Assembly (NCBI GenBank): GCA_013151445.1
Contig: JAADIG010000137.1
Span: 23,815-87,814 of the forward strand
Length of the DNA: 64,000 bases
From: Actinomycetota bacterium
GTDB lineage: Bacteria > Actinomycetota > Acidimicrobiia > Spongiisociales > UBA5794
Reading direction: 5' to 3'
Shown here: one piece after another, positions 1 to 64,000 of the stretch
Layout of the letters: each line of letters opens with the position of its first letter
Numbering within the stretch: position 1 is the stretch's first letter
The notes under the pieces: generated by a model
Database searches by the model: none
What the model saw: only the letters and a program-made list of their open reading frames with translations
Told to the model about the DNA's origin: nothing
Translations under genes and position numbers: made by a program

Positions 1-1
1 C

Positions 2-502
2 AACGCCAAGGGCCTGGAGTTCCCGGTGGTTTTCATGAGCGGGATGGAGGACGGCGTTTTCCCACACATGCGTGCGCTGGGAGATCCCGCAGAGCTTGAG
101 GAGGAACGCCGCCTCTGTTACGTGGGTATCACCAGAGCCCGCCAACGTCTGTATATGACAGGCGCGTCGAGCAGGAACATGTTCGGCACGAACAACTACA
201 ACTCGCGGAGTCGGTTCTTCACGGAGATCCCCTCACACCTTCTTGAGGAGGCCCGGCGATCGCGGCGTCGGTCGACCTTGGAGGCCGCTCCCGCATCGGG
301 ACGGCGTGCGCTGGTACCAAACGCGGGTGCACTTTCATCGGATGAGATCACGGCCGGGGATCGGGTGCGTCACAAACAATGGGGCGCCGGCGTCGTTCGT
401 GAGGTACGGGGGGTTGGGGACTCCGCCGAGGCCTACGTCGTGTTTGATGCCACCGGTACCAAGCGGCTGTTACTGGCGTGGGCCCCACTCGAAAAGGTAT
501 AG
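2..502 (+). CDS. pcrA: ATP-dependent DNA helicase UvrD/PcrA, C-terminal end (partial)
   Basis: This is the 3' end of a superfamily 1 helicase; the reading frame is open from base 2 and the rest lies upstream. The residues AKGLEF followed by VVFMSGMEDGVFP are helicase motif V/Va, and EEERRLCYVGITRAR is motif VI with its arginine finger. The last ~50 residues (GDRVRHKQWGAGVVREV and on) form the small SH3/Tudor-like tail seen at the C terminus of PcrA, which contacts RNA polymerase in studied species. The enzyme unwinds DNA 3'-5' in repair and in removing stalled complexes. Identification as PcrA rather than another UvrD paralogue rests on that tail and on the nearby sucCD, an arrangement known from Streptomyces. 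Confidence 0.9.
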   Translation, partial: NAKGLEFPVVFMSGMEDGVFPHMRALGDPAELEEERRLCYVGITRARQRLYMTGASSRNMFGTNNYNSRSRFFTEIPSHLLEEARRSRRRSTLEAAPASGRRALVPNAGALSSDEITAGDRVRHKQWGAGVVREVRGVGDSAEAYVVFDATGTKRLLLAWAPLEKV

Positions 503-584
503 CTTGTGACACGCTGCCATCAGTTCTGAGGGGGGCGGTGGCGGGATGGGTAGATCGCTGTGGACGGGCTAACCTCCGTGGGTT

Positions 585-980
585 ATGCCAGCACGTGTTC
601 TTATCGCAAAACCGGGTCTCGACGGTCACGACCGTGGAGCGAAGGTGGTGGCGAGGGCGTTGCGAGACGCCGGCTGCGAGGTGATCTATTCGGGTCTGCA
701 TCAGACACCGGAACAGATCGTTGAAATCGCCATCCAGGAAGACGTAGACGGGATCGGATTATCGGTCCTTTCGGGTGCCCACCTCACGGTGTTCCCCCGA
801 GTCATGGAAATCCTCAAGGAACGAGGAATCGATGACATTGTCGTATTCGGTGGCGGGGTTATCCCCGACCAGGACATCGAGACCCTTAAGCAGGCTGGCC
901 TGGCTGAGATCTTTACCCCCGGGACATCGTTGCACGATATTGCCGAGTGGGTCCGTAACAACCTTCACAATGACGAATGA
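585..980 (+). CDS. Stand-alone cobalamin-binding subunit (methylmalonyl-CoA mutase C-terminal domain)
   Basis: A 131-residue B12-binding domain with the base-off/His-on signature DGHDRG (D13, H15, G18), where His15 would be the lower axial cobalt ligand, and the later FGGGVIP glycine loop. Proteins of this length are the small subunit of split methylmalonyl-CoA mutases or relatives such as 2-hydroxyisobutyryl-CoA or ethylmalonyl-CoA mutase; the large catalytic subunit is not in the window. It sits 57 bases ahead of sucC, so the likely product succinyl-CoA is the substrate of the next enzyme. There is no clear ribosome binding site; TAACCT lies 9 bases before the ATG, so a near-leaderless mRNA is possible. 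Family is secure; exact acyl-CoA substrate is not. Confidence 0.88.
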
Positions 981-1037
981 CCAGCATGCCCGCCCGGTAC
1001 GAGACCGTATCAAGCGAGAACGTGCCGAGGAGGCCTC

Positions 1038-2261
1038 TTGAAGATTCATGAGTACCAAGCCAAGGAGCTGATGAAGGCTCGTGGCATTGCCGTCCCAGTG
1101 GGAACGATGGCGACGACCGTCGAAGAGGCGGTCGCCGCGGTGCGCCCACTCATTGAGAGTTCTGGTAATCCCGTGGTTGTCGTGAAGTCGCAGATCCACG
1201 CCGGAGGGCGTGGCAAGGGCCGCTTCAAGGAGCACCCGGATCTCGGTGGCGTAACGGTGGTGCTCGACGGCCTCAAGGGTGGTGTCGAGGCGACCGAGGC
1301 GAAGGTCCGTGAGCTTGCCGACAAGATGCTTGGCGCGACTCTGGTAACGATTCAGACCGGACCCGAGGGCAAACAGGTGAACCGGCTGTACGTGGAGCAG
1401 GGTATCGATATTGCGACCGAATTGTACGTGTCGGTCGTGCTTGACCGGTCCAGTTCCCGCAACATCGTGATGGTGTCTACCGAGGGCGGCACCGAGATCG
1501 AAGAGGTGGCTGCCAACACCCCGGAGAAGATACTCAAAGAGGAGATCACCCCCGGGTTCGGCCTCCTGCCGTTCCAGGCTCGAGCCATTGCCTACGGTCT
1601 TGGTCTCGAAGGAGCGGCGTTCAAGAACGGTGTGAAGTTCATGCACCTGCTCGCCGACGCGGCCGTCGAGCTCGACACGGACATGATCGAGATCAACCCG
1701 CTTGTCGTCACGACCGACGGTGACGTGATGGCGTTGGATGGCAAGATGAGTTTCGAATCGAATGCGCTGTTCCGCCATCCGGATGTCGTGGCGATGCGCG
1801 ACGACTCCGAGGAGGACCCTGCGGAGCTAGAAGCGAGCGGGTATGACCTTTCCTTCATCAAGCTCGATGGATCTATCGGTTGCATGGTGAATGGTGCGGG
1901 GCTTGCGATGGCGACGATGGATATCATCAAGTACGTCGGCGGCGAGCCCGCCAACTTCCTCGATGTCGGTGGCGGTGCAACCGCAGAGAAGGTCACGGCT
2001 GCATTCAAGATCATCACTCGCGATCCCAGCGTCAAAGGCATTTTTGTCAACATCTTTGGCGGCATTATGAAGTGTGACACGATCGCCGAAGGGGTCGTGA
2101 CCGCGGTGAAGGAAGTCGGACTTGAGGTGCCGCTCGTGGTACGTCTTGAGGGCACCAATGTTGAGCTGGGTAAACAGATCATCAATGAATCCGGGTTGAA
2201 CGTGGTGAGTGCCGAAGACATGTTGGATGGCGCAAAGAAGATAGTGGAGTTGACCGAATGA
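1038..2261 (+). CDS. sucC: Succinyl-CoA synthetase beta subunit
   Basis: The ADP/GDP-forming succinate-CoA ligase beta subunit converts succinyl-CoA to succinate with substrate-level phosphorylation in the TCA cycle. The N terminus [16 protein letters not shown] is the classic start of the ATP-grasp domain; [12 protein letters not shown] is the nucleotide-binding stretch, and [15 protein letters not shown] and the LEGTN region near the C terminus belong to the CoA-ligase domain. The 407 residues are slightly longer than the usual ~390. The start is TTG at 1038, chosen because the family begins exactly there; GAGGAGG lies just upstream. It overlaps sucD by four bases (ATGA), so the subunits are translationally coupled. 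Confidence 0.96.
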
Positions 2262-3184
2262 GTGTGTTGGTCTCGAAAGACACAAAGGTTCTCATCCAGG
2301 GCATGGGGAAGACCGGCCGGTTCCATACTGATAAGGCAATTGCCTACGGCACGCAGATGGTTGGGGCGGTGCATCCGTCACGGGCCGGACAGACGGAGGC
2401 GTTTTCCGGCGAAACCGACCACTCTGGCGTGCAGGGTCGCCCCGACACCTACGCCGCGGACATTCCGATCTTTCGCACGGTCACCGAGGCGATCGACGCC
2501 ACCGGTGCGACCGTTTCGGTTGTGTATGTGCCGCCGCCGTTTGCAGCCGACGCAATCATGGAGGCCGCCGACGCCGGTCTGGAGCTTGTGATTTGTGTGA
2601 CCGAGGGCATCCCAGTCGCCGACATGGTGAACGCCAAACAGTTCCTCGCTGGTACGAACACCCGTCTGGTGGGGCCGAACTGTCCGGGTGTTATCACGCC
2701 GCAGGAGTGCAAGATCGGCATCATGCCGGGGTACATTCACACGCCGGGGAAGATCGGCGTGATTTCGCGCTCGGGCACACTCACTTACGAAGCTGTGTTC
2801 CAACTCACCAACAATGGTCTCGGGCAGACAACTGCCATCGGGATCGGTGGTGACCCGGTGAATGGCACTAACTTTGTTGACTGTCTCGCCCTGTTCAACG
2901 ATGATCCCGATACCGAGGGTGTCATCATGATCGGAGAGATCGGAGGCACCGCGGAAGAGGAAGCCTGCGAGTGGATCAAGGCCAACATGACGAAACCGGT
3001 CGCTGGTTTCATTGCGGGGACAACGGCCCCTCCCGGCAAGCGCATGGGTCACGCCGGTGCAATCATTTCCGGAGGCAAGGGCACGGCCGCTGACAAAATT
3101 TCCGCGATGGAGGCTGCCGGCGTTGTGGTTGCTCCGACACCGACCGACATGGGTGCGGCCATGCTCCAGGCGTTAGATCGCTGA
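2258..3184 (+). CDS. sucD: Succinyl-CoA synthetase alpha subunit
   Basis: The alpha subunit binds CoA and carries the phosphohistidine. The N-terminal Rossmann CoA-binding domain reads [12 protein letters not shown], the middle has [11 protein letters not shown] and [12 protein letters not shown], and the catalytic loop [14 protein letters not shown] near residue 265 holds the histidine that is phosphorylated. The 308 residues are a little longer than the typical 290 because of the N-terminal half. It overlaps sucC by ATGA, so the pair forms one operon. No clear terminator follows; the next gene is an independent TetR regulator. Confidence 0.96.
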
Positions 3185-3235
3185 GTCTCGTTTCGGCACC
3201 GTCGACCGATGACCGTGGGGACTGATCGTCACAAC

Positions 3236-3265
3236 TTGACGTTTAGTTGACCGACCATCTAGTAT
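3236..3265 (+). promoter_or_regulatory. Promoter of the TetR gene
   Basis: TTGACG (3236-3241) and TAGTAT (3260-3265) are separated by 18 bases. The -10 box ends 6 bases before the ATG at 3272, so transcription would begin at or next to the start codon. The putative operator fills the spacer. Confidence 0.65.
3244..3261. promoter_or_regulatory. Putative TetR operator, copy 1 (in the tetR promoter)
   Basis: TAGTTGACCGACCATCTA is an imperfect palindrome lying between the -35 and -10 boxes of the regulator gene. The same element on the opposite strand precedes the SDR gene (3920-3937): 14 of 18 positions match, including the outer TAGTTGACCG and TCTA. Occupancy here would block the polymerase, giving autorepression. 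Confidence 0.6.
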
Positions 3266-3271
3266 GCCCGC

Positions 3272-3868
3272 ATGGGTAGAACAAGTGACGCCAAGGAACG
3301 CCTCCTGAGAACCGGAGGTGAGCTGATTCATCAACGTGGTTACTCCGCGGTGAGCATCAGCGATGCTTGCGCCGAAGCGGGTGTCAAGAAGGGCAGCTTC
3401 TATCACTTCTTCCCGTCGAAAGTGGACTTCATGGCGTCCGTCATTGCGGACTATTCGGCGCGTACCGCCACCGCCTACGATGAGGTAGCCCACGGTGACG
3501 CCCCACCGCTGGACCGGCTGGCGTACTACCTCGACGGCATCAAGACCTATCACATCGAGCTGCAGGGTCTCTACGGCAAGGTTGTTGGGTGTCCGATCGG
3601 AAACCTTGCTCTTGAGATGAGCACGCTCGAGGCGGAGCTGCGTACCAGCGTCCGTGACGAGTTATCCGCCAATCGGGCATCCTTTGAGATGTGTGTTAGA
3701 GAAGCCATCGACAGGGGTGACATCCCGGCGATGGATCCCGGTGCGGCCGCAAGGGCGATCCAGGCACAGATTCAGGGAATGGTCATGCAGGCCAAGGTCG
3801 AGGACAATCCGGACGCGCTGGACGGCCTCCGTGCGTCGGTGTTCCAACTTCTTGGTGTTGTCGGGTAA
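3272..3868 (+). CDS. TetR-family transcriptional repressor (YxaF/LmrA-like)
   Basis: A 198-residue TetR regulator. The N-terminal helix-turn-helix is clear: GGELIHQRGYSAVSISDAC, then AGVKKGSFYHFFPSKVDF, the recognition-helix block typical of the family. The C-terminal ligand domain contains GCPIGNLALEMS, usual in YxaF/LmrA-type repressors that control oxidoreductases or efflux. It probably represses itself and the SDR gene that starts 95 bases downstream, since both promoters carry the same palindrome. The start at 3272 has no ribosome binding site but lies 6 bases after the -10 box, so a leaderless transcript is likely. The inducer is unknown. Confidence 0.9.
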   Translation: MGRTSDAKERLLRTGGELIHQRGYSAVSISDACAEAGVKKGSFYHFFPSKVDFMASVIADYSARTATAYDEVAHGDAPPLDRLAYYLDGIKTYHIELQGLYGKVVGCPIGNLALEMSTLEAELRTSVRDELSANRASFEMCVREAIDRGDIPAMDPGAAARAIQAQIQGMVMQAKVEDNPDALDGLRASVFQLLGVVG

Positions 3869-3919
3869 ACCAGGATCATCGGGACCATCAACACCACCCT
3901 CCTTTTTTTTCGAGATCAA

Positions 3920-3937
3920 TAGACAACCGGTCAACTA
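3920..3937. promoter_or_regulatory. Putative TetR operator, copy 2 (upstream of the SDR gene)
   Basis: TAGACAACCGGTCAACTA has half-sites TAGACAACC and TAGTTGACC (on the other strand). It lies 26 bases before the SDR start codon and matches the tetR promoter site, linking the two genes in one small regulon. Confidence 0.6.
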
Positions 3938-3963
3938 AGACCACAATGAGAGGAAAACCAACC

Positions 3964-4713
3964 ATGCAAACTAGGAAGATTTCGGACTCGGTGGCCTTTG
4001 TCACCGGCGCAAACCGAGGAATTGGGCGGGCCATCACCGAAGCACTGCTCGAGCGAGGGGTCCAAAAGGTGTATGCCGCAGTTCGTGACACAGGGACGGT
4101 TGGCGATCTCGTCGGCCGCTATGGCGATCGGGTTGTGCCGCTTGCTCTCGATGTCACCGATGCTGCCCAGGTCGCCGCAACGGCCGCTGTTGCAGGCGAT
4201 ACGACGTTGCTCGTCAACAATGCGGGTGTAGCGCTCGGAGGGGACCTGGTGAGCGGTGATATCGTCGCAAACGCTCGTCAGGAGATGGAGGTGAACTACT
4301 TCGCTCCACTTGAGATCCTGCAGAGCTTCGCCCCAATTCTCAAGACCAACGGTGGGGGTGGAGTCGTGAACATGTCGTCCATCGCCGGTCTGAGCAACTT
4401 TGCCATGCTTGCAACCTACAGCGCCTCGAAGGCAGCCGTTCATTCTCTGACACAGGCGACTCGTGCGTTGCTTGCTGCCCAGAACACGGCCGTCTTCGGC
4501 GTGTACCCGGGTCCCGTCGACACGGACATGGCAAAGGGTATCGATATGGAAAAGACCTCACCACAGCACGTCGCAAATGCGATTCTCGACGGTGTTGAGG
4601 CTGGTACGACCGATATCTATCCCGATCCGTTCGCCGAAGGATTCGGCCAGCAGTTCGAGGATTCTCCGCGCGCCGTCGAAAAGCAGCTCGCTGGGATGGT
4701 CCAGCAGGGCTGA
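3964..4713 (+). CDS. Short-chain dehydrogenase/reductase
   Basis: A classical SDR of 249 residues. The Rossmann cofactor motif TGANRGIG is near residue 16, NNAG is present in the middle, and the catalytic Ser and Tyr-x3-Lys appear as NMSSIAG and YSASK. PGPVDTDM is the usual loop after the active site. An arginine soon after the second beta strand (AAVRDTG) suggests NADPH preference. The start at 3964 is preferred over an in-frame ATG at 3946 because GAGAGG sits 11 bases before it. It is probably repressed by the adjacent TetR protein. Substrate is unknown; such pairs often act on carbonyls or xenobiotics. Confidence 0.88.
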   Translation: MQTRKISDSVAFVTGANRGIGRAITEALLERGVQKVYAAVRDTGTVGDLVGRYGDRVVPLALDVTDAAQVAATAAVAGDTTLLVNNAGVALGGDLVSGDIVANARQEMEVNYFAPLEILQSFAPILKTNGGGGVVNMSSIAGLSNFAMLATYSASKAAVHSLTQATRALLAAQNTAVFGVYPGPVDTDMAKGIDMEKTSPQHVANAILDGVEAGTTDIYPDPFAEGFGQQFEDSPRAVEKQLAGMVQQG

Positions 4714-4834
4714 ACCAGTGGTGTTGTGCGGGCCTCGAACATACCGGGGCTCGCACGACACCGGTTCGCGCCGGTTGTGACAGGTGACTCCAATAGCGGG
4801 TATTCTGCTTGCGTCGTCGAGTGGAGACCTTCGA

Positions 4835-5155
4835 ATGAGCGACCAGCATCAACGAACCTGGACCTTTCTCACGAATCATGCGCGGGTTCTCGTTCTTATT
4901 GCGGAGACACCCGGCATACGACTGCGTGATATTGCTGTCCGGGTTGGGATTACCGAACGAGCATCACAGCGTATTGTCGCGGAACTTGAGGCCGACGGGT
5001 ACCTCTCCCACGAGAAGGTAGGTCGGCGCAACCACTACCACCTCCTGTCGTCGGCTCACCTCCGTCATCCTCTGGAGGACGGGATCGAGGTCGGTCAACT
5101 GCTCGATCTTTTTGTGGACCCGGACCGCTCTGAGTCGCCGCCGGTGACCACCTAA
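4835..5155 (+). CDS. Winged helix-turn-helix regulator (MarR/ArsR-like)
   Basis: A 106-residue single-domain DNA-binding protein. FLTNHARVLVLIAETPGIRL and RDIAVRVGITERASQRIVAE form the helix-turn-helix, and ADGYLSHEKVGRRNHYHLL the beta wing; the rest is a short helical tail. Compact actinobacterial regulators of this type are common and mostly uncharacterised; no cysteine-rich metal site is visible, so metal sensing is not indicated. The start at 4835 is chosen because GTGGAG lies 7 bases upstream; an in-frame ATG at 4784 would add 17 residues unlike the family. The target is unknown; the antiporter 309 bases downstream is a possible candidate. Confidence 0.8.
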   Translation: MSDQHQRTWTFLTNHARVLVLIAETPGIRLRDIAVRVGITERASQRIVAELEADGYLSHEKVGRRNHYHLLSSAHLRHPLEDGIEVGQLLDLFVDPDRSESPPVTT

Positions 5156-5463
5156 CGCCACTCATATTCCACCCGAGCCTGCATCACGACCGATACCGAG
5201 CGATGCATTACCGATTAACAAAGCATGATATCGTTAGCGTCTATTCGACGTAGTCGTTGGTTTCGGCGGCGAATAGCTTGGGAAACCTGTGGTGGGTTGA
5301 CCCGGTTTACGGATAGGTAGCTCGGGCCGTATGGTCCGATTGCTCGATAGGCGGGGCTCGCGGCTTTCGGCGTGCGAGATAGATCACACCCGTTGAGAGG
5401 ATCGTCGTAGGAGCGGCGTGGTCCCTCGGCCGGAACATAGAGGTACATGGCAATCTACGAGGA
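5156..5463. other. Intergenic stretch before the antiporter gene
   Basis: About 308 bases with no supported gene. Short open frames here show no codon bias or recognisable motif. It contains GGGTTGACCC near 5296 and an AGGAG sequence at 5460-5464, but no convincing promoter or terminator was found. Confidence 0.5.
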
Positions 5464-7269
5464 GTGGCACGGCCAGTGTTTGAAGACCCCATCATTCAAC
5501 TAGGCGGGATCGCGGTCCTTGCGTTTGCGGTGACATGGTTCGGTGATCGGATCCGGGTGCCGGTGATTCTGCCGCTACTCGTGACGGGGTTCCTCGTTGG
5601 ACCAGTATTTGGTCTCGTGAACCCCGATGTTCTGATTGGCGATCTGCTCACGCCCGCAGTTTCCATTGCAGTCGGCCTCATTCTCTTCGAGGGTGGGTTG
5701 AGTCTCAAAATGCGCGAGATGGCCGGCCAGCAACGCGTGTTGTGGTTACTAGTGACGGTGGGCATGCTGATCACCTGGGCGGTTGGTGCCGCGACCGTAA
5801 TGGCATTCACGGACCTGCGGCCGGGGCTTGCGGTACTTCTCGGATCGATTCTCGTGGTGTCCGGTCCGACGGTGGTCGGACCTCTTCTCGCTCATGTGCG
5901 CCCCAAGCGCTCGGTCGGTTCGATCCTGAAGTGGGAAAGTATCTTCATTGATCCGATTGGTGCCCTGGTAGCCGTCCTGGCATTCGAGGTATTCCTCGTG
6001 GGTCGTGTCGGTGCCACACCCGTCGAGATCATCAGCCAGGTCGCCCAGTTCATGTTCGCCGGTGTGGCGGTCGGTGGTATTGTCGCCGCCGGGGCGATTC
6101 CTGCGTTACGACGGCACTGGGTGCCCGAACACCTCCTTTCGCTCTTTGGGATAAGCGTTGCGTTGCTCGCCTTCATCGTCGCCGACTCGATTGCGGCCGA
6201 GTCCGGCCTGCTGTCGACGACCGTTGTCGGACTTATCCTCGCCAACCACAAAACGATTCGCACGGAACAGATCGTCCAGTTCTCCGAAGTCGTCAGGGTC
6301 CTGCTGATTGGCGTGTTGTTCATTGTGCTCAGCGCCCGTTTGACGACCGACCAACTTCAGGTCGATCTCGGAGCTGCGGCCGCAATCGTTGCTGCCTTGG
6401 TCCTGGTGGCACGGCCACTTGCTGTGGCTGTATCGACCTGGCGATCGAAACTCTCCTGGCAGGAGAAGGTGTTGCTCGCGGCGGTCGCCCCGCGGGGAAT
6501 CGTTGCGGCCTCCATTGCGTCCGTGTTCGCCCTGGAACTCCAGCATGCCGGGATTCCGGGTGCCGACGAACTTATACCTCTGGTGTTTGCAGTGATCGTC
6601 GCCACCGTCACGATCTATGGCCTCGGAATGGGTCCACTTGCCCGCTGGTTGAAGCTGGCCGAACGCCACCAAGAGGGGGTTCTGGTTCTCGGAGCCGGAA
6701 GAGTGGAGCGGGCGATCGCTGACGCCCTCGCCGATGCGGGTGTCGAGGTTGTTCTCGCAACGACCAACCGTGATGACTATTACGATGCCAGAGCCGCCGG
6801 TCGACGAACCTACTTCGGCAACATCCTCGCTCGCGATGTGGATCTTGAGCTCGACCTGTCGGGAATCGGGAGGCTGCTCGCGCTAACGCCGAATGACGAT
6901 GTCAACACGCTGGCGGCGAGCCGTTATGCAGCGACATTCGGCGGCGGATCGACGTTCCAGCTCGTACCTCGGCGCCGCGACGGGGGAGTTGCCTCAATCC
7001 CCGCTTCCGAATTTGGCGGACGGTTGTTGTTTGGAAGCGAGTGGGACTACAACACCGTTCTCGAGTCCCTGGAGAATGGTGGACAGGTGCTCACTAGCAC
7101 TGTCTCGGATCCGGTCGAGGGTGAGGGTCTTGGTCCTGTCGAGAATGGCACAACACCGCTGTTCGTCGTCAAGTCAGATGGCAAGGTGGTCATCGTCGAA
7201 AGCGGATCAAGTGGGGTCTTGGACGGCCTTGGATCCGGCGATACCGTCATCTCGCTCAGCAACGATTAG
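5464..7269 (+). CDS. Sodium/proton antiporter (CPA1/NhaP type) with C-terminal RCK/TrkA-N domain
   Basis: A 601-residue cation:proton antiporter. The first ~400 residues are strongly hydrophobic with about 12-13 membrane helices, starting near IIQLGGIAVLAFAVTWFG, and include the family's GPTVVGPLL stretch and a conserved WESIFIDPIGA segment carrying the acidic transport residue. Around residue 400 the chain changes to a cytosolic nucleotide-binding fold: GVLVLGAGRVERAIADALAD is the GxGxxG of a TrkA-N/RCK domain. It would exchange Na+ or K+ for H+ at the inner membrane, gated by a ligand. The start is uncertain: GTG at 5464 overlaps AGGAG, whereas GTG at 5476 lies 11 bases after it. Confidence 0.88.
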   Translation: MARPVFEDPIIQLGGIAVLAFAVTWFGDRIRVPVILPLLVTGFLVGPVFGLVNPDVLIGDLLTPAVSIAVGLILFEGGLSLKMREMAGQQRVLWLLVTVGMLITWAVGAATVMAFTDLRPGLAVLLGSILVVSGPTVVGPLLAHVRPKRSVGSILKWESIFIDPIGALVAVLAFEVFLVGRVGATPVEIISQVAQFMFAGVAVGGIVAAGAIPALRRHWVPEHLLSLFGISVALLAFIVADSIAAESGLLSTTVVGLILANHKTIRTEQIVQFSEVVRVLLIGVLFIVLSARLTTDQLQVDLGAAAAIVAALVLVARPLAVAVSTWRSKLSWQEKVLLAAVAPRGIVAASIASVFALELQHAGIPGADELIPLVFAVIVATVTIYGLGMGPLARWLKLAERHQEGVLVLGAGRVERAIADALADAGVEVVLATTNRDDYYDARAAGRRTYFGNILARDVDLELDLSGIGRLLALTPNDDVNTLAASRYAATFGGGSTFQLVPRRRDGGVASIPASEFGGRLLFGSEWDYNTVLESLENGGQVLTSTVSDPVEGEGLGPVENGTTPLFVVKSDGKVVIVESGSSGVLDGLGSGDTVISLSND

Positions 7270-7298
7270 ACCGTCGTGCGGACGCATCGTACGAGCAA

Positions 7299-7310
7299 TA
7301 TGATGTCCGG
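7299..7310 (+). promoter_or_regulatory. -10 box of the HD-domain gene
   Basis: TATGAT (7299-7304) lies exactly 6 bases before the ATG at 7311 and no ribosome binding site is present, the pattern of a leaderless transcript. No clear -35 box is seen. Confidence 0.5.
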
Positions 7311-7868
7311 ATGATGTCCGAAGTAACCCGAGACTCAGTCGACACTGCACACCGCATCGCAGATGAGCTGTTCAGCGTCTACCCGACGGAGTTCGGTGCG
7401 GCGAGGGCCGCTTATCACGGTCATGTGCACAGGGGCATCGATCTTGTCGCCCACCAGATGGATCTTGACGAAGCGACCGGGAAGCTGTTGGGGGTGGCGG
7501 GCTTTTTTCACGATGCGGGGATCTGGCTCGACAACACCTTCGACTATTTAGGTCCGTCGATCCGGCGGGCTCTTGATCATCTGCATGACGTCGATGCGGG
7601 GGGTGAAGATCTGGTGCGGCTGGTTATCTTTGAGCACCATCGGTTGCGGAGGGCGAGGTCCGAGCATCCGCTCGTGGAAGCGTTTCGGCGTGCCGATCTC
7701 ACGGACCTCACCGGCGGCCTTGTTCCGAGTCCCGGGGTGTCGTTTCGGGAGTATCGGCAGATCGGTGGGCGGTACCCGTCTCATGGGTTCCGTTGGAGGC
7801 TCACGGTGATCTTTTTGCGGTGGACGCTGCGGCACCCGCTGCGACCGCTCCCCATGATGAAGTGGTAA
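7311..7868 (+). CDS. HD-domain protein (putative metal-dependent phosphohydrolase)
   Basis: A 185-residue protein with HD-superfamily metal ligands in order: YHGHVHR at residues 35-41, FFHDAGIW with the His-Asp pair at 67-68, and IFEHHRLRR further on, followed by an aspartate in ADLTDLTGG. HD proteins hydrolyse nucleotides or other phosphate esters. The last ~40 residues are arginine- and aromatic-rich and look like an amphipathic tail. It stands alone, with a palindromic element directly after the stop. The start overlaps two consecutive ATG codons (7311, 7314); the first is 6 bases behind a -10 box. The substrate cannot be predicted. Confidence 0.75.
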   Translation: MMSEVTRDSVDTAHRIADELFSVYPTEFGAARAAYHGHVHRGIDLVAHQMDLDEATGKLLGVAGFFHDAGIWLDNTFDYLGPSIRRALDHLHDVDAGGEDLVRLVIFEHHRLRRARSEHPLVEAFRRADLTDLTGGLVPSPGVSFREYRQIGGRYPSHGFRWRLTVIFLRWTLRHPLRPLPMMKW

Positions 7869-7882
7869 CCCCGCCCCCATCT

Positions 7883-7940
7883 CCCCATTTTGGCGTCCCA
7901 CCACCCCATGTTTCGTGCGCAAATGGACGCCAGAATGAGG
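7883..7940. repeat. Intergenic palindromic element, TGGCGTCC family copy 1
   Basis: Arms CCCCATTTTGGCGTCC (7883-7898) and the complement at 7925-7940 agree at 14 of 16 positions around a 26-base loop. The core TGGCGTCC/GGACGCCA recurs at 36305-36360 and 53734-53779. It begins 15 bases after the HD gene stop, so it may act as a terminator, though no T-run follows. Confidence 0.65.
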
Positions 7941-8016
7941 ATGATCGTGCTCGTTGACTTGATCAACTGCGCCGTAGCTGCGTGATCCGCGACTCTCGCC
8001 ACCACACAGAAACTTC

Positions 8017-8041
8017 TTGACATTCCTGTTGACTGGAATGT
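8017..8041. promoter_or_regulatory. Operator-like inverted repeat over a -35 box
   Basis: ACATTCC (8020-8026) and GGAATGT (8035-8041) form a perfect 7-base inverted repeat with an 8-base spacer, overlapping TTGACA at 8017-8022. It lies 50 bases before the small AT-hook gene and probably belongs to its promoter; the -10 box is not clear. Confidence 0.45.
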
Positions 8042-8090
8042 GTACGGTGGCTGCGTGTAGCCAGATGAAACGTTCGGGAGCATCGAAACG

Positions 8091-8282
8091 ATGGAGCATG
8101 CAGGAATAGCAGTACAGGCGGAGCGCCCCCGCGGGCGTCCCGCAAAGAGGTTCATGCCGGGGAGAATCTGTATCGAACCGGAGTGTGTGACCCTCCTCAG
8201 TACGTACAATCCGAACGATATGTGTTTCCGGCACAGTCCGATCCGTTTCCCGCGGACCCGTGGTCGGGTGGATGTAGAGTGA
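8091..8282 (+). CDS. Small AT-hook / zinc-knuckle protein
   Basis: A 63-residue basic protein. RPRGRPAKR at residues 12-20 matches the AT-hook core (GRP flanked by basic residues) that binds the minor groove of AT-rich DNA. Cys27, Cys32, Cys45 and His48 in a C-x4-C-x12-C-x2-H pattern (CIEPECVTLLSTYNPNDMCF then RH) could bind one zinc. Small proteins with a similar Leu-Ser-x-Tyr-Asn core are, to my knowledge, scattered through actinobacteria and uncharacterised. Its TGA overlaps the GTG start of the next gene (GTGA), so the two are probably translationally coupled. No good ribosome binding site precedes the ATG. That it is a gene is supported by the motifs and coupling; a DNA-binding role is inference. 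Confidence 0.6.
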   Translation: MEHAGIAVQAERPRGRPAKRFMPGRICIEPECVTLLSTYNPNDMCFRHSPIRFPRTRGRVDVE

Positions 8283-9205
8283 CTGATTTCTTGACGGCCG
8301 TCACGGCGATGCGAGGCGATGAGACTCGCTCGGATCATGATCATCCACGTTCGGCAGCTACCAAAACGAAACGCCGACCGGTACGTGGCTCGTTGGATGA
8401 ATTGCACACATCGACGGTCGGCGGCCAGATTCGGCAGGGGCAGACGCCGTTCATATTCCTGCACGGGCTTGGCGGGACCCAGGTGTACTGGACCGCAGCC
8501 GACAGTGACAGGTACCTGCCGCCACAGTCGACTCTCGTCGATCTTCTCGGGTTTGGCCAGTCACCCAGACCGTTCAAGAAGTACACCCTCGACACGCATC
8601 TCGCCGCACTGGAGGCGGCGTTGGCTGGGCAACCTCCAGCGATCCTTGTCGGGCATTCCCTCGGGGCCGCTCTCGCATTGGCCTATGCCGTGCGCAATCC
8701 CGAGAGTGTGAAGGGACTGGTGCTGATCAGCCTCCCGTCGTACGGCGGCACCCAGGGGGCGATCCGTTGGCATCGACGACGGCTCAGCGGCTGGTTTCTC
8801 ACCAACATGGTGCTTACTGGCCTGGCGTGTGTGACATCACGTCGACTGTTGGGGCCTCTGCTTCCCTTGATACTGCGCGACATACCCCGCGAGGTGGCTC
8901 GTGACCTTGTCGAACACAACGTCATGTCGTCGACTACGTCGCTGTGGAATGTGTTGTATCGCCGTGATGCGGTCGACGACCTCGATGCGCTCGCTCCCGA
9001 CCTTCCGGTTACGTTCATCCACGGGACCAAGGACGGCACCGCTCCGATCGACTCGATTCGTGCCGTCACCGACGGGTACGAGAATCGGAAGCTGATCGAA
9101 CTCGAAGGAGTTGACCACCACCCCTGGTTGCGAGCCCCCGGCGCATGCGCTGCGGCCATCGCCGACGCCGGGCGCGCCATTCAGACAGCACCACCAAAAG
9201 CATGA
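8279..9205 (+). CDS. Alpha/beta hydrolase
   Basis: An alpha/beta-fold hydrolase of about 308 residues. The oxyanion loop HGLGG is near residue 60, the nucleophile elbow GHSLG near 124, an aspartate in IHGTKDGTAP and a histidine in EGVDHHPWL complete a Ser-Asp-His triad. A cap region with RWHRRRLSGWFLTNMVLTGL sits between strands. It could be an esterase, lipase or C-C hydrolase; no specificity is visible. GTG at 8279 is chosen because it overlaps the stop of the upstream small gene and has GGTGGA 6 bases before it; the frame is open further upstream, but that part coincides with the small gene and has no hydrolase similarity. Confidence 0.82.
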   Translation: MTDFLTAVTAMRGDETRSDHDHPRSAATKTKRRPVRGSLDELHTSTVGGQIRQGQTPFIFLHGLGGTQVYWTAADSDRYLPPQSTLVDLLGFGQSPRPFKKYTLDTHLAALEAALAGQPPAILVGHSLGAALALAYAVRNPESVKGLVLISLPSYGGTQGAIRWHRRRLSGWFLTNMVLTGLACVTSRRLLGPLLPLILRDIPREVARDLVEHNVMSSTTSLWNVLYRRDAVDDLDALAPDLPVTFIHGTKDGTAPIDSIRAVTDGYENRKLIELEGVDHHPWLRAPGACAAAIADAGRAIQTAPPKA

Positions 9206-9236
9206 CAGGTGCTCGGCACCGGTCGAAAGTTGTGGA

Positions 9237-9854
9237 CTACTCGGGTGGGCGGAACCCGATCGCCGCACGCTCGGTTCGTGATCTCTTGAGTTCCCAGAAA
9301 CCCGGTGTGGACCCCGCGGCGTGAACGCCATCCCACAAGCGCAGGGCTGCATCGATTTCGAGTTCGCGAGAAATCACCGGTCCGAAGATGGCGACCGGTT
9401 CGCCCTCAGCGTCATCAAATCCGATGATTGGTGTTCCGACGTCTTCACCGGTCAGTGCAAGAGCTTCGGCCATGCTTGCCGAGATCGTGTCGTCCCACGA
9501 AACATCGTCGGCCGCGAGCGCAAACTTACTGTCCAGACCGACGGCATCGAGGGCTTGCGCGGGATCGAAGTCGATATCCTGACCGAGGTGGATATGGCGG
9601 CCGTACTCGGTGTAGAGGTCACCGATGACCGCATCGCCCTTTTCGGAGCGAACGGCCTCAAGGACTCGCAGAAGCCGATGACTCTTGGTGTAGATGCCGG
9701 TGAAGGGGTGGTCCGGGTTATCAACGTTTTTCATCTTGAGACTGATTGACCGCCATCGAACGTCCAGGTCGCGGTGCGGTGCCACGTTGACGATCCAGCG
9801 CGATGTCATCCAGCACCATGGACAGATCGGGTCGAGCCAATAGTTCACTCTCAC
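9237..9854 (-). CDS. DsbA-family oxidoreductase, mycothiol-dependent nitroreductase-like (Rv2466c type)
   Basis: A 205-residue thioredoxin-fold protein. The active site CPWC is at residues 11-14 (DPICPWCW), followed by a helical insertion and a second thioredoxin half with the cis-proline loop in GEDVGTPIIGF. This matches the actinobacterial FrnE/Rv2466c group, reductases that use mycothiol and are linked to oxidative stress and nitro-drug activation. The start is GTG at 9854 with AGGAG 6 bases upstream. It is a single gene on the minus strand, convergent with the hydrolase and divergent from purN. The family call is firm; physiological substrate is not known. Confidence 0.85.
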   Translation of the reverse strand: MRVNYWLDPICPWCWMTSRWIVNVAPHRDLDVRWRSISLKMKNVDNPDHPFTGIYTKSHRLLRVLEAVRSEKGDAVIGDLYTEYGRHIHLGQDIDFDPAQALDAVGLDSKFALAADDVSWDDTISASMAEALALTGEDVGTPIIGFDDAEGEPVAIFGPVISRELEIDAALRLWDGVHAAGSTPGFWELKRSRTERAAIGFRPPE

Positions 9855-10071
9855 GTGATTCTCCTGATTCTTGTTGATAGGGGATACAAATTTGGTCGGG
9901 TCTCATGGACTGACACCGCAGTTTGCTCGAAGAAATAGTATCAACGAATCAGTCACTCTATTCCGGTCGGGTTGTCGTCCTGGTTCTGCCCGAGTAACGC
10001 CTGTCCGTGGTGGTGAATATCAATGAGAGGGACATCGATGAGATCGTTTCGCACTGCCCTCGGCCTGTCTC

Positions 10072-10083
10072 TAGGGTATCTGC
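10072..10083 (+). promoter_or_regulatory. -10 box of purN
   Basis: TAGGGT (10072-10077) ends 6 bases before the GTG start at 10084, with no ribosome binding site between, suggesting a leaderless purN transcript. No PurR-like box was recognised. Confidence 0.45.
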
Positions 10084-10713
10084 GTGATCGCTGGCACGAC
10101 AGCGCGGACGCGTATAGCTGTCCTGGTATCTGGGAGCGGGTCAAACCTGCAGGCCCTTATTGACGCATCTGTCGACCCTCATTTTGGTGCCGAGATCGCT
10201 GTCGTTGTTGCTGACCGGCCGAACGCCGGGGCACTCAAGCGTGCGGCGGATGCCGGGATTGCTCATGTGGTGGTTTCGTGGTCCGACTACTCCGACCGGG
10301 AGACATTCACGACCGCTATCTGCGATGCAACCCACACCCATGACGTCACCGGGCTGGTCCTTGCCGGCTTCATGCGGATCCTTTCACCCGTGGCGATAAG
10401 ACGGTATCCGGATGCGATCATCAACGTTCACCCGGCCCTGCTGCCGGCGTTCCCGGGAGCCGATGCCGTTGGCCAGGCGCTCGCCCACGGGGTGACAGTG
10501 ACGGGTGTGACGGTTCACTTTGTCGATGAGCAGGTCGACCACGGGCCGATTATCTTGCAAGAGTCGGCTGCGGTCCATCCCGACGACACTATCGATATCC
10601 TCCATCGTCGAATCCAGCAGATCGAACACACGGTGCTCCCGCTTGCGGTCGACGCTTTTGGCAAGGGTCTCCTCAGGGTCGTGGGTCGGCGCGTCGAGTG
10701 GTCTTCGTTATGA
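10084..10713 (+). CDS. purN: Phosphoribosylglycinamide formyltransferase 1
   Basis: PurN transfers the formyl group of 10-formyl-THF to GAR, the third step of purine synthesis. VLVSGSGSNLQAL near residue 15 is the phosphate-binding loop; the later HPALLPAFPG, GVTVHFVDEQVDHGPII and the Asn-His-Asp set correspond to the catalytic residues of the GART fold. The 209 residues are typical. GTG start at 10084 lies 6 bases after a -10-like TAGGGT. It begins a purN-purH-folD cluster that combines two formyl-THF-using purine steps with the enzyme making formyl-THF; 28 bases separate it from purH. Confidence 0.95.
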   Translation: MIAGTTARTRIAVLVSGSGSNLQALIDASVDPHFGAEIAVVVADRPNAGALKRAADAGIAHVVVSWSDYSDRETFTTAICDATHTHDVTGLVLAGFMRILSPVAIRRYPDAIINVHPALLPAFPGADAVGQALAHGVTVTGVTVHFVDEQVDHGPIILQESAAVHPDDTIDILHRRIQQIEHTVLPLAVDAFGKGLLRVVGRRVEWSSL

Positions 10714-10741
10714 ATCTATGCCACGTTGAGGGGGTACCAAG

Positions 10742-12295
10742 ATGGGAGCCAACATGACCAGACAACCGGTTCGGCAAGCACTGATATCCGTCTTTGATAA
10801 AACGGGTGTCGTAGATCTTGCTACCCGCCTCGTGGCCGGGGGAGTCGTGATCATCTCCTCTGGTGGGACCGCGAAACATCTTCGGTCCCACGGTGTGTCG
10901 GTGGTCGACGTTGCCGACCTAACCGGCGCCAAGGAGATGCTCGGAGGTCGGGTGAAGACGCTGCACCCGACTATCCATGGTGCGATTTTGGCGGACCGTT
11001 CCCTGGCGAGCCATGTTGATGAGCTGTCCGATCGTGGGATTTCGCCTATCGACCTCGTCGTCGTAAATCTCTACCCGTTCGAGGCGACCGTGGCCGATCC
11101 GAACGCGACCGTATCGGAGATCATTGAGAAGATCGACATAGGGGGCCCCACGATGATCCGGGCTGCGGCAAAAAATCACGCCCACGTGGCCGTGGCCACC
11201 GACCCGGATGACTACCCGGGAATTGCCGCAGCAGTCGAACAGGGGGGAACGTTGCCGGAGGAACGCCAGGTACTTGCTCGCAAGGCCTTCGCCCACACGG
11301 CCGGATACGATGCGGCGATTGTCCGGTGGTTTGATCGAGACGATTCGCTACCTGGGTTGCTTCCTCTCACTCTTGAACGCGTCGAGTCCCTGCGTTACGG
11401 GGAGAATCCGCACCAACCCGCAGCAATTTATACCGAGCGTGGAGCCCAAGGGTGGTGGCGTGAGGCGACGATTCATCAGGGTAAGGCGATGTCTTTCAAC
11501 AACTACGCCGATACCGAGGCTGCGTGGCGTCTCGTAGGCGACCTCTCGCGCCCCGGTGTTGTTGTCATGAAACACATGAACGCCTGTGGCGCAGCGGAAG
11601 GGGCAACACTCTCAGAAGCGTTCGGCACTGCCTGGGAGTGTGACCCAAAGTCTGGTTTTGGTGGCATCGTGGCCCTCAACGAGGAGTTGGACGAAGACAC
11701 GGCCCGAAGGATTGTTGCGAACTTTGTCGAGGTGGTGATCGCACCGGGTCTCACCGAGGCCGCTGCCAACCTCCTTGCAAGCAAGAAGAATCTTCGTGTC
11801 GTTACCGCACGGTTCCCCGAAACGGGAGGTCTCGACATGCGACGCGTCGAGGGGGGCATGTTGGTCCAATATCGAGACTCGCTTGCCACCGCTGGAGGAG
11901 ATGTCCCCGCCGAGTGGCGTGTCGTTTCCGAGCGCACGCCGACAGATGAGGAGATGGCCGCATTGCGTTTCGCTTGGACGGTGGCCGGGCACACCAAATC
12001 CAACGCAATCGTCATCGCCAACGGTCGTGCCGCTGTCGGTGTGGGCGCCGGTGACCAGAGCCGGGTTGGTGCCGCCGAGAGAGCGATCGTGAAGGCCGGT
12101 GACCGCACGGTGGGAGCCGTTGCTGCCAGCGATGCTTTTCTGCCATTCCGAGACACCCTCGACATCCTCGCTTATGCGGGGGTGCGTGCGGTTGTTGAAC
12201 CGGGGGGATCAAAACGCGACGATGAGGTCATCGCCGCCGCCGACGAGAGCGGCGTTTCGCTCGTATTCACCAACAAAAGGCATTTCCGACATTGA
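10742..12295 (+). CDS. purH: Bifunctional AICAR formyltransferase / IMP cyclohydrolase
   Basis: PurH carries out the last two steps to IMP. The N-terminal MGS-like cyclohydrolase domain shows [24 protein letters not shown] and [16 protein letters not shown]; the C-terminal transformylase has [12 protein letters not shown], the catalytic KHMNACGAA stretch, and the end FTNKRHFRH. At 517 residues it is full length. ATG at 10742 has GAGGGGG about 10 bases upstream; ATG at 10754 is an alternative with GGGAG 5 bases before it. Its TGA overlaps the TTG start of folD, so the two are coupled. Confidence 0.96.
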
Positions 12296-13152
12296 GCGCA
12301 CAAATACTTTCAGGACGTGATGTAGCCGCCGTCGTGCGGGCAGAGGTGGCCGAACAGGTTGCCGCTCTCAATGGGCGTGGCAAAACAGTGGGTCTGGCGA
12401 CGGTCCTCGTCGGCGATGACCCGGCGTCGCACGTGTATGTGCGTAACAAACACCGTGCTGCCGAAAAAGCAGGGATGATCTCGATTGATGTGAATCTGCC
12501 AGCCGATGTCTCCCAGGAGGAGGTGATCGCTGCGGTTCACACCCTCAATGGTGATGATCGTGTCGACGGCATGATTGTGCAGCTTCCGCTCCCCAGCGGA
12601 TTAGACGGCAACGCCGCGGTCGAGGCGGTACTCCCGGCGAAGGACGCCGATGGGTTACATCCCTACAACCTAGGATTGCTCATCCTTGATCGTCCGGGTC
12701 CACGGCCGGCGACACCATCGGGTGTTCTCCGGATCCTGGAGCACTATGGCATCACTACCTCTGGCAAGCGGGCTGTCGTGATCGGCCGATCGTTTCTCGT
12801 CGGACGTCCCATGGCCATCATGCTGGGTTCCAAGGGTGTGGATGCAACGGTTGTCCAGGCCCATTCGCGGACGCCCGATCTCGGGGCTGTCACCCTTGAA
12901 GCCGACATCATTGTTGTTGCCGCCGGTCGACCCGACCTGCTGCGTCGTGAACATGTGAAACCCGGAGCCATCGTGATCGACGTCGGGACCAACAGGGTCG
13001 ATGGCAAGCTTGTTGGAGATGTCGATTTCGAGGGGGTCTCAAGTGTTGCCGGCGGGATCACTCCAGTCCCCGGAGGTGTTGGACCTATGACGATTGCATC
13101 GCTGCTCGTGAACACCGTACAAGCTGCACAGAGGACGGCCACGCTCGATTAG
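12292..13152 (+). CDS. folD: Methylenetetrahydrofolate dehydrogenase / cyclohydrolase
   Basis: FolD makes 10-formyl-THF from 5,10-methylene-THF using NADP. Signature stretches are [20 protein letters not shown] with the catalytic lysine, [28 protein letters not shown] (the cofactor-binding region) and the C-terminal [12 protein letters not shown]. The 286 residues are standard. The start is TTG at 12292 inside the purH stop (TTGA), supported by the exact family N terminus AQILSG. It supplies the formyl donor used by the two upstream genes. Confidence 0.95.
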
Positions 13153-13161
13153 GGGTTCCAG

Positions 13162-14214
13162 TTATCGGCGGGTGAACCGGCCCCACGCCACGGCGATCTG
13201 TTCCAGTTCCTCGACGTCGACGTCGACACCAATTCCAACCGCAGGGCGTGGCAAGATCGCCCCGCTCTCCGTCTCCCACGACGGGCGGGCGCTGTCAGTT
13301 TCGAGATAGAACGATGTCGGGGCGAGGTCCGTCGGTCCCATCTCGCCGAGCGTGGCGAGGGCAAGCGTGTGCGCGCGACCGATGCTCGACTCGATGAGGC
13401 CCGAGAGGCGTACTGCCATGTCGGTTGAGCGGAGCTGCTGATTTACCTCAAGCACCCCAGCAATTCCAATGATGCCGGGCTTCACCGTGAGCAGGTCCGC
13501 GGCTCGCAACTCGATCGCCTGTGCGATGCCGGAGCCTGAGTGAAGCGATTCGTCGAGTGCGATTGGCACATCGAGACGCTCGCGTAACTTTGCGTGGCCG
13601 CGGAGGTCATCTCGGGGGAGGGGTTGCTCGAAGAAATCGAGATTGAGTGCGTCGAACGCATCGAAGATGTCGACGGCGGTATGGTCAAATGACGCGTTGG
13701 CGTCGATGGCGACGCCAAGGTGTGGGTAGGTGTCAACGACAGCCTTCACGAATGCAACATCGCGTCCGGGCATCACCTTCACCTTGACCGCGGGGATACC
13801 CCACGCAACGGCGCGTTCGACCTTCCCAAGGAGGTCGTCAATCGTCGCCCCGGACACCGCCACGCGACAGGGTATTGGACGTGCGATCCCTCCGATCGCC
13901 GCCCACAGCGGTTCCTCGGAGAGACGTGCCGCGAGATCCCATCGAGCCTGGTCGACCGCCGCTGACGCAGTCAGAGGGATGTTTGGGATCGCACCACCGA
14001 GGATGTCGTCCGCATGGTTGCCGAGGGCCTCCCAGACATCATCGATCGTCTCCGACGAATAGTTCGGGTAGGGGGCGGCCTCGCCCCAGCCGACAACTCC
14101 CTTCTCCTCAATGCCGACAAGCGCGACGTCGCGACTCCTGACGACTCCGGTTGCCGTGACAATCGGATCGACGAGTCGCAGTTTCAGCCGGGCGAGAATC
14201 AGTGATGAGAACAC
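13162..14214 (-). CDS. menC: o-Succinylbenzoate synthase (enolase superfamily)
   Basis: A mandelate racemase/muconate-lactonising-type enzyme. The KxK pair is in AVKVKVM, metal ligands follow as DANASFD, FFEQPLP and ALDES, and the C-terminal lysine region is LTVKPGIIG: the order expected for MenC, which dehydrates SHCHC to o-succinylbenzoate in menaquinone synthesis. Related dipeptide epimerases share these residues, and no other men gene is nearby, so MenC is the likely but not certain function. GTG at 14214 is chosen because TACCCT lies exactly 6 bases before it on this strand (leaderless pattern) and protein similarity begins at ARLKLRLVDP. It is divergent from icd. Confidence 0.75.
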   Translation of the reverse strand: MFSSLILARLKLRLVDPIVTATGVVRSRDVALVGIEEKGVVGWGEAAPYPNYSSETIDDVWEALGNHADDILGGAIPNIPLTASAAVDQARWDLAARLSEEPLWAAIGGIARPIPCRVAVSGATIDDLLGKVERAVAWGIPAVKVKVMPGRDVAFVKAVVDTYPHLGVAIDANASFDHTAVDIFDAFDALNLDFFEQPLPRDDLRGHAKLRERLDVPIALDESLHSGSGIAQAIELRAADLLTVKPGIIGIAGVLEVNQQLRSTDMAVRLSGLIESSIGRAHTLALATLGEMGPTDLAPTSFYLETDSARPSWETESGAILPRPAVGIGVDVDVEELEQIAVAWGRFTRR

Positions 14215-14356
14215 GACAAAAGGGTACCCATGGTGGCGCCGATTTGGGCGCACCGGTCTCGCACGGGTTCTCGAGTCGGGACACACGGAGAGCAGCTGAA
14301 GCCGTACTACTCTTGGGTACGAATCCGACATCGCTGACTTTTTCAGGAGAATGCAC

Positions 14357-15559
<1,203 letters not shown>

Positions 15560-15603
15560 TCATGGTTCCAACAGTCGGACCGTGACAGCAGCAAGCGGCA
15601 GCG

Positions 15604-16137
15604 ATGATCGCCGACAAAGCGGTGACCCATCTCAGCGAGCCGGTCGAGTTGGCGTCCGGTCGGATGTCGTCAGTCTTCATTGACGGCAAACACGGTCTCG
15701 CCGACCCGTCCGACCTGGAGACCGCGTGCCGGGCCATCATCGAGATGGCACAAGGTGCGGGCTGCAGTTTCGATCATGTCGGGGGGCCGACGCTTGGTGC
15801 CGACCACCTGGCGGTTGGTGTTGCCCTGCTTGGGTCAAAACGGTGGTTCATTGTCCGCAAGGAACGTAAGGATCGAGGGACCGGTCGGCTCATTGAGGGG
15901 GCCCGAGTTGGTTCGGGAGACTCCGCTCTCTTGGTGGAGGACATTTGCTCCACTGGTGGTTCGTTGCTGAAGGCTCTGCGCGCAGTACGTGCGACGGGTG
16001 CTGTTGTTACTCACGCTGGGACACTCGTGGATCGCGGGCTGGTTGCTCATGCGGCCTTTGCAGATGAGGGTGTCGAGCTGCTGGCGGTAACGACGTGGGC
16101 AGATCTCGGGATTGACCCCATCGAAGGCTCCCCGTAA
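15604..16137 (+). CDS. pyrE: Orotate phosphoribosyltransferase
   Basis: PyrE couples orotate to PRPP to give OMP in pyrimidine synthesis. The PRPP motif is ALLVEDICSTGGSLLKAL, with two acidic residues then the Thr/Gly-rich loop; VRKERKDRGTGRLIEG is the flexible loop with catalytic lysines, and SGRMSSVFIDGK the N-terminal strand. The 177 residues fit. Other type I phosphoribosyltransferases share the PRPP motif, but the loop is OPRT-like. It is 8 bases from the convergent metallopeptidase gene and may share a transcript with icd. Confidence 0.85.
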   Translation: MIADKAVTHLSEPVELASGRMSSVFIDGKHGLADPSDLETACRAIIEMAQGAGCSFDHVGGPTLGADHLAVGVALLGSKRWFIVRKERKDRGTGRLIEGARVGSGDSALLVEDICSTGGSLLKALRAVRATGAVVTHAGTLVDRGLVAHAAFADEGVELLAVTTWADLGIDPIEGSP

Positions 16138-16145
16138 CGACCAGA

Positions 16146-17219
16146 TCAGCCGTTGACGACGTATGCGAGCAGCGGCTTGTCGGGTCCGCCGGAGATGTTC
16201 GTTCCGCGGGGAAAGTCCCAGATCTCTACCCACATTGTGCGACCCCCGATGGAGAACAGCCCGGCGACCCGGGGAATGGACGGGTCGTCTATGGCCGTGA
16301 AGGTCCCCGACCATCCGTGGGTTGCAAGTCCCTGACGCACCAGCCCTGCCATGTGCTCGATCGAGGTGCTGTCGGTGTTCCACACGTAGTACACCGGTGC
16401 GGGGTTTGCGATGCCGGCTTGGCTTGCCAACTCGACCGCAAAGAGCGGATCCGTTGAACTGCTGTTCTCGCTCGCCGCTGGGATCCAGGGTGTCCCCCGT
16501 GTCAAGGTTGTGAGGTCGGTGTCCAACCAGTTTGTAATCCAGTCGATTCGCGAGCGTGAGATCGTGTCCTCGGCCCCGGTTGTGATCGCGGCAACGGAGT
16601 CCGCCATGTCTTCCACCGGGTCGCTGCGTCCGTAGGCAGTTGTTCCTTTCGGGTCGGCGAGCGTCCAGGTCAACGTGTCGCCGTCAATGAACGAACTCCA
16701 CCCCGCGGCCGCGGCAAAGTCACCGACAAGACCGGATCGTTCCATGGCATTGTCCGTGACAACAAAACTTGCCTCCTTGGACTCGTCGACGAGTGCCGCA
16801 AACTGGGCGACATGGATAAGTTCGTGGGTAAGGATCGACTGCATCACAACCGGGGTATCCGCGACCTCAAACGTGTGATCAATCAGGTAGATGTCGAGTC
16901 CCTTGGAATACGCGGAGGCGAGTGACGAGACCTGACCGCCCTCGGCCACGCGGAACAGGGCGTCCGGTGATACTTTGTCGAGCAGCGGCTGGGGGATGAG
17001 GTCGAATCCTGCGGCAATCAGATCGAGCTCTTCGAGGTTGATGGCGCGACCCGACCCCGAGATTGGGTAACCCGCAACGGTGCGAGTCCAATCGATCTGT
17101 GCCGGTCGTTCCGCCACGAACTGAACGTTCGATTCACCCAGCGGGGTACCAATAGAGCATGCGGAGAGCACGATTGCGGTGGTCAAGGTAAGAGCTAGAA
17201 GGCGGCGCATGGATGCCAT
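16146..17219 (-). CDS. Lipoprotein with zinc metallopeptidase motif
   Basis: A predicted lipoprotein of about 357 residues. Residues 1-20 (MRRLLALTLTTAIVLSAC after a short MAS) form a signal peptide with lipobox LSAC, so it should be anchored outside the membrane. The HExxH zinc motif is THELIHVAQFA, roughly a third into the chain, in a hydrophobic helix; a downstream glutamate could be the third ligand. The remainder has no recognised domain. The start at 17219 is chosen because the longer frame adds 32 residues that would bury the signal peptide. It is divergent from mdh. Peptidase activity is inferred only from the motif; the substrate is unknown. Confidence 0.7.
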   Translation of the reverse strand: MASMRRLLALTLTTAIVLSACSIGTPLGESNVQFVAERPAQIDWTRTVAGYPISGSGRAINLEELDLIAAGFDLIPQPLLDKVSPDALFRVAEGGQVSSLASAYSKGLDIYLIDHTFEVADTPVVMQSILTHELIHVAQFAALVDESKEASFVVTDNAMERSGLVGDFAAAAGWSSFIDGDTLTWTLADPKGTTAYGRSDPVEDMADSVAAITTGAEDTISRSRIDWITNWLDTDLTTLTRGTPWIPAASENSSSTDPLFAVELASQAGIANPAPVYYVWNTDSTSIEHMAGLVRQGLATHGWSGTFTAIDDPSIPRVAGLFSIGGRTMWVEIWDFPRGTNISGGPDKPLLAYVVNG

Positions 17220-17318
17220 TGAACCACGTCTTGGCAGGCAATCGGTCGGTGAGGGAAACGCACTACCATTGGCGTTGATCCCAGGGGTGACGTACCCCGC
17301 CTTGAAAAGGAGCATGCG

Positions 17319-18248
17319 ATGAGCAAGGTTACGGTCGTTGGCGCAGGCAAGTACGGTTCAACAACTGTCCAACGGATCGCCGAGGCGGACATTGTTGACG
17401 AGGTCGTGATGATCGACATCGTTGAAGGTTTGCCACAGGGTTTGGCGCTCGATATGAACCAGAGTCGTCCGGTTCAGCGGTATCGCACAAAGGTTGTCGG
17501 AACCAATGATTATGTGGACACCGCCGGATCCGACGTTGTTGTAATCACGGCTGGTCTTCCCCGAAAGCCCGGCATGAGTCGAATGGACCTGCTCCAGGTG
17601 AATGCGGGAATCGTCAAGCAGGTCACGGAACAGATCGTCGCAAACTCACCCGATGCCGTCATCGTGGTTGTTACGAATCCGCTCGATCAGATGACCACGC
17701 TTTGTGCCGACGTATCCGGGTTCCCGAAGAATCGCGTACTCGGTCAAGCCGGCATGTTGGACAGTGCCAGGTTCGCCCACTTTATTTCCGAATCCGCCGG
17801 AGTCGATATTCTCGATGTTGAGGCGGTCACGCTCGGCTCCCACGGCGCCACGATGGTTCCGGTGCCTTCACTGTGCCGGGCCGGTGGCCGACCGCTCGAG
17901 GACGTTCTCGATAGTCACACGATTGATGGGCTTGTTGACCGTACCCGCAACGGTGGAGCCGAAATCGTCGGTCTGCTCAAGACCGGGTCGGCGTACTACG
18001 CCCCTTCTGCGGCCGCGGCAGCGATGGTCAAGGCGATCATCACGGACGCTGGAACCGAGATGCCGGTGTGTGCATGGATGACCGGCGAGTACGACATATC
18101 GGATGTCTATCTTGGGGTTATCGCCAAGATCGGCGCTGGTGGTGTGCGCGAGGTCGTGCAAAAGGACCTCACCGACACCGAACTCGCCGGGCTGCGGGAA
18201 GCCGCGGCTGCCGTGAAGGAAAAGGTCGCGGACCTCAACGCCCTCTAG
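17319..18248 (+). CDS. mdh: Malate dehydrogenase (LDH-type)
   Basis: The enzyme interconverts malate and oxaloacetate. VVGAGKYGS is the dinucleotide-binding GxGxxG, the Asp in MIDIVEG indicates NAD preference, PRKPGMSRMD carries the substrate-discriminating arginines, TNPLD follows, and GSHGATMVP has the catalytic histidine. At 309 residues it is of the tetrameric LDH-like class rather than the ~330-residue cytosolic type. AAAAGGAG sits 6 bases before the ATG. A hairpin overlaps the stop codon. Confidence 0.93.
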   Translation: MSKVTVVGAGKYGSTTVQRIAEADIVDEVVMIDIVEGLPQGLALDMNQSRPVQRYRTKVVGTNDYVDTAGSDVVVITAGLPRKPGMSRMDLLQVNAGIVKQVTEQIVANSPDAVIVVVTNPLDQMTTLCADVSGFPKNRVLGQAGMLDSARFAHFISESAGVDILDVEAVTLGSHGATMVPVPSLCRAGGRPLEDVLDSHTIDGLVDRTRNGGAEIVGLLKTGSAYYAPSAAAAAMVKAIITDAGTEMPVCAWMTGEYDISDVYLGVIAKIGAGGVREVVQKDLTDTELAGLREAAAAVKEKVADLNAL

Positions 18249-18254
18249 GGCGTT
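18237..18254 (+). terminator. Hairpin at the end of mdh
   Basis: AACGCCC (18237-18243) pairs with GGGCGTT (18248-18254) around TCTA, spanning the stop codon. No T-run follows, so termination strength is uncertain. Confidence 0.5.
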
Positions 18255-18349
18255 GCCAACATTGCCGGATCTGCCCGTCGGGTCCGTCGCTGAGTTGTGG
18301 GAGTGAGCCGAGGATTCGGTTTGCGGTCCGTCGCCGGCACCCGTTGTCG

Positions 18350-19240
18350 TTAGCCGCGGTTCATCGCGGCTTCGAGCTCCCGCTTGGACTTTTCTGCTGC
18401 CTCACGCTGCTTGCGAATTCGACGGTCATTCACGATGACGTCGCGACGTTTCGCCCACATCGAGATTGCACCAAGGAGGACGAGCGCCGAACCAGCGACC
18501 GCAAACAGCCACCCGCTGGTGACCTGCGTGTCCTTGTACTGTGCGGCGAGAGTGGTGAGTTCAACCTGCTCGCTCAGCAGGTTCGAGCGCAATGCTCCGG
18601 CCGAGAACGCCAGCGCGCTGAACGCACCGAGTGATCCAAGTATCAGCGTCCGGTTGGCGGCTAGCTCGATGGGGTCCTTCACCACTGAGGCGATGACGAT
18701 CGCCCCTCCGATGACGGCCGTCATGGCGGCAGCGGAAAGCTGCAGGTCAGCGGCAACGAGTGCGAAGTACACACCGCCGATACTGGCGATGACGACCACA
18801 CGATTTTTCCAGACGTCTGCTGTCGAGCGTTCCGACTGATCCTCATTCATGAAGCCCGTGTACCGTGCAACGAGGCGCGTGATGGCGCGTCCGATGAGAA
18901 TGGCTATAAGGGCGGCGCCGATTCCCCCGAGACCCTTGGTGCGTGAGGGATCTCCGACGGCGGCTGCGATGACGACTGCCAGGACAACAATCCCGACCGA
19001 AATCATTGGTCCCCACTTGGAGTCCTCGGACCCTTTCCACATCACAGCAACTGACGAGACAAGAAGGAGGGCTCCGATGGCGACAAAAATGACAGCGTGG
19101 TTGGACTCTGTTCCGCGCATCGCCCACGGTTCAACGAGGAAACCGTAGGCAGGCTTCATCCGGGCAAACTCCCAGAAAATAGATTGGATCACGAACAGCG
19201 ATCCAATTATCGGTAGGGCCTCGAACAGTCTCTTTTTCAC
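18350..19240 (-). CDS. Multi-pass membrane protein of unknown function
   Basis: A 296-residue hydrophobic protein with about seven or eight likely membrane helices, for example IIGSLFVIQSIFWEFA near the start, AVIFVAIGALLLVSSVAVMW, GIVVLAVVIAAAVG and GWLFAVAGSALVLLGAISMW near the end. The C terminus is a charged, probably cytosolic helix (RRIRKQREAAEKSKRELEAA). No transporter or enzyme motif is recognised. The start GTG at 19240 has GGAGG 8 bases upstream; earlier in-frame codons lack this. It is convergent with mdh and divergent from HU. I do not recognise its family. Confidence 0.7.
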   Translation of the reverse strand: MKKRLFEALPIIGSLFVIQSIFWEFARMKPAYGFLVEPWAMRGTESNHAVIFVAIGALLLVSSVAVMWKGSEDSKWGPMISVGIVVLAVVIAAAVGDPSRTKGLGGIGAALIAILIGRAITRLVARYTGFMNEDQSERSTADVWKNRVVVIASIGGVYFALVAADLQLSAAAMTAVIGGAIVIASVVKDPIELAANRTLILGSLGAFSALAFSAGALRSNLLSEQVELTTLAAQYKDTQVTSGWLFAVAGSALVLLGAISMWAKRRDVIVNDRRIRKQREAAEKSKRELEAAMNRG

Positions 19241-19372
19241 GGTTGCTACCTCCAGCGCCCGCATTGTAGTGCTCTGCCTCGCGAGTTCGTACTGAACGGG
19301 TACCGGTGGCATCACTGGGTGCGGGCATTGCCGCATATACGTTTTTGATGAACACCACCGGCAGCGTTAGGG

Positions 19373-19386
19373 TTACACGCGTGTAA
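19373..19386. promoter_or_regulatory. Perfect palindrome upstream of the HU gene
   Basis: TTACACGCGTGTAA is a 14-base perfect palindrome 41 bases before the HU start codon. It resembles a dimeric repressor site; the regulator is not known. Confidence 0.45.
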
Positions 19387-19426
19387 TTCGCCTCGACAAT
19401 TTTCCACAGAAAAGGAACGAGACTTC

Positions 19427-19702
19427 ATGAACAAGAGTGAGCTCATTGACAACGTCGTCAACGCAACGGGAGAGTCCAAGGCTGCCGTTGGTGCGGTGCT
19501 CGATGCAACGCTCGGTGCAATCACCGGTGCGGTCAAGAATGGTGACAAGGTCCAGCTGACAGGTTTCGGAACGTTTGAACGCCGTCACCGTAAGGCGCGT
19601 GTCGGGCGCAATCCGCAGACCGGAGCCGAGGTACAGATCAAGGCAGCGAACGTGCCGGCGTTCAAGGCTGGCAAGGCATTCAAGGACACGGTCAACTCGT
19701 AA
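19427..19702 (+). CDS. DNA-binding protein HU
   Basis: A 91-residue HU-family nucleoid protein. MNKSELIDNVVNATGESKAA begins the dimerisation helices, GFGTFERRHRKARVGRNPQTG is the beta arm with the family signature, and AFKAGKAFKDTVN closes the chain. It lacks the long lysine/alanine-rich tail found in mycobacterial and streptomycete HupB/HupS, so it is a plain HU. AAAGGAA lies about 12 bases upstream. A strong intrinsic terminator follows, as expected for a highly expressed single-gene unit. Confidence 0.95.
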   Translation: MNKSELIDNVVNATGESKAAVGAVLDATLGAITGAVKNGDKVQLTGFGTFERRHRKARVGRNPQTGAEVQIKAANVPAFKAGKAFKDTVNS

Positions 19703-19716
19703 CCGATTCGCCCACT

Positions 19717-19779
19717 CCCCGTTCTTGTGACGTTTCGCTTGAATAGTCCTATTCAAGCGTCACAAGAACGGGGGTTTTT
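19717..19779 (+). terminator. Intrinsic terminator of the HU gene
   Basis: A 15-base outer stem (19717-19731 with 19759-19773) encloses a 10-base inner stem (19737-19746 with 19749-19758) and is followed by TTTTT at 19775-19779. The outer arm contains GTTCTTGTG, resembling the arm signature of the other long intergenic palindromes in the window. Confidence 0.85.
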
Positions 19780-19785
19780 CTTGTT

Positions 19786-20181
19786 CTAGGCGGCGTACTC
19801 GACGTCCATCGTCTTGAGAGCGTTTGCGAACTCCACAAAAACATTCTGATGCATGATCAGTTTGGAAGGGTTCCCGCCGATCTTGATCTTTCCCGTCATG
19901 AACGCCATCTGCGTATTGAGCTCGCCGCGTGAGATGCTGGTTGCGGTCTCGTAGGCACTCGTGATGGAGGCATCAAAGTCGGGAAGTGTCGTGAGACTCA
20001 TCTCGGCATTTCCGTCGGCAATGGTCAACGCATAGTTGATCGTATCGCCGTCCGGTACGTCGGTGACGATGAACTGGACATCGAGTGTGAGACCGGAAAT
20101 AGCGGTCTTGAACGCGTCGCTGTTATTGAGTTGCGCGGTCGCTTGTGTCATGAATTCGTCACTGAGGAATTGAACGGCCAC
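19786..20181 (-). CDS. SCP2-like sterol/lipid-carrier domain protein
   Basis: A 131-residue single-domain protein. The pattern DVQFIVTDVPDGDTINYAL, then NAEMSLTTLPDFDASITSAYE and the closing GELNTQMAFMTGKIKIGGN followed by a hydrophobic helix matches the SCP2 (sterol carrier) fold. Such small bacterial proteins are thought to hold hydrophobic ligands, possibly acyl-CoA or sterol-like molecules. No signal peptide is present, so it is cytosolic. It lies downstream of sdhB on the same strand, 111 bases away. The ligand is unknown. Confidence 0.78.
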   Translation of the reverse strand: MAVQFLSDEFMTQATAQLNNSDAFKTAISGLTLDVQFIVTDVPDGDTINYALTIADGNAEMSLTTLPDFDASITSAYETATSISRGELNTQMAFMTGKIKIGGNPSKLIMHQNVFVEFANALKTMDVEYAA

Positions 20182-20292
20182 GCCGTCTCCTTTGCTGAGT
20201 AGGTCGATTCAACAAGGTTAGTCGACCGTCGGCGCAAAATTTGAGTCCCCGATCAAAAAGAACCTTGCCGCGGTCCTTCATCGAAGTGCGAA

Positions 20293-21054
20293 CTACCGTT
20301 GACCAGCGAGACGGCCCTGTTGGAACTTCGACCTGATGTAGTCCCGGTTCATCAATGCAATAAAGTCGATGCTGATGCTCTTGGGGCAGGCGGTTTCGCA
20401 TTCACCATGGTTGCTACATGCACCGAACCACTTCTCCATCTCGTCGACCATGTCCGCCACCCGCGAGAACCGCTCGGCCTGACCCTGTGGGAGCAGGTTC
20501 AGGTGGGAAACCTTTGCCGAAGTGAACAGCTGGGCCGCAGAGTTGGGGCACGCCGCTACGCAGGCGCCACAGCCGATGCAGGCAGCCGCGTCCATCGCTG
20601 CTTCCGCCGCTAGTTTTGGCACGGGTATCAGGTTTGCGTCCGGTGCCGATCCGGTCGACACCGTGATATACCCGCCCGCTTCGATGATCCGGTCGAATGC
20701 CGACCGATCGACCGTTAGGTCTCTGACGACCGGGAACCCCTCGGCGCGCCACGGCTCGATACGAATCGTGTCACCGTCTTTGAACTTGCGCATGTGGAGT
20801 TGGCAGGTCGCGGTACCGAGCTGGGGACCGTGCGCCTGACCGTTGATCATCATGCCGCACATGCCGCAGATGCCCTCACGGCAGTCGTGGTCGAAGGCTA
20901 TTGGCTCTTCGTTGTTGGTGTTGAGGTTCTCGTTGACAATGTCGAGCATTTCAAGGAAGGAGGCATGATCGGGGATGTCGTTCGCTTCATACCGAACGAA
21001 CTCACCTTCGGCATCGGGACCGACCTGGCGCCACACGCTGAGGATGACATCCAT
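20293..21054 (-). CDS. sdhB: Succinate dehydrogenase iron-sulfur subunit
   Basis: SdhB carries electrons from FAD to the membrane quinone. Cysteine groups for the three clusters are visible: [17 protein letters not shown] with a later CQL for the 2Fe-2S centre, [12 protein letters not shown], and [18 protein letters not shown] for the 4Fe-4S and 3Fe-4S centres. The 253 residues are typical. Its ATG overlaps the last base of the sdhA stop (TAATG). The order sdhC-sdhA-sdhB matches Gram-positive type complexes, which lack a separate sdhD. Confidence 0.95.
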
Positions 21055-22973
21055 TACTTGTAGCTCCTTGTCGCGAGTTTGACGTTTTCAAAGACGAGCT
21101 GTTCCTTGTGTTTCGTCTGCGGCTGGTTGGGTCCGTTCCACGCCCAGGCCGAGACGTGGGTGAAGTCCTCGTCGTTGCGCCGGGCCTCACCTTCCTCGGT
21201 CTGGTGCTCAACCCGGAAATGACCGCCGCATGACTCCTCGCGGTCGAGGGCGTCCCGACACATGAGTTCGGCGAGTTCGAAGAAGTCGGCAACCCGTCCG
21301 ACCCTTTCAAGGGATTGGTTAAAGGACTCGTTGGTGCCGAGCACCTTTACATCGGTTTCGAACTCTTCCCGTAGATGTGGGATCTCGCGAATGGCTTTCT
21401 CGAGTCCCTCACGTGACCGTTCCATTCCGCATTCCGCGAGCATGATCTTGCCAAGTTCGCGGTGGAACCAGTCAGCGGACCGTGTGCCCTTGGTCGCCAA
21501 GAACTTGGCTGTTCGATCCTGCACCTGCGTGATGGCCTGGCGGAATACATCGTGGTCGGTCGGAACCGGATCGACGTTGAGGAAGTCGGCGAGGTAGTCG
21601 CCAATGGTGTAGGGGAGCACGAAGTATCCGTCTGCAAGACCCTGCATCAGCGCCGAAGCACCAAGACGGTTCGCACCATGGTCCGAGAAGTTTGCTTCTC
21701 CGATCGCGTACAACCCGGGGATCGAGGTCATGAGGTTGTAATCCACCCACGCTCCACCCATGGTGTAGTGCGGTGCCGGGTAGATGCGCATGGGTGTCTC
21801 GTACGGATTGTCGTCGGTGATGCGCTCGTACATCTCGAACAGGTTGCCGTACCGTTCGCGGATCGTGTCTTCACCGAGACGTGCGATCGCATGTTTGAAG
21901 TCGAGGTAGACACCGTTGTTGAGGGGACCGACACCGTGGCCCGAATCCACCTGAGTTTTTGCGTTGCGCGACGCCACGTCACGAGGTACGAGGTTGCCAA
22001 ATGCCGGATAGATCCGTTCCAGGTAGTAATCCCGCTCGCTTTCGAGGATGTCCCCGGCCGGACGGTTATCCCCGACGGTCTTGGGTACCCAGATCCGGCC
22101 GTCGTTGCGTAGCGACTCCGACATCAATGTGAGCTTCGATTGCGACTCGTCGGACTGGGGAATACACGTTGGGTGGATCTGTGTGTAACAGGGGTTTGCG
22201 AAATGGGCACCCTTGCGGTGGGCACGCCAGATGGCCGTCGTGTTGCAGGCCATGGCGTTGGTCGAGAGGAAGAAGACATTCGAGTAACCACCGGTTGCGA
22301 GAACGACCGCATGGGCAGAGTGAGCGGTGACCTCTCCGGTGATGAGATCACGCACAACAACGCCGGCGGCTTGTCCTTCGTGGGTAACGACCTCGAGAAG
22401 TTCCGACCGGTTGATCATTTCAACCGATCCCTTTGCGATTTCCTTCGCCAACGCCTGGTACGCACCGAGCAGCAGCTGTTGTCCGGTCTGTCCACGTGCG
22501 TAGAACGTTCGAGAAACCTGGGCGCCACCAAAGGAGCGGTTGTCGAGAAGACCGCCATATTCACGTGCGAAGGGCACGCCCTGGGCCGTCGCCTGGTCGA
22601 TGATGTGGTTCGAAACCTCTGCGAGGCGGTATACGTTTGCCTCGCGAGAGCGGTAGTCGCCTCCCTTGACGGTGTCGTAGAACAGCCGGTACACGCTGTC
22701 CCCGTCGTTGTGGTAGTTCTTTGCCGCGTTGATGCCGCCCTGGGCTGCAATCGAGTGGGCTCGCCGCGGTGAATCGTGGTAGGTGATGACCTTGACGTTG
22801 TAGCCGAGCTCGCCAAGTGTTGCCGCGGCCGACGCTCCTGCCAGTCCGGATCCGATGACGATGATCGAGTATTTGCGTTTATTGGCGGGGTTGACCAGGC
22901 GAATGGAGAACTTGTGGTTGTTCCACTTGTCCTCGATGGATCCGGCGGGAACCTTGCTGTCGAGTGTTGTCAT
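21054..22973 (-). CDS. sdhA: Succinate dehydrogenase flavoprotein subunit
   Basis: SdhA oxidises succinate to fumarate with covalently bound [23 protein letters not shown] is the FAD-binding motif; [17 protein letters not shown] carries the flavin-linked histidine region; [21 protein letters not shown] and [20 protein letters not shown] belong to the second FAD segment, and the basic residues around FHRELGKIM complete the active site. The 639 residues fit the actinobacterial form. It follows sdhC by 9 bases and overlaps sdhB by one. Confidence 0.96.
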
Positions 22974-22982
22974 GAGAGACCC

Positions 22983-23720
22983 CTACAACTTCAGAATGCC
23001 GAACTGAACGGCAAGTGGAATGCTGATATTTCCGAGAACAATGAAGGCGGTGAGGCCGTAGGCGAGTTTGTTGCGCCATTTGTTGAACTTTGCATTGTTG
23101 ATACCAATGCTCTGGAACAGGCTCCAGGCTCCGTGGCGAACGTGTGCGCCGAGTGCCAGGATCGCAACGATGTACAGGATTGCCACCGGAACCCGTTCGA
23201 AGGTTGCAACGATGTTTGCGTACACGTCACCGTAGACAAAGTCCGGGTTGGCTGGACCCCAGGTCAGATCTGACAAGTGGAACAGGATGAAGAGAAACAC
23301 TGTGATCCCGGTATACGCCATGAATCGGCTTGCGTAGGTGGCGGCGAGATATGTCGTGCGGGTTTGATATCCGACCGAGCCACGGGCCTTTCTGTTTCTC
23401 CACCAGAGCGAGAGGGCTGCATGCACATGGATGGAGTAGGCCAGGAGCAGGCCGATCCTCATGAGCCAGAGTATCGATTGACGCGGCACGAGTTCACCGC
23501 CGAGGTCACGGAGGGCCTCGGCGTAGAGGTCAACGTTCTCGGGGCCGAGAAAGACTTTCAAGTTACCGAGTAGGTGGGCCACCAGATACCCGAGGAGCAG
23601 AATGCCGCTCAGAGCCATGGCCCACTTCTTGCCGACGTCCGAGCTGTAGAACTCGATGATGAATGGTCGTTTGCGCCGTGCCTTTACGCTGTCGCGCTTG
23701 TCGACCTCTGTATGTGCCAC
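22983..23720 (-). CDS. sdhC: Succinate dehydrogenase cytochrome b subunit
   Basis: A membrane anchor of 245 residues with about five helices (KWAMALSGILLLGYLVAHLLGNL, LWLMRIGLLLAYSIHVHAAL, FMAYTGITVFLFILFHLSDL, AILYIVAILALGAHVRHGAW and a last one at LTAFIVLGNISIPLAV). Histidines in or at the ends of the helices (AHLLGN, HVHAAL, FHLSDL, HVRHGA) would ligate two haems, as in the Bacillus-type diheme subunit. It passes electrons to menaquinone. GTG at 23720 is chosen because AAGGAG lies 6 bases upstream; the frame stays open for another 50 residues without similarity. Confidence 0.88.
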   Translation of the reverse strand: MAHTEVDKRDSVKARRKRPFIIEFYSSDVGKKWAMALSGILLLGYLVAHLLGNLKVFLGPENVDLYAEALRDLGGELVPRQSILWLMRIGLLLAYSIHVHAALSLWWRNRKARGSVGYQTRTTYLAATYASRFMAYTGITVFLFILFHLSDLTWGPANPDFVYGDVYANIVATFERVPVAILYIVAILALGAHVRHGAWSLFQSIGINNAKFNKWRNKLAYGLTAFIVLGNISIPLAVQFGILKL

Positions 23721-24027
23721 GTGCCTCTCCTTGGGTGTAACGCCCTCATTATGACCGGCTTGTGCCAACGCTGCGAGATCAGGATCTTGCTGACATAGCG
23801 GCGCCGCCCGATGGTAGTGCGTCGCAAGCAATTCTGGTTCATTCCCACTCAGATTCGCGCGGAGTGTGGTCACCCCGCGCTCGCGTTCGCGAGCATTCGC
23901 AGTGGTTCCCCTTGTATATCAACGGTTTCTCTAGTTGACATTCGCGCGGAGAGTTGTCAGAATTACCAACGGGTAATTACGTTATCGTAATTCCACTTAT
24001 GTAATTTAGAGATATAGGGGAGTGTGT
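23721..24027. other. Divergent regulatory region between sdhC and whiB
   Basis: About 307 bases without a gene but rich in repeats. A 20-base sequence starting ATTCGCGCGGAG occurs at 23853-23872 and again at 23941-23960 (18 of 20 identical). A promoter-like TTGACA (23935-23940) with CAGAAT (23959-23964) faces whiB. GTAATT repeats and an AATTACC inverted repeat are listed separately. The sdhC promoter must also lie here. Confidence 0.55.
23962..24007. promoter_or_regulatory. Repeat cluster upstream of whiB: inverted AATTACC plus three GTAATT at 14-bp spacing
   Basis: AATTACC (23962-23968) and GGTAATT (23973-23979) form an inverted repeat with a 4-base spacer. GTAATT then occurs at 23974, 23988 and 24002, exactly 14 bases apart. 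The cluster lies between the putative -10 box and the whiB start and would place protein-binding sites in the leader. Confidence 0.55.
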
Positions 24028-24309
24028 GTGTTCACCCAGTTGATCGAGGCCTTGAAGGGAGCCGACTACGGTTGGCAGGACCTCGCAAACTGCCGAGGCG
24101 CAAATCCGGATCTGTTTTTTCCGGAACGCGGCGCATCGACACGGACGGCCAAGTCCATTTGCCGTGAGTGTTCGGTGAGACCCGAGTGTCTTGAGTTTGC
24201 CATCACGAGTTCAGAAAAGTTCGGTATTTGGGGAGCACTCTCCGAGCGCGAACGGCGCAAGATCCGCAAGGAACGTACCGCCGCGGCTGCTGCTCGTAAG
24301 GTCGGGTAG
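24028..24309 (+). CDS. WhiB-family iron-sulfur transcriptional regulator
   Basis: A 93-residue Wbl protein. Four cysteines that hold a 4Fe-4S cluster are Cys22 (LANCRG), Cys45, Cys48 and Cys54 (ICRECSVRPEC), followed by the GIWG turn and a basic C terminus (SERERRKIRKER) that contacts DNA. These proteins bind the primary sigma factor and sense redox state or nitric oxide. GTG at 24028 is preferred to 24022 because AGGGGAG sits 6 bases before it. The upstream repeats suggest unusual control. Which Wbl paralogue this is cannot be told from the sequence alone; its length fits WhiB1/WhiB2-like proteins. Confidence 0.93.
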   Translation: MFTQLIEALKGADYGWQDLANCRGANPDLFFPERGASTRTAKSICRECSVRPECLEFAITSSEKFGIWGALSERERRKIRKERTAAAAARKVG

Positions 24310-24356
24310 CTCTCCACCGGGAGGATTAGTCGGATCACATATATCGAGGTAGGTAC

Positions 24357-25271
24357 ATGGGTTGGGTCGTAGGTCTCGTTGTTGGTATTGCCATCGTGGC
24401 GGTGTTTGTGTGGGTGCGGCGCATCTCGGTGGCGGCAGGACCGAGCGAGGCATCTCGCGAGGTTCCCGTTTCCGGACTGACCCTCGACGTTCTCGAGTTC
24501 ATCCCATCACTTGAACAGATAACGGTTGTTTTCGATGCTCCGCTCCCCGATGGCGATATCGGCGATGTGCTGCGTGATCTGTTGTTCGACGAGGCGCTAC
24601 GAGTCGTCCGCCAGAAACGCCAGAGTGGTCTCCCTATCGACGGTATTGCAACGATCCGTGTGATCGGCATGCGCAACGGTGAACGTGTTGAGGTTGGTGT
24701 TCTCGAAGTAGAAGAACCGGGTGAGCTGCCGGAGCCGCCCGCGGTGCCGTTGCCACACATGCGAGCCACGGGGGACCCGTTCCGCGGCATGACGCAGGAG
24801 GAGTTGGATCTGGCTCCGAAGCTCAGGGACCGTTCCGGCGAGGACGGCATCGAACCGGTTGGTGAGATGTTGCGGTTCTCGGAACGAGTCGATGCCGGCC
24901 TGCGACTACGAGGTGTTGATCCATCCTCGGCTTCGCTTGCGGCGTTGACGACCACCTTGTTCGAACTCGCCGGTTACACCATCGACATACTGTCGCAGGA
25001 CTCCTTCGTGGCGGCCCGCGACGGCGTCAAGACCTATGTTGCGATTGTGCCCCACGGCAGCGATGAACATCCCGAACTTCAGCCATCGGAGATGACCTCG
25101 TTCGTTATCGACTTTCAGCAGTCCCGTGCGAATCGGGGGATTTTGGTCACCGACAAGTTCGGACCGTTCGACATCTATGCGATGGAAAAGCGGGTTCCCG
25201 ATGTGCGGTTTGTGCCGCACGAGCGACTCCAAGCCTTCGTGGATTCGTTCGCACTCGATTGGGACAACTAA
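24357..25271 (+). CDS. Membrane-anchored protein with a possible nuclease-like (Mrr-type) C-terminal domain
   Basis: A 304-residue protein. Residues 2-20 (GWVVGLVVGIAIVAVFVWV) form one N-terminal membrane helix, so the rest would be cytosolic. The middle is acidic with a Pro-rich linker (PGELPEPPAVPLP). The last 100 residues read like a restriction-endonuclease-type fold: LFELAGYTIDI, a Gly-containing turn, FVIDFQQSRANRGILVTD and PDVRFVPHERLQAFV, though a full PD-(D/E)xK set is not evident. It is followed by tatA after 51 bases and preceded by whiB. The domain assignment is tentative; otherwise it is a conserved-type hypothetical protein. Confidence 0.6.
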   Translation: MGWVVGLVVGIAIVAVFVWVRRISVAAGPSEASREVPVSGLTLDVLEFIPSLEQITVVFDAPLPDGDIGDVLRDLLFDEALRVVRQKRQSGLPIDGIATIRVIGMRNGERVEVGVLEVEEPGELPEPPAVPLPHMRATGDPFRGMTQEELDLAPKLRDRSGEDGIEPVGEMLRFSERVDAGLRLRGVDPSSASLAALTTTLFELAGYTIDILSQDSFVAARDGVKTYVAIVPHGSDEHPELQPSEMTSFVIDFQQSRANRGILVTDKFGPFDIYAMEKRVPDVRFVPHERLQAFVDSFALDWDN

Positions 25272-25322
25272 CGAAGGTCGCAATCCGGGTAGAATCACCT
25301 TGTCCATCAAGGAGACCAACCA

Positions 25323-25493
25323 ATGTTCAGCAATCTCGGTGGTGGCGACTTTATCTGGATCCTTCTCATTGTCGTGGTCCTGTTCGGAGCCGCCAAGTTA
25401 CCCAAGCTCGCCCGTTCGCTCGGTGCGTCTGCTTCCGAGTTCCGCAAGGGCCTCGAAGACGGTGCCGAGCAGGAACCTCCAGACAAGGAATAA
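25323..25493 (+). CDS. tatA: Sec-independent protein translocase subunit TatA/TatE-like
   Basis: A 56-residue TatA-type protein. A membrane helix WILLIVVVLFGAAKLPKLAR begins near residue 12 and includes the FGxxKLP hinge, followed by an amphipathic helix (LARSLGASASEFRKGLED) and a short acidic tail, as in TatA. TatA oligomers form the pore for folded proteins with twin-arginine signals. AAGGAG is present 10 bases upstream. tatC and tatB are not in the window. It lies just ahead of a sigma factor operon. Confidence 0.88.
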   Translation: MFSNLGGGDFIWILLIVVVLFGAAKLPKLARSLGASASEFRKGLEDGAEQEPPDKE

Positions 25494-25596
25494 CCACTCG
25501 ACACGCGGCGATCGTTGTTCGTCGCGCAATATTCCCGTCCGCCCGGGAACCGATCCCAAAACACCGGCGTTAGCTAGGTGGAGAATCGGGGAAGAC

Positions 25597-26106
25597 ATGG
25601 CAGAAGAACTCGTACCCGACTGGGAAGACGTGGCTCGTCGTTATGGGCGGAAAATCTACAACTATGCGTACCGGCTTACCGGTAATCCTGACGACTCTGC
25701 CGACCTCGTCCAGGAGGTCCTGCTCAGGGTCCGCAAGGGTCTACAACGCTACACGCCCGGATCCTTCGAGGGATGGCTGTGGCGTATCACCCGAAACGCC
25801 TTCCTTGACGACGTCCGTCGCCGCAAGCGACGACCCACGGTTCCTCTCGGTGACGACGACCGCGGCATTGGCAATCCCAGCCCGTCTCCCGATGAGGTGC
25901 TCTCCTCCGTCCGGCTTTCCGAGGATGTCCAAGCAGCGCTGCTCAAGCTCCCGATGGACTTCCGGGAATGTGTCGTGCTTTGCGACGTTGTGGGACTTAC
26001 CTATGACGAAATATCCGACGCCGTCGACATACCGGTGGGGACTGTCCGCAGCCGTATCCACCGCGGCCGCAAGATGCTCAGGGACACGTTGACATGGCCT
26101 CTGTAA
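25597..26106 (+). CDS. ECF-family RNA polymerase sigma factor
   Basis: A 169-residue group IV sigma factor. Region 2 is YAYRLTGNPDDSADLVQEVL with the -10 recognition helix WLWRITRNAFLDDVRRRKRR; region 4 is LPMDFRECVVLCDVVGLTYD and the helix-turn-helix IPVGTVRSRIHRGRKML. This resembles SigE-type factors responding to envelope stress. ATG at 25597 has GGGGAAG directly upstream; the longer open frame continues back into tatA and is not used. The stop overlaps the anti-sigma gene by 13 bases, so they are co-translated, which fits sigma/anti-sigma partnership. Confidence 0.92.
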   Translation: MAEELVPDWEDVARRYGRKIYNYAYRLTGNPDDSADLVQEVLLRVRKGLQRYTPGSFEGWLWRITRNAFLDDVRRRKRRPTVPLGDDDRGIGNPSPSPDEVLSSVRLSEDVQAALLKLPMDFRECVVLCDVVGLTYDEISDAVDIPVGTVRSRIHRGRKMLRDTLTWPL

Positions 26107-26723
26107 TACACGCGTGTGCGGTCGGGGAGTTGCTTTCGGCCTACCTCGACGGCGAACTCACGCGTGACGAGTTACATGTTGTGGTGGAACATCTCGACTC
26201 GTGTTTGGAGTGCATTGCGGAGTTCCACGAACTGCGCGATGCGCGCACCATGTTGCGCACACTGCCACGTCTTGAGGTCCCCGATCGTGCGCTCCCGGAT
26301 ATCCACTACGGTGCCGAACTTTCGGCGTACCTCGACGGCGAACTCCCGACTGGGGAGCAGCCAGTGGTTTTTGCACACATGGCGCTCTGTGAGAAATGCC
26401 GCAACGAGCTCTATGAGTTAGATGCGGCCCGCACGGCTGTCCGTGCGCTGCCACGCCTCGATGCGCTGCCCGACGGATCCGCCCACGGCCGCGATGGTGA
26501 TGCCAACGTAATCCCATTGCGACGCGGACGACGCTCCTGGTTAGCAGCGAGTGTTGCCGCGGCGGTCCTGGTTCTTTTCGTCTCCCTCACGAGCAGCGAC
26601 CCGCAGGGCCCCGTTCTCGACCTTGAAGTGTTCAGCAACCAGCATGTCGCAAGGGAGTCGGTTCAGTCACCGGCGTCGCTGTTTAGCGCCGAGCTGACCG
26701 CCGTCGACGTGAGCAATCCGTGA
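26094..26723 (+). CDS. Anti-sigma factor with two tandem zinc-finger (ZAS) domains
   Basis: A 209-residue membrane protein that should hold the upstream sigma factor inactive. It carries the anti-sigma zinc signature H-x3-C-x2-C twice: His33/Cys37/Cys40 (EHLDSCLEC) and His95/Cys99/Cys102 (AHMALCEKC). Both are preceded by the same SAYLDGEL segment and followed by a similar L-P-R-L segment, so the module was duplicated inside the protein. One membrane helix (LAASVAAAVLVLFVSL) lies near residue 155, with a short extracellular tail. Most family members have one such module. Its stop overlaps the next gene (GTGA). Confidence 0.88.
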   Translation: MASVIHACAVGELLSAYLDGELTRDELHVVVEHLDSCLECIAEFHELRDARTMLRTLPRLEVPDRALPDIHYGAELSAYLDGELPTGEQPVVFAHMALCEKCRNELYELDAARTAVRALPRLDALPDGSAHGRDGDANVIPLRRGRRSWLAASVAAAVLVLFVSLTSSDPQGPVLDLEVFSNQHVARESVQSPASLFSAELTAVDVSNP

Positions 26724-27643
26724 GTTCGCATCGTCTTGTCGCCACGCTTCTGGCGGGTCTTGTTTCGGTCGCCCTGGTTGCACCCGCCAGCGCCGATGAC
26801 ACCATCGCGACGGACCAGTCGCGCAACGAGATCTACAGCGGCGTTCGTGTTGTCGTGAGCATCTGGGACGGTGTTGCGTCGGCGGGTGTGTATGACATTG
26901 AGCACATTGGGGACATGGAGTATGTGTCGATCGACGGTGCGTGGCTCGTCCTGGGGGAAGGCTCCGCGACCTCCGGTGGTGGTGGCATGGCACTCGCCGG
27001 TTGGTCCGACATTGCCCTGTCGGATAAGTATCAGGTTCGATCTGCGGTGGGGAAGTCGATGCTGGGACGGACCACCCGAATGGTGGAGGTCATGGAGGGG
27101 GATCTGGTGCGAAGCAAGTTCCGCTTCGATATCCGGACCGGAGCGCCGTTGTCCACAAAGATCTTCGACGGTGACGGCGAGCTGTTCCGGTCATCGACGA
27201 TGGTGTCGTTCGGCAGAGCCAATCTGCGTCTGTATCGAGAACTACTGGAAACCGGCACTCAGGACATCATGATGTCCGTCGCGCTCGGTGATGCGCTGCC
27301 CGAGAAGGTCGCGGGGTATCAGGTCGCCGACGTGTACGAAATGAACGGTGGGGGCCAGCAGGTGTTCTACTCCGATGGCCTCTTTTCGTTCTCTGTATTT
27401 ACCCTTGCGAAGAACACGACCGTGAGCGAACTCGCCGAAGCTGACGAAGTCACGATTGGGTCCGGGAAGTACCGCAGGTTCGCTTCGCCAACGGTCGTTT
27501 GGGTGACTTGGACGGCTGGTGACGTGACCTACGTGCTTGTGGGTGACGTGCCACCCGACCACCTGGAGGCCGTCCTTGCCGAGCTACCGAAACCGTCGCG
27601 GGGGAACTTCTTGACCCGCTGGTGGGGAAGAATGTTCGGCTAA
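26720..27643 (+). CDS. RseB/MucB-like secreted sigma-factor regulator
   Basis: A 307-residue exported protein. Residues 1-26 (SHRLVATLLAGLVSVALVAPASA) are a signal peptide. The body resembles MucB/RseB: an N-terminal lipoprotein-sensor-like beta domain (RVVVSIWDG, MEYVSIDGAWLVL), then a C-terminal domain ending GDVTYVLVGDVPPDHLEAVLAEL. In E. coli RseB protects the anti-sigma factor from proteolysis until envelope damage occurs. The gene overlaps the anti-sigma gene by four bases, giving a sigma - anti-sigma - RseB operon. Similarity is at fold level, so the exact role is inference. Confidence 0.75.
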   Translation: MSSHRLVATLLAGLVSVALVAPASADDTIATDQSRNEIYSGVRVVVSIWDGVASAGVYDIEHIGDMEYVSIDGAWLVLGEGSATSGGGGMALAGWSDIALSDKYQVRSAVGKSMLGRTTRMVEVMEGDLVRSKFRFDIRTGAPLSTKIFDGDGELFRSSTMVSFGRANLRLYRELLETGTQDIMMSVALGDALPEKVAGYQVADVYEMNGGGQQVFYSDGLFSFSVFTLAKNTTVSELAEADEVTIGSGKYRRFASPTVVWVTWTAGDVTYVLVGDVPPDHLEAVLAELPKPSRGNFLTRWWGRMFG

Positions 27644-27651
27644 ACGAACCC

Positions 27652-28848
27652 TTACCGGAGTTCCGCTCGTGCGACAACCATGCGGTGTACTTCGTCGGGG
27701 CCGTCGGCGATTCGCAGAGTACGTGCAAATGCGTACATGCGCGAGAGGCCAAAGTCATCACCAATACCGGCGCCACCGTGTGCCTGGATTGCCTTGTCAA
27801 TCACCCACAGCGCGGAATTCGGTGCCACTACCTTGATGGCTGATACGTCAACACGGGCTGCTCGGCTGCCCATCGTGTCGATCTTCCAAGCGGCATGCAT
27901 GACAAGAAGTCGGGCCTGATCGATGCGCATGCGTGACTCGGCGATCCATTCCTGGATAACCGCGTTGTCGGCCAGCGGGCCCCCGAATGCCTTGCGTAGC
28001 TTCACCCGCTTCTTCATCATGTCGAGAGCCCGTTCGGCCATGCCGATAACCCGCATGCAATGGTGGATGCGTCCCGGTCCGAGACGAGCCTGGGCGATCT
28101 GGTAACCCGATCCTGGTTCTCCAATGATGTTTGCCGCCGGGACCCGCACATTGTTGTAGGCGATCTGGCTGTGGCCACCTCGTTCGTGAAATCCGAACAC
28201 CGGGAGGTCGCGTTCAACGATCATGCCGGGAGTGTCCATGGGGACCAGGATCATGGAGAACCGCTGTTTCGGCGGTGCATCGGGGTTGGTGACACCCATC
28301 ACGATCGAGATCTTGCACTCCTTCGAGGAAGCCCCGGTGATCCACCACTTGCGGCCGTTGACCACGAAGTCTTCCCCGTCGGCAACGATCGACGTTTCCA
28401 GGTTGCGAGGGTCGCTGCTGGCAACCCGCGGCTCTGTCATCGAAAACGCCGAACGAATCTCTCCGGCGAGGAGTGGAACCAGCCACTCCTGCTGCTGGTC
28501 ATGGGACCCAAACGTTGTCAGCACTTCCATATTGCCGGTATCGGGGGCGGCACAGTTGGTTGCCTCGGGTGCGATTTCGGCCGAGCGCCCCATGATCTCG
28601 GCGAGTGGTGCGTAGTCGACGTTGGAAAGACCGGGTCCCCATTCGTCGTCGGGCAGGAACAGGTTCCAAAGACCCTTTTCCTTGGCGATCTCCTTGAGAG
28701 CCCGCAGAACCGAGGTACCGGAGTACGGATCGTCGGATGCTTCCATCTCGGCGAGGTTGGCCTTCTCGGCTCGGTAGACGTGCTCGTCCATGAATGTGAG
28801 CAATTCCTCACGTAGACCCTCACACCGCTCACTCATTCCGAAATCCAT
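27652..28848 (-). CDS. Acyl-CoA dehydrogenase
   Basis: An FAD-dependent acyl-CoA dehydrogenase of 398 residues. FSMTEPRVASSDPRNLET and KWWITGA bind FAD; the C-terminal helix bundle contains RLGPGRIHHCMRVIG, RKAFGGPL and the closing QAHGGAGIGDDFGLSRMYA with the FAD-contacting GG. The catalytic base cannot be placed with certainty by eye. It is closer to the ~400-residue long-chain/ACAD11-like group than to short-chain enzymes. ATG at 28848 has AAGGAGG 5 bases upstream. It is downstream of phoU on the same strand and convergent with the RseB-like gene. Acyl substrate is unknown. Confidence 0.9.
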   Translation of the reverse strand: MDFGMSERCEGLREELLTFMDEHVYRAEKANLAEMEASDDPYSGTSVLRALKEIAKEKGLWNLFLPDDEWGPGLSNVDYAPLAEIMGRSAEIAPEATNCAAPDTGNMEVLTTFGSHDQQQEWLVPLLAGEIRSAFSMTEPRVASSDPRNLETSIVADGEDFVVNGRKWWITGASSKECKISIVMGVTNPDAPPKQRFSMILVPMDTPGMIVERDLPVFGFHERGGHSQIAYNNVRVPAANIIGEPGSGYQIAQARLGPGRIHHCMRVIGMAERALDMMKKRVKLRKAFGGPLADNAVIQEWIAESRMRIDQARLLVMHAAWKIDTMGSRAARVDVSAIKVVAPNSALWVIDKAIQAHGGAGIGDDFGLSRMYAFARTLRIADGPDEVHRMVVARAELR

Positions 28849-28928
28849 ACCGGCCTCCTTAGGTTCGGAGGCTACCCGCACAACCCGATACGACACAAAA
28901 TCAGTAACGACGTTTCCGGACGAGCGGA

Positions 28929-29603
28929 TCAGTCGGCGTTCGGGAACTTTGCGGTCACGATGTACGTGACGTGTTCGCCGATATTGACGGCGTGGTCGGC
29001 GATTCGCTCGAGGAACCGTCCGACGCGTGTGAGCGCAACCGCCGTCGTGAGGCCAATCTCATCCGCCTGCTGGCCGATCTCGGTGTAGAGAATCGACACC
29101 AGGTCATCGACCACGTCGTCCGCGGCGTCGAGGGTGATTCCGGCATCGGCTGGAAGCTCGGCGATTGCGGTCACGCACTGTCCGAACACCGACCCGACCG
29201 CCGCCACGATGTCTGCAATGCGCGCCCGCAGCAGGGGATTGTCGGGGAATCCTCCTTCGCGTTCGAGCATCTTTGCGCAGTTCACGACCAAGTCCCCCGA
29301 GCGCTCGATCTCATACAGCATGCGGGTCGCCGAAACGAGGAAGCGCAGGTCGCTCGCAACGGGTGCCTGGCGGGCAATTGTTTCGAACGTCGAGGTGTCG
29401 AGACGGGTGTACATTTCGTTGATGGCGAGATCCGCGTTCTTGATCTCAGGCACGAGGTCGAGTCTGCTTTCGGCCATCGCAATACCTGCCCGGTCGAGGT
29501 TCTCGAGCACGAGCGACCCCATTGTCTCTAAGCCGGACTGGATCTCGCCGAGCAGCGACGAGAATCTGCTGCGAAGGTCATCGTCTGAGGTTGGTATGTT
29601 CAT
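28929..29603 (-). CDS. phoU: Phosphate uptake regulator PhoU
   Basis: A 224-residue protein made of two three-helix repeats. The metal-binding motifs appear as DLAINEMYTRLDTSTFETIA and DDVVDDLVSILYTEIG with the typical E/DxxxD spacing, and the ending ERIADHAVNIGEHVTYIVT is the classic PhoU signature. PhoU restrains the Pst transporter and the phosphate sensor kinase when phosphate is plentiful. It closes the pst operon, 10 bases after pstB. Confidence 0.94.
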   Translation of the reverse strand: MNIPTSDDDLRSRFSSLLGEIQSGLETMGSLVLENLDRAGIAMAESRLDLVPEIKNADLAINEMYTRLDTSTFETIARQAPVASDLRFLVSATRMLYEIERSGDLVVNCAKMLEREGGFPDNPLLRARIADIVAAVGSVFGQCVTAIAELPADAGITLDAADDVVDDLVSILYTEIGQQADEIGLTTAVALTRVGRFLERIADHAVNIGEHVTYIVTAKFPNAD

Positions 29604-29613
29604 GGGAGCCTCC

Positions 29614-30519
29614 CTAGCCGAACCGGCCGGTGATGTAGTCCTCGGTCGCTTGCTGATTCGGGTTCGTGAAGATGGTACCGGTCCCGGCGTACTCGACGAG
29701 GTATCCGGTGCGTTGTCCCTGGTCGTCCACTCGAATATTGAAGAAGGCCGTACGGTCGGATACCCGGGCGGCCTGTTGCATGTTGTGAGTCACTATGACG
29801 ATCGTGTAGTCGTGCTTGAGATCCTGCATGAGGTCTTCGATGCGCAGCGTCGCGATGGGGTCGAGCGCCGATGCGGGTTCGTCCATAAGCAAAACGTCGG
29901 GGTTGGTGGCGATCGCTCGTGCAATGCACAGACGCTGTTGTTGTCCACCGGACAACGCGTAGGCCGAGGTCTTGAGCCGGTCCTTTACCTCGTCCCACAA
30001 TGCGGCACGCTCAAGCGCGTCGCGGACAACGTCGTCCATGTCCCCGGAGAAACCGGCGATCTTCGGTCCGAACGCAACGTTGTCGTAGATCGACTTCGGG
30101 AATGGGTTCGGTTTCTGGAACACCATGCCGATACGCCGCCGGACCTCCACAGCGTCAACACTTTTACCATAGAGGTCGACACCGTGGTAGGAGATCGAGC
30201 CCTCGATCCGTGCGATCTCGATGATGTCGTTCATCCGGTTGAAGCAACGTAGCACGGTCGATTTGCCGCACCCCGAGGGTCCGATAAGTGCGGTGATCTC
30301 GTTCTTATGGATCTCCATGGAAACACCTGCGACGGCGACGTTATCGCCGTAACGAACACTGAGGTTACGGACGTCGAACACGGCCTCCCCTGTCGGACCG
30401 GTCTCGGGTGGGTGTTTCGAGGGTGAGTCGGCGAGTGTGACCCTCGGAGTCGATCTTGCGACGACCCCCGGTTCGGGTACGGATGGGGAAATGGACATTG
30501 CTTCGGTTAGATCAGTCAC
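29614..30519 (-). CDS. pstB: Phosphate ABC transporter ATP-binding protein
   Basis: The ATPase of the Pst importer. Walker A is GPSGCGKST, the PstB-specific RCFNRMND and [14 protein letters not shown] follow, ABC signature [10 protein letters not shown] and Walker [14 protein letters not shown] are intact. An N-terminal extension of about 45 residues precedes [12 protein letters not shown]. The GTG at 30519 overlaps the pstA stop (GTGA); an in-frame ATG at 30498 is an alternative start. Confidence 0.95.
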
Positions 30520-31466
30520 TGTTGGTTCCGATCGAATCGGTTTCGGATAATGATGGCGGCCGCATTCGCTGTGAGGAGCATTGCGAGGAGTACGACGATC
30601 GCCGCGGGCGCCAACGTATCGGCGAACTGGACATCGTTTTGTTTGCTCCATGAAAGGATAACCACGGGCAGGGCCGTGTAACTACCGGTGACCCGTTCGA
30701 CGAACGTGGCGTCCGCTGCCGCGGCGAAGAACCCGGTTGCCACACCGATGACAAGCAAAGGCGCGGTTTCGCCAAACGCCCGTGCGATGGCCAGGACCGC
30801 ACCGGTGAGGATCCCCGGCGCAGCCGACGGTATTACCTGGTGGCGAATCACTTCCCATTTGGTAGCTCCGACCCCGAAGCCTGCTTCGCGGATCGTCTGT
30901 GGAACGGCGCGGAGGGCTTCCGATGTTGTGATGATCACGATCGGTAGCACGAGCACTGCCATGGTGACACCGGCGGCGAGAATGTTACGCCCGCTGCTTG
31001 TCCCTGACAGCCCGATGAGGTTCACGACCCGGACAAAAATCGCCAGGCCGAGGAGGCCGTAGACGATCGACGGGACGCTGGCGAGATTGCGAACATTCGT
31101 GCGCAGCAGATTGGTGAGCCGCCCCCGCGATGCGTATTCCTCGAGATAGACAGCGGTGCCGATACCGAGTGGAAACGCGATGACAGTCACCAGCGCCGCA
31201 ATGCCGGCCGAACCCACGATCCCGGACCAGACCCCGGCTGTCGCCGGATCGAGCGACAGCGGGGATGTGATGAAGTCGAGACCGCGCTCCTGGAACGTTG
31301 GTACCGCTCCGGCCGTGATGCTGGTGAGCAGGGTCACGAGGATGAGGAGCGACGTCAACAGGGCCATGAGCAGCGCTGCCCGAAATACGATGGAACCGAT
31401 CGGTACCCGTTTGCCAGCAAGGTGTTGGGCGACGATCTCGGTCGTTGTGGGAGCTGACACGACCAT
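30516..31466 (-). CDS. pstA: Phosphate ABC transporter permease PstA
   Basis: A 316-residue membrane protein with six helices, the first at [20 protein letters not shown]. The coupling helix [23 protein letters not shown] is the EAA loop of PstA, and [10 protein letters not shown] is characteristic of this subunit. It forms the channel with PstC. The start overlaps the pstC stop by one base, and the stop overlaps pstB. Confidence 0.94.
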
Positions 31467-32383
31467 CAGTAGCGCTCCTGGACACGTCTGACTAGCCGAT
31501 CACTAGCAATGTTGAGGACGAGGGTCATGAGGAAGAGGAGCAGCGCGACTGCGAAGAGGCTCTGGAATGCGGTCCCCTCACCAACTACCTGATCCGATCC
31601 GGTCGCCAGTGATGCAATCGCGGCGGTCATCGTTTGTCCCGGTCCGAGAACGTTGAAGCTCCGCAATGATCCTCCGACGGCGCCAGCGGCCATGAACACG
31701 ACCATTGTCTCGCCGATTGCGCGCGAGATCCCGAGAATCATTGCCGCCACGATTCCGGATGCGGCCGCCGGGTAGACCACTCGGCGGACCGTTGTCGAGC
31801 GACGCGCACCGAGACCAAAGGCGGCTTCGCGTAGATGCTTGGGAACCGCCCGCATCGCATCCTCGGCGACCGACGCAATGATCGGAATTGTGAGGACCCC
31901 AACACCGATCCCGGCGGCCGCCATCGAGAACACCGACGCATCCGTGAAACGTTGGACGATATTCGGGCTAATCCAAACGAGTGCAAAAAAGCCGATGACC
32001 ACCGAGGGTATGCCAGCGAGAATCTCGATGATTGGTTTGAGCACACTGCGAGCACGAGGACGGGCGAACTCGGAGAGGTAGGTCGCCGTTCCGAGGCCGA
32101 GAGGTGCTGCGACGACCATTGCGAGCAACGTAATGAGCACGGTGGCGCCGACGATGGTGAGCAAGTCAAAGAGGCCTCGGCGTGGAAACCAACCCAGCGT
32201 CCACAGGGGATTCCCATCGCCGAAGTCGAGGCCGGATACAAAGGTCGCGGATTCGCGGAGGAGTGTCGTGATGATGGCGATGCTGACAGCGAGCGACACG
32301 GCCGCCATAGCGATGAGGAGTCGGCGTACCCGTCGTTCACGCCGGTGGCGTTTTGGGCTGCCGGTGAGGTCCATACCCTCCAT
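31466..32383 (-). CDS. pstC: Phosphate ABC transporter permease PstC
   Basis: A 305-residue six-helix permease. Helices include LLIAMAAVSLAVSIAIITTL and LLTIVGATVLITLLAMVVAA; the EAA loop is EDAMRAVPKHLREAAFGLGA, and ISRAIGETMVVFMAAGA is the typical PstC segment. The N terminus is short and arginine-rich. ATG at 32383 is chosen among three neighbouring ATGs because AAGGAGG lies 6 bases before it. A hairpin separates it from pstS. Confidence 0.92.
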   Translation of the reverse strand: MEGMDLTGSPKRHRRERRVRRLLIAMAAVSLAVSIAIITTLLRESATFVSGLDFGDGNPLWTLGWFPRRGLFDLLTIVGATVLITLLAMVVAAPLGLGTATYLSEFARPRARSVLKPIIEILAGIPSVVIGFFALVWISPNIVQRFTDASVFSMAAAGIGVGVLTIPIIASVAEDAMRAVPKHLREAAFGLGARRSTTVRRVVYPAAASGIVAAMILGISRAIGETMVVFMAAGAVGGSLRSFNVLGPGQTMTAAIASLATGSDQVVGEGTAFQSLFAVALLLFLMTLVLNIASDRLVRRVQERY

Positions 32384-32531
32384 CATCCGCCTCCTTCGGC
32401 GTGTGGTCGTAGGCGGGAGGGACTGCTGCATGTGCTCGGCCGTCTCTCCCGCCCTACGAATCTATCGAACATGGCGGTCTCCCGGAGCGGTGTCCAGGAC
32501 CGCTGGTGGTGCGGGGGACAGACCCGAATGG

Positions 32532-32563
32532 CCCCGGTCGCAGCGGGCCGGCTGCGACCGGGG
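32532..32563 (-). terminator. GC-rich hairpin between pstS and pstC
   Basis: Arms CCCCGGTCGCAG (32532-32543) and its complement (32552-32563) enclose an 8-base loop; no T-run follows. In this position it could partly terminate or stabilise the pstS message so that the binding protein is made in excess of the membrane subunits. Confidence 0.6.
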
Positions 32564-32624
32564 GAACCAGTGGTGTTCCGCACATCATGATGGGGGTACT
32601 GCGTCATTCGGGGAGCCTCGGTAT

Positions 32625-33650
32625 CTAGCGCTGGTCCCACGCCGCGATGGTCGCTTCGTAGGATGCCAGCGGGATGTACGCAGCCTCTGCAACGGAGCGG
32701 AGGCCTTCCTCCGAGAGGTAGAAATCCACGTATGCTGCGACGGCGGGTTTCTCCGCCGCTTTTTGTGTGTTGATGTAGAGATAGAGAGATCGGGCGAGTG
32801 GGTAGGTTCCCGATGCGATCGTTTCGGTCGTCGGGAACACACAGCCGTCACCTCCGTCGATCTCGATCGCTTTGACCTTGTCCTGGTTCTCGACGAAGAA
32901 GGCGTATCCGACCCATCCGAGTGAGGTCGGCGATGAGGACAGTCCCTGGATGATCACGTTGTCGTTCGGGGACGCGACGTAGTCGGGTCGGGTGGCCTTC
33001 TCGGTGTCACGAGTCTTGGCGACCGGCTTTAGTGCGAGTGAGATGAACGTGTCGTAGGTGCCGGATTCCTCGCCGGGTGCGGTGACCGCGAGAGGTACGT
33101 CCGCGTAGGGGGCAACGGTGGATCCGAGTTGGGCTGCGAGATCGTTGGCGTCACTCCAGCTGGAGAACCCGGTCGACTCGGAACCGAGCAGGGCGTACAG
33201 GTCCACGAACGCCAGGCACTTGACGTCGTTCTCGAGACCGGTGAGCACCGAAATACCATCGATGGCGATCTCAAGTTCGATGTAGGAAATGCCGGCCTGT
33301 GAGCAGGCTTCGGCCTCGGAGTCCTTGATGCGTCGCGACGCATCGGAGATGTCGGTTTCTCCGGCACAGAACTTCTTGAAGCCGTCACCGGTTCCGGGTC
33401 CTTCGACGGCGATGGAGACGTTCGGGTTGGTGGTGTTGAACTTTTCGGCGTTGAGTGCGGAGATTGGTTCGACGGTTGATGATCCGGAAATGAGGACCGA
33501 GCCGGTCAACGCATTGGAGTCGGATGAGGCTGGAGCTGTGGAGGCCGGGGGTGAAGTAGTCGTTGGAGAGTTGCTTGAGGTGCTGCATGCGGCGGCCACA
33601 AGGGCAAGGGCGAGGACGAAGATGAGCGGTTTCGACAACCGGGATATCAT
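32625..33650 (-). CDS. pstS: Phosphate-binding lipoprotein PstS
   Basis: A 341-residue periplasmic-type phosphate-binding protein. The signal peptide KPLIFVLALALVAAAC ends in a lipobox cysteine, followed by a Ser/Thr/Pro linker. Phosphate-contacting segments are ISGSSTVEPIS near the start, GPGTGDGFKKFCAGETDISDASR, and GEESGTYDTF. ATG at 33650 places the signal peptide at the start; 33668 is an alternative. It is the first gene of the pst operon, divergent from the kinase gene, with a Pho-box-like repeat between them. Confidence 0.93.
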   Translation of the reverse strand: MISRLSKPLIFVLALALVAAACSTSSNSPTTTSPPASTAPASSDSNALTGSVLISGSSTVEPISALNAEKFNTTNPNVSIAVEGPGTGDGFKKFCAGETDISDASRRIKDSEAEACSQAGISYIELEIAIDGISVLTGLENDVKCLAFVDLYALLGSESTGFSSWSDANDLAAQLGSTVAPYADVPLAVTAPGEESGTYDTFISLALKPVAKTRDTEKATRPDYVASPNDNVIIQGLSSSPTSLGWVGYAFFVENQDKVKAIEIDGGDGCVFPTTETIASGTYPLARSLYLYINTQKAAEKPAVAAYVDFYLSEEGLRSVAEAAYIPLASYEATIAAWDQR

Positions 33651-33768
33651 TGGTGGAGTTCCTTCCATACCTATATTCAAGGTTGCATATCGGGAGGTCC
33701 GACATGCGTCGGATCCATCCGACGTCATGGACGCTACGGAGACGAGTTGACCATGGAGGAGTGTCAGA

Positions 33769-33797
33769 GTGAACGCAATGTGAATTCTTTGTGTACC
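33769..33797. promoter_or_regulatory. Pho-box-like direct repeats between pstS and the kinase gene
   Basis: GTGAACG (33769), GTGAATT (33780) and GTGTACC (33791) recur every 11 bases. On the minus strand this reads as TTCAC-type units at 11-base spacing, like the actinobacterial PhoP/RegX3 box (direct GTTCACC repeats). Its position fits control of pstS, and perhaps autoregulation of the two-component genes. Confidence 0.6.
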
Positions 33798-33823
33798 CCA
33801 GCAGCGCCCCATCACCGATGTCG

Positions 33824-33837
33824 TATAGTTGCCCGGC
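33824..33837 (+). promoter_or_regulatory. -10 box of the sensor kinase gene
   Basis: TATAGT (33824-33829) is followed 8 bases later by the ATG at 33838 with no ribosome binding site, so the transcript is probably leaderless or nearly so. No standard -35 box is seen; activation through the Pho-like repeats upstream could compensate. Confidence 0.5.
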
Positions 33838-35034
33838 ATGCTGATCGCCGTAGTGATTTTTGTCGTGGTCGTCACAGCGCTGGGAAGTGCCCTACTTCGC
33901 CAGCGCAAACGTCTTGATGCCCTCCTCGCAGAGTTCGGTGGTGGACCCCGGGTTCGCTCCGACCACATCACGTCGTTACGCACCGCAATGCAACGTCGCC
34001 AAAAGGAATACGACGTCGTCGTCAAACAACGCGACCTGCGTCTCGTGGCCATCGGGGCGACGCCGCTCGGTATCCAGCTCTACGACAGCGAGGGTGCGGT
34101 AGTTGTGTCGAATGATGCCGCCCAGCAGTTGCTTGGATCCTCGAACGTCGCGCTGCGAGAGCGCCTCGCCGAGCTTGTGAGGCACACTCGCGAGACCGGG
34201 ATCGAAATGGATGAGAGAGTGCTCACCTCGAGACCAGTCGAGCGTCTCACCAGGGTTGTTGTGCGACCGGTCGGCGACCGCGAGGGTGTCGTTGTGGCGC
34301 TCGTTGACGCGACCAAGAGTCGCCGAATAGAGAAGGTGCGCAGAGACTTTATTGCCAACGCAAGTCACGAACTCAAGACACCGATCGGTGCGTTGCGTGT
34401 GCTTGTCGAGGCCTTGGTTGCGACGTCGGATGTCGCAACCAAGGGAGCGCTGGTTGAGCGGCTGTCGTCGGAAGTGGTTCGCATGTCTGCGCTCGTTGAT
34501 GACGTCCTTGACCTCGCCCGGGTCGAGTCCGATGTTGACGAGGAGGCGTTCGAACGCACAAACATCGCCGACGTTGTCCAGACGTCGCTGGCCGGATTGG
34601 CGAGCGAGTCCGACCGGTATGGCGTGAAGATCGATGTTGGTGGTATCGATCCGGATCTGTGGGTGTGTGGCGACCATCGCCAACTCGAATCTGCGATCAC
34701 CAACCTCATGGACAACGCCGTGAAATACACCGCGGCAGCTTCTCGGCGTGTACCGGTTGACGTTCAGGCACAACTCGTCGGAGACGCCGTCGTGATCACG
34801 GTAAGCGATGCGGGCATTGGGATCCCCGAGCGTGATATCGATCGCATTTTCGAGCGGTTCTACCGAGTCGATAGGGCACGCAGCCGCGAGACTGGCGGGA
34901 CCGGTCTCGGGCTCGCCATTGTCCGCCATGTCGCTCTCAATCACGGCGGTACGGTCTCGGTTGAGTCCGTCGCCGGTGAGGGAAGTACGTTCCGAATCGC
35001 ACTGAAACAGGAGGGCCCGTGCTCCGCATCCTGA
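33838..35034 (+). CDS. Phosphate-type sensor histidine kinase (SenX3/PhoR-like)
   Basis: A 398-residue membrane kinase. One N-terminal helix (LIAVVIFVVVVTALGSALL) is followed by a PAS-like region, the H-box FIANASHELKTPIGALRVL with the phosphorylated histidine, and an ATPase domain: N-box ITNLMDNAVKYT, G1 VSDAGIGIP, F-box IFERFYRVDRARS and G2 GGTGLGLAIVRHV. The single helix and compact size match SenX3, which senses phosphate through PhoU and Pst rather than directly. Its stop overlaps the regulator gene by 16 bases. Placement beside pst supports the role. Confidence 0.9.
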   Translation: MLIAVVIFVVVVTALGSALLRQRKRLDALLAEFGGGPRVRSDHITSLRTAMQRRQKEYDVVVKQRDLRLVAIGATPLGIQLYDSEGAVVVSNDAAQQLLGSSNVALRERLAELVRHTRETGIEMDERVLTSRPVERLTRVVVRPVGDREGVVVALVDATKSRRIEKVRRDFIANASHELKTPIGALRVLVEALVATSDVATKGALVERLSSEVVRMSALVDDVLDLARVESDVDEEAFERTNIADVVQTSLAGLASESDRYGVKIDVGGIDPDLWVCGDHRQLESAITNLMDNAVKYTAAASRRVPVDVQAQLVGDAVVITVSDAGIGIPERDIDRIFERFYRVDRARSRETGGTGLGLAIVRHVALNHGGTVSVESVAGEGSTFRIALKQEGPCSAS

Positions 35035-35702
35035 TCGTTGAAGATGAACCGTCGTACCGCGAGGCCCTTGCCGTGGCTCTCGGAGCGGAAGGGTTTCGTG
35101 TGGAGACCGCCGCCACCGGCCGTGAGGGTGTGTCCCTGTTCCGCGCCGAGCATCCCGATATTGTGCTCCTCGATTTGATGCTTCCCGAACTCTCGGGTCT
35201 TGATGTGTTGCGGGCGATACGCGGCGAGTCCGATGTTCCGGTGATCGTCGTATCGGCCAAGGACAGTGAGAGCGACGTCGTGTCCGCGCTCGAGCTGGGT
35301 GCCGACGACTACCTGCGCAAACCGTATTCGATCCGCGAACTGGTGGCCCGCATCAGGGTTTCGAGTCGGCGTTCACAGGCTGGCGACGTCGGTGATGATG
35401 AACCGCTGGTCTTTGGCAATGCGGTGCTGGACCCGGGTACCTACGAGGTGCGGATCGGGTCGGTAGCGATAGACCTTCCGAGGAAGGAGTTTGCCTTGCT
35501 TCGTCAGCTAATGGAGCGCAGCGGGCGCATCGTAGCGAGAGAGATGTTGCTGGAGTCGGTGTGGGGGATTCATTGGACCGACTCCAAGACGCTTGACCAG
35601 CATGTTCGCCGGTTACGGCGGAAATTCGAGGGTGCCGAGGGCGCCCCCGAGATCGTCACGGTCAGGGGTGTCGGGTACCGCCTCACGCATCCGGAGCAGT
35701 AA
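35019..35702 (+). CDS. Response regulator (RegX3/PhoB-like, OmpR family)
   Basis: A 227-residue two-domain regulator. The receiver domain has the acidic pair in IVEDEPSYREAL, the phospho-acceptor Asp in DIVLLDLMLPELSG, VVSAKDSE and the lysine in DDYLRKPYS. The C-terminal winged helix is LPRKEFALLRQLMERSGRIV, with DSKTLDQHVRRLRRKFE as recognition helix. It would be phosphorylated by the overlapping upstream kinase and bind the Pho-like repeats. The start is GTG at 35019 behind CAGGAGGG. A bidirectional hairpin follows. Confidence 0.92.
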   Translation: MLRILIVEDEPSYREALAVALGAEGFRVETAATGREGVSLFRAEHPDIVLLDLMLPELSGLDVLRAIRGESDVPVIVVSAKDSESDVVSALELGADDYLRKPYSIRELVARIRVSSRRSQAGDVGDDEPLVFGNAVLDPGTYEVRIGSVAIDLPRKEFALLRQLMERSGRIVAREMLLESVWGIHWTDSKTLDQHVRRLRRKFEGAEGAPEIVTVRGVGYRLTHPEQ

Positions 35703-35727
35703 CCAGAGCGTCGCCCATCCACGGGAG

Positions 35728-35755
35728 AAGCCCCCGGGATAACCCGGGGGCTTCC
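35728..35755. terminator. Bidirectional hairpin between the response regulator and peroxiredoxin genes
   Basis: GAAGCCCCCGGG (35728-35739) and its complement (35744-35755) form a perfect 12-base stem with a 4-base loop, placed between converging genes. The T-runs are poor on both sides, but position and stability fit a shared terminator. Confidence 0.75.
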
Positions 35756-35776
35756 ATGTTGAACTGGACTGCGTGG

Positions 35777-36238
35777 TCAGGAGAGTTTTGCGAGCGCCTC
35801 GGTATACGCGGAGAACTCGCGACCCTCACCGAGAGAGTCGGTGTTGATGACTTCGCGCACGACACCCTCGGCGTCGAGGATAAAGCTGTACCGGTTGGCG
35901 ACACCGACGGCGTCGTTGAACACGCCGTACGCCTTGCTGACCTCACCGTGGGGCCAATAGTCCGCCAGGACGGGGAAGGTGAAACCTTCCTTCTCGCTCC
36001 ACGCACCGTTGGTGAAGAACGTCTGGCAGGTGATCGCAACTACCTGGGTATCGAGATCGTTGAGGGCGGAGAGACTGTCGCGAATTGCGCAGAGCTCACC
36101 AGTGCAGATACCGGAGAACGCAAACGGGATGAACACGATGAGAGTGTTCCGACCCTTGAGGTCTTCGAGGCTGACCTCGGTTTTGTCGGGTGCGAGCAGG
36201 GTGAATGGTGGTGCGGGGGAACCGACAGTTGCAGCCAT
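35777..36238 (-). CDS. Peroxiredoxin (AhpE-like)
   Basis: A 153-residue thioredoxin-fold peroxidase. The peroxidatic site is FIPFAFSGICTGELC: the first cysteine (GIC) aligns with the catalytic Cys of mycobacterial AhpE, and a second cysteine occurs four residues later. Later residues ITCQTFFTNGAWSEKEGFTF and PVLADYWPHGEVSKAYGVF fit the family, the arginine after EGVVRE is also usual. It reduces peroxides using mycothiol/mycoredoxin or thioredoxin. ATG at 36238 has AAAGGAAAA upstream; the longer open frame has no similarity. Confidence 0.88.
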   Translation of the reverse strand: MAATVGSPAPPFTLLAPDKTEVSLEDLKGRNTLIVFIPFAFSGICTGELCAIRDSLSALNDLDTQVVAITCQTFFTNGAWSEKEGFTFPVLADYWPHGEVSKAYGVFNDAVGVANRYSFILDAEGVVREVINTDSLGEGREFSAYTEALAKLS

Positions 36239-36304
36239 GGTGCGTTTTCCTTTTTTTGTGGGTTGATCCGGGATGGTACCCCGATGTCTTCCAGTCATGA
36301 ACGT

Positions 36305-36360
36305 TCCTGTTCTGGCGTCCATTTGGGCCGTATACCGCCCAAATGGACGCCAGAACAGGA
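36305..36360. repeat. Perfect 24-bp-arm palindrome, TGGCGTCC family copy 2
   Basis: The arms 36305-36328 and 36337-36360 are perfectly complementary over 24 bases with an 8-base loop. The arm starts TCCTGTTCTGGCGTCC and shares TGGCGTCC with copies at 7883-7940 and 53734-53779. It lies 8 bases past the stop of the DUF2342 gene; no T-run follows on either strand. Confidence 0.8.
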
Positions 36361-36368
36361 GGTTGGCG

Positions 36369-37463
36369 CTATTCGAGGTCGATGTCGGGCAGATAGTTGC
36401 GGGCAACCCAACCGACAGGATCGGTGAGCTCGTCAGCCGTTGGCACCGACGCCGCCGATGACCACAGCTGGTCAAGCGATTCGACCCCCCAATTGTCAAC
36501 GAGCTCGCGCACGAGCCGACCGGCGTCGGCGGCAAGCCCGCGATCGAATCGCAAACCGATCATCGCGCCGATCCCGTCGTCGGCTTGTCCGGGTTCGGAG
36601 CGGCGCAGGGTGTGAGCGTCGACGATCCGGGCTAGAGACGGGAGCATGTCGGAGGCCGCATCGTTAATGACAACATCGACAAAACCCTCAATTGTTGCGA
36701 GGAGACCCTGGACCTTCTTCAGCTTGGCCGTGTCGTATGTTGCCCCGAGCAACTGCCCGATACCTGCATCACCCGACAGCAAACCCTCAAGATCCATGGC
36801 TCCGCCGGCGCCGGCCGCGGCGTCGGTTAGGCGTGACATGTCAAACTCCACCGATTCGAGGAACTCGACCACGATGGTCCGCACAAGGTCTTCAACGCCG
36901 GGTTTGGCGAGCAATGACCGATAGGCGACCGCACGGAGTGACGCCCAGAATCGCACCTCGCGAGCATCGAGTTCGTATTCCTCGGCGAACGCCTCAATAG
37001 CTGGGATGACGAGCACGGCATTCTTCTGGCCAAGCGCCGGAAGACCCGTATCGAACTGACCGAGGACCCGGTGCGACATGAAACCGACCATCGTGCCGGA
37101 CTGCATGCCGGCAAGCGCCGGTCCGAGTGGTCCCATCATTGCGGCCATCGGCCCCTCTGCCATGGCCGACATGCGTTGCGCCAACGGCAGGATGAACCAT
37201 TCGAATGACCGTTCGTTGAGCTCGGCCCACGTTCGCCGGTCGACGGGCTGGAGAAGGTCCGAGGTCACCGTCGTCAGCAACCCGGTTCCCTGCATCTTGA
37301 GCTCGGCGGCACCAGCAAGGTCGAGATACTCCTCGGCCACCCTTGGTTCGATGAGATCTGGTTCACCGACGATGCTCTTCATTACCTCGTTGCCAAGCTG
37401 CCAGTTCACCGGACCAGATGACTGGAACAGTTCAAACAGCTTGTCGAAGATGCTGTCACTCAC
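36369..37463 (-). CDS. DUF2342 / zinc-metalloprotease-like protein with degenerate active-site motif
   Basis: A 364-residue actinobacterial protein of the DUF2342 (Rv3195-like) type. Recognisable parts are RTWAELNERSF, the Gly/Met-rich AAMMGPLGPALAGMQSGTMVG, GFMSHRVLGQFDTGLP, and LVIPAIEAFAEEYELDAREV. Where relatives have a HExxH-like or REAAH segment, this protein reads RFWASLRAVAYRSLL, so metal-dependent catalysis is doubtful. GTG start at 37463 overlaps the stop of the protease gene upstream (GTGA), so the two are coupled. In mycobacteria the relative sits beside a PDZ protease and a UPF0182 gene; here those are 21 kb away. Confidence 0.72.
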   Translation of the reverse strand: MSDSIFDKLFELFQSSGPVNWQLGNEVMKSIVGEPDLIEPRVAEEYLDLAGAAELKMQGTGLLTTVTSDLLQPVDRRTWAELNERSFEWFILPLAQRMSAMAEGPMAAMMGPLGPALAGMQSGTMVGFMSHRVLGQFDTGLPALGQKNAVLVIPAIEAFAEEYELDAREVRFWASLRAVAYRSLLAKPGVEDLVRTIVVEFLESVEFDMSRLTDAAAGAGGAMDLEGLLSGDAGIGQLLGATYDTAKLKKVQGLLATIEGFVDVVINDAASDMLPSLARIVDAHTLRRSEPGQADDGIGAMIGLRFDRGLAADAGRLVRELVDNWGVESLDQLWSSAASVPTADELTDPVGWVARNYLPDIDLE

Positions 37464-39100
37464 AGGTCGTCAGGGCGCTCACCCAATATCACGGGCACCG
37501 TGACCTCCTCGCCGTTGCGAATTACGTCTACCTGGATGGTGTCACCCACGGAGTAAAAGCGCAAGGCAATTATCAACGAGTCCATCGTCCGGTACTCGAC
37601 ACCGTCGACGGCGATGATCGTGTCGCCAATCTGGAGACCGGCCGTCTCCGCAGCGCTGTCGGGTGCGAAGTCCACGATCTCTGCACCGCTTGGTCGCATG
37701 GAGCCATCCTCAAGATCCGCGACGTAGGTCGATCCGATGATCCCGAGGAACGCGTGGCGAACCGTGCCGGTGGCTCGCAGTTCGTCGATGATTCGCGTCA
37801 TCACCTCGACTGGTGTCGCAAACCCGATGCCTTCGGGGCCACGGTCGCTCACCGCAACCGCGGTCACGATGCCAATGAGTTCACCACGGTCATTCACCAG
37901 GGCTCCACCCGATGATCCCGGGTTGATAGCAGCGTCGGTCTGCAACATGCCAAACAGCTGGTTCGAGGACGTGTTGACCTCGCGGTCAAACGCCGAGATG
38001 ACGCCGACACTCAACGAGGGACCTCCCACGAGTGCGAGCGGACTCCCGATGGCAATCGCCTTCGAGCCGATGCTGAGTTCGCTCGTGTTGCCGATCGCGA
38101 TGGGGGTGAGACCGGTAGCTTCGATACGGACCAATGCAAGGTCGGTGATAGCGTCCGTGCCTTCGACGGTTGCATCGAAGATGCGTCCATCAAAAAGTGT
38201 CACCCGCACCGCCGTTGATCCTTCAACGACATGGTTGTTGGTGACGATGAGACCGCCGGCATCGATGATGACTCCAGAACCCGAAGCCACGGCCGAGAAC
38301 TCGCCGTCCACCTCTTGGCCGACCTCGATCGCCACGACTGAGGGCACAACACGGTTGCCCACCTGCACGGGGTCATAACCGCCGACGGGCGTCTGGCCCG
38401 GCGCCAGGGTTGCGACAGGGGCCGCCGAGGGAGCGGCGGTGACGGCGGGGACGCCGGGACTCGCCGGGTCGTCAAACGCACCGAACGCCCACATGCCGCC
38501 GAGCATGAGCAATGCACCGAGCATCGATGCAACGAGGGTGAGACCAAAGATCACACCACGGCCGGGTCCGGTGGATCCCTTCGATGAACTTGGCGTAGGT
38601 ACGTTCGGGGTTCGATAGCCGACCGAGTCGGTGGCGTCCTCGGTGGGGGGAAGTGTGCGGACGATCGCACCGTAGTCGGCAGGAGCGGTAGGGTCGGGAG
38701 TCCGAGTCGGATCGAGTTCGCGCTGGGTGATGCCAGCCTCGGACAGGACACTGCCGAGCGGTGTGGTGGTGTCGAGGTCCGCAGGGAATGCACGCGGTGT
38801 TGGCGGCGGGTTCACACCGGCATCGACAGTTCCTGCATCGGTGGTTGCCGTGTCAGGCGGAGTTCCAAGTGGTGGTGGGGAGGTGGCGTTCGAGGCGTTC
38901 TGCGCATCCGATGTCGCTGCGTCCACGGTGTCGGTGGTCGGTGCAGGGGCGGTGAGGTCGGACGGGTCGTCGCCGGGGACACTCTCGTCGTGTCCTGGGA
39001 GGAGTTCGGCTGTCGGTGGTTGGGTCTCCGGAGAATCTGTGAAGGAGGTGTCTTCGCTCTCCGGGTTCGTCGCGTCGTGGGGATCAGATGTAGTGTTCAT
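37460..39100 (-). CDS. HtrA/DegP-like membrane-anchored serine protease with PDZ domain
   Basis: A 546-residue trypsin-fold protease. The first ~175 residues are a cytosolic Pro/Thr/Asp/Ala-rich tail; one membrane helix follows (GVIFGLTLVASMLGALLMLG). The catalytic triad is visible as His in TNNHVVEG, Asp in AITDLALVRIE and Ser in NPGSSGGALVND. The C-terminal PDZ domain (ETAGLQIGDTIIAVDGVEYR) ends near residue 545. It would degrade or refold misfolded envelope proteins. It is the first gene of a two-gene operon with DUF2342 and is divergent from moaE, with TACAAT at 39111-39116 (minus strand) as likely -10 box, leaving a very short leader. Confidence 0.92.
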   Translation of the reverse strand: MNTTSDPHDATNPESEDTSFTDSPETQPPTAELLPGHDESVPGDDPSDLTAPAPTTDTVDAATSDAQNASNATSPPPLGTPPDTATTDAGTVDAGVNPPPTPRAFPADLDTTTPLGSVLSEAGITQRELDPTRTPDPTAPADYGAIVRTLPPTEDATDSVGYRTPNVPTPSSSKGSTGPGRGVIFGLTLVASMLGALLMLGGMWAFGAFDDPASPGVPAVTAAPSAAPVATLAPGQTPVGGYDPVQVGNRVVPSVVAIEVGQEVDGEFSAVASGSGVIIDAGGLIVTNNHVVEGSTAVRVTLFDGRIFDATVEGTDAITDLALVRIEATGLTPIAIGNTSELSIGSKAIAIGSPLALVGGPSLSVGVISAFDREVNTSSNQLFGMLQTDAAINPGSSGGALVNDRGELIGIVTAVAVSDRGPEGIGFATPVEVMTRIIDELRATGTVRHAFLGIIGSTYVADLEDGSMRPSGAEIVDFAPDSAAETAGLQIGDTIIAVDGVEYRTMDSLIIALRFYSVGDTIQVDVIRNGEEVTVPVILGERPDDL

Positions 39101-39132
39101 AACCCAAACAATTGTACCGAGGGCACGAATTA

Positions 39133-39588
39133 ATGAACCCGTTCGACCGGGACACCGTGGTCGTCAGCCATGAGCAAATCGATGTCACCGCCATGCTCGC
39201 CGCGATCGGTGATGATCGGGCGGGTGCCTCGGTCGTCTTTTCCGGGATGGTTCGGAATCACGCTCCGGGAAAAACCGACATCAGTCACCTTGAGTATGAG
39301 GCGTATGTCGGTGTTGTTGAAGTCAAGATCGCCGAGATTATTGCCGAGGCTGCTGCCCGCTGGGATGTTCTCGAAGTGAGGGCCGCACATCGTCTCGGCG
39401 AACTTGGAATCCGTGACGTTTCGGTTGCGGTGGCTGTCTCGTCTGCCCATCGAGCGGAGTCGTTCGAAGCCGCCCGTTACGTGATCGACGAGCTGAAGAA
39501 ACGCGCTCCGATCTGGAAGAAGGAGCACTGGCCCGGCGGTGCCGAATGGGTTCGCGAGGACCACTCCAACCAGGATCTGAGCAGCTAG
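39133..39588 (+). CDS. moaE: Molybdopterin synthase catalytic subunit
   Basis: MoaE, with MoaD, inserts sulfur into precursor Z to form molybdopterin. The order ASVVFSGMVRNHAPGK, HLEYEAYVGVVE, VRAAHRLGELGIRDVSVAVAVSSAHR and the closing PIWKKEHWPGGAEWV with catalytic lysines is diagnostic. The 151 residues are typical. ATG at 39133 is used; an in-frame TTG lies upstream at 39112. No moaD or other cofactor gene is in the window. It is divergent from the HtrA-like gene with only 32 bases between. Confidence 0.92.
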   Translation: MNPFDRDTVVVSHEQIDVTAMLAAIGDDRAGASVVFSGMVRNHAPGKTDISHLEYEAYVGVVEVKIAEIIAEAAARWDVLEVRAAHRLGELGIRDVSVAVAVSSAHRAESFEAARYVIDELKKRAPIWKKEHWPGGAEWVREDHSNQDLSS

Positions 39589-39604
39589 CCGGGCACTGGT
39601 GGGT

Positions 39605-40096
39605 TCAGTCGGCGAGTTCGATCGCATACCCGATAAGCGATACATCGGGAACCGGCTCCCAGTCTCGACGGGTGTCTCTGACGAACCCCAAACTGCGATA
39701 GAGAGACTGTGCCACCACCATTGCATCCAGGGTGAAAAGAATGACACGCTGACGGCCTGCTGTGCGAGCCGCCATGACACAGGCCTCGGTGAGAGCTCTC
39801 CCTATTCCGCGACCCTGGTACGCAACATCGACGGCGAGCATCCGGATTCCGGCGGCATCGGGGTCGTCGAATTCTGCTTCCTCCGACGTTGGATCGGAGA
39901 CAAAGGTGACGGTCCCCACGAGTACACCCTCGTCTTCGGCCACAAGGACACGATTCGATTGAGCGCGCCGAGCAACATTCATGAGCACACCGCGGTAGTC
40001 GTCGCGTAGTTCGAGGTTCGGAAGGTTGGCGTAGGCGCGAACCGTCAGTTCTCCTATCTCGTCGAATTCACTTTCTACGGCGTCTCGGATCAACAT
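39605..40096 (-). CDS. GNAT-family N-acetyltransferase
   Basis: A 163-residue GCN5-type acetyltransferase. MLAVDVAYQGRGIGRALTEA is the acetyl-CoA pyrophosphate-binding motif (Q/RxxGxG/A), and SLYRSLGFVRD is the closing beta bulge. Members acetylate amines on small molecules or proteins; substrate is not predictable. Its ATG lies 2 bases behind the stop of the HEAT-repeat gene, so the two are an operon. It is convergent with moaE. Confidence 0.88.
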   Translation of the reverse strand: MLIRDAVESEFDEIGELTVRAYANLPNLELRDDYRGVLMNVARRAQSNRVLVAEDEGVLVGTVTFVSDPTSEEAEFDDPDAAGIRMLAVDVAYQGRGIGRALTEACVMAARTAGRQRVILFTLDAMVVAQSLYRSLGFVRDTRRDWEPVPDVSLIGYAIELAD

Positions 40097-40098
40097 GG

Positions 40099-40737
40099 TT
40101 ACGTCTCGGACTCCTTTCTTGCCGGTGCTGAGAGCTCGAGCGGTTCCCAGTCTGGTGTGGGCCGCCCGACAACCATTTCGGCGGCCTCTCGGACCATGGG
40201 GTTCGTGTCGCGGGCCGCGGCTCGCAGCGCCGTCTCCACCTCGTCACCATCGAAGACGGTGAGGGCTACCACGGAGCGACGACGTACCTGCGGCGGCCCC
40301 GACGCCACGAGGTCCAGAAGAACAGGCAGCGCATCGACATGGCCGTTCGCACCTAATGCGGCGACCGCGGATTCCCGGATCAATTTTGTTGACCCGTTGT
40401 AGGCAAGGTCGATGAGTGGAGCAACTGCGCGTTCGTCGTTGCGCTCACCGAGTGCCGTCACGACCGCTTCGACGACCACCTCTTCCGGATCGTCCAGGGC
40501 CGCCAGAAGGGTCTCCGTCCGGTCAAGTCGGGACAGGCCGATACATTCGGCGGCCTCGGCGCGGATGCGCGGATCGCGGTCGTGCGACAGCATCTCGCAG
40601 AACCGGTTGATGACGTCGGGATCTGACGAACCAGCGAGAAGTGACACGGCCAACCGCCTCAGGTCAGAGTCACCGTCATCGAGAAACGTCTCGGGTTCAT
40701 CCAGGAGCTTCGTGAGTCGATCGCGCAGGCTTGCCAT
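40099..40737 (-). CDS. HEAT-repeat protein
   Basis: A 212-residue all-helical protein built from about five HEAT/PBS-lyase-type repeats of ~31 residues, seen as recurring blocks: SDLRRLAVSLLAGSSDP, DPRIRAEAAECIGLSR, EEVVVEAVVTALGER, TKLIRESAVAALGANG, PPQVRRRSVVALTVFD and NPMVREAAEMVVG. Such repeats form curved scaffolds for protein binding; no catalytic residues or signal peptide are present. It is the upstream partner of the acetyltransferase gene. Confidence 0.82.
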   Translation of the reverse strand: MASLRDRLTKLLDEPETFLDDGDSDLRRLAVSLLAGSSDPDVINRFCEMLSHDRDPRIRAEAAECIGLSRLDRTETLLAALDDPEEVVVEAVVTALGERNDERAVAPLIDLAYNGSTKLIRESAVAALGANGHVDALPVLLDLVASGPPQVRRRSVVALTVFDGDEVETALRAAARDTNPMVREAAEMVVGRPTPDWEPLELSAPARKESET

Positions 40738-41098
40738 ATCCGGAGGGTAACAAAGTAGATCGGGACATTCCGGGGTCTTCGTCGGATCGGTCCATCCTGG
40801 TTGCTCCGTGATGCTGCCTGGCGCTCATACTCCGATGGGGTACTCGTGTTGTGGACGCCAGTAACCTCCCCGCGAGTACCGTTGAGCATCGTCGGTACCA
40901 CGGTCTCGAGAGCACGCCAGGTTCCGCCGCCGGGCGCCATCGTGTCTCGTTCCACGGATCCGTGGGTTGGAGCAGAGTGAAACAACCGGGTAGCGTTCGA
41001 CTGCATTCCAACGAGAATTGATACGACACGTCTGGCAACGAACACCCACCGCGCAAGGTGAGCGGGGAAACCGACGACTACGAACACGTGAGGACGTA
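40738..41098. other. Intergenic stretch before the paa operon
   Basis: About 361 bases without a supported gene. It holds an inverted repeat GGTACTCG (40839-40846) / CGAGTACC (40873-40880) that encloses a single GGACGCCAG like the half-site of the palindromic elements. No clear promoter was identified for paaG; regulatory sites for the operon are expected here. Confidence 0.5.
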
Positions 41099-41893
41099 AT
41101 GGTTGAAGATCATCTTCTATCGGGCCGCAACGCCGGTGTGCTCACAATTACTCTGAACCGTCCGGATCGGTTGAACGCCTTCACCGCGGCGATGACCGCT
41201 GAGCTCCACGAGCTGCTGCGCGATGCCGGTAGCGATCCGGCGGTCCGCTGTGTTGTCGTGACCGGCGCCGGCCGCGCTTTCTCGGCGGGTCAAGACCTTC
41301 AGGATCGGACCGTCACGAGCGATGACGACGAACCACCAAACCTGTATGAGTCACTCGAGGAGCGTTACAACCCGATCGTGCGAGCCATCACCGCGATGTC
41401 GAAACCGGTCATTGCGGCCGTGAACGGCGTTGCCGCTGGTGCGGGCGCAAACCTCGCACTCGCCTGCGACCTGGTCTATGCGGCACGGTCAGCGAAGTTC
41501 ATCCAGGCATTTTCGAAGATTGGCCTCATCCCCGACAGCGGGGGAACGTGGACACTTCCGCGACTCGTCGGCTCCGCCCGGGCAAAGGGGCTTGCGTTGC
41601 TGGCGGAACCGTTGTCCGCTGAGCAGGCCGCCGAATGGGGAATGATCTGGGCGGTCGTCGACGATGATGAACTTCACGAAACCGTGATGACCTCCGCCGC
41701 TACCCTCGCGACCGGACCGACTCTTGGTTACGCCAAACTCAAGGAACTGCTTGCAGGGTCCTACGGCCGATCACTCGATGATCAGCTCGACCGGGAACGC
41801 GACATGCAGGACCTTCTGGGCCGTTCCGCAGATTACCGCGAGGGCGTACGTGCTTTTTTTGACAAACGACCACCGAACTTCACGGGATCCTGA
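41099..41893 (+). CDS. paaG: 2-(1,2-epoxy-1,2-dihydrophenyl)acetyl-CoA isomerase
   Basis: A crotonase-fold enzyme that in E. coli isomerises the ring epoxide of phenylacetyl-CoA to the oxepin form and also acts on later double bonds. GRAFSAGQDLQDR, KPVIAAVNGVAAGAGANLAL, ARSAKFIQAFSKIGLIPDSG and the closing GRSADYREGVRAFFDKRPP match PaaG closely and distinguish it from general enoyl-CoA hydratases. ATG at 41099 has GAGGA 5 bases upstream; the frame is open for 27 residues more. It overlaps paaH by one base (TGATG) and begins the cluster. Confidence 0.9.
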   Translation: MVEDHLLSGRNAGVLTITLNRPDRLNAFTAAMTAELHELLRDAGSDPAVRCVVVTGAGRAFSAGQDLQDRTVTSDDDEPPNLYESLEERYNPIVRAITAMSKPVIAAVNGVAAGAGANLALACDLVYAARSAKFIQAFSKIGLIPDSGGTWTLPRLVGSARAKGLALLAEPLSAEQAAEWGMIWAVVDDDELHETVMTSAATLATGPTLGYAKLKELLAGSYGRSLDDQLDRERDMQDLLGRSADYREGVRAFFDKRPPNFTGS

Positions 41894-43422
41894 TGGGTGC
41901 ACTTACGTCTGAGAGCGTTGTCGGCGTCGTAGGAGCCGGGACCATGGGGGCGGGTATTGCCCATGTGGCGGCCGCCGCCGGTCACCGGGTCATCATCTTT
42001 GATCAGGACAAAGGTGTCGCCGAGCGCGCCATTGCGGGGATTGCAGCCCGTCTTGAGAGAAGCGTCGAGCGGGGCAGAATCGACGAGGAGTTGGCGAACC
42101 AGACGAACCGAAACCTGACCGCCGCGGCGTCGATCAACGACCTCAGCGAGTGTCGGTTGGTGATCGAGGCAATCGTCGAAAACCTGGGCATTAAACGACT
42201 CGTACTCGGTGAGATCGAGAAGATGGTCAGCAACGATGCCATCCTTGCAACCAACACATCCTCCCTCTCGGTCACCGCGATCGCCGCCGAGCTCGAACGA
42301 CCGGAACAGTGTGTTGGAATGCACTTTTTCAATCCGGCGCCAGTGATGCGCCTCGTCGAGATTGTTCACGGTGCCGTCACCGACTCGGAGGTGGCAGCGA
42401 CTGCGTTCGAAACTGCACAGGCGTGGGGCAAGACGGCGGTACACACCAAGTCATCTCCGGGGTTCATCGTGAACCGCGTCGCCCGGCCCTACTACGGCGA
42501 GGCGCTACGTCTGCTCTCGGAGGGGGCAGCCAATGTTGTAACCCTGGACGCCGTGTACACCGAGTGCGGTGCGTGGCGGATGGGACCCTTCTCGCTGCTG
42601 GACCTCATCGGTCTTGATGTCAACCTTGACGTTTCCAAGTCCGTGTTCGATGCCACGTTCAATGACCCACGTTTTGCCCCGTCGTTTGTCCAACAGTCGC
42701 TCGTCGATGCGGGTCACCTCGGGCGTAAGACAGGCCGCGGGTTCTACGAGTACGGACCCGATGCGGTTGAGCCCGAACCCGCGACCGCCCCCGATCACGG
42801 GCTCGACAAGGAAGTCGTTGTTCACGGTGACCCGGGTCCCCTCGGTGCGCTCGTCGATCGATGGTCGATGCGCGGTATTTCGATCACCCATGTCGCCGGT
42901 GACGGGTTGATTTCGGTCGGCGATATTCAGCTCCGTCTCACCGACGGTCGGCCAGCCACCGAACTCGTTGACGTCGGCCTTGCGCCACCGAACACGGCCG
43001 TCATCGACTGGGTGCATGATTGGGTCACAACATCGCGTGTCTGCATCGCGGCAGCGTCGACCTGTTCACGTAGTTCGCTCGGCACCCTGGTCGGGGCCCT
43101 GCAGGCCGCCGGTTTTCGGGTGACCGTGATCGAAGATACCCCTGGCCTGGTTGTAGCCCGCACACTTTCGACCCTGGCCTCCGTCGCCGGCGACACGGTG
43201 TTGCACGGCATTGCGTCGGTGGATGCGATCGACACCGCGATGCGGCTCGGCACGAACTACCCGTCAGGTCCCTTGCAGTGGGCGGCTCGGATTGGTTTTG
43301 GTCGGGTCGTTGAAGTTCTTGACCACCTCGTCGCGGCGTACGGTGAGGAGCGGTATCGGGCATCCCTCTGGCTGCGCCGGGCCAGCCAGGGCGAGCGCCT
43401 AACACGAAGGTTTGCACCATGA
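41893..43422 (+). CDS. paaH: 3-hydroxyadipyl-CoA dehydrogenase
   Basis: An NAD-dependent 3-hydroxyacyl-CoA dehydrogenase of 509 residues with the duplicated C-terminal domain of PaaH/PaaC. VVGAGTMGAGIAHVAAAAGH binds NAD; TNTSSLSVTAIAAELERP and VGMHFFNPAPVMRLVEIV carry the catalytic residues; the second domain closes AMRLGTNYPSGPLQW and YGEERYRASLWL as in E. coli PaaH. It oxidises 3-hydroxyadipyl-CoA to 3-oxoadipyl-CoA. Coupled by overlap to paaG and paaJ. Confidence 0.92.
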   Translation: MGALTSESVVGVVGAGTMGAGIAHVAAAAGHRVIIFDQDKGVAERAIAGIAARLERSVERGRIDEELANQTNRNLTAAASINDLSECRLVIEAIVENLGIKRLVLGEIEKMVSNDAILATNTSSLSVTAIAAELERPEQCVGMHFFNPAPVMRLVEIVHGAVTDSEVAATAFETAQAWGKTAVHTKSSPGFIVNRVARPYYGEALRLLSEGAANVVTLDAVYTECGAWRMGPFSLLDLIGLDVNLDVSKSVFDATFNDPRFAPSFVQQSLVDAGHLGRKTGRGFYEYGPDAVEPEPATAPDHGLDKEVVVHGDPGPLGALVDRWSMRGISITHVAGDGLISVGDIQLRLTDGRPATELVDVGLAPPNTAVIDWVHDWVTTSRVCIAAASTCSRSSLGTLVGALQAAGFRVTVIEDTPGLVVARTLSTLASVAGDTVLHGIASVDAIDTAMRLGTNYPSGPLQWAARIGFGRVVEVLDHLVAAYGEERYRASLWLRRASQGERLTRRFAP

Positions 43423-44621
43423 TCGAAGCATTCGTTTGTGACGCCGTGAGAACACCGATCGGGCGTTTTGGTGGTGCGTTGTCCGGGGTACGCCCCGACG
43501 ACCTCCTCGCACACGTTATGGCAACCGTGATGGAGCGGAATCCGGCGGCCCAGTGGGACACAACAGATGACGTGTTCATGGGTGCAGCGAACCAGGCGGG
43601 CGAGGACAACCGCAACGTTGCGCGGATGGCAATCCTGCTTTCCGGCATGTCGACCGACGTTCCCGGTTCGACCATCAATCGACTGTGCGGATCGGGTATG
43701 GAGGCGATCGGTCTTGCGGCCCGAACGATCAAATCAGGTGAGGGACACCTGCTACTCGCCGGTGGGGTTGAGTCGATGAGTCGGGCGCCGAAGGTCATGC
43801 CCAAGGCAGATACGGCGTTTAGCCGGGCAACCGAAATGTATGACACGACGATCGGGTGGCGGTTCGTCAACAAAAGACTGTCCGAGCGTTTCGGTCGCGA
43901 TGAGATGCCGTCAACGGCGGAGAACGTTGCGAAGGAGTTCACCGTTTCGCGCGCCGATCAGGATGCGTTTAGCGCACGGTCCCAGGAGCGGACCGCGGTC
44001 GCGATGGACTCGGGGCGGCTAGCTCGCGAGATCGTGCCCGTCGAGGTCCCGCAGCGTCGCGGCGACCCGGTGATCGTGGAACAAGATGAACATCCGCGCC
44101 CGGGTACGACGGTCGAGAGGCTGGCTGGTCTGCGCACAATCTTTGAGGGCGGCACCATCACGCCGGGTAACGCGTCGGGAATCAACGACGGTGCCGCAGC
44201 AACGATCGTGGCTTCCGTTGACGGTGTGCGCCGCCACGCACTGACCCCGAGGGCTCGCATCGTTGGTATGGCCACTGCCGGGGTGCCGCCACGCATCATG
44301 GGCATGGGTCCGGTCCCGGCGACCCGGAAGGTACTAGATCTGGTTGGTCTCAAGCTGGCCGACATGGCCGTGATCGAACTCAACGAGGCCTTTGCGGCTC
44401 AGGCGTTAGCGGTGGTGCGCGAGCTCGGTCTGCCCGATGACGCCGAACATGTCAATCCGAACGGGGGAGCCATTGCACTCGGACACCCCCTCGGCATGAC
44501 GGGAGCCCGGCTGGTGAACACACTCGTTGAGGAGCTCCACGTACGCGACGAACGGTTTGGTCTCGCAACGATGTGCATCGGTGTGGGACAGGGGATCGCA
44601 ATGGTTTTGGAAAAGGTTTGA
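43419..44621 (+). CDS. paaJ: 3-oxoadipyl-CoA / 3-oxo-5,6-dehydrosuberyl-CoA thiolase
   Basis: A 400-residue thiolase cleaving 3-oxoadipyl-CoA to succinyl-CoA and acetyl-CoA. The nucleophile cysteine is in INRLCGSGMEAIG, the histidine in NPNGGAIALGHPLGMTG and the second cysteine in TMCIGVGQGIAMV. QAGEDNRNVARMA and FSRATEMYDTTIGWRF are typical of the PaaJ/PcaF group rather than acetoacetyl-CoA thiolases. It overlaps paaH (ATGA). Confidence 0.92.
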   Translation: MIEAFVCDAVRTPIGRFGGALSGVRPDDLLAHVMATVMERNPAAQWDTTDDVFMGAANQAGEDNRNVARMAILLSGMSTDVPGSTINRLCGSGMEAIGLAARTIKSGEGHLLLAGGVESMSRAPKVMPKADTAFSRATEMYDTTIGWRFVNKRLSERFGRDEMPSTAENVAKEFTVSRADQDAFSARSQERTAVAMDSGRLAREIVPVEVPQRRGDPVIVEQDEHPRPGTTVERLAGLRTIFEGGTITPGNASGINDGAAATIVASVDGVRRHALTPRARIVGMATAGVPPRIMGMGPVPATRKVLDLVGLKLADMAVIELNEAFAAQALAVVRELGLPDDAEHVNPNGGAIALGHPLGMTGARLVNTLVEELHVRDERFGLATMCIGVGQGIAMVLEKV

Positions 44622-44631
44622 GGAGAAACAC

Positions 44632-46299
44632 ATGACGACAGAAGCGCTTGTCGATGCTCATAAGTCGACGCTGGACAAGGCACTGGAAGCCATCAAGACA
44701 CGCGAATACTGGAGCCCCTATCCCGAATCACCACGGGCCTATGGGGAGGACGCACCGGCTCTTGGCGAGGCCGCCTTCAAGGCGCGTCTCGGCAGGCCGT
44801 TCGAACTGGATCAGCCTTGCGCGGGCATGATGGAAGTCGCCGAATCTTCGCCGTATGGCATCGAGCTTGGAGTGACGTATCCGCGACCCGATGTTGATCG
44901 GCTTGTTGAGCTTGCCCGTGACGCGATGAAGACGTGGGGCCGCGCATCGGCCGAGACACGTGCCGCGGTGTGTCTTGAGATCCTGGATCGCCTTTCGAAG
45001 CAGAGCTTCGAGATGGCCTACGCCGTGATGCACACGACCGGTCAGGCCTTCATGATGGCCTTCCAGGCCGGTGGACCACATGCCCTCGACCGTGCGCTTG
45101 AGGCGGTTGCCTACGGATATCGCGAAACGACCCGGGTTCCGGTCGCGATGCGTTGGGAGAAACCCCAGGGCAAACGGGATCCACTCATCATCGATAAGGA
45201 ATGGCATGTCCGTCCCCAGGGCGTCGAGGTCACGATCGGGGTCTCGACATTCCCGACATGGAACGGGTATCCGGGGATCATGGCGAGCCTGGTGACCGGC
45301 AACGCATCGATCATCAAGCCACACCCGGGGACGATCCTGCCGCTGGCGATCTTTGTCGAAACCGCACGTGCGGTCATCGCGGAGGCCGGGTTCGACGCCA
45401 ACCTTGTGACCCTGGCGGTCGACACTCCGGATGCACCGATCGGTAAGGATCTCGTGCTCAACGATGCCGTCAGGCTGGTCGATTTCACCGGTGGGTCGGC
45501 GTTTGGGAACTGGCTTGAGGCCAATGTGCCCCAGGCTCAGGTATTCACCGAGAAGTCCGGCGTGAACTCGGTCATCATTGATTCCGTGCCGGATCTCAAG
45601 GGAATCATGCGCAACCTCACGGTGTCCACGTCGCTGTACTCCGGCCAGATGTGCACCACGCCCCAGAACATTTTCATTCCCCGTGACGGGATCGACGTCG
45701 GTGGTGAGCATGTCAGTTTCGATGACGTGGTCAGGGCGTACACGAGTGGACTTGAGGGATTGCTCGGTGACGATGACAGAGCCAGCGACATTCTCGGAGC
45801 GATCAAGGGTGCCGACACACTGGCGCGTATCGAAAGTGCCGCTTCAAGTGGTGAGGTACTGCTCGAGTCGCGCACCGTCGTGAATCCCACTTTTGCGGAT
45901 GCGACCGTCAGGACACCTGTCGTGATCTCTGTCGACGCTGGCGACGAGGACATCTATATGCGGGAGATGTTTGGCCCCGTGATCTATGTGGTTGCAACCG
46001 ATTCGACCGAACACTCTCTGCAACTCGCTCGCGAATCGGCGAGCACCCACGGTGCTCTCACGTGGTTGGTTTACACGACCGACGAAGAGGTCTCTCGCCG
46101 TGCGGTGGACAGTGCGGTCGAGGCCGGGGTATCGGTCGCGTTCAATCTCTTTGGTGGGTTGTACGTCAACCTGTCGGCAGCGTTTAGCGACTTTCATGTC
46201 ACCGGTGCCAATCCTGCTGGAAACGCATCGCTCACAGACCCGGCATTTGTGGCAAATAGGTTCCGACTAGTTGGGGTAAGAAAGTCCGTTCTTTCGTGA
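44632..46299 (+). CDS. paaN: Phenylacetate degradation aldehyde dehydrogenase PaaN
   Basis: A 555-residue aldehyde dehydrogenase-fold protein of the PaaN type. It oxidises the ring-opening semialdehyde to 3-oxo-5,6-dehydrosuberyl-CoA but lacks the MaoC-like hydratase domain of the PaaZ fusion, so a separate hydratase is needed. Catalytic residues lie in TEKSGVNSV (Glu region) and YSGQMCTTPQN (nucleophile Cys). The N-terminal ~100 residues (HKSTLDKALEAIKTREYWSP and on) are specific to PaaN. ATG at 44632 follows AGGAGA; 10 bases from paaJ. Confidence 0.88.
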   Translation: MTTEALVDAHKSTLDKALEAIKTREYWSPYPESPRAYGEDAPALGEAAFKARLGRPFELDQPCAGMMEVAESSPYGIELGVTYPRPDVDRLVELARDAMKTWGRASAETRAAVCLEILDRLSKQSFEMAYAVMHTTGQAFMMAFQAGGPHALDRALEAVAYGYRETTRVPVAMRWEKPQGKRDPLIIDKEWHVRPQGVEVTIGVSTFPTWNGYPGIMASLVTGNASIIKPHPGTILPLAIFVETARAVIAEAGFDANLVTLAVDTPDAPIGKDLVLNDAVRLVDFTGGSAFGNWLEANVPQAQVFTEKSGVNSVIIDSVPDLKGIMRNLTVSTSLYSGQMCTTPQNIFIPRDGIDVGGEHVSFDDVVRAYTSGLEGLLGDDDRASDILGAIKGADTLARIESAASSGEVLLESRTVVNPTFADATVRTPVVISVDAGDEDIYMREMFGPVIYVVATDSTEHSLQLARESASTHGALTWLVYTTDEEVSRRAVDSAVEAGVSVAFNLFGGLYVNLSAAFSDFHVTGANPAGNASLTDPAFVANRFRLVGVRKSVLS

Positions 46300-46455
46300 A
46301 CCGAGACATGTCCGTATGACAACTGTCCCCGCGATTCTCTAGGGTGAACCGAGTTCTTACGGATCGCAACCCCATATATGGGATCGAATAAGGGAGTTCA
46401 AGCTGGAGGTCAACGTCATGCCACTTCGTGGCTCCGTTGGATATAGAGAGGTCCT

Positions 46456-48327
46456 ATGACGGCGACAATGGACCGACCGTCGGCACCGAGCACTGGCTCG
46501 GGGTACCTGACGGTCGCATCTCGTGCGCGCGATTGGGCGGCTACGTCGCCCGACCTGGTCGCGATGCGCGACAAAGATTTTGGAATCTGGCAGGAGAGAA
46601 CCTGGGGAAGACTGTGGGATGAAGTCCTCACCGCGGCTCATGCACTGCTCGACATCGGTGTGTCCGTGGGTGATGTCGTTTCTATTCACTCCGAGGACCG
46701 GCCAGAGTGGATCGTTCTTGACCTGGCCACGGTTGCGATCCGGGGTATTACGACAGGTCTCTATCCGACAAACCCGATGGCTGAAGTCATCTATCTCGTC
46801 AACGACTCCGGCGCTGCGGTGCATTTTGCCGAGGATCAGGAGCAGATTGACAAGGTCCTGGAGGCAGAGCCCGGCTCATTCCCGCTGATCAAGAAGCTTC
46901 TCTACGTCGAACCGCGCGGTGTGCGTAACTATGACGATGACCGTCTCGAGTTCTGGGACGACTTCATGGAGCGCGGACGTGCCCACCGTGCCGCCAACGA
47001 AGGTGCCGTTGAAGCGTTGATGGCCCAAGCCGAGGCCGAGGATGTGATGACTCTCGTATACACGTCGGGGACGACGGGTCCGCCAAAGGGCGCCATGTTG
47101 ACCAACGCCAACGCCGAGTTCGCCATCACAAAGATCGTACGAGCCCCGAACCGGACAGCCGACGGGAAGGCACCGGGAACCCATGACCAGGTGCTCACCT
47201 ACCTGCCGCTGTGTCACGTCGCGGAGCGCATCTTTTCCACATGGACGATGGTTGGCACGGGCTGTGTCTTGAACTTCGCCGAGTCAATCGAAACCGTGCA
47301 GGTGAACCTGCGCGAGGTCCAGCCGACGTTGTTCTTTGCGGTGCCGCGCATCTGGGAGAAGATCCACGCCACTGTCCTCATCAAGATGTCCGACGCAACA
47401 TGGTTTAAGAAGATCATCGGTGCGGGTGCGATGCGTCTCGCTACGTTCATTGGCCGCGAACGTGTCAACAACGGCGGGAACCATACGTTCAAGAGTCGAA
47501 TCGCCTATGCGATCGGCGACCCGTTGGTGTTCCGGGCATTGAAGGAACGCATCGGAATGCGCCGCTGTCGCTGGGCGGGCTCCGGTGCGGCTGCGATCGC
47601 ACCGGAGGTCCTCGAGTTCTTTATGGGTCTCGGGATTCCCGTGTACGAGTTGTACGGCATGACGGAGAATGCTGCGGTCGCGACGTTGAACTTCCACGGC
47701 CGAGTCAAGCTTGGCACCGTCGGCGAGCCGTATCCGGAGATCGGTTTACGCCTCGACGAGGAAACGGGTGAGATTCAGACCAAACATGGCGGGGTGTTCA
47801 AGGGTTACTGGAAGAAACCCGAGGCGACCGCGGAGACGTTCACCGACGACGGATGGTTGAAGACCGGCGATGTCGGCGAGTGGGTGGACGGCACCCATCT
47901 CAAGATCATTGATCGCATCAAGCACATCATCATCACTTCGGGTGGTAAGAATATTTCGCCGTCGGAGATCGAGAACTCTCTCAAGGCCTCCCCGTTCGTG
48001 AAGGAGGCGATGGTGATAGGAGACGGACGCAAGTACCTCTGCGCCCTGATCGGGATCGAGTTCGACACTGTCGGCAACTGGGCCCTGCGCCGGGAGATCA
48101 CGTACACGACGTACCGAGACCTGTCCGAGAAACCCGAAGTACTCGAACTCATCCAGGGAATCGTCAACAAAACCAACGAAAAATTCTCCAGAGTTGAGGG
48201 GATCAAGAAGTTCAGGATGATCCCCAAGGAGCTCGACCACGAGGATGGCGAGCTGACCGCCACCCAGAAGATCAAACGATCCGCCATGGTCGACATGTTC
48301 TCCGATCTCGTGGAGGAAATGTACTAA
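46456..48327 (+). CDS. AMP-dependent acyl-CoA synthetase (long-chain fatty-acid-CoA ligase type)
   Basis: A 623-residue ANL-family ligase. The P-loop TLVYTSGTTGPPKGAMLTN binds ATP, YELYGMTENAAVATLN is the aromatic/TE motif, DDGWLKTGDVGEWVDG and DRIKHIIITSGGKNISPSEIE are the hinge region. The insert between the domains matches the FadD15-like long-chain class rather than the shorter phenylacetate-CoA ligase PaaK. It activates a carboxylic acid with ATP and CoA. It shares a TAATG overlap with livH, so activation and import are coupled in one transcript. Confidence 0.88.
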   Translation: MTATMDRPSAPSTGSGYLTVASRARDWAATSPDLVAMRDKDFGIWQERTWGRLWDEVLTAAHALLDIGVSVGDVVSIHSEDRPEWIVLDLATVAIRGITTGLYPTNPMAEVIYLVNDSGAAVHFAEDQEQIDKVLEAEPGSFPLIKKLLYVEPRGVRNYDDDRLEFWDDFMERGRAHRAANEGAVEALMAQAEAEDVMTLVYTSGTTGPPKGAMLTNANAEFAITKIVRAPNRTADGKAPGTHDQVLTYLPLCHVAERIFSTWTMVGTGCVLNFAESIETVQVNLREVQPTLFFAVPRIWEKIHATVLIKMSDATWFKKIIGAGAMRLATFIGRERVNNGGNHTFKSRIAYAIGDPLVFRALKERIGMRRCRWAGSGAAAIAPEVLEFFMGLGIPVYELYGMTENAAVATLNFHGRVKLGTVGEPYPEIGLRLDEETGEIQTKHGGVFKGYWKKPEATAETFTDDGWLKTGDVGEWVDGTHLKIIDRIKHIIITSGGKNISPSEIENSLKASPFVKEAMVIGDGRKYLCALIGIEFDTVGNWALRREITYTTYRDLSEKPEVLELIQGIVNKTNEKFSRVEGIKKFRMIPKELDHEDGELTATQKIKRSAMVDMFSDLVEEMY

Positions 48328-49307
48328 TGCTCAGTGTTCCGTTGATCGCCCAAGTGGGCGGGACTTCGCTCGAAACCTTCATCACGAAGACGATTGATGG
48401 TTTGGCGCTTGGGGCTATCTACGCCCTCCTAGCCCTCGGGTTTGTGATCATCTTCAAGGCAACCCAGGTGCTCACGTTTGCCCATGGTGCGGTGTCTGCA
48501 ATGGGCGCCTATTTGGTTTCCTACTTTGCGGTGACCCTCAACGTTCCGGGTCGGTGGATGGGGGACCTTCCGGTGACGCTGCAGTTCGCTTTGTCGGCGG
48601 TTCTTGCGGTCCTCCTCGCCGCAGCTATCGGCATGGCGATCGAGCGGGTCTTCATCAGGCCGATGATCGGTGAACCCCTGTTCTCGATCGTCATGATCAC
48701 CATCGGCCTCGATATTGTGATCAGAACCATCGTTGGCGACTACATCGGGCAGGGCAACACGGTGAGCACCGGCGCACCATGGGGTTTCCTATCCCAGTGG
48801 AGGATCGGTGGTGTGATCATCCAGCATGCCCAGGTCGCCACCATTATCGTTGCGGTCATCACTGTTGCGGTGCTCATGTGGTTCTTCAAGACCCGGATCG
48901 GTATTGCGATGCGAGCAACGGCCTTCGATCAGGAAGCCGCGATGGCTCAGGGCATCAGCGCCGGGAAGATCTTCGCCCTGGCCTGGGGTATCGGCGCCGC
49001 ACTCGCAGTTATTGGCGGAATCTTCGCAGCCGTGCCCCCACGGGCTCTGGGAGTGTCGGCGGGGACAGCATTTTTCGCACTTCGTGCATTTCCGGCAATC
49101 GTCATCGGCGGTCTTGACTCCATCAAGGGAGCCGTCGTCGGTGGGTTTATCGTCGGGATGGCCGAAGTGATGGCGGGTCATTACTTATCAAGTGTGACTG
49201 CCCTGGGTATCGGGTTTAATACCGTCGTACCGTACCTTGTGATGATGGCGGTGCTACTGGTTCGACCCCACGGACTGTACGGAACAGTGGAGATTCGACG
49301 AGTATGA
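48327..49307 (+). CDS. livH: ABC transporter permease LivH-type
   Basis: A 326-residue membrane protein with about eight helices, opening with KTIDGLALGAIYALLALGFV and IIFKATQVLTFAHGAV, features of the LivH permease class. AMRATAFDQEAAMAQGISAGKIF is the EAA-type coupling loop; the chain ends VVPYLVMMAVLLVRPHGLYG. With LivM it forms the channel of a hydrophobic or branched-chain amino acid/organic acid importer. It overlaps the ligase stop and livM start. Confidence 0.92.
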   Translation: MLSVPLIAQVGGTSLETFITKTIDGLALGAIYALLALGFVIIFKATQVLTFAHGAVSAMGAYLVSYFAVTLNVPGRWMGDLPVTLQFALSAVLAVLLAAAIGMAIERVFIRPMIGEPLFSIVMITIGLDIVIRTIVGDYIGQGNTVSTGAPWGFLSQWRIGGVIIQHAQVATIIVAVITVAVLMWFFKTRIGIAMRATAFDQEAAMAQGISAGKIFALAWGIGAALAVIGGIFAAVPPRALGVSAGTAFFALRAFPAIVIGGLDSIKGAVVGGFIVGMAEVMAGHYLSSVTALGIGFNTVVPYLVMMAVLLVRPHGLYGTVEIRRV

Positions 49308-50530
49308 GAGGCCGCCCGAACTTTTTCGCATCGTACGAGGCCGAGCAGGGTCTGCTGCCGACGACTACCAAGAAGATCTTCGCCGTTCTTGTGTTGATCG
49401 CAGCGATTTCGATCCCGTTCGAAGTGTTCCCGATTCTCGACAAGTTTGCGGAGCCGGCATGGCTGGTGCTGTTTAACCGTTCGTTGATTTTCCTGATCGC
49501 CGCGTTGGGGCTCAACATCCTGACGGGCCTTGCGGGGCAGGTGTCGCTCGGTCACGCGTTCTTTATGGGTCTTGGTGCCTACACCGCAGTTGTGTTGGGC
49601 GGCTCGGCGGAGGGTCTTTGGGGGCTTGGCCTCCCGATCTGGATCTGGTTGCCGATGGCGGGAGTTGTGCCCGCACTTGTCGGCATCCTTGTTGCCCCGA
49701 CCGCGGTTCGCGTGCGTGGGTTGTACCTCGCAATCGTGACACTCGGTCTCGTGTTCATCGGCGAACATATCTTCCGCAACGCAAATTCCATCGCTGGCGC
49801 CCCCGAGGTCGGCCGTGAATGGCCGCGGCTCACCTTCCGTATCTGGAAGGAGGAGAATCCGCTCATCGACTTCTCGAGAGATGGGCAGTGGTTCGGGGTT
49901 TCGCTCTCCGGCGAAGCAAAGACATTCTTCTTCCTGCTCGTTGTCGCTTTGGTTTTTGTTGTTCTTGCGAAGAACCTCAGCCGGACTCGAATCGGGCGGG
50001 CGTTCGCCGCGATCCGTGACCGGGATGTGGCCGCCGAGGTGATGGGGGTGGGAGAGTTTCGTGCAAAGACTCAGGCCTTTGCGATCTCGTCGTTCTATGC
50101 GGGCATTTCAGGTGCCCTCTTCGGCGTCGTTGTCGGCCGTCTCATCCCGGAGACGTGGAACCTCTTCCTTTCGGTCCAGTTTGTCGCCATCGTCTTGATC
50201 GGCGGGGCCGGTACGGTTGCGGGCAGCGTGATGGGTTCGTTCTTTGTGGTGATGATGCCTCGGATGGTGGAGAACGTGACGCGATTCCTCAGTGAGCAGG
50301 CAGTCGGTGACGGTCCGGTCTCTGCGATCGCCGACGTGGTCATATCGGTTAACGGAGATTTTGGAATCGTCTCGCTCGAGGCGCAGGGTCCGGGTCTCAG
50401 TATTTTCCAACTCAATCAGGTTATCTACGGTCTTTTGATAGCAGTGTTCCTAATATCGGAGCCACTAGGGCTCTTCGGTGTCTGGATCCGTATCAGAAAC
50501 TACTGGAAGAGTTGGCCGTTCACGTATTAG
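49304..50530 (+). CDS. livM: ABC transporter permease LivM-type
   Basis: A 408-residue permease. LIFLIAALGLNILTGLAGQVSLGHAFFMGLGAYTA is the LivM signature, followed by an unusually long inner segment between ~150 and 210 and the coupling loop FAAIRDRDVAAEVMGV. It ends with VIYGLLIAVFLISEPLGLFG. ATG overlaps livH by four bases. A hairpin lies 19 bases after the stop, before the binding-protein gene. Confidence 0.9.
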   Translation: MRGRPNFFASYEAEQGLLPTTTKKIFAVLVLIAAISIPFEVFPILDKFAEPAWLVLFNRSLIFLIAALGLNILTGLAGQVSLGHAFFMGLGAYTAVVLGGSAEGLWGLGLPIWIWLPMAGVVPALVGILVAPTAVRVRGLYLAIVTLGLVFIGEHIFRNANSIAGAPEVGREWPRLTFRIWKEENPLIDFSRDGQWFGVSLSGEAKTFFFLLVVALVFVVLAKNLSRTRIGRAFAAIRDRDVAAEVMGVGEFRAKTQAFAISSFYAGISGALFGVVVGRLIPETWNLFLSVQFVAIVLIGGAGTVAGSVMGSFFVVMMPRMVENVTRFLSEQAVGDGPVSAIADVVISVNGDFGIVSLEAQGPGLSIFQLNQVIYGLLIAVFLISEPLGLFGVWIRIRNYWKSWPFTY

Positions 50531-50549
50531 TGAAACGGCAATAGGTCAG

Positions 50550-50576
50550 GCCGCCCGATGTTTTTCACCGGGCGGC
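50550..50576 (+). terminator. Hairpin between livM and livK
   Basis: GCCGCCCG (50550-50557) and its complement (50569-50576) form an 8-base stem around an 11-base loop with T-rich content. It may adjust relative expression of the binding protein and permeases. Confidence 0.55.
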
Positions 50577-50620
50577 ATGGAAAGAAAACGAAACAAACGA
50601 AACAAGAAATGGGAGGTTGG

Positions 50621-52078
50621 ATGCACCTCAAGAAAAAAATGGTCGTCTTCGTTTTTGTCTTCGCGATGATTGCCGCCGCATGCGGCGGTAGTACTGCGAC
50701 AACAACGACGGCTGCACCGGGTGGCGGTGGAGACACCACCACGACGGCGCCGCCGGCGACAACAACAACAACGTCTGGTCCGACCACAACAGTGGCCCCT
50801 CCAGCAGAAGAAATTAAGATGGACCTCGGTGTCACTGACACTGAGATCAGGATTGGCTTGCTGGCCGACCTTACCGGTCCTTTCGCTGGTCTGACTGTTG
50901 ACATCGTCGACGCTCAGGTCGCGTACTGGGAAGATGTCGTAAATGCGAACGGTGGTATTGCCGGACGCATGGTGGTTCCCGTCATTGAGGACACCGCCTA
51001 CGACGTTGTCCAGCACGGCGAGAAGTACACCAAGATCGTTGATCAGGTAGTTGCGTTCTCGAACTCAACCGGTTCGCCGCACACTGCCTCAATCCTTGAG
51101 AAGCTCAAGGAAGACAACATCTTGGCGATTCCGCTGAGCTGGTACTCCGGTTGGGCAGATCCGTCTTACGATGGCGGGCTGACCTTCGAGCAGGGTACGA
51201 ACTACTGTCTCGAAGCGATGAACGTCGTTCAGTGGCTGGCCGAAAAGCACGAAGCGGAAACCGGCAACAAGCCGACGATCGCCATCGTGACCCGTGCCGG
51301 TGACTACGGACAGGATGCCGCTGCCGGCGCCAAGTACGCAGCCGCCGAGTTGGGCCTCGATGTTGTGTACGACGGTGAAGGCACCATCGTGCGTGGACAG
51401 GACAAGACCCCGATCATTTCAGCCATCCTGGGTGCAAACCCGGACTGGGTCTGGATCACCGCAGCTCCTTCGGAGACTGGTGAGATCATGGGTGGTGCGG
51501 TTTCTCAGGGCTTCACCGGTCAATGGACAGGCTCCGTGCCTTCCTACGACTTCCGTATGCTCGATTCGGCATTGGCTCCTGCTTTGCAGGGCTTCTACTG
51601 GCAGACGGCATACAACGTGACCTGGGGTACCGACGTGCCGGGCATGCAGCAGATCTCTGAAGTTCTGACTGCCCGTTACCCGGACCGCCGTCCGTCCGAT
51701 GCCTTCGTCATCGGTTGGAACGAGGCCGTGTCCATGGAGCAGATCCTTCGTACTGCCGCCGCTAACGGCGATCTCACCCGTCAGGGTGTTATCGACGCGG
51801 CGAACAGCATCGATACGATTGCGTTCAATGGAACAGGTCCTGACTTCAACTACAAGGGTGAACCGAACGACTATGTCGTTCGCGAGATCTACATCCTGAA
51901 GCCGAACGCGGAGCGGTACGCCGCTGCGGGTGGAGCAGATCAGAAGTTGTCCGATGGTCTCGGAACCACTGGTTCCGACCTGGTTGAGGGTCCATTCACT
52001 GGGTCCCTTGCTGCCAACTTCAACTTCACCGGCGCATGCTGGACCGAAGCTGCTGGCAACACAATCGGAAACGGTTAA
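50621..52078 (+). CDS. livK: ABC transporter substrate-binding lipoprotein (LivK/amide-type)
   Basis: A 485-residue solute-binding protein. The start MHLKKKMVVFVFVFAMIAAAC has a signal peptide with lipobox Cys, then a Thr-rich linker (TTTTAAP-like repeats). The body is a periplasmic-binding fold type 1: IRIGLLADLTGPFAG, DTAYDVVQHGEKYTKIVDQV, IAIVTRAGDYGQDAAAGAKY and SDAFVIGWNEAVSMEQIL. This group binds amino acids, amides or aromatic acids; specificity cannot be assigned. ATG at 50621 has GGGAGG 4 bases upstream. Confidence 0.88.
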   Translation: MHLKKKMVVFVFVFAMIAAACGGSTATTTTAAPGGGGDTTTTAPPATTTTTSGPTTTVAPPAEEIKMDLGVTDTEIRIGLLADLTGPFAGLTVDIVDAQVAYWEDVVNANGGIAGRMVVPVIEDTAYDVVQHGEKYTKIVDQVVAFSNSTGSPHTASILEKLKEDNILAIPLSWYSGWADPSYDGGLTFEQGTNYCLEAMNVVQWLAEKHEAETGNKPTIAIVTRAGDYGQDAAAGAKYAAAELGLDVVYDGEGTIVRGQDKTPIISAILGANPDWVWITAAPSETGEIMGGAVSQGFTGQWTGSVPSYDFRMLDSALAPALQGFYWQTAYNVTWGTDVPGMQQISEVLTARYPDRRPSDAFVIGWNEAVSMEQILRTAAANGDLTRQGVIDAANSIDTIAFNGTGPDFNYKGEPNDYVVREIYILKPNAERYAAAGGADQKLSDGLGTTGSDLVEGPFTGSLAANFNFTGACWTEAAGNTIGNG

Positions 52079-52093
52079 CGACTCACTGAGTTC

Positions 52094-52123
52094 GTGGGGG
52101 GTGCGACGTGTCGCACCCCCCAC
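52094..52123 (+). terminator. Strong hairpin between livK and livF
   Basis: GTGGGGGGTGCGAC (52094-52107) pairs perfectly with 52110-52123 around a 2-base loop, within the spacer after livK. Partial termination would keep the binding protein in excess of the ATPases. Confidence 0.6.
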
Positions 52124-52150
52124 TTCTCACGAACAAGGAACACCCTCGAG

Positions 52151-52942
52151 ATGCTCGAAGTCGCCAACCTAGAAGTCGTCTACAACGACGTCGTGCTTGT
52201 CCTGCGTGGCATCTCCATTGTGGTGCCCGAGGGGAAGATCGTGGCGTTGCTCGGTGCCAATGGTGCCGGCAAGACAACGACGATTCGTGCGATCACGGGT
52301 TTGCTCGATGTGCATGAGGGTGACATCACAAAGGGCCGTATCTCGTGGAAGGGTAAGGCGATCGAGAAGATGGACCCGGCAGCGATTGTGCGGTCCGGTA
52401 TCACCCAGGTCCTTGAGGGTCGTCGCGTTTTCGCCGAGATGACGGTCGATGAAAACCTCAAGACCGGTGCGTTCACGAGCAAGAGCAAGGCTGCCGAAGC
52501 CGCGGCGTATGACCGTGTCATGACCATGTTCCCGATCCTGGCCGACCGCCGCTCATCGATATCCGGCTACTTGTCGGGTGGTGAACAACAAATGTTGGCG
52601 ATGGGTCGTGCGCTCATGGCCGACCCCGAACTGCTGATCCTCGACGAACCCTCGCTGGGTCTTGCGCCCAAGCTGGTGCAGCAGGTGAAGGAGATCATCG
52701 TCGAAATCAACAAACAAGGCACGGGTGTCCTGCTGATCGAGCAGAACGCCAACATGGCGCTCTCGATTGCGAGCCATGGATACATCATGGAGACCGGCAA
52801 GGTCGTCATGGACGGTGCCTCGGAGAAACTCCTCGGCGACGAAGACGTGCAGGAGTTCTACCTCGGTTTGCATGGCTCCGGGGAACGCAAATCTTTCAAA
52901 GACATTAAGCACTACAAGCGGAGGAAGCGGTGGTTGTCGTGA
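52151..52942 (+). CDS. livF: ABC transporter ATP-binding protein LivF-type
   Basis: A 263-residue ATPase. Walker A is GANGAGKTT, signature LSGGEQQMLAMGRALM, Walker B LLILDEPSLGLAPK, as in LivF. The Q-loop region GITQVLEGRRVFAEMTVDEN is diagnostic. The start at 52151 is the first ATG inside the domain; the frame is open upstream through the hairpin but shows no similarity. Its TGA overlaps livG. Confidence 0.92.
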   Translation: MLEVANLEVVYNDVVLVLRGISIVVPEGKIVALLGANGAGKTTTIRAITGLLDVHEGDITKGRISWKGKAIEKMDPAAIVRSGITQVLEGRRVFAEMTVDENLKTGAFTSKSKAAEAAAYDRVMTMFPILADRRSSISGYLSGGEQQMLAMGRALMADPELLILDEPSLGLAPKLVQQVKEIIVEINKQGTGVLLIEQNANMALSIASHGYIMETGKVVMDGASEKLLGDEDVQEFYLGLHGSGERKSFKDIKHYKRRKRWLS

Positions 52943-53715
52943 GCGAGCCGCTACTCGAATTCGAAGAAGTCAGCCTTTCGTTCAAGGGTGTCAAGGCACT
53001 CTCGGGTGTCAGCTTTGATGTCCGTGAGGGCGAGCTGTTCGCCATTATCGGACCGAACGGGGCGGGAAAGACCTCGGCATTTAACTGCATGAACGGCGTG
53101 TACAAACCCCAGGAGGGTGACATCCGCTGGAAGGGTGAATCGATCCTGGGCCGTCGCCCCGATCGCATCGCCGAACTCGGTATTGCCCGGACGTTCCAGA
53201 ACATTGAGTTGTTTGCCCATATGACGGTGCTCCAAAACCTTCTGCTGGGGCGCCATATTCGCACCGATGTTGGGTGGTTCTCCGGGTCGTTCTGGACCAA
53301 GAAGGCCCGTCAGGAAGAGATGGACAATCGTGACAAGGTCGAGGACATCATCGACCTCCTGGAGATTGAGTCCTGGCGTCAGTATCCGGTGGCACTGTTG
53401 CCGTACGGGATCCAGAAACGTGTAGAACTGGGTCGGGCACTCGCCATGGAACCCGAACTGCTACTGCTCGACGAGCCGGTGGCGGGCATGAACCTCGAAG
53501 AGACTGAGGACATGGCCCGCTTTGTGCTGGACATTCGTGAAGAGCTGGGTATTGCAATCATTCTTGTCGAGCATGACATGGGTCTCGTGATGGACATCGC
53601 CGACCGGATTCTCGTGCTCGACTTTGGTACGCCGATCGCGATCGGTGTCCCCGCCGATGTGCAGCGTGACCCCGAGGTTATCAAGGCATACCTCGGCGAA
53701 GACGTAGACGCCTAA
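52930..53715 (+). CDS. livG: ABC transporter ATP-binding protein LivG-type
   Basis: A 261-residue ATPase with Walker A GPNGAGKTS, the LivG-typical ARTFQNIELFAHMTVLQNLLLG, signature LLPYGIQKRVELGRAL and Walker B LLLLDEPVAGM, then LVEHDMGLVM with the switch histidine. The signature is LPYGIQ rather than canonical LSGGQ, which is usual for this subfamily. GTG at 52930 (GGAGG 5 bases upstream) is used; 52939 is an alternative overlapping the livF stop. The operon ends here. Confidence 0.92.
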   Translation: MVVVSEPLLEFEEVSLSFKGVKALSGVSFDVREGELFAIIGPNGAGKTSAFNCMNGVYKPQEGDIRWKGESILGRRPDRIAELGIARTFQNIELFAHMTVLQNLLLGRHIRTDVGWFSGSFWTKKARQEEMDNRDKVEDIIDLLEIESWRQYPVALLPYGIQKRVELGRALAMEPELLLLDEPVAGMNLEETEDMARFVLDIREELGIAIILVEHDMGLVMDIADRILVLDFGTPIAIGVPADVQRDPEVIKAYLGEDVDA

Positions 53716-53733
53716 CCTCCCCAACTCTCCTCC

Positions 53734-53779
53734 TTTTGGCGTCCAAAAACGCATAATGCTGCGTTCTCGGACGCCAAAA
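53734..53779. repeat. Intergenic palindromic element, TGGCGTCC family copy 3
   Basis: TTTTGGCGTCC (53734-53744) and its perfect complement (53769-53779) form the outer stem; an inner AACGCA/TGCGTT stem (53748-53753, 53760-53765) extends it. The element lies 18 bases after the livG stop and marks the end of the paa-liv block. Confidence 0.7.
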
Positions 53780-53860
53780 CACCTGTATGTGGGGTGTCGG
53801 GGAACTAATCTTGGTGACACGGTCGTCGTATCGGCGCCCAACTTCCGAATTGGGGATGAT

Positions 53861-54661
53861 ATGAATCAGCGAACCAGACTTCTTGCCACCGTGGCTGCCT
53901 TTGCTTTTGTCGCCGCGGCGTGCTCGGGCAGCGGCGGCGACTTCGTACCGGTAACGGTTGAGTCCACAACGTCAGCAGTGCCCGCGGCGACAACAACCAC
54001 GACGGTCGCCCTCACGACAACAACAGCCGCACCGCCGGCCTCGTCGACGACGACAACCACGGTTGCGCCAACGACCACGACAACCGTGCTCCCGGGCGAT
54101 CCGATGGACTTCGGGCCTTCGGCGGGGGATGTACTTGCGGTCATCGGTGTCGAATCCGACGATGTACTCAACGTCCGGCAGGCACCGGGGATCAACCAGA
54201 ACATTGTCGCAACCGCCCCTCCGCTCTCCCACAACCTCATCGCGGTCGGTAATACCCGGGCACTACCGAACTCCATCTGGATTGAGATCACACTCAACGG
54301 CACACCGGGCTGGGTGTCCTATTCGTTTGTTGGTTATCTCGGTGACACGGACGACGCCACCGCCGAGGTCGTCGCCGATTACGGTTCGATCCCGTCCGGC
54401 GCATCGGTAGATGAAGTTGTCGAGTTCACACTTGCGACGTTCGTCTCGGTCGATCCCCAATCACGGGTGACCCGCCCCGCAGCACCCATCGTGGGTGACC
54501 CGACCGAGGTGACGGTTGATGTTGTCAGCATTGGTGACGACGCAGTCCGCGGGTACCGCCTACACATTTTCGTACAACTCGAGGCCGGGGTGTACAGCCT
54601 CATGAGCGTGGAACGCACCTACATCTGTGGCCGCGGTGTCTCGGGCGGTCTCTGTCTGTAA
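53861..54661 (+). CDS. SH3-like domain lipoprotein
   Basis: A 266-residue predicted lipoprotein. The signal peptide ends VAAACSGSGG, followed by a ~50-residue Thr/Ala/Pro linker. An SH3b-like domain follows (LAVIGVESDDVLNVRQAPGINQ then NSIWIEITLNGTPGWVSYSFV), a fold that often binds cell-wall peptides. The rest resembles a second beta domain without recognised motif. ATG at 53861 places the signal peptide first. Function unknown; probably cell-surface. Confidence 0.75.
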   Translation: MNQRTRLLATVAAFAFVAAACSGSGGDFVPVTVESTTSAVPAATTTTTVALTTTTAAPPASSTTTTTVAPTTTTTVLPGDPMDFGPSAGDVLAVIGVESDDVLNVRQAPGINQNIVATAPPLSHNLIAVGNTRALPNSIWIEITLNGTPGWVSYSFVGYLGDTDDATAEVVADYGSIPSGASVDEVVEFTLATFVSVDPQSRVTRPAAPIVGDPTEVTVDVVSIGDDAVRGYRLHIFVQLEAGVYSLMSVERTYICGRGVSGGLCL

Positions 54662-54695
54662 CCGTCGGCGGAGTGGGGGCCCGTGTTCGGTGGGG

Positions 54696-55094
54696 CTAGG
54701 TGTCCTGTTTGATCAGGACGGTTCCGGTGAATGCGCCGATGAGCCTGTCGCCAGCGGTGATGTCGCTGCGGTAGGTAGCGAGTGAGCGACCCCGACGAAG
54801 CTCGGTGCATCGGGCTGTGATTGTGTCGCCCGCGGTGGCGGACCCTGAATACACCATGTGGACGTCGATCGCAACGGCTTGCGGTCCCGCAACGTTGCTA
54901 GCAATCGCAAAGGCGATGTCGGCGAGGCCGTAACTCACGGCCCCGTGAAGGGTGCCGTGGACATTGCAGTGCGCGTCGGTCACGGTGAGCTCGATGACGA
55001 TCACGCCGTCAGTGTCCGAGACGAATCGCGCACCGAGGTTCTGGGCGTAGGTGTCGCCATTGAATAGTGTCGCGGCTCTGGAGGTCATGTCCAT
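54696..55094 (-). CDS. PaaI-like hot-dog thioesterase
   Basis: A 132-residue hot-dog-fold protein. NVHGTLHGAVSYGLADIAFAIASN is the thioesterase core with the catalytic acidic residue in the following helix, and GDTITARCTELRRGRSLATYRSDI fits the PaaI family. E. coli PaaI hydrolyses stalled hydroxyphenylacetyl-CoA esters and is part of phenylacetate catabolism, so its presence near paaGHJN may be meaningful, but such thioesterases are common. ATG at 55094 is chosen since the longer frame runs into a palindrome. Confidence 0.78.
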   Translation of the reverse strand: MDMTSRAATLFNGDTYAQNLGARFVSDTDGVIVIELTVTDAHCNVHGTLHGAVSYGLADIAFAIASNVAGPQAVAIDVHMVYSGSATAGDTITARCTELRRGRSLATYRSDITAGDRLIGAFTGTVLIKQDT

Positions 55095-55129
55095 CGGTGC
55101 ACTGTACCAACCCCACCCCGCTGATCTCC

Positions 55130-55181
55130 GGGTTCTAGCGTAACTGGGGGCCATATATGGCCCCCAGTTACGCTAGAACCC
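55130..55181. repeat. Perfect 52-bp palindrome
   Basis: Bases 55130-55181 form a perfect palindrome with 26-base arms and no loop, centred on ATATAT. The arm begins GGGTTCTAGCGTAAC and resembles the 36305-36360 arm (14 of 20 positions). It sits between two minus-strand genes, upstream of the thioesterase. Confidence 0.85.
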
Positions 55182-55184
55182 AAA

Positions 55185-55215
55185 GGGAGGGTGCCCTGTG
55201 GTTGGGCACCCTCCC
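55185..55215 (-). terminator. Hairpin at the end of the secreted-protein operon
   Basis: GGGAGGGTGCCC (55185-55196) and its complement (55204-55215) form a perfect 12-base stem with a 7-base loop. On the minus strand a short TTT follows. It lies 26 bases past the stop of the coiled-coil gene. Confidence 0.75.
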
Positions 55216-55241
55216 TCTGCTCGTGGTGGACCGAAGGTGCG

Positions 55242-56024
55242 TTACCCGTCCGTGGTAACGGTGTCGGTCACGGCTGTGTCGATGGCACCATCGGGTGCTG
55301 CATCGCGCAGTGCCTGGATGGCAGCCCTGGCGTTCTCACGGGCAGCCTTGAGCTGGGCGTGTGACGCCCGCAGTGCCTTGCGGTTCGCTTCGAGTGTCGC
55401 TTCAGCCGGGTCGGGCCAGTCTGCGGCATCGAGACCGATCACGTTGCCGGCTACTGGTGCCGCAAGTCGGGCACCCTCGGCCAGGTTTGCTTCGGCTTCG
55501 TTCAGCAAGCGGGCCGCCTCGGCGACGTCCCACCCTGCCTCTTCGGCTCGGGCGATCTTCTCACCAATCTTGGCAAGACCCGCTTCGAACCTCGGCACGT
55601 TGGCACCGATCTTGTCGCTGATCGCAACCATGTGGGTCTTTGGTGCGATCACCAGATACACCCGATAGTCGGTGGCGATAAGCGGTACGAGCTCACGGAG
55701 CTGTTCGTACGTTGTTGCGGCCTCGATCTCCTGACCCAACATCGTCAGCCCACGGGCGGCGTCGACGTAGTCGGCGAAGAGCTTGTCCTTATGACCCAAG
55801 GTCATCGTCTCGGATTGCGAGACCTTCTCGGTCAGGCGATCAAGCGTCGCAAGACGCCGGTCGATCGCTTCTGCGGCCCGTTCCTTGATGCTTTCGATCG
55901 AGCGGCCGTTGTCGACAACTTGCTCTCGTGGTGTAGCGTCGCGTTCCTGCGCCGTGGCGGCTGCGGGGAGTGCGACCACGACGGCGAACGCCGCGATGAC
56001 CGCAATAAGTCGTTTCTTCTTCAT
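55242..56024 (-). CDS. Secreted alpha-helical protein of unknown function
   Basis: A 260-residue exported protein with a signal peptide (KKKRLIAVIAAFAVVVALPAAATA, cleavage near AQE). The mature part is almost entirely alpha-helical with charged heptads (AAEAIDRRLATLDRLTEKVSQ, AGLAKIGEKIARAEEAGWDVAEA, AHLQLKAAREN-like end) and lacks cysteines and enzyme motifs. I do not recognise a family. The ATG overlaps the stop of the upstream lipoprotein gene (ATGA), so the two exported proteins are made together and may interact. Confidence 0.7.
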   Translation of the reverse strand: MKKKRLIAVIAAFAVVVALPAAATAQERDATPREQVVDNGRSIESIKERAAEAIDRRLATLDRLTEKVSQSETMTLGHKDKLFADYVDAARGLTMLGQEIEAATTYEQLRELVPLIATDYRVYLVIAPKTHMVAISDKIGANVPRFEAGLAKIGEKIARAEEAGWDVAEAARLLNEAEANLAEGARLAAPVAGNVIGLDAADWPDPAEATLEANRKALRASHAQLKAARENARAAIQALRDAAPDGAIDTAVTDTVTTDG

Positions 56025-56443
56025 GGGATGATGACTCCTTCGTCCTGATTCAGTGAAATGTCCAGATCGCTAAAGATGTCGTCGAGGTCGCTGAACAGGT
56101 CATCCAGATCGCCAACAACGTCATCCAGGTCGTCAAGATCGACGGTGACTGGTGCTGTTGTTGTCGTGGTTGACGCCCCTGCGGTTGCCGGTGCGGAAGT
56201 AGTTGTCGTCGTTGTCGACGACGTCGTGGCTTCCGATCCAGCGTCCTGGGTGGCGTCTAGTGGCTGATCCGTTTCAGCAGACTGGGTTGTCCCAGCAGAC
56301 TCGTTCGACGTCTGCGATACCTCGCTCGTCGACGCCTGTGGCGCCCCCGTGGTCGTGGTATCTGCGAGCTCTGGTTGGGATGGCGTACAAGCCGCCAGCC
56401 CAACAACAAGTGCTGCAATTGCAATCGTGCCTCTTCGGTGCAT
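56021..56443 (-). CDS. Thr-rich, Asp-repeat lipoprotein
   Basis: A 140-residue predicted lipoprotein. The signal peptide ends VVGLAAC; the middle is a Thr/Ser/Ala linker of low complexity, and the last 45 residues contain repeated acidic units (VDLDDLDDVVGDLDDLFSDL and following FSDLD) that look like a helical acidic or calcium-binding segment. No known domain is recognised. It precedes and overlaps the secreted helical protein. Confidence 0.65.
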   Translation of the reverse strand: MHRRGTIAIAALVVGLAACTPSQPELADTTTTGAPQASTSEVSQTSNESAGTTQSAETDQPLDATQDAGSEATTSSTTTTTTSAPATAGASTTTTTAPVTVDLDDLDDVVGDLDDLFSDLDDIFSDLDISLNQDEGVIIP

Positions 56444-56475
56444 CGTTTTGATCCTTGTCTCGATACACCAATAGA

Positions 56476-56504
56476 TTCGGACTCACTTGTTAGGTGAGTC
56501 CGAA
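56476..56504 (-). terminator. Hairpin between bioY and the lipoprotein operon
   Basis: TTCGGACTCAC (56476-56486) and its complement (56494-56504) form an 11-base stem with a 7-base loop, located after the bioY stop on the minus strand; only a weak T-run follows. Confidence 0.65.
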
Positions 56505-56530
56505 GCAAATTGTGAGAATTGTGTGAAGAT

Positions 56531-57118
56531 CTACCTGCGGGTGCGATCCACGAGACGCCACGCCATCGGCAGGAGGCTGCCCGCAATCGCCACCTTCACG
56601 AGATCTCCTGCAATAAAGGGATACGCCCCGAGCTCTGCGGCCCGGTTCCAGTTTGCACCGATGACGTTGGCGAGCCAGGGGACACCGAAGAGGTAGATCG
56701 TCACCGATCCGAGCAGGAATGCTCCCAGTGCGGTGCTTACCGAGCGGTCCTGGTCGCGTTCGGCGAGACGCCCGACCAGCCATGCGGCGACCACGAAACC
56801 AACGAGGTATCCGGCCGTCGACCCGGTGGCGACGGTCCATCCTCCCTTGGCGTCGGCGAAGAACGGGAGACCGACGGCGCCCATGACGACATACAAGGCC
56901 TGGCTTGCTGCCCCGGCGTTCGCCCCGAGCACACCACCCGCAAGAAGAACCGCGAGGGTCTGTCCGGTGATGGGAACGGGGGTGAACCCAAGGGGAATGA
57001 CGAATTGCGCCATAGCGGCAGTGAACAGGGCAAATCCGAAAACGAGTGCAGCAGTGATTGCCTTTGAGCGTGGGAACACCACACCGAGAAGGACGTTTGA
57101 GGGGAGAACTGTCTGCAC
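56531..57118 (-). CDS. bioY: Biotin transporter S-component BioY
   Basis: A 195-residue membrane protein with about six helices and the BioY patterns GFTPVPITGQTLAVLLAG and ALYVVMGAVGLPFFADAKGG, followed by TGYLVGF-like and FGVPWLA segments. BioY binds biotin and works alone or with an energy-coupling module (BioMN), neither of which is in the window. GTG at 57118 has AAGGAG 7 bases upstream. Confidence 0.9.
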   Translation of the reverse strand: MQTVLPSNVLLGVVFPRSKAITAALVFGFALFTAAMAQFVIPLGFTPVPITGQTLAVLLAGGVLGANAGAASQALYVVMGAVGLPFFADAKGGWTVATGSTAGYLVGFVVAAWLVGRLAERDQDRSVSTALGAFLLGSVTIYLFGVPWLANVIGANWNRAAELGAYPFIAGDLVKVAIAGSLLPMAWRLVDRTRR

Positions 57119-57271
57119 GGAATCGCTCCTTGTTGTCTGTGTTGCGCCAGCCTACCTGGCACCCACCGCGAGTGGGTCCGCCGGTTGGGTGCGTCGGAAA
57201 CCGTTGCGGGTTAGACGCATCGGTAACCCGGTTCCGTTACTCACGGAGTCACATGCCGCGAGAGTGCGCCG

Positions 57272-58096
57272 CTATCGGACCATGAAAGCGGTGTTCATCA
57301 CGTTTGTATCAAACGCTCCCGGTGCCGAACCGTCACGGGCATAGCGATACAGCGCCGTTTGGAACACTACGGCGAGCGCACTCATGACGACGGCCACGAG
57401 CGCCAGCCACACGATGCCGAGGGTGACGAAGACCGCGATCGTGATGCCGCTGCCGGTGAATATGCCGAGGGCGATGAGAGCGAATCCGGGGATGGAGGCA
57501 ATAAAACCGAGGATCCCGAACCCGATCTGGGCGCTGAGGTTTTCACCCCAGGTTCGTTTGAACAGCGACGCTGATTCGGTGAGCGCATCCTTGACGCTGT
57601 ATCCCTCAAGGACGAGGAGCGGCAGCACCAGGTAGGTGACAACGGTCCAGGCCATGCCGATGAACCCGATAACGAGCCGCCCGAGCGTCCCGGCACGTTG
57701 CTCGAGGGAGCGCAGGATGATCGACACGGTTGCCGACACGACTGCCCATTGGAAGATGAGGCCGATGGATCCGCGGGCACCGGCAAGAGCGGACTTGATC
57801 GTCGGGTCACCGCCTTCGAGCCTTTCGTTGGCGGCAAATACCAGGGCCGCGTTGAAGAACACGGTGATGAACGCGAGCACGACGTACAGGACGAACAGGA
57901 TGACGTAGGTCGCAGCCCCGACGTTGTCGGTCTCGGTGCTGATGGCGCCGGATGTGTACAGCGGGATGATGAACGTCGCGATCGTGAGCAACGATGCAAC
58001 GGCGGAAATGACCGGCAGAACCAAGAGTTCTTTGTCAGCCTTGAGCACCGACCATGAGGTTTTCGCTAGTTCAATGGAATTGGCTATTCGTGACAT
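57272..58096 (-). CDS. Multi-pass membrane protein (DUF6159-like)
   Basis: A 274-residue protein with about six membrane helices (VLPVISAVASLLTIATFIIP, ATYVILFVLYVVLAFITVFF, WTVVTYLVLPLLVLEGYSVK, IGFGILGFIASIPGFALIALG and others). A conserved-type segment is EGYSVKDALTESASLFKRTWGENL, similar to DUF6159 proteins of unknown role. ATG at 58096 begins SRIANSIELAKTSWSVLKAD; the longer frame is not used. It ends with YRYARDG and is divergent from the Lon/PDZ protease gene. Confidence 0.72.
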   Translation of the reverse strand: MSRIANSIELAKTSWSVLKADKELLVLPVISAVASLLTIATFIIPLYTSGAISTETDNVGAATYVILFVLYVVLAFITVFFNAALVFAANERLEGGDPTIKSALAGARGSIGLIFQWAVVSATVSIILRSLEQRAGTLGRLVIGFIGMAWTVVTYLVLPLLVLEGYSVKDALTESASLFKRTWGENLSAQIGFGILGFIASIPGFALIALGIFTGSGITIAVFVTLGIVWLALVAVVMSALAVVFQTALYRYARDGSAPGAFDTNVMNTAFMVR

Positions 58097-58246
58097 GGGT
58101 TGAGTGTACGTGATGAATGTGACATCCCGAAGCTCTGCGACGTACTCGACACGGCGTGTCGTCATGTGGGGGTCCCGTGCGCCCCGGGGCGAACAACGCC
58201 GTCTATGTGCCCGGTACGCGAAATTTCTCTGTAGCATGGCGCCCTT

Positions 58247-59362
58247 ATGACCGCACCACCAGAGCTTCAAGATCCCCGCTGGCAAGACGTTCCCTCCCAT
58301 CTGCGACCCTCCCGCAAGATTCCGGTCTGGCCGTTCATTGTGGGCATTTTCTTGCTCCTCATCGGCGGCGGTTTCTACGTCGCAGCCCAGACACCCGTCG
58401 AGTTCTATGCGTTGTCGCCGGGTCCGGTGAACGACGTCGGCGACTACATCGAGGTCATTGACGACACAGGGCCGTCGGCGGGGCAGCTGTACTTCCTCAC
58501 CGTCTCGTTGCGTGAGATCAGCTTGCTTGAGTATTGGGGCGCAAAGCTTGATCCGAAGGTTGATCTGAGCCCGCGGGAGAATATCCGTCCGACGGGTGTG
58601 AGCCCGGAGAGTTTGCGCCAGCAGAATATTGACCTCATGGAGCAGTCCAAACAGGCCGCCATCTACGTCGCCCTCACCCGTCTCGGATATGAGGTCACGT
58701 TCGAGGGTGAGGGTTCGCTCATTGCTGATGTGATCCAGGGATCCGCCGCCGACGGTGTCATCCAACGAGGCGACGTGATCGTCGCAGTCAATGGCAATCC
58801 GGTTGAGTTCTCGACCGACGCCGTGGAGTACATCGGTGGCAACGCACCGGGGGATGTCATCAACTTGGAGCTTCTCCGTGGTGCTGACGGTCCCAACCCG
58901 GAACGTGTGAACCTCGATATCACGCTCGGCCCGTACCGTGCGGAGGACGCCGACGGCAATCTTATCGAAGATAACGAACGTGGCATGGTCGGCGTGTTGC
59001 TCTCGAACTACAACCCCTCGATCGTGTTCCCAATTGATATCAACATTGATTCACAGAACATTGGCGGTCCTTCGGCTGGCATGATGTTCACCCTTGAGAT
59101 CATGGACCGTCTGCTTCCCGAAGACCTCACCGCGGGTAAGTCGATTGCGGGCACCGGCACGATCGATCAGGACGGCAACGTCGGTGCGATCGGCGGCATT
59201 CGTCAAAAGGTGTTCGGGGCGATCGCCGCGGGTGCCGAGATAGTGCTTGTACCGGCTGATAACTATGACGATGCGGTGGCCGCAGCGGGCGACGACATTA
59301 TTGTCGTGAGGATCGAAACGATCGACGATGCGATCAATTATTTGGAGAGTCTCGCTAGTTGA
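58247..59362 (+). CDS. Membrane-anchored PDZ / Lon-type serine protease (YlbL-like)
   Basis: A 371-residue protein with one N-terminal membrane helix (VWPFIVGIFLLLIGGGFYV), a PDZ domain (GSAADGVIQRGDVIVAVNGN) and a C-terminal Lon protease domain: the catalytic serine is in NIGGPSAGMMF and the lysine in GGIRQKVFGA. It would cleave membrane-associated substrates, as proposed for Bacillus YlbL. TAGCAT lies 9 bases before the ATG with no clear ribosome binding site. The divIVA gene follows after 42 bases. Confidence 0.92.
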   Translation: MTAPPELQDPRWQDVPSHLRPSRKIPVWPFIVGIFLLLIGGGFYVAAQTPVEFYALSPGPVNDVGDYIEVIDDTGPSAGQLYFLTVSLREISLLEYWGAKLDPKVDLSPRENIRPTGVSPESLRQQNIDLMEQSKQAAIYVALTRLGYEVTFEGEGSLIADVIQGSAADGVIQRGDVIVAVNGNPVEFSTDAVEYIGGNAPGDVINLELLRGADGPNPERVNLDITLGPYRAEDADGNLIEDNERGMVGVLLSNYNPSIVFPIDINIDSQNIGGPSAGMMFTLEIMDRLLPEDLTAGKSIAGTGTIDQDGNVGAIGGIRQKVFGAIAAGAEIVLVPADNYDDAVAAAGDDIIVVRIETIDDAINYLESLAS

Positions 59363-59404
59363 GTACACCAAATCTCGTGGTTTGGCCTGTAGTGTTGGGA
59401 GCCC

Positions 59405-61291
59405 ATGGACACTGCTTCTCCCCCCGATGATTTGAACAAACGGTCCTTCTCGGTTGCCCGAAAAGGGTATGACCGTGACGAAGTCGACCGTTTTCGCAAC
59501 GACGCCGTCCAGATGGTGCGTGCCGCCGAGGCCCAGGTCGCCAAGATGCGTGAAACCCTCGAACAGCTCGGTCTCACCGAGGGTGTCCTCGTACGCGCCG
59601 AGTTGGATGCAATCGGTGCGGAGGTAAAGACGATTCTGCAGGCGGCTCGCGAGGCCGCCGAAAGCATGCGCACCCGGGCGGCCGAAGACGCAGGTCGGTG
59701 GCGCAATGAGGCCGATGCGGAGGCCCGCAAGACCCGAACCGAGGCGACGGAAGCTTCGGAAATGTTGCGGGCGTCGGCGTGGGACTCGGCGAACGAAATG
59801 ATCGCGGCCGCCAAGGAGCAGGCCGAGTCGATGACAAAGTCCGTACAGGAGGACACTCTGTTCCTGCGAGCGGAGGCCGAACGCGAGGCTGTCCGGCTTA
59901 CTGGCGATGCCCGCCAGGACAGCGAGAATCTGGTCCGTGAGGCGAAACGAGACGCCGAGTTGCTGCTCACGGCAGCCCGCGAGGAGAGCGAGCAGCTTCT
60001 TGTTGACGCCCACCAGGCTGCCGAGTCGGCACAGCAGCGTGCTCGTGCCCTCGAGGAGCGTCGTGCCGAGCTCATGGCCGAACTTGAGATGGCACGCCAC
60101 TCGATCGGCGAGATCTCTTCGGCCGCACAGCTTCCTGCTGAACCCTCCCCACCTCCTTCTCAGCCTGAGTTCGCTCGCAGCCCCGAACCGGGCGGTTGGG
60201 CGCAGAACGACGGCACGGTGCGGGTGATCGATGTGAACCGTGGCGCTCCGTTGTCGAGCGACCCGGTCGATGCGCTCGCAATGGCCGATGAGGTTGCTGC
60301 TTTGCGTCAGACACGCAGACCCGGTGAGGTGTTTGACGGTGGTGATGTTGCCGAAGAGCGTGTGTCCGGAGAACGTGTATCCCCGGCCGAGGTTGTGTCC
60401 GGTGCGCCGGAACCTGCGGAGCCGGTGTCGCGGCCGGACACCGCTGGTGAAACCGACGCTGATGATGATGCCGGGGGCAACGACGTTCCCCCCGCCGACA
60501 CGCCACCCGAAGCACAACCGGAACCGGAATCGGCACCAGCACCAGAGCCGACACCAGCACCAGAGCCGACACCAGCACCGGAGCCGGCACCAGCACCGGA
60601 GCCGGAACCCGTCGGTCGGGACACCACAAGACTCGATGCCCTGTTTGCCTCGTTGCGCGACACTCCGAGCGCGGCGCAGAGTGCACCCGAACCCGAACCC
60701 GTCCCCGATCCACAGCCAGCACCCGAAACCACGCCGACGGCGCGAGTCGAGTCCGAGCCGCTTCCAGAACCTGCACCCGTTCCAGACGAGGTGGCCGAAT
60801 CTCCCGACCCCGTCGTTGAGGAGTTCGAGGAAGAGCGCGATCGGCTGTTGCTCCCGCTTGAGAACCGCACCCTACGCATCGTCAAGCGCCACATCGTTGA
60901 GGTGCAAAACCATGCCCTCGAGGCACTACGCACCTCGGACCAGCAGTGGCGGCCAACCCGCAAGGACCTCGACAAGGCGTTCACCACTGACATTGATCAG
61001 CTCGTCAGCGAGGCCTTCCTCGCTGGCTACTCGGCAGAGGCGCAACGTCGTGGTGTGGCCGCACCGCAGCCCCCAGGAAAGGTCAAGGCGGGGGCTGGCA
61101 AGGGGTTCACAAACGAACTCATTGCCGCCATCGATGAGGCGCTGGAGCAGGCAGTTTCGTCGGGTGCCGGGGCTCGTCAGGTCGCCAGCGCTGCGAGCAA
61201 AGTGTTTCGTGCGTGGCGTACAGACGAAGCGGAACGCAAACTGCGCGCCGCGGCGAGATCGGCCTATGCGGCGGGCATTGATGCGTTGTGA
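59405..61291 (+). CDS. DivIVA-domain coiled-coil protein with Pro/Glu-rich linker
   Basis: A 628-residue DivIVA-type protein. The N-terminal lipid-binding segment is SFSVARKGYDRDEVDRFRND, followed by ~200 residues of coiled coil (e.g. AEAQVAKMRETLEQLGLTEG, EERRAELMAELEMARHSIGE). Residues ~240-450 are disordered and Pro/Glu-rich with an exact 18-base repeat. The last ~160 residues (FEEERDRLLLPLENRTLRIV and on) form a conserved helical domain not found in mycobacterial Wag31, which is ~260 residues. It probably marks poles or septa and organises growth; exact role unknown. Confidence 0.85.
   Translation: MDTASPPDDLNKRSFSVARKGYDRDEVDRFRNDAVQMVRAAEAQVAKMRETLEQLGLTEGVLVRAELDAIGAEVKTILQAAREAAESMRTRAAEDAGRWRNEADAEARKTRTEATEASEMLRASAWDSANEMIAAAKEQAESMTKSVQEDTLFLRAEAEREAVRLTGDARQDSENLVREAKRDAELLLTAAREESEQLLVDAHQAAESAQQRARALEERRAELMAELEMARHSIGEISSAAQLPAEPSPPPSQPEFARSPEPGGWAQNDGTVRVIDVNRGAPLSSDPVDALAMADEVAALRQTRRPGEVFDGGDVAEERVSGERVSPAEVVSGAPEPAEPVSRPDTAGETDADDDAGGNDVPPADTPPEAQPEPESAPAPEPTPAPEPTPAPEPAPAPEPEPVGRDTTRLDALFASLRDTPSAAQSAPEPEPVPDPQPAPETTPTARVESEPLPEPAPVPDEVAESPDPVVEEFEEERDRLLLPLENRTLRIVKRHIVEVQNHALEALRTSDQQWRPTRKDLDKAFTTDIDQLVSEAFLAGYSAEAQRRGVAAPQPPGKVKAGAGKGFTNELIAAIDEALEQAVSSGAGARQVASAASKVFRAWRTDEAERKLRAAARSAYAAGIDAL
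60533..60604 (+). repeat. Four 18-bp tandem repeats coding for APAPEP/TPAPEP
   Basis: Units starting at 60533, 60551, 60569 and 60587 are near-identical (GCACCAGCACCAGAGCCG and variants) and encode alternating Pro-Ala/Thr-Glu residues in the DivIVA linker. Copy number is likely to vary between strains. Confidence 0.9.
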
Positions 61292-61325
61292 CAAACGCCG
61301 CGGCCCGTAGAGCGTAAGAGTTGAA

Positions 61326-61337
61326 TAGAATCACCGT
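61326..61337 (+). promoter_or_regulatory. -10 box of the UPF0182 gene
   Basis: TAGAAT (61326-61331) lies 6 bases before the GTG at 61338 with no ribosome binding site, matching the leaderless pattern seen at the TetR, HD-domain, purN and menC genes. Confidence 0.55.
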
Positions 61338-64000
61338 GTGATTGAATTTCCACGCATTACGCGTAACCCAAATGCCAAACAGTCCCGTCTCGGTATCTAC
61401 CTTGCGATTGCGTTCGCTGCGATCCTTGTCATCCGTGCCCTGGCCGTCTTCTGGACGGACTACCTCTGGTACGAGTCGGTAGGCCAAACCTCGGTGTGGT
61501 TCACGCTCGTGTTCACCAAGGTGTGGCTGATCCTCGGCGCATTCGTCGTTGCTTTCGGTGTCATCTTCCTCAACATGTGGGCCGTTGACCGGATCTCTCC
61601 GGCCGTGCCCCCGCATCCCGACGATGTCGACGCTGAACTTGTCGAGCGTTACCAGGAGTGGGTGTTGCCACGGGCCCGCAAGTTCCGTCTCGGTATCTCG
61701 ACGTTCCTGGGTGGCATGGTCGCCCTCGGTGCCGGAGCGTACTGGCGGGAATGGCTGTCCTTTCGAGCGTCCGAGTCGTTCGGGATCGCCGACCCGATCT
61801 TCGGGAACGATGTCTCCCGGTATGTGTTCGAGCTGCCGTTCTTCCGTGCTGCGTTCGGGTGGGTGTTCCAGCTTCTCATCGTGACGGCACTGATCGCCGC
61901 GGCTCTGCACTATTTCAACGGCGCCATCCAGGTGGCGTCGGGTCGGGGCGTCAGCTCGGGTGTCAAGATGCATCTGTCGCTGATCTTTGCGGTCATCGCA
62001 CTCACAAAAGCGTTCGGGTATCTCTTTGACCAATGGTCGCTGGTGTATTCCGAACGTGGCGGCGTGTTCGGCGTGTCGTACACGGATTTCAACGCCCAGC
62101 GACCGGCACTCAACCTGCTTATCTTTATTTCGATCATCGCGGCGATCATCCTGGTTGCGAACGTGTTCATGCGTGGCTGGATGTTGCCGGTGGTTGCCCT
62201 GGCGTTGTGGTTGTTCACCTCGATTGTTGTCGGTGGTATCTATCCGGCGTTTATCCAGCGGTTCCGGGTCGATCCGGAGGCGGTGACCCGCGAGGCGCCG
62301 TTTGTGCAGAACAACATCGATTTCACCCGCCAGGCCTATAACCTCGCGGACGTCGAGGTGCGCCCCTTTGCGGCCTCCCCGAACCTCACCGGTGCCGATA
62401 TTGCCGCAAATCGTGCAACGGTTGACAACATTCGCCTGTGGGATCCGTCGGTACTCGAGCCGACCTATCGCAAGCTTCAGGAGATTCGGACGTTCTATTC
62501 GCTGCCTGATGTTGACATCGACAGGTATGTCGTCGACGGTGAGCTCACCCAGGTGATGATTGCGGGGCGTGAGCTTGATGAGGAGAACCTGCCTGCCGAG
62601 GGATGGGTGACCGAGACTTCCGTGTTCACCCACGGTTTCGGTGCGGTGCTGTCGCCGGCCAATGCGGTCGCCCAGGGTGGTCAGCCGGCGTTCTTCGTGC
62701 AGGACATTCCTCCGACAACTACTGACGAGATCTTCAGGATCGACGAACCGAGGATCTACTTCGGGGACCGGTCCCAGTCGCGGTACAAGATCGTCAACAC
62801 CGATGAACCCGAGGCCGATTTCCCTGACGATATTCGTGGCGACCGTATTGTCTATGGCAGTTACACCGGCAAGGCCGGGGTTCAGCTTTCGAGTGTGTTC
62901 CGGCGTGCCGCGTTTGCGACCCGGTTCTTGAACCTCGACACGTTGATCGCCGGGCAGATCCGCAGTGACTCGCGCCTGCTGATGGTGCGCAATGTCCGTG
63001 ACCGGGTCGCTCGTATTGCCCCGTTCCTGTCGAGCGATGACGACCCGTATCTCGTGGTGTTTAACGGCCGCCTCATATGGGTCGTGGATCTTTACACGAC
63101 GACCAACCAATATCCGTTCTCTCAGCGCGCCGAGACGGGCCGTCTCTCACGTGAGGGCCGCCGGTCGTCGCTTCCGGAAGACTTCAACTACATCCGCAAC
63201 TCGGTGAAGGCCACCGTCGATGCCGAGTCGGGTGTGGTGAACCTGTACATCATCGATCCGGATGATCCGTTGATTCGCTCCCAGCAACGCATCTTCCCCG
63301 GGTTGTTCAAGGATGCCTCGCAGATCCCCGCGGGTCTCGAGGAGCACTTCCGGTACCCCGAGGGGATGTTCCGGGTGCAGTCGGACATGTATTTGAAGTA
63401 TCACATCAGTGATCCGAAGGAATTCTTCTCACTCGTCGATCCGTGGCAGATCGCCCGCGATCCGTCGGATTCTTCGACCGAGCAGTTCCGAGATCCGGCG
63501 TTCAACCGGACGGCCGCGAACCCGAATGCGGCCCGTCCGATGTCTCCGTATTACCTGCTGCTAGAGCTGCCGGAAGAGGACAAGCTGTCATTCATTTTGA
63601 TGCAACCCTTTACCCCGGCGGAGCGCCCGAACATGGTGGCATTCCTGGTCGCCAAATCCGATCCCGGTGAGTACGGCGAACTGATTGTGTATACGCTGCC
63701 TGCGGATTCGTCGTCGAACGGGCCCGGGCAGGTCGGTGACTTCATCAACCAGAACACGGAGATCTCAGCCCAGTTCACGCTGTGGGGCCAAACCGGCTCG
63801 CGAGTGGTGAAGGGGGCCATGCAGGTCGTGCCGGTGAACGAATCGTTGTTATATGTGCAGCCGATCTTCCTGCGTGCCGATTCGCCGTCGGGTACGACCC
63901 CGGGTGGCGATGCCGGAGGTATTCCGGAGTTCAAGCAGATCGTGGTGTCCTTTGACGGCGAGATCGTGATGCGTGAGTCTTTGGATGAAGCGCTGTCGGT
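61338..64000 (+). CDS. UPF0182 family membrane protein (partial)
   Basis: A large protein open from GTG at 61338 to the window end (at least 887 residues). The N terminus has about seven membrane helices: RLGIYLAIAFAAILVIRALA, then the family hallmark TDYLWYESVGQTSVWF, FVVAFGVIFLNMW, and further helices to GLVGGIYPAFIQRFR-like. A large domain follows with NNIDFTRQAYNL, SPYYLLLELPEEDKLSF and FTPAERPNMVAF. UPF0182 proteins are ~900-1000 residues in actinobacteria; function is unknown. In mycobacteria the gene lies near the PDZ protease seen here. Confidence 0.9.
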   Translation, partial: MIEFPRITRNPNAKQSRLGIYLAIAFAAILVIRALAVFWTDYLWYESVGQTSVWFTLVFTKVWLILGAFVVAFGVIFLNMWAVDRISPAVPPHPDDVDAELVERYQEWVLPRARKFRLGISTFLGGMVALGAGAYWREWLSFRASESFGIADPIFGNDVSRYVFELPFFRAAFGWVFQLLIVTALIAAALHYFNGAIQVASGRGVSSGVKMHLSLIFAVIALTKAFGYLFDQWSLVYSERGGVFGVSYTDFNAQRPALNLLIFISIIAAIILVANVFMRGWMLPVVALALWLFTSIVVGGIYPAFIQRFRVDPEAVTREAPFVQNNIDFTRQAYNLADVEVRPFAASPNLTGADIAANRATVDNIRLWDPSVLEPTYRKLQEIRTFYSLPDVDIDRYVVDGELTQVMIAGRELDEENLPAEGWVTETSVFTHGFGAVLSPANAVAQGGQPAFFVQDIPPTTTDEIFRIDEPRIYFGDRSQSRYKIVNTDEPEADFPDDIRGDRIVYGSYTGKAGVQLSSVFRRAAFATRFLNLDTLIAGQIRSDSRLLMVRNVRDRVARIAPFLSSDDDPYLVVFNGRLIWVVDLYTTTNQYPFSQRAETGRLSREGRRSSLPEDFNYIRNSVKATVDAESGVVNLYIIDPDDPLIRSQQRIFPGLFKDASQIPAGLEEHFRYPEGMFRVQSDMYLKYHISDPKEFFSLVDPWQIARDPSDSSTEQFRDPAFNRTAANPNAARPMSPYYLLLELPEEDKLSFILMQPFTPAERPNMVAFLVAKSDPGEYGELIVYTLPADSSSNGPGQVGDFINQNTEISAQFTLWGQTGSRVVKGAMQVVPVNESLLYVQPIFLRADSPSGTTPGGDAGGIPEFKQIVVSFDGEIVMRESLDEALS

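Follow-up and report, generated by a model that had tools for sequence, protein, structure and literature searches.

A perfect 52-bp palindrome in an Actinomycetota genome as a probable solo copy of a mobile palindrome-nuclease element

Positions 55130-55181 of the DNA analysed here (a 64,000-nt stretch, referred to as the window) form a palindrome, and the question raised by the locus is where such a structure comes from and what keeps it symmetric. Direct checking of the sequence bore out the first-pass annotation, which had reported a 52-bp palindrome free of spacer and mismatches: the two 26-nt arms are 100% complementary and are separated by 0 nt. Only ~1e-11 such sites are expected per window (~64,000/4^26), and a chance origin was rejected. 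The palindrome was also correctly placed between two minus-strand genes, those of a 4HBT thioesterase and of a 260-aa protein (Table 1), and beside a separate hairpin. This hairpin is real, with 16-nt arms containing one mismatch, a 7-nt loop and a perfect inner 13 bp, and has the appearance of a common terminator-type structure. Of 40 copies of the repeat family described below, 5 have another hairpin within 30 nt, versus 24/781 random intergenic positions. Elsewhere in the window, a perfect hairpin with 14-bp arms (GTGGGGGGTGCGAC-GT-GTCGCACCCCCCAC) was observed at 52094-52123, between a substrate-binding-type ORF (50558-52078) and an ABC-type ORF at 52094.

The genome containing the window (G000; 3.07 Mb, 159 contigs) was compared with G002 ('Bacterium BMS3Bbin02'), an independent metagenome-assembled genome that represents a sister species and is its nearest named relative, with G001, a member of the same genus, and with further genomes; these are mostly metagenome assemblies, and the other members of the order are mostly labelled Acidimicrobiia. 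A BLAST search of G000 with the site as query recovered additional copies, dispersed and 79-92% identical, and almost all of them matched on both strands. The pattern TTCTNGCGT-N18..32-ACGCNAGAA gave at least 25 strict copies in G000, 18 in G002 and 13 in G001; copies were present in 40/138 genomes of the order, with hundreds of related copies, and the reversed control gave 0. The palindrome is one member of a dispersed repeat family and not an isolated structure.

Perfect spacer-free palindromes are a classic artefact of assembly or chimera formation, and the division of the G000 assembly into 159 contigs would be in keeping with fold-back of reads at this site. The alignment with relatives proposed in the first-pass annotation argues otherwise, in that the independent G002 assembly keeps the palindrome at the orthologous site with two compensated pair changes; so do the perfect copies at many other loci, the hundreds of related copies across the order set against none for the reversed control, and the presence of the architecture described below in a closed genome (G153). 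An artefact is refuted for the palindrome family, and we give it practically no probability at this site.

The family core is almost constant in length (46-49 bp). Pairing continues six positions beyond the 46-bp core with varying base pairs and then ends, so that it spans ~58 bp, and the centres measure 0-8 nt. Subfamilies A, B and C have common ends and different centres, a fourth, D, has the ends GTTCTTGTGACG, and the end motif TTCT[TGA]GCGT is conserved in the order. One copy of each subfamily is carried by the window (Table 1).

Table 1. Palindromes of the window and features next to the subfamily A copy
Feature	Position	Strand	Remarks
Subfamily A palindrome, solo copy (the site under study)	55130..55181	.	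46-bp core 55133-55178 = TTCTAGCGTAACTGGGGGCCATATATGGCCCCCAGTTACGCTAGAA
Terminator-like hairpin (context, outside the element)	55181..55219	-	3' side of gene 55242-56024; retained in G002
4HBT thioesterase gene (neighbour, context)	~54696-55094	-	Pfam PF03061
260-aa protein gene (neighbour)	55242-56024	-	no Pfam match
Subfamily B palindrome, solo	36305..36360; core 36310-36355	.	~26 B sites in G000
Subfamily C palindrome, partly decayed	53734..53779	.	ends TTTT/AAAA; absent at G002 orthologous site
Subfamily D palindrome, solo	19717..19773	.	CCCCGTTCTTGTGACG...CGTCACAAGAACGGGG; absent at G002 orthologous site

When 45 copies were aligned, 91.1% of cells over 29 column pairs were complementary. 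Compensatory changes in both arms, which had been named in advance as the sign of selection on the structure, were found in abundance: 20/29 pairs were altered on both sides, with 215 compensated cells versus 70 in shuffles (0/500 as high). Almost all arm changes were double and G-U intermediates were rare, which suggests that symmetry is kept at the DNA level, whether by dimer recognition or by arm-to-arm correction, and not through selection on an RNA hairpin. The idea of a selected structure therefore stood in part: the arms are kept with compensation, both in the family and in the G002 orthologue, but selection specific to this locus was not borne out, the site being one copy of a dispersed family of which several sister copies are degenerate or reduced to scars in the sister species.

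Maintenance as transcription terminators or RNA-stability hairpins, through selection on RNA structure, was weighed on the same data. The RNA of the palindrome plus the hairpin beside it has a folding energy of -84 kcal/mol (z -14), simple gene calls place 37/40 of the G000 copies between genes, and 13/34 classifiable copy-bearing gaps are convergent versus 45/342 background gaps in that genome. By eye, neither strand shows a clear T-run after the palindrome. The double changes with few G-U intermediates, the conservation of primary sequence in the end motif across the order, and the flanking of a single gene family by cognate copies, one of them upstream of its start, all speak against this account; an RNA hairpin was rejected as the main constraint, and we regard the explanation as very improbable.

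The flanked gene was recognised from pairs of same-subfamily palindromes ~1 kb apart that enclose an ORF of ~305 aa, on G000 contigs C149 (subfamily A) and C77 (D) and on G002 contigs C22 (B) and C201 (A); the complete palindrome-nuclease gene-palindrome unit measures ~1.0-1.1 kb. The palindrome under study is of the same subfamily as those around the nuclease on C149, the D copy of the window is of the type that flanks the nuclease on C77, and the cognate nuclease of subfamily B is found in the sister species, on C22. By Pfam, the ~305-aa protein carries AbiEi_4 at its N-terminus (PF13338, above or just below the cut-off in nuclease proteins) and DUF559 / REase_MTES_1575 at its C-terminus, and a Y1 match was absent. 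In an AlphaFold model (pLDDT 90.2, pTM 0.68) searched with Foldseek, the N-half folds like AbiEi (6y8q, E 1.4e-7), and the C-domain matched the EDxHD homing endonuclease I-Bth0305I (3r3p, TM 0.72 by target, probability 1.00) and Vsr (1vsr, probability 1.00); the E-values of the nuclease domain are weak (0.016 and 0.09, above 0.01), so that its assignment leans on the probability, the TM-score and the Pfam match. The gene product is predicted to combine an AbiEi-like DNA-binding N-half with a Vsr/EDxHD homing-endonuclease-like C-domain. Residues E206, D239, E250, D252, H257 and D266 are invariant in 30 nuclease sequences, and a dN/dS of 0.11 between G000 and G002 for the nuclease of the A unit indicates strong purifying selection on this one gene.

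The association was quantified at 109 distinct nuclease loci, mostly from the same order. A palindrome lay within 200 nt before the gene at 63/107 loci (shuffled, 2/107; control genes, 46/981) and around the stop codon at 53/105 (shuffled, 0/105; control genes, 65/981). The de novo scan of G000 covered 717 kb of the 3.07 Mb in contigs partly picked for carrying copies, which inflates the control-gene frequencies there. The 5' and 3' flanks of a locus matched each other in 65 of 103 cases, versus 8/824 cross-pairs. Spacing was regular, the 5' palindrome ending a median of 50 nt upstream of the start codon and the 3' palindrome beginning at a median of -6 nt relative to the stop codon, and palindrome similarity tracked nuclease similarity (Mantel r=0.30, 0/999 permutations as high). 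No flanking palindromes were recognisable at about a third of nuclease loci, mostly of distant members.

Some loci depart from the simple arrangement. Two tandem palindromes stand at one or both sides of the nuclease at L190, L191, L195 (genus g22), L212 and L371. The loci L203, L204, L208, L285 and L287 (family f6 and relatives) form a nuclease clade lacking recognisable flanking palindromes; among them, the nuclease genes of L285 and L287 are 94% alike up to the stop codon, and L285 also has its downstream flank in common with L203, a pattern hinting at gene replacement. At L223 and L224 (genomes G043 and G028) the 5' and 3' nuclease flanks are strongly alike, strict palindromes not being called at both ends, and L223 carries a GGAACCCAGGGTTC-type repeat.

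The nuclease profile matched 154/397 sampled Actinomycetota genomes; DUF559/AbiEi-domain proteins are thus common in the phylum and are usually uninformatively named. In its other classes and families, matching flanks were found at 20/44 loci versus 5/528 cross-pairs. The palindromes of other classes are entirely different (e.g. GAACTTCGGGTGATTAGTGTCGCCATAGCGACACTAATCACCCGAAGTTC in G153), each nuclease lineage having its own, and the closed single-contig genome G153 contains one palindrome-nuclease-palindrome unit and ~15 dispersed cognate copies. Among the genomes of the order, the TTCT pattern and a close nuclease (E<=1e-60) tended to occur together: 32 had both, 8 the palindrome only, 7 the nuclease only and 91 neither, as raw counts of genomes that are not independent. 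The 13 palindromes of G001 (e.g. L141:9813-9875) belong to subfamilies of its own, and this genome has no nuclease at E<=1e-10; G000 has the ~26 B copies without a B nuclease. Viral contigs and plasmids held weak relatives only (5 partial viral, 1 plasmid), and an origin in phages or plasmids was rejected on these few matches. One member of the nuclease group, L304 (CAMBEL010000035.1), lies on a contig labelled as a Bifidobacterium breve MAG; the other named matches of its group are mostly Acidimicrobiia, and the contig is possibly mis-binned.

Comparison of genomes showed that the palindromes and the units they bound vary in presence. The A unit is common to G000 and G002 (76% over 4.1 kb); both palindrome and gene are missing from the corresponding G001 site. 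G000 and G027 belong to different families; their D units are 74% identical between the outer palindrome edges and have unrelated flanks. The palindrome under study is shared with G002, and two other copies of the window are absent from that genome (Table 1); one G001 copy has no counterpart in G000, at one site where G000 and G002 share an A copy G001 carries an unrelated palindrome, and several other copies are degenerate or represented by a scar only in G002. Many copies occupy conserved orthologous sites, so movement is not frequent.

These data bear on whether the AbiEi-nuclease could be a domesticated, host-serving DNA-binding factor, with the dispersed palindromes as regulatory or chromosome-organising sites and the flanking copies autoregulatory. 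The strong purifying selection on the nuclease and the compensated changes in conserved orthologous copies would suit such a role, as would the autoregulation of AbiEi-type proteins via paired 23-bp inverted repeats: the promoter of AbiEi contains two of these, separated by 3 bp and bound by the protein, and the 23-bp repeats bound by Rv2827c come in pairs no more than 131 bp from its start (PMC7319586). Autoregulation, however, needs no second palindrome at the stop codon, and a host function is at odds with the patchy distribution, the different palindrome in each lineage, the presence, absence and decay at orthologous sites, the unit-wise homology between families at unrelated sites, and the retention of palindromes without a nuclease in G001. 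We consider domestication unlikely.

Somewhat more doubtful still is a MITE- or REP-like origin, in which non-autonomous palindromes are moved by an unidentified transposase and the nuclease is a trapped passenger. In its favour, an amidase-like and germane-domain gene pair is also framed by palindromes in both G002 and G000, at different loci (L152:2335-4426 of G002 contig C265 and L188:667-2726 of G000 contig C89). In G002 two B palindromes surround this 2-kb pair, and the corresponding G000 site (contig C89, 3617-3676) bears a solo B palindrome in place of the two-gene cassette; the G000 homologue (73% over 1.9 kb) lies elsewhere, with C-type palindromes at both ends, one of them cut by the contig end. 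From this cassette it appears that the palindromes may carry or exchange other DNA besides the nuclease gene. Passenger status is difficult to reconcile with the recurrence of one gene family, at a fixed distance from cognate palindromes on either side, across dozens of lineages whose palindromes are unrelated. Target-site duplications were likewise not found at 53 solo copies, where direct repeats of 3-5 nt at equal offsets were near expectation and repeats of at least 5 nt occurred at 3/53 versus 1.2 in shuffles.

The palindrome at 55130-55181 is in our judgement probably a solo copy of a mobile palindrome-nuclease gene-palindrome element. This reading is drawn from the architecture, the flank statistics, the fixed spacing, the lineage specificity, the solo copies, the mobility of the unit, the protein folds and the precedents of AbiEi and I-Bth0305I; its architecture, recurrence, solo copies, joint arm change, purifying selection and unit-wise presence or absence between genomes are directly supported, and the nuclease itself would bind, cut and mobilise the palindromes. 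Counted against it are the lack of target-site duplications, the third of loci without palindromes, the nuclease-free copies (G001, and B in G000), the infrequent movement, the palindrome-framed non-nuclease pair in G002, and the fact that near-identical units were not seen at two loci of any one genome.

In the proposed mechanism, a dimer of the encoded protein would read the palindrome, each ~23-bp arm being contacted by one AbiEi-type winged-helix half, and the palindrome 50 nt before the start codon may also serve as an operator. The Vsr/EDxHD-like C-domain would nick or cut at or near the palindrome, repair or replication would place further copies at new sites between genes, either of the palindrome by itself or of palindrome and gene together, and arm-to-arm repair would keep the palindrome symmetric. 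Solo copies would be non-autonomous offspring, or remnants after recombination of two flanking palindromes, and would decay with time, as in the sister species. I-Bth0305I has been reported to form a dimer on a target almost 60 bp long (PMC3943268). The two half-sites of ~23-29 bp here, placed ~50 nt before the start codon, would fit a palindrome read by a protein dimer that cuts nearby.

On balance, though by no large measure of confidence, we favour an undescribed mobile element distributed across the Actinomycetota, composed of an AbiEi-fused Vsr/EDxHD nuclease and the perfect, lineage-specific palindromes that frame it, without a known transposase or recombinase, and spreading these palindromes either by themselves or together with genes enclosed by them. 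Palindromes at the flanks of DUF559/AbiEi nucleases were not described in the literature searched, which lay outside bioRxiv preprints and most subscription journals, and the system is provisionally regarded as new. If the reading is true, it accounts at once for a large number of genes and intergenic hairpins that have lacked an explanation, and the co-divergence of protein and target in dozens of natural pairs makes recognition and symmetry maintenance testable.

Among known systems, integron attC, telomere-resolvase and parS-like sites were dropped as candidates, the copies here being dispersed, of several families and tied to one gene family. MITEs and solo IS ends are similarly short, dispersed intergenic inverted repeats that are partly present or absent between relatives, but the present repeats are palindromic through their centre, and an insertion sequence bearing these ends, from which they might derive, was not found; a MITE with target-site duplications was rejected, none being detected at solo copies. 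AbiEi antitoxins and Rv2827c-type autoregulators share the N-terminal fold and an inverted pair of ~23-bp half-sites upstream of their own gene. They differ in that the protein described here is fused to a nuclease domain and its cognate repeats are also downstream and dispersed. An AbiEii (DUF1814) toxin gene was not next to the nuclease at the loci examined, where the tested neighbours were DUF3352, PanB, molybdopterin oxidoreductase, acyl-CoA dehydrogenase and sigma factor genes, and a type IV toxin-antitoxin pair was rejected for these loci. EDxHD/Vsr-like homing endonucleases such as I-Bth0305I resemble the element in predicted catalytic fold and in being small genes carrying their own endonuclease, and the long (~60 bp) target bound by a dimer corresponds to the target length and dimer reading proposed here; unlike I-Bth0305I, the present gene lies outside an intron or intein, is framed by two complete palindromes and encodes an AbiEi-like N-half.

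The REPtrons, in which REP palindromes are associated with RAYT / TnpA-REP transposases (PMC2817692, PMC3733652, PMC8266576), share the dispersed intergenic palindromes, the cognate copies flanking one dedicated nuclease gene, the lineage specificity and the many solo copies. Their enzyme is a HuH Y1 transposase, whereas here it is an AbiEi-like protein with a Vsr/EDxHD nuclease of PD-(D/E)XK type. REPs are stem-loops of 20-40 bp in which a GTAG or CGTC tag is left unpaired at one end (PMC3733652); the present palindromes are 46-58 bp with centres of 0-8 nt, their ends are paired (TTCT...AGAA), and CGTC, where present, lies within the stem. Copy numbers are in the tens rather than the hundreds. 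Identity with RAYT/REP was rejected on the enzyme and the tags (PMC3733652), and the element, if the reading is correct, would be a second, enzymatically unrelated solution to the REP/RAYT role.
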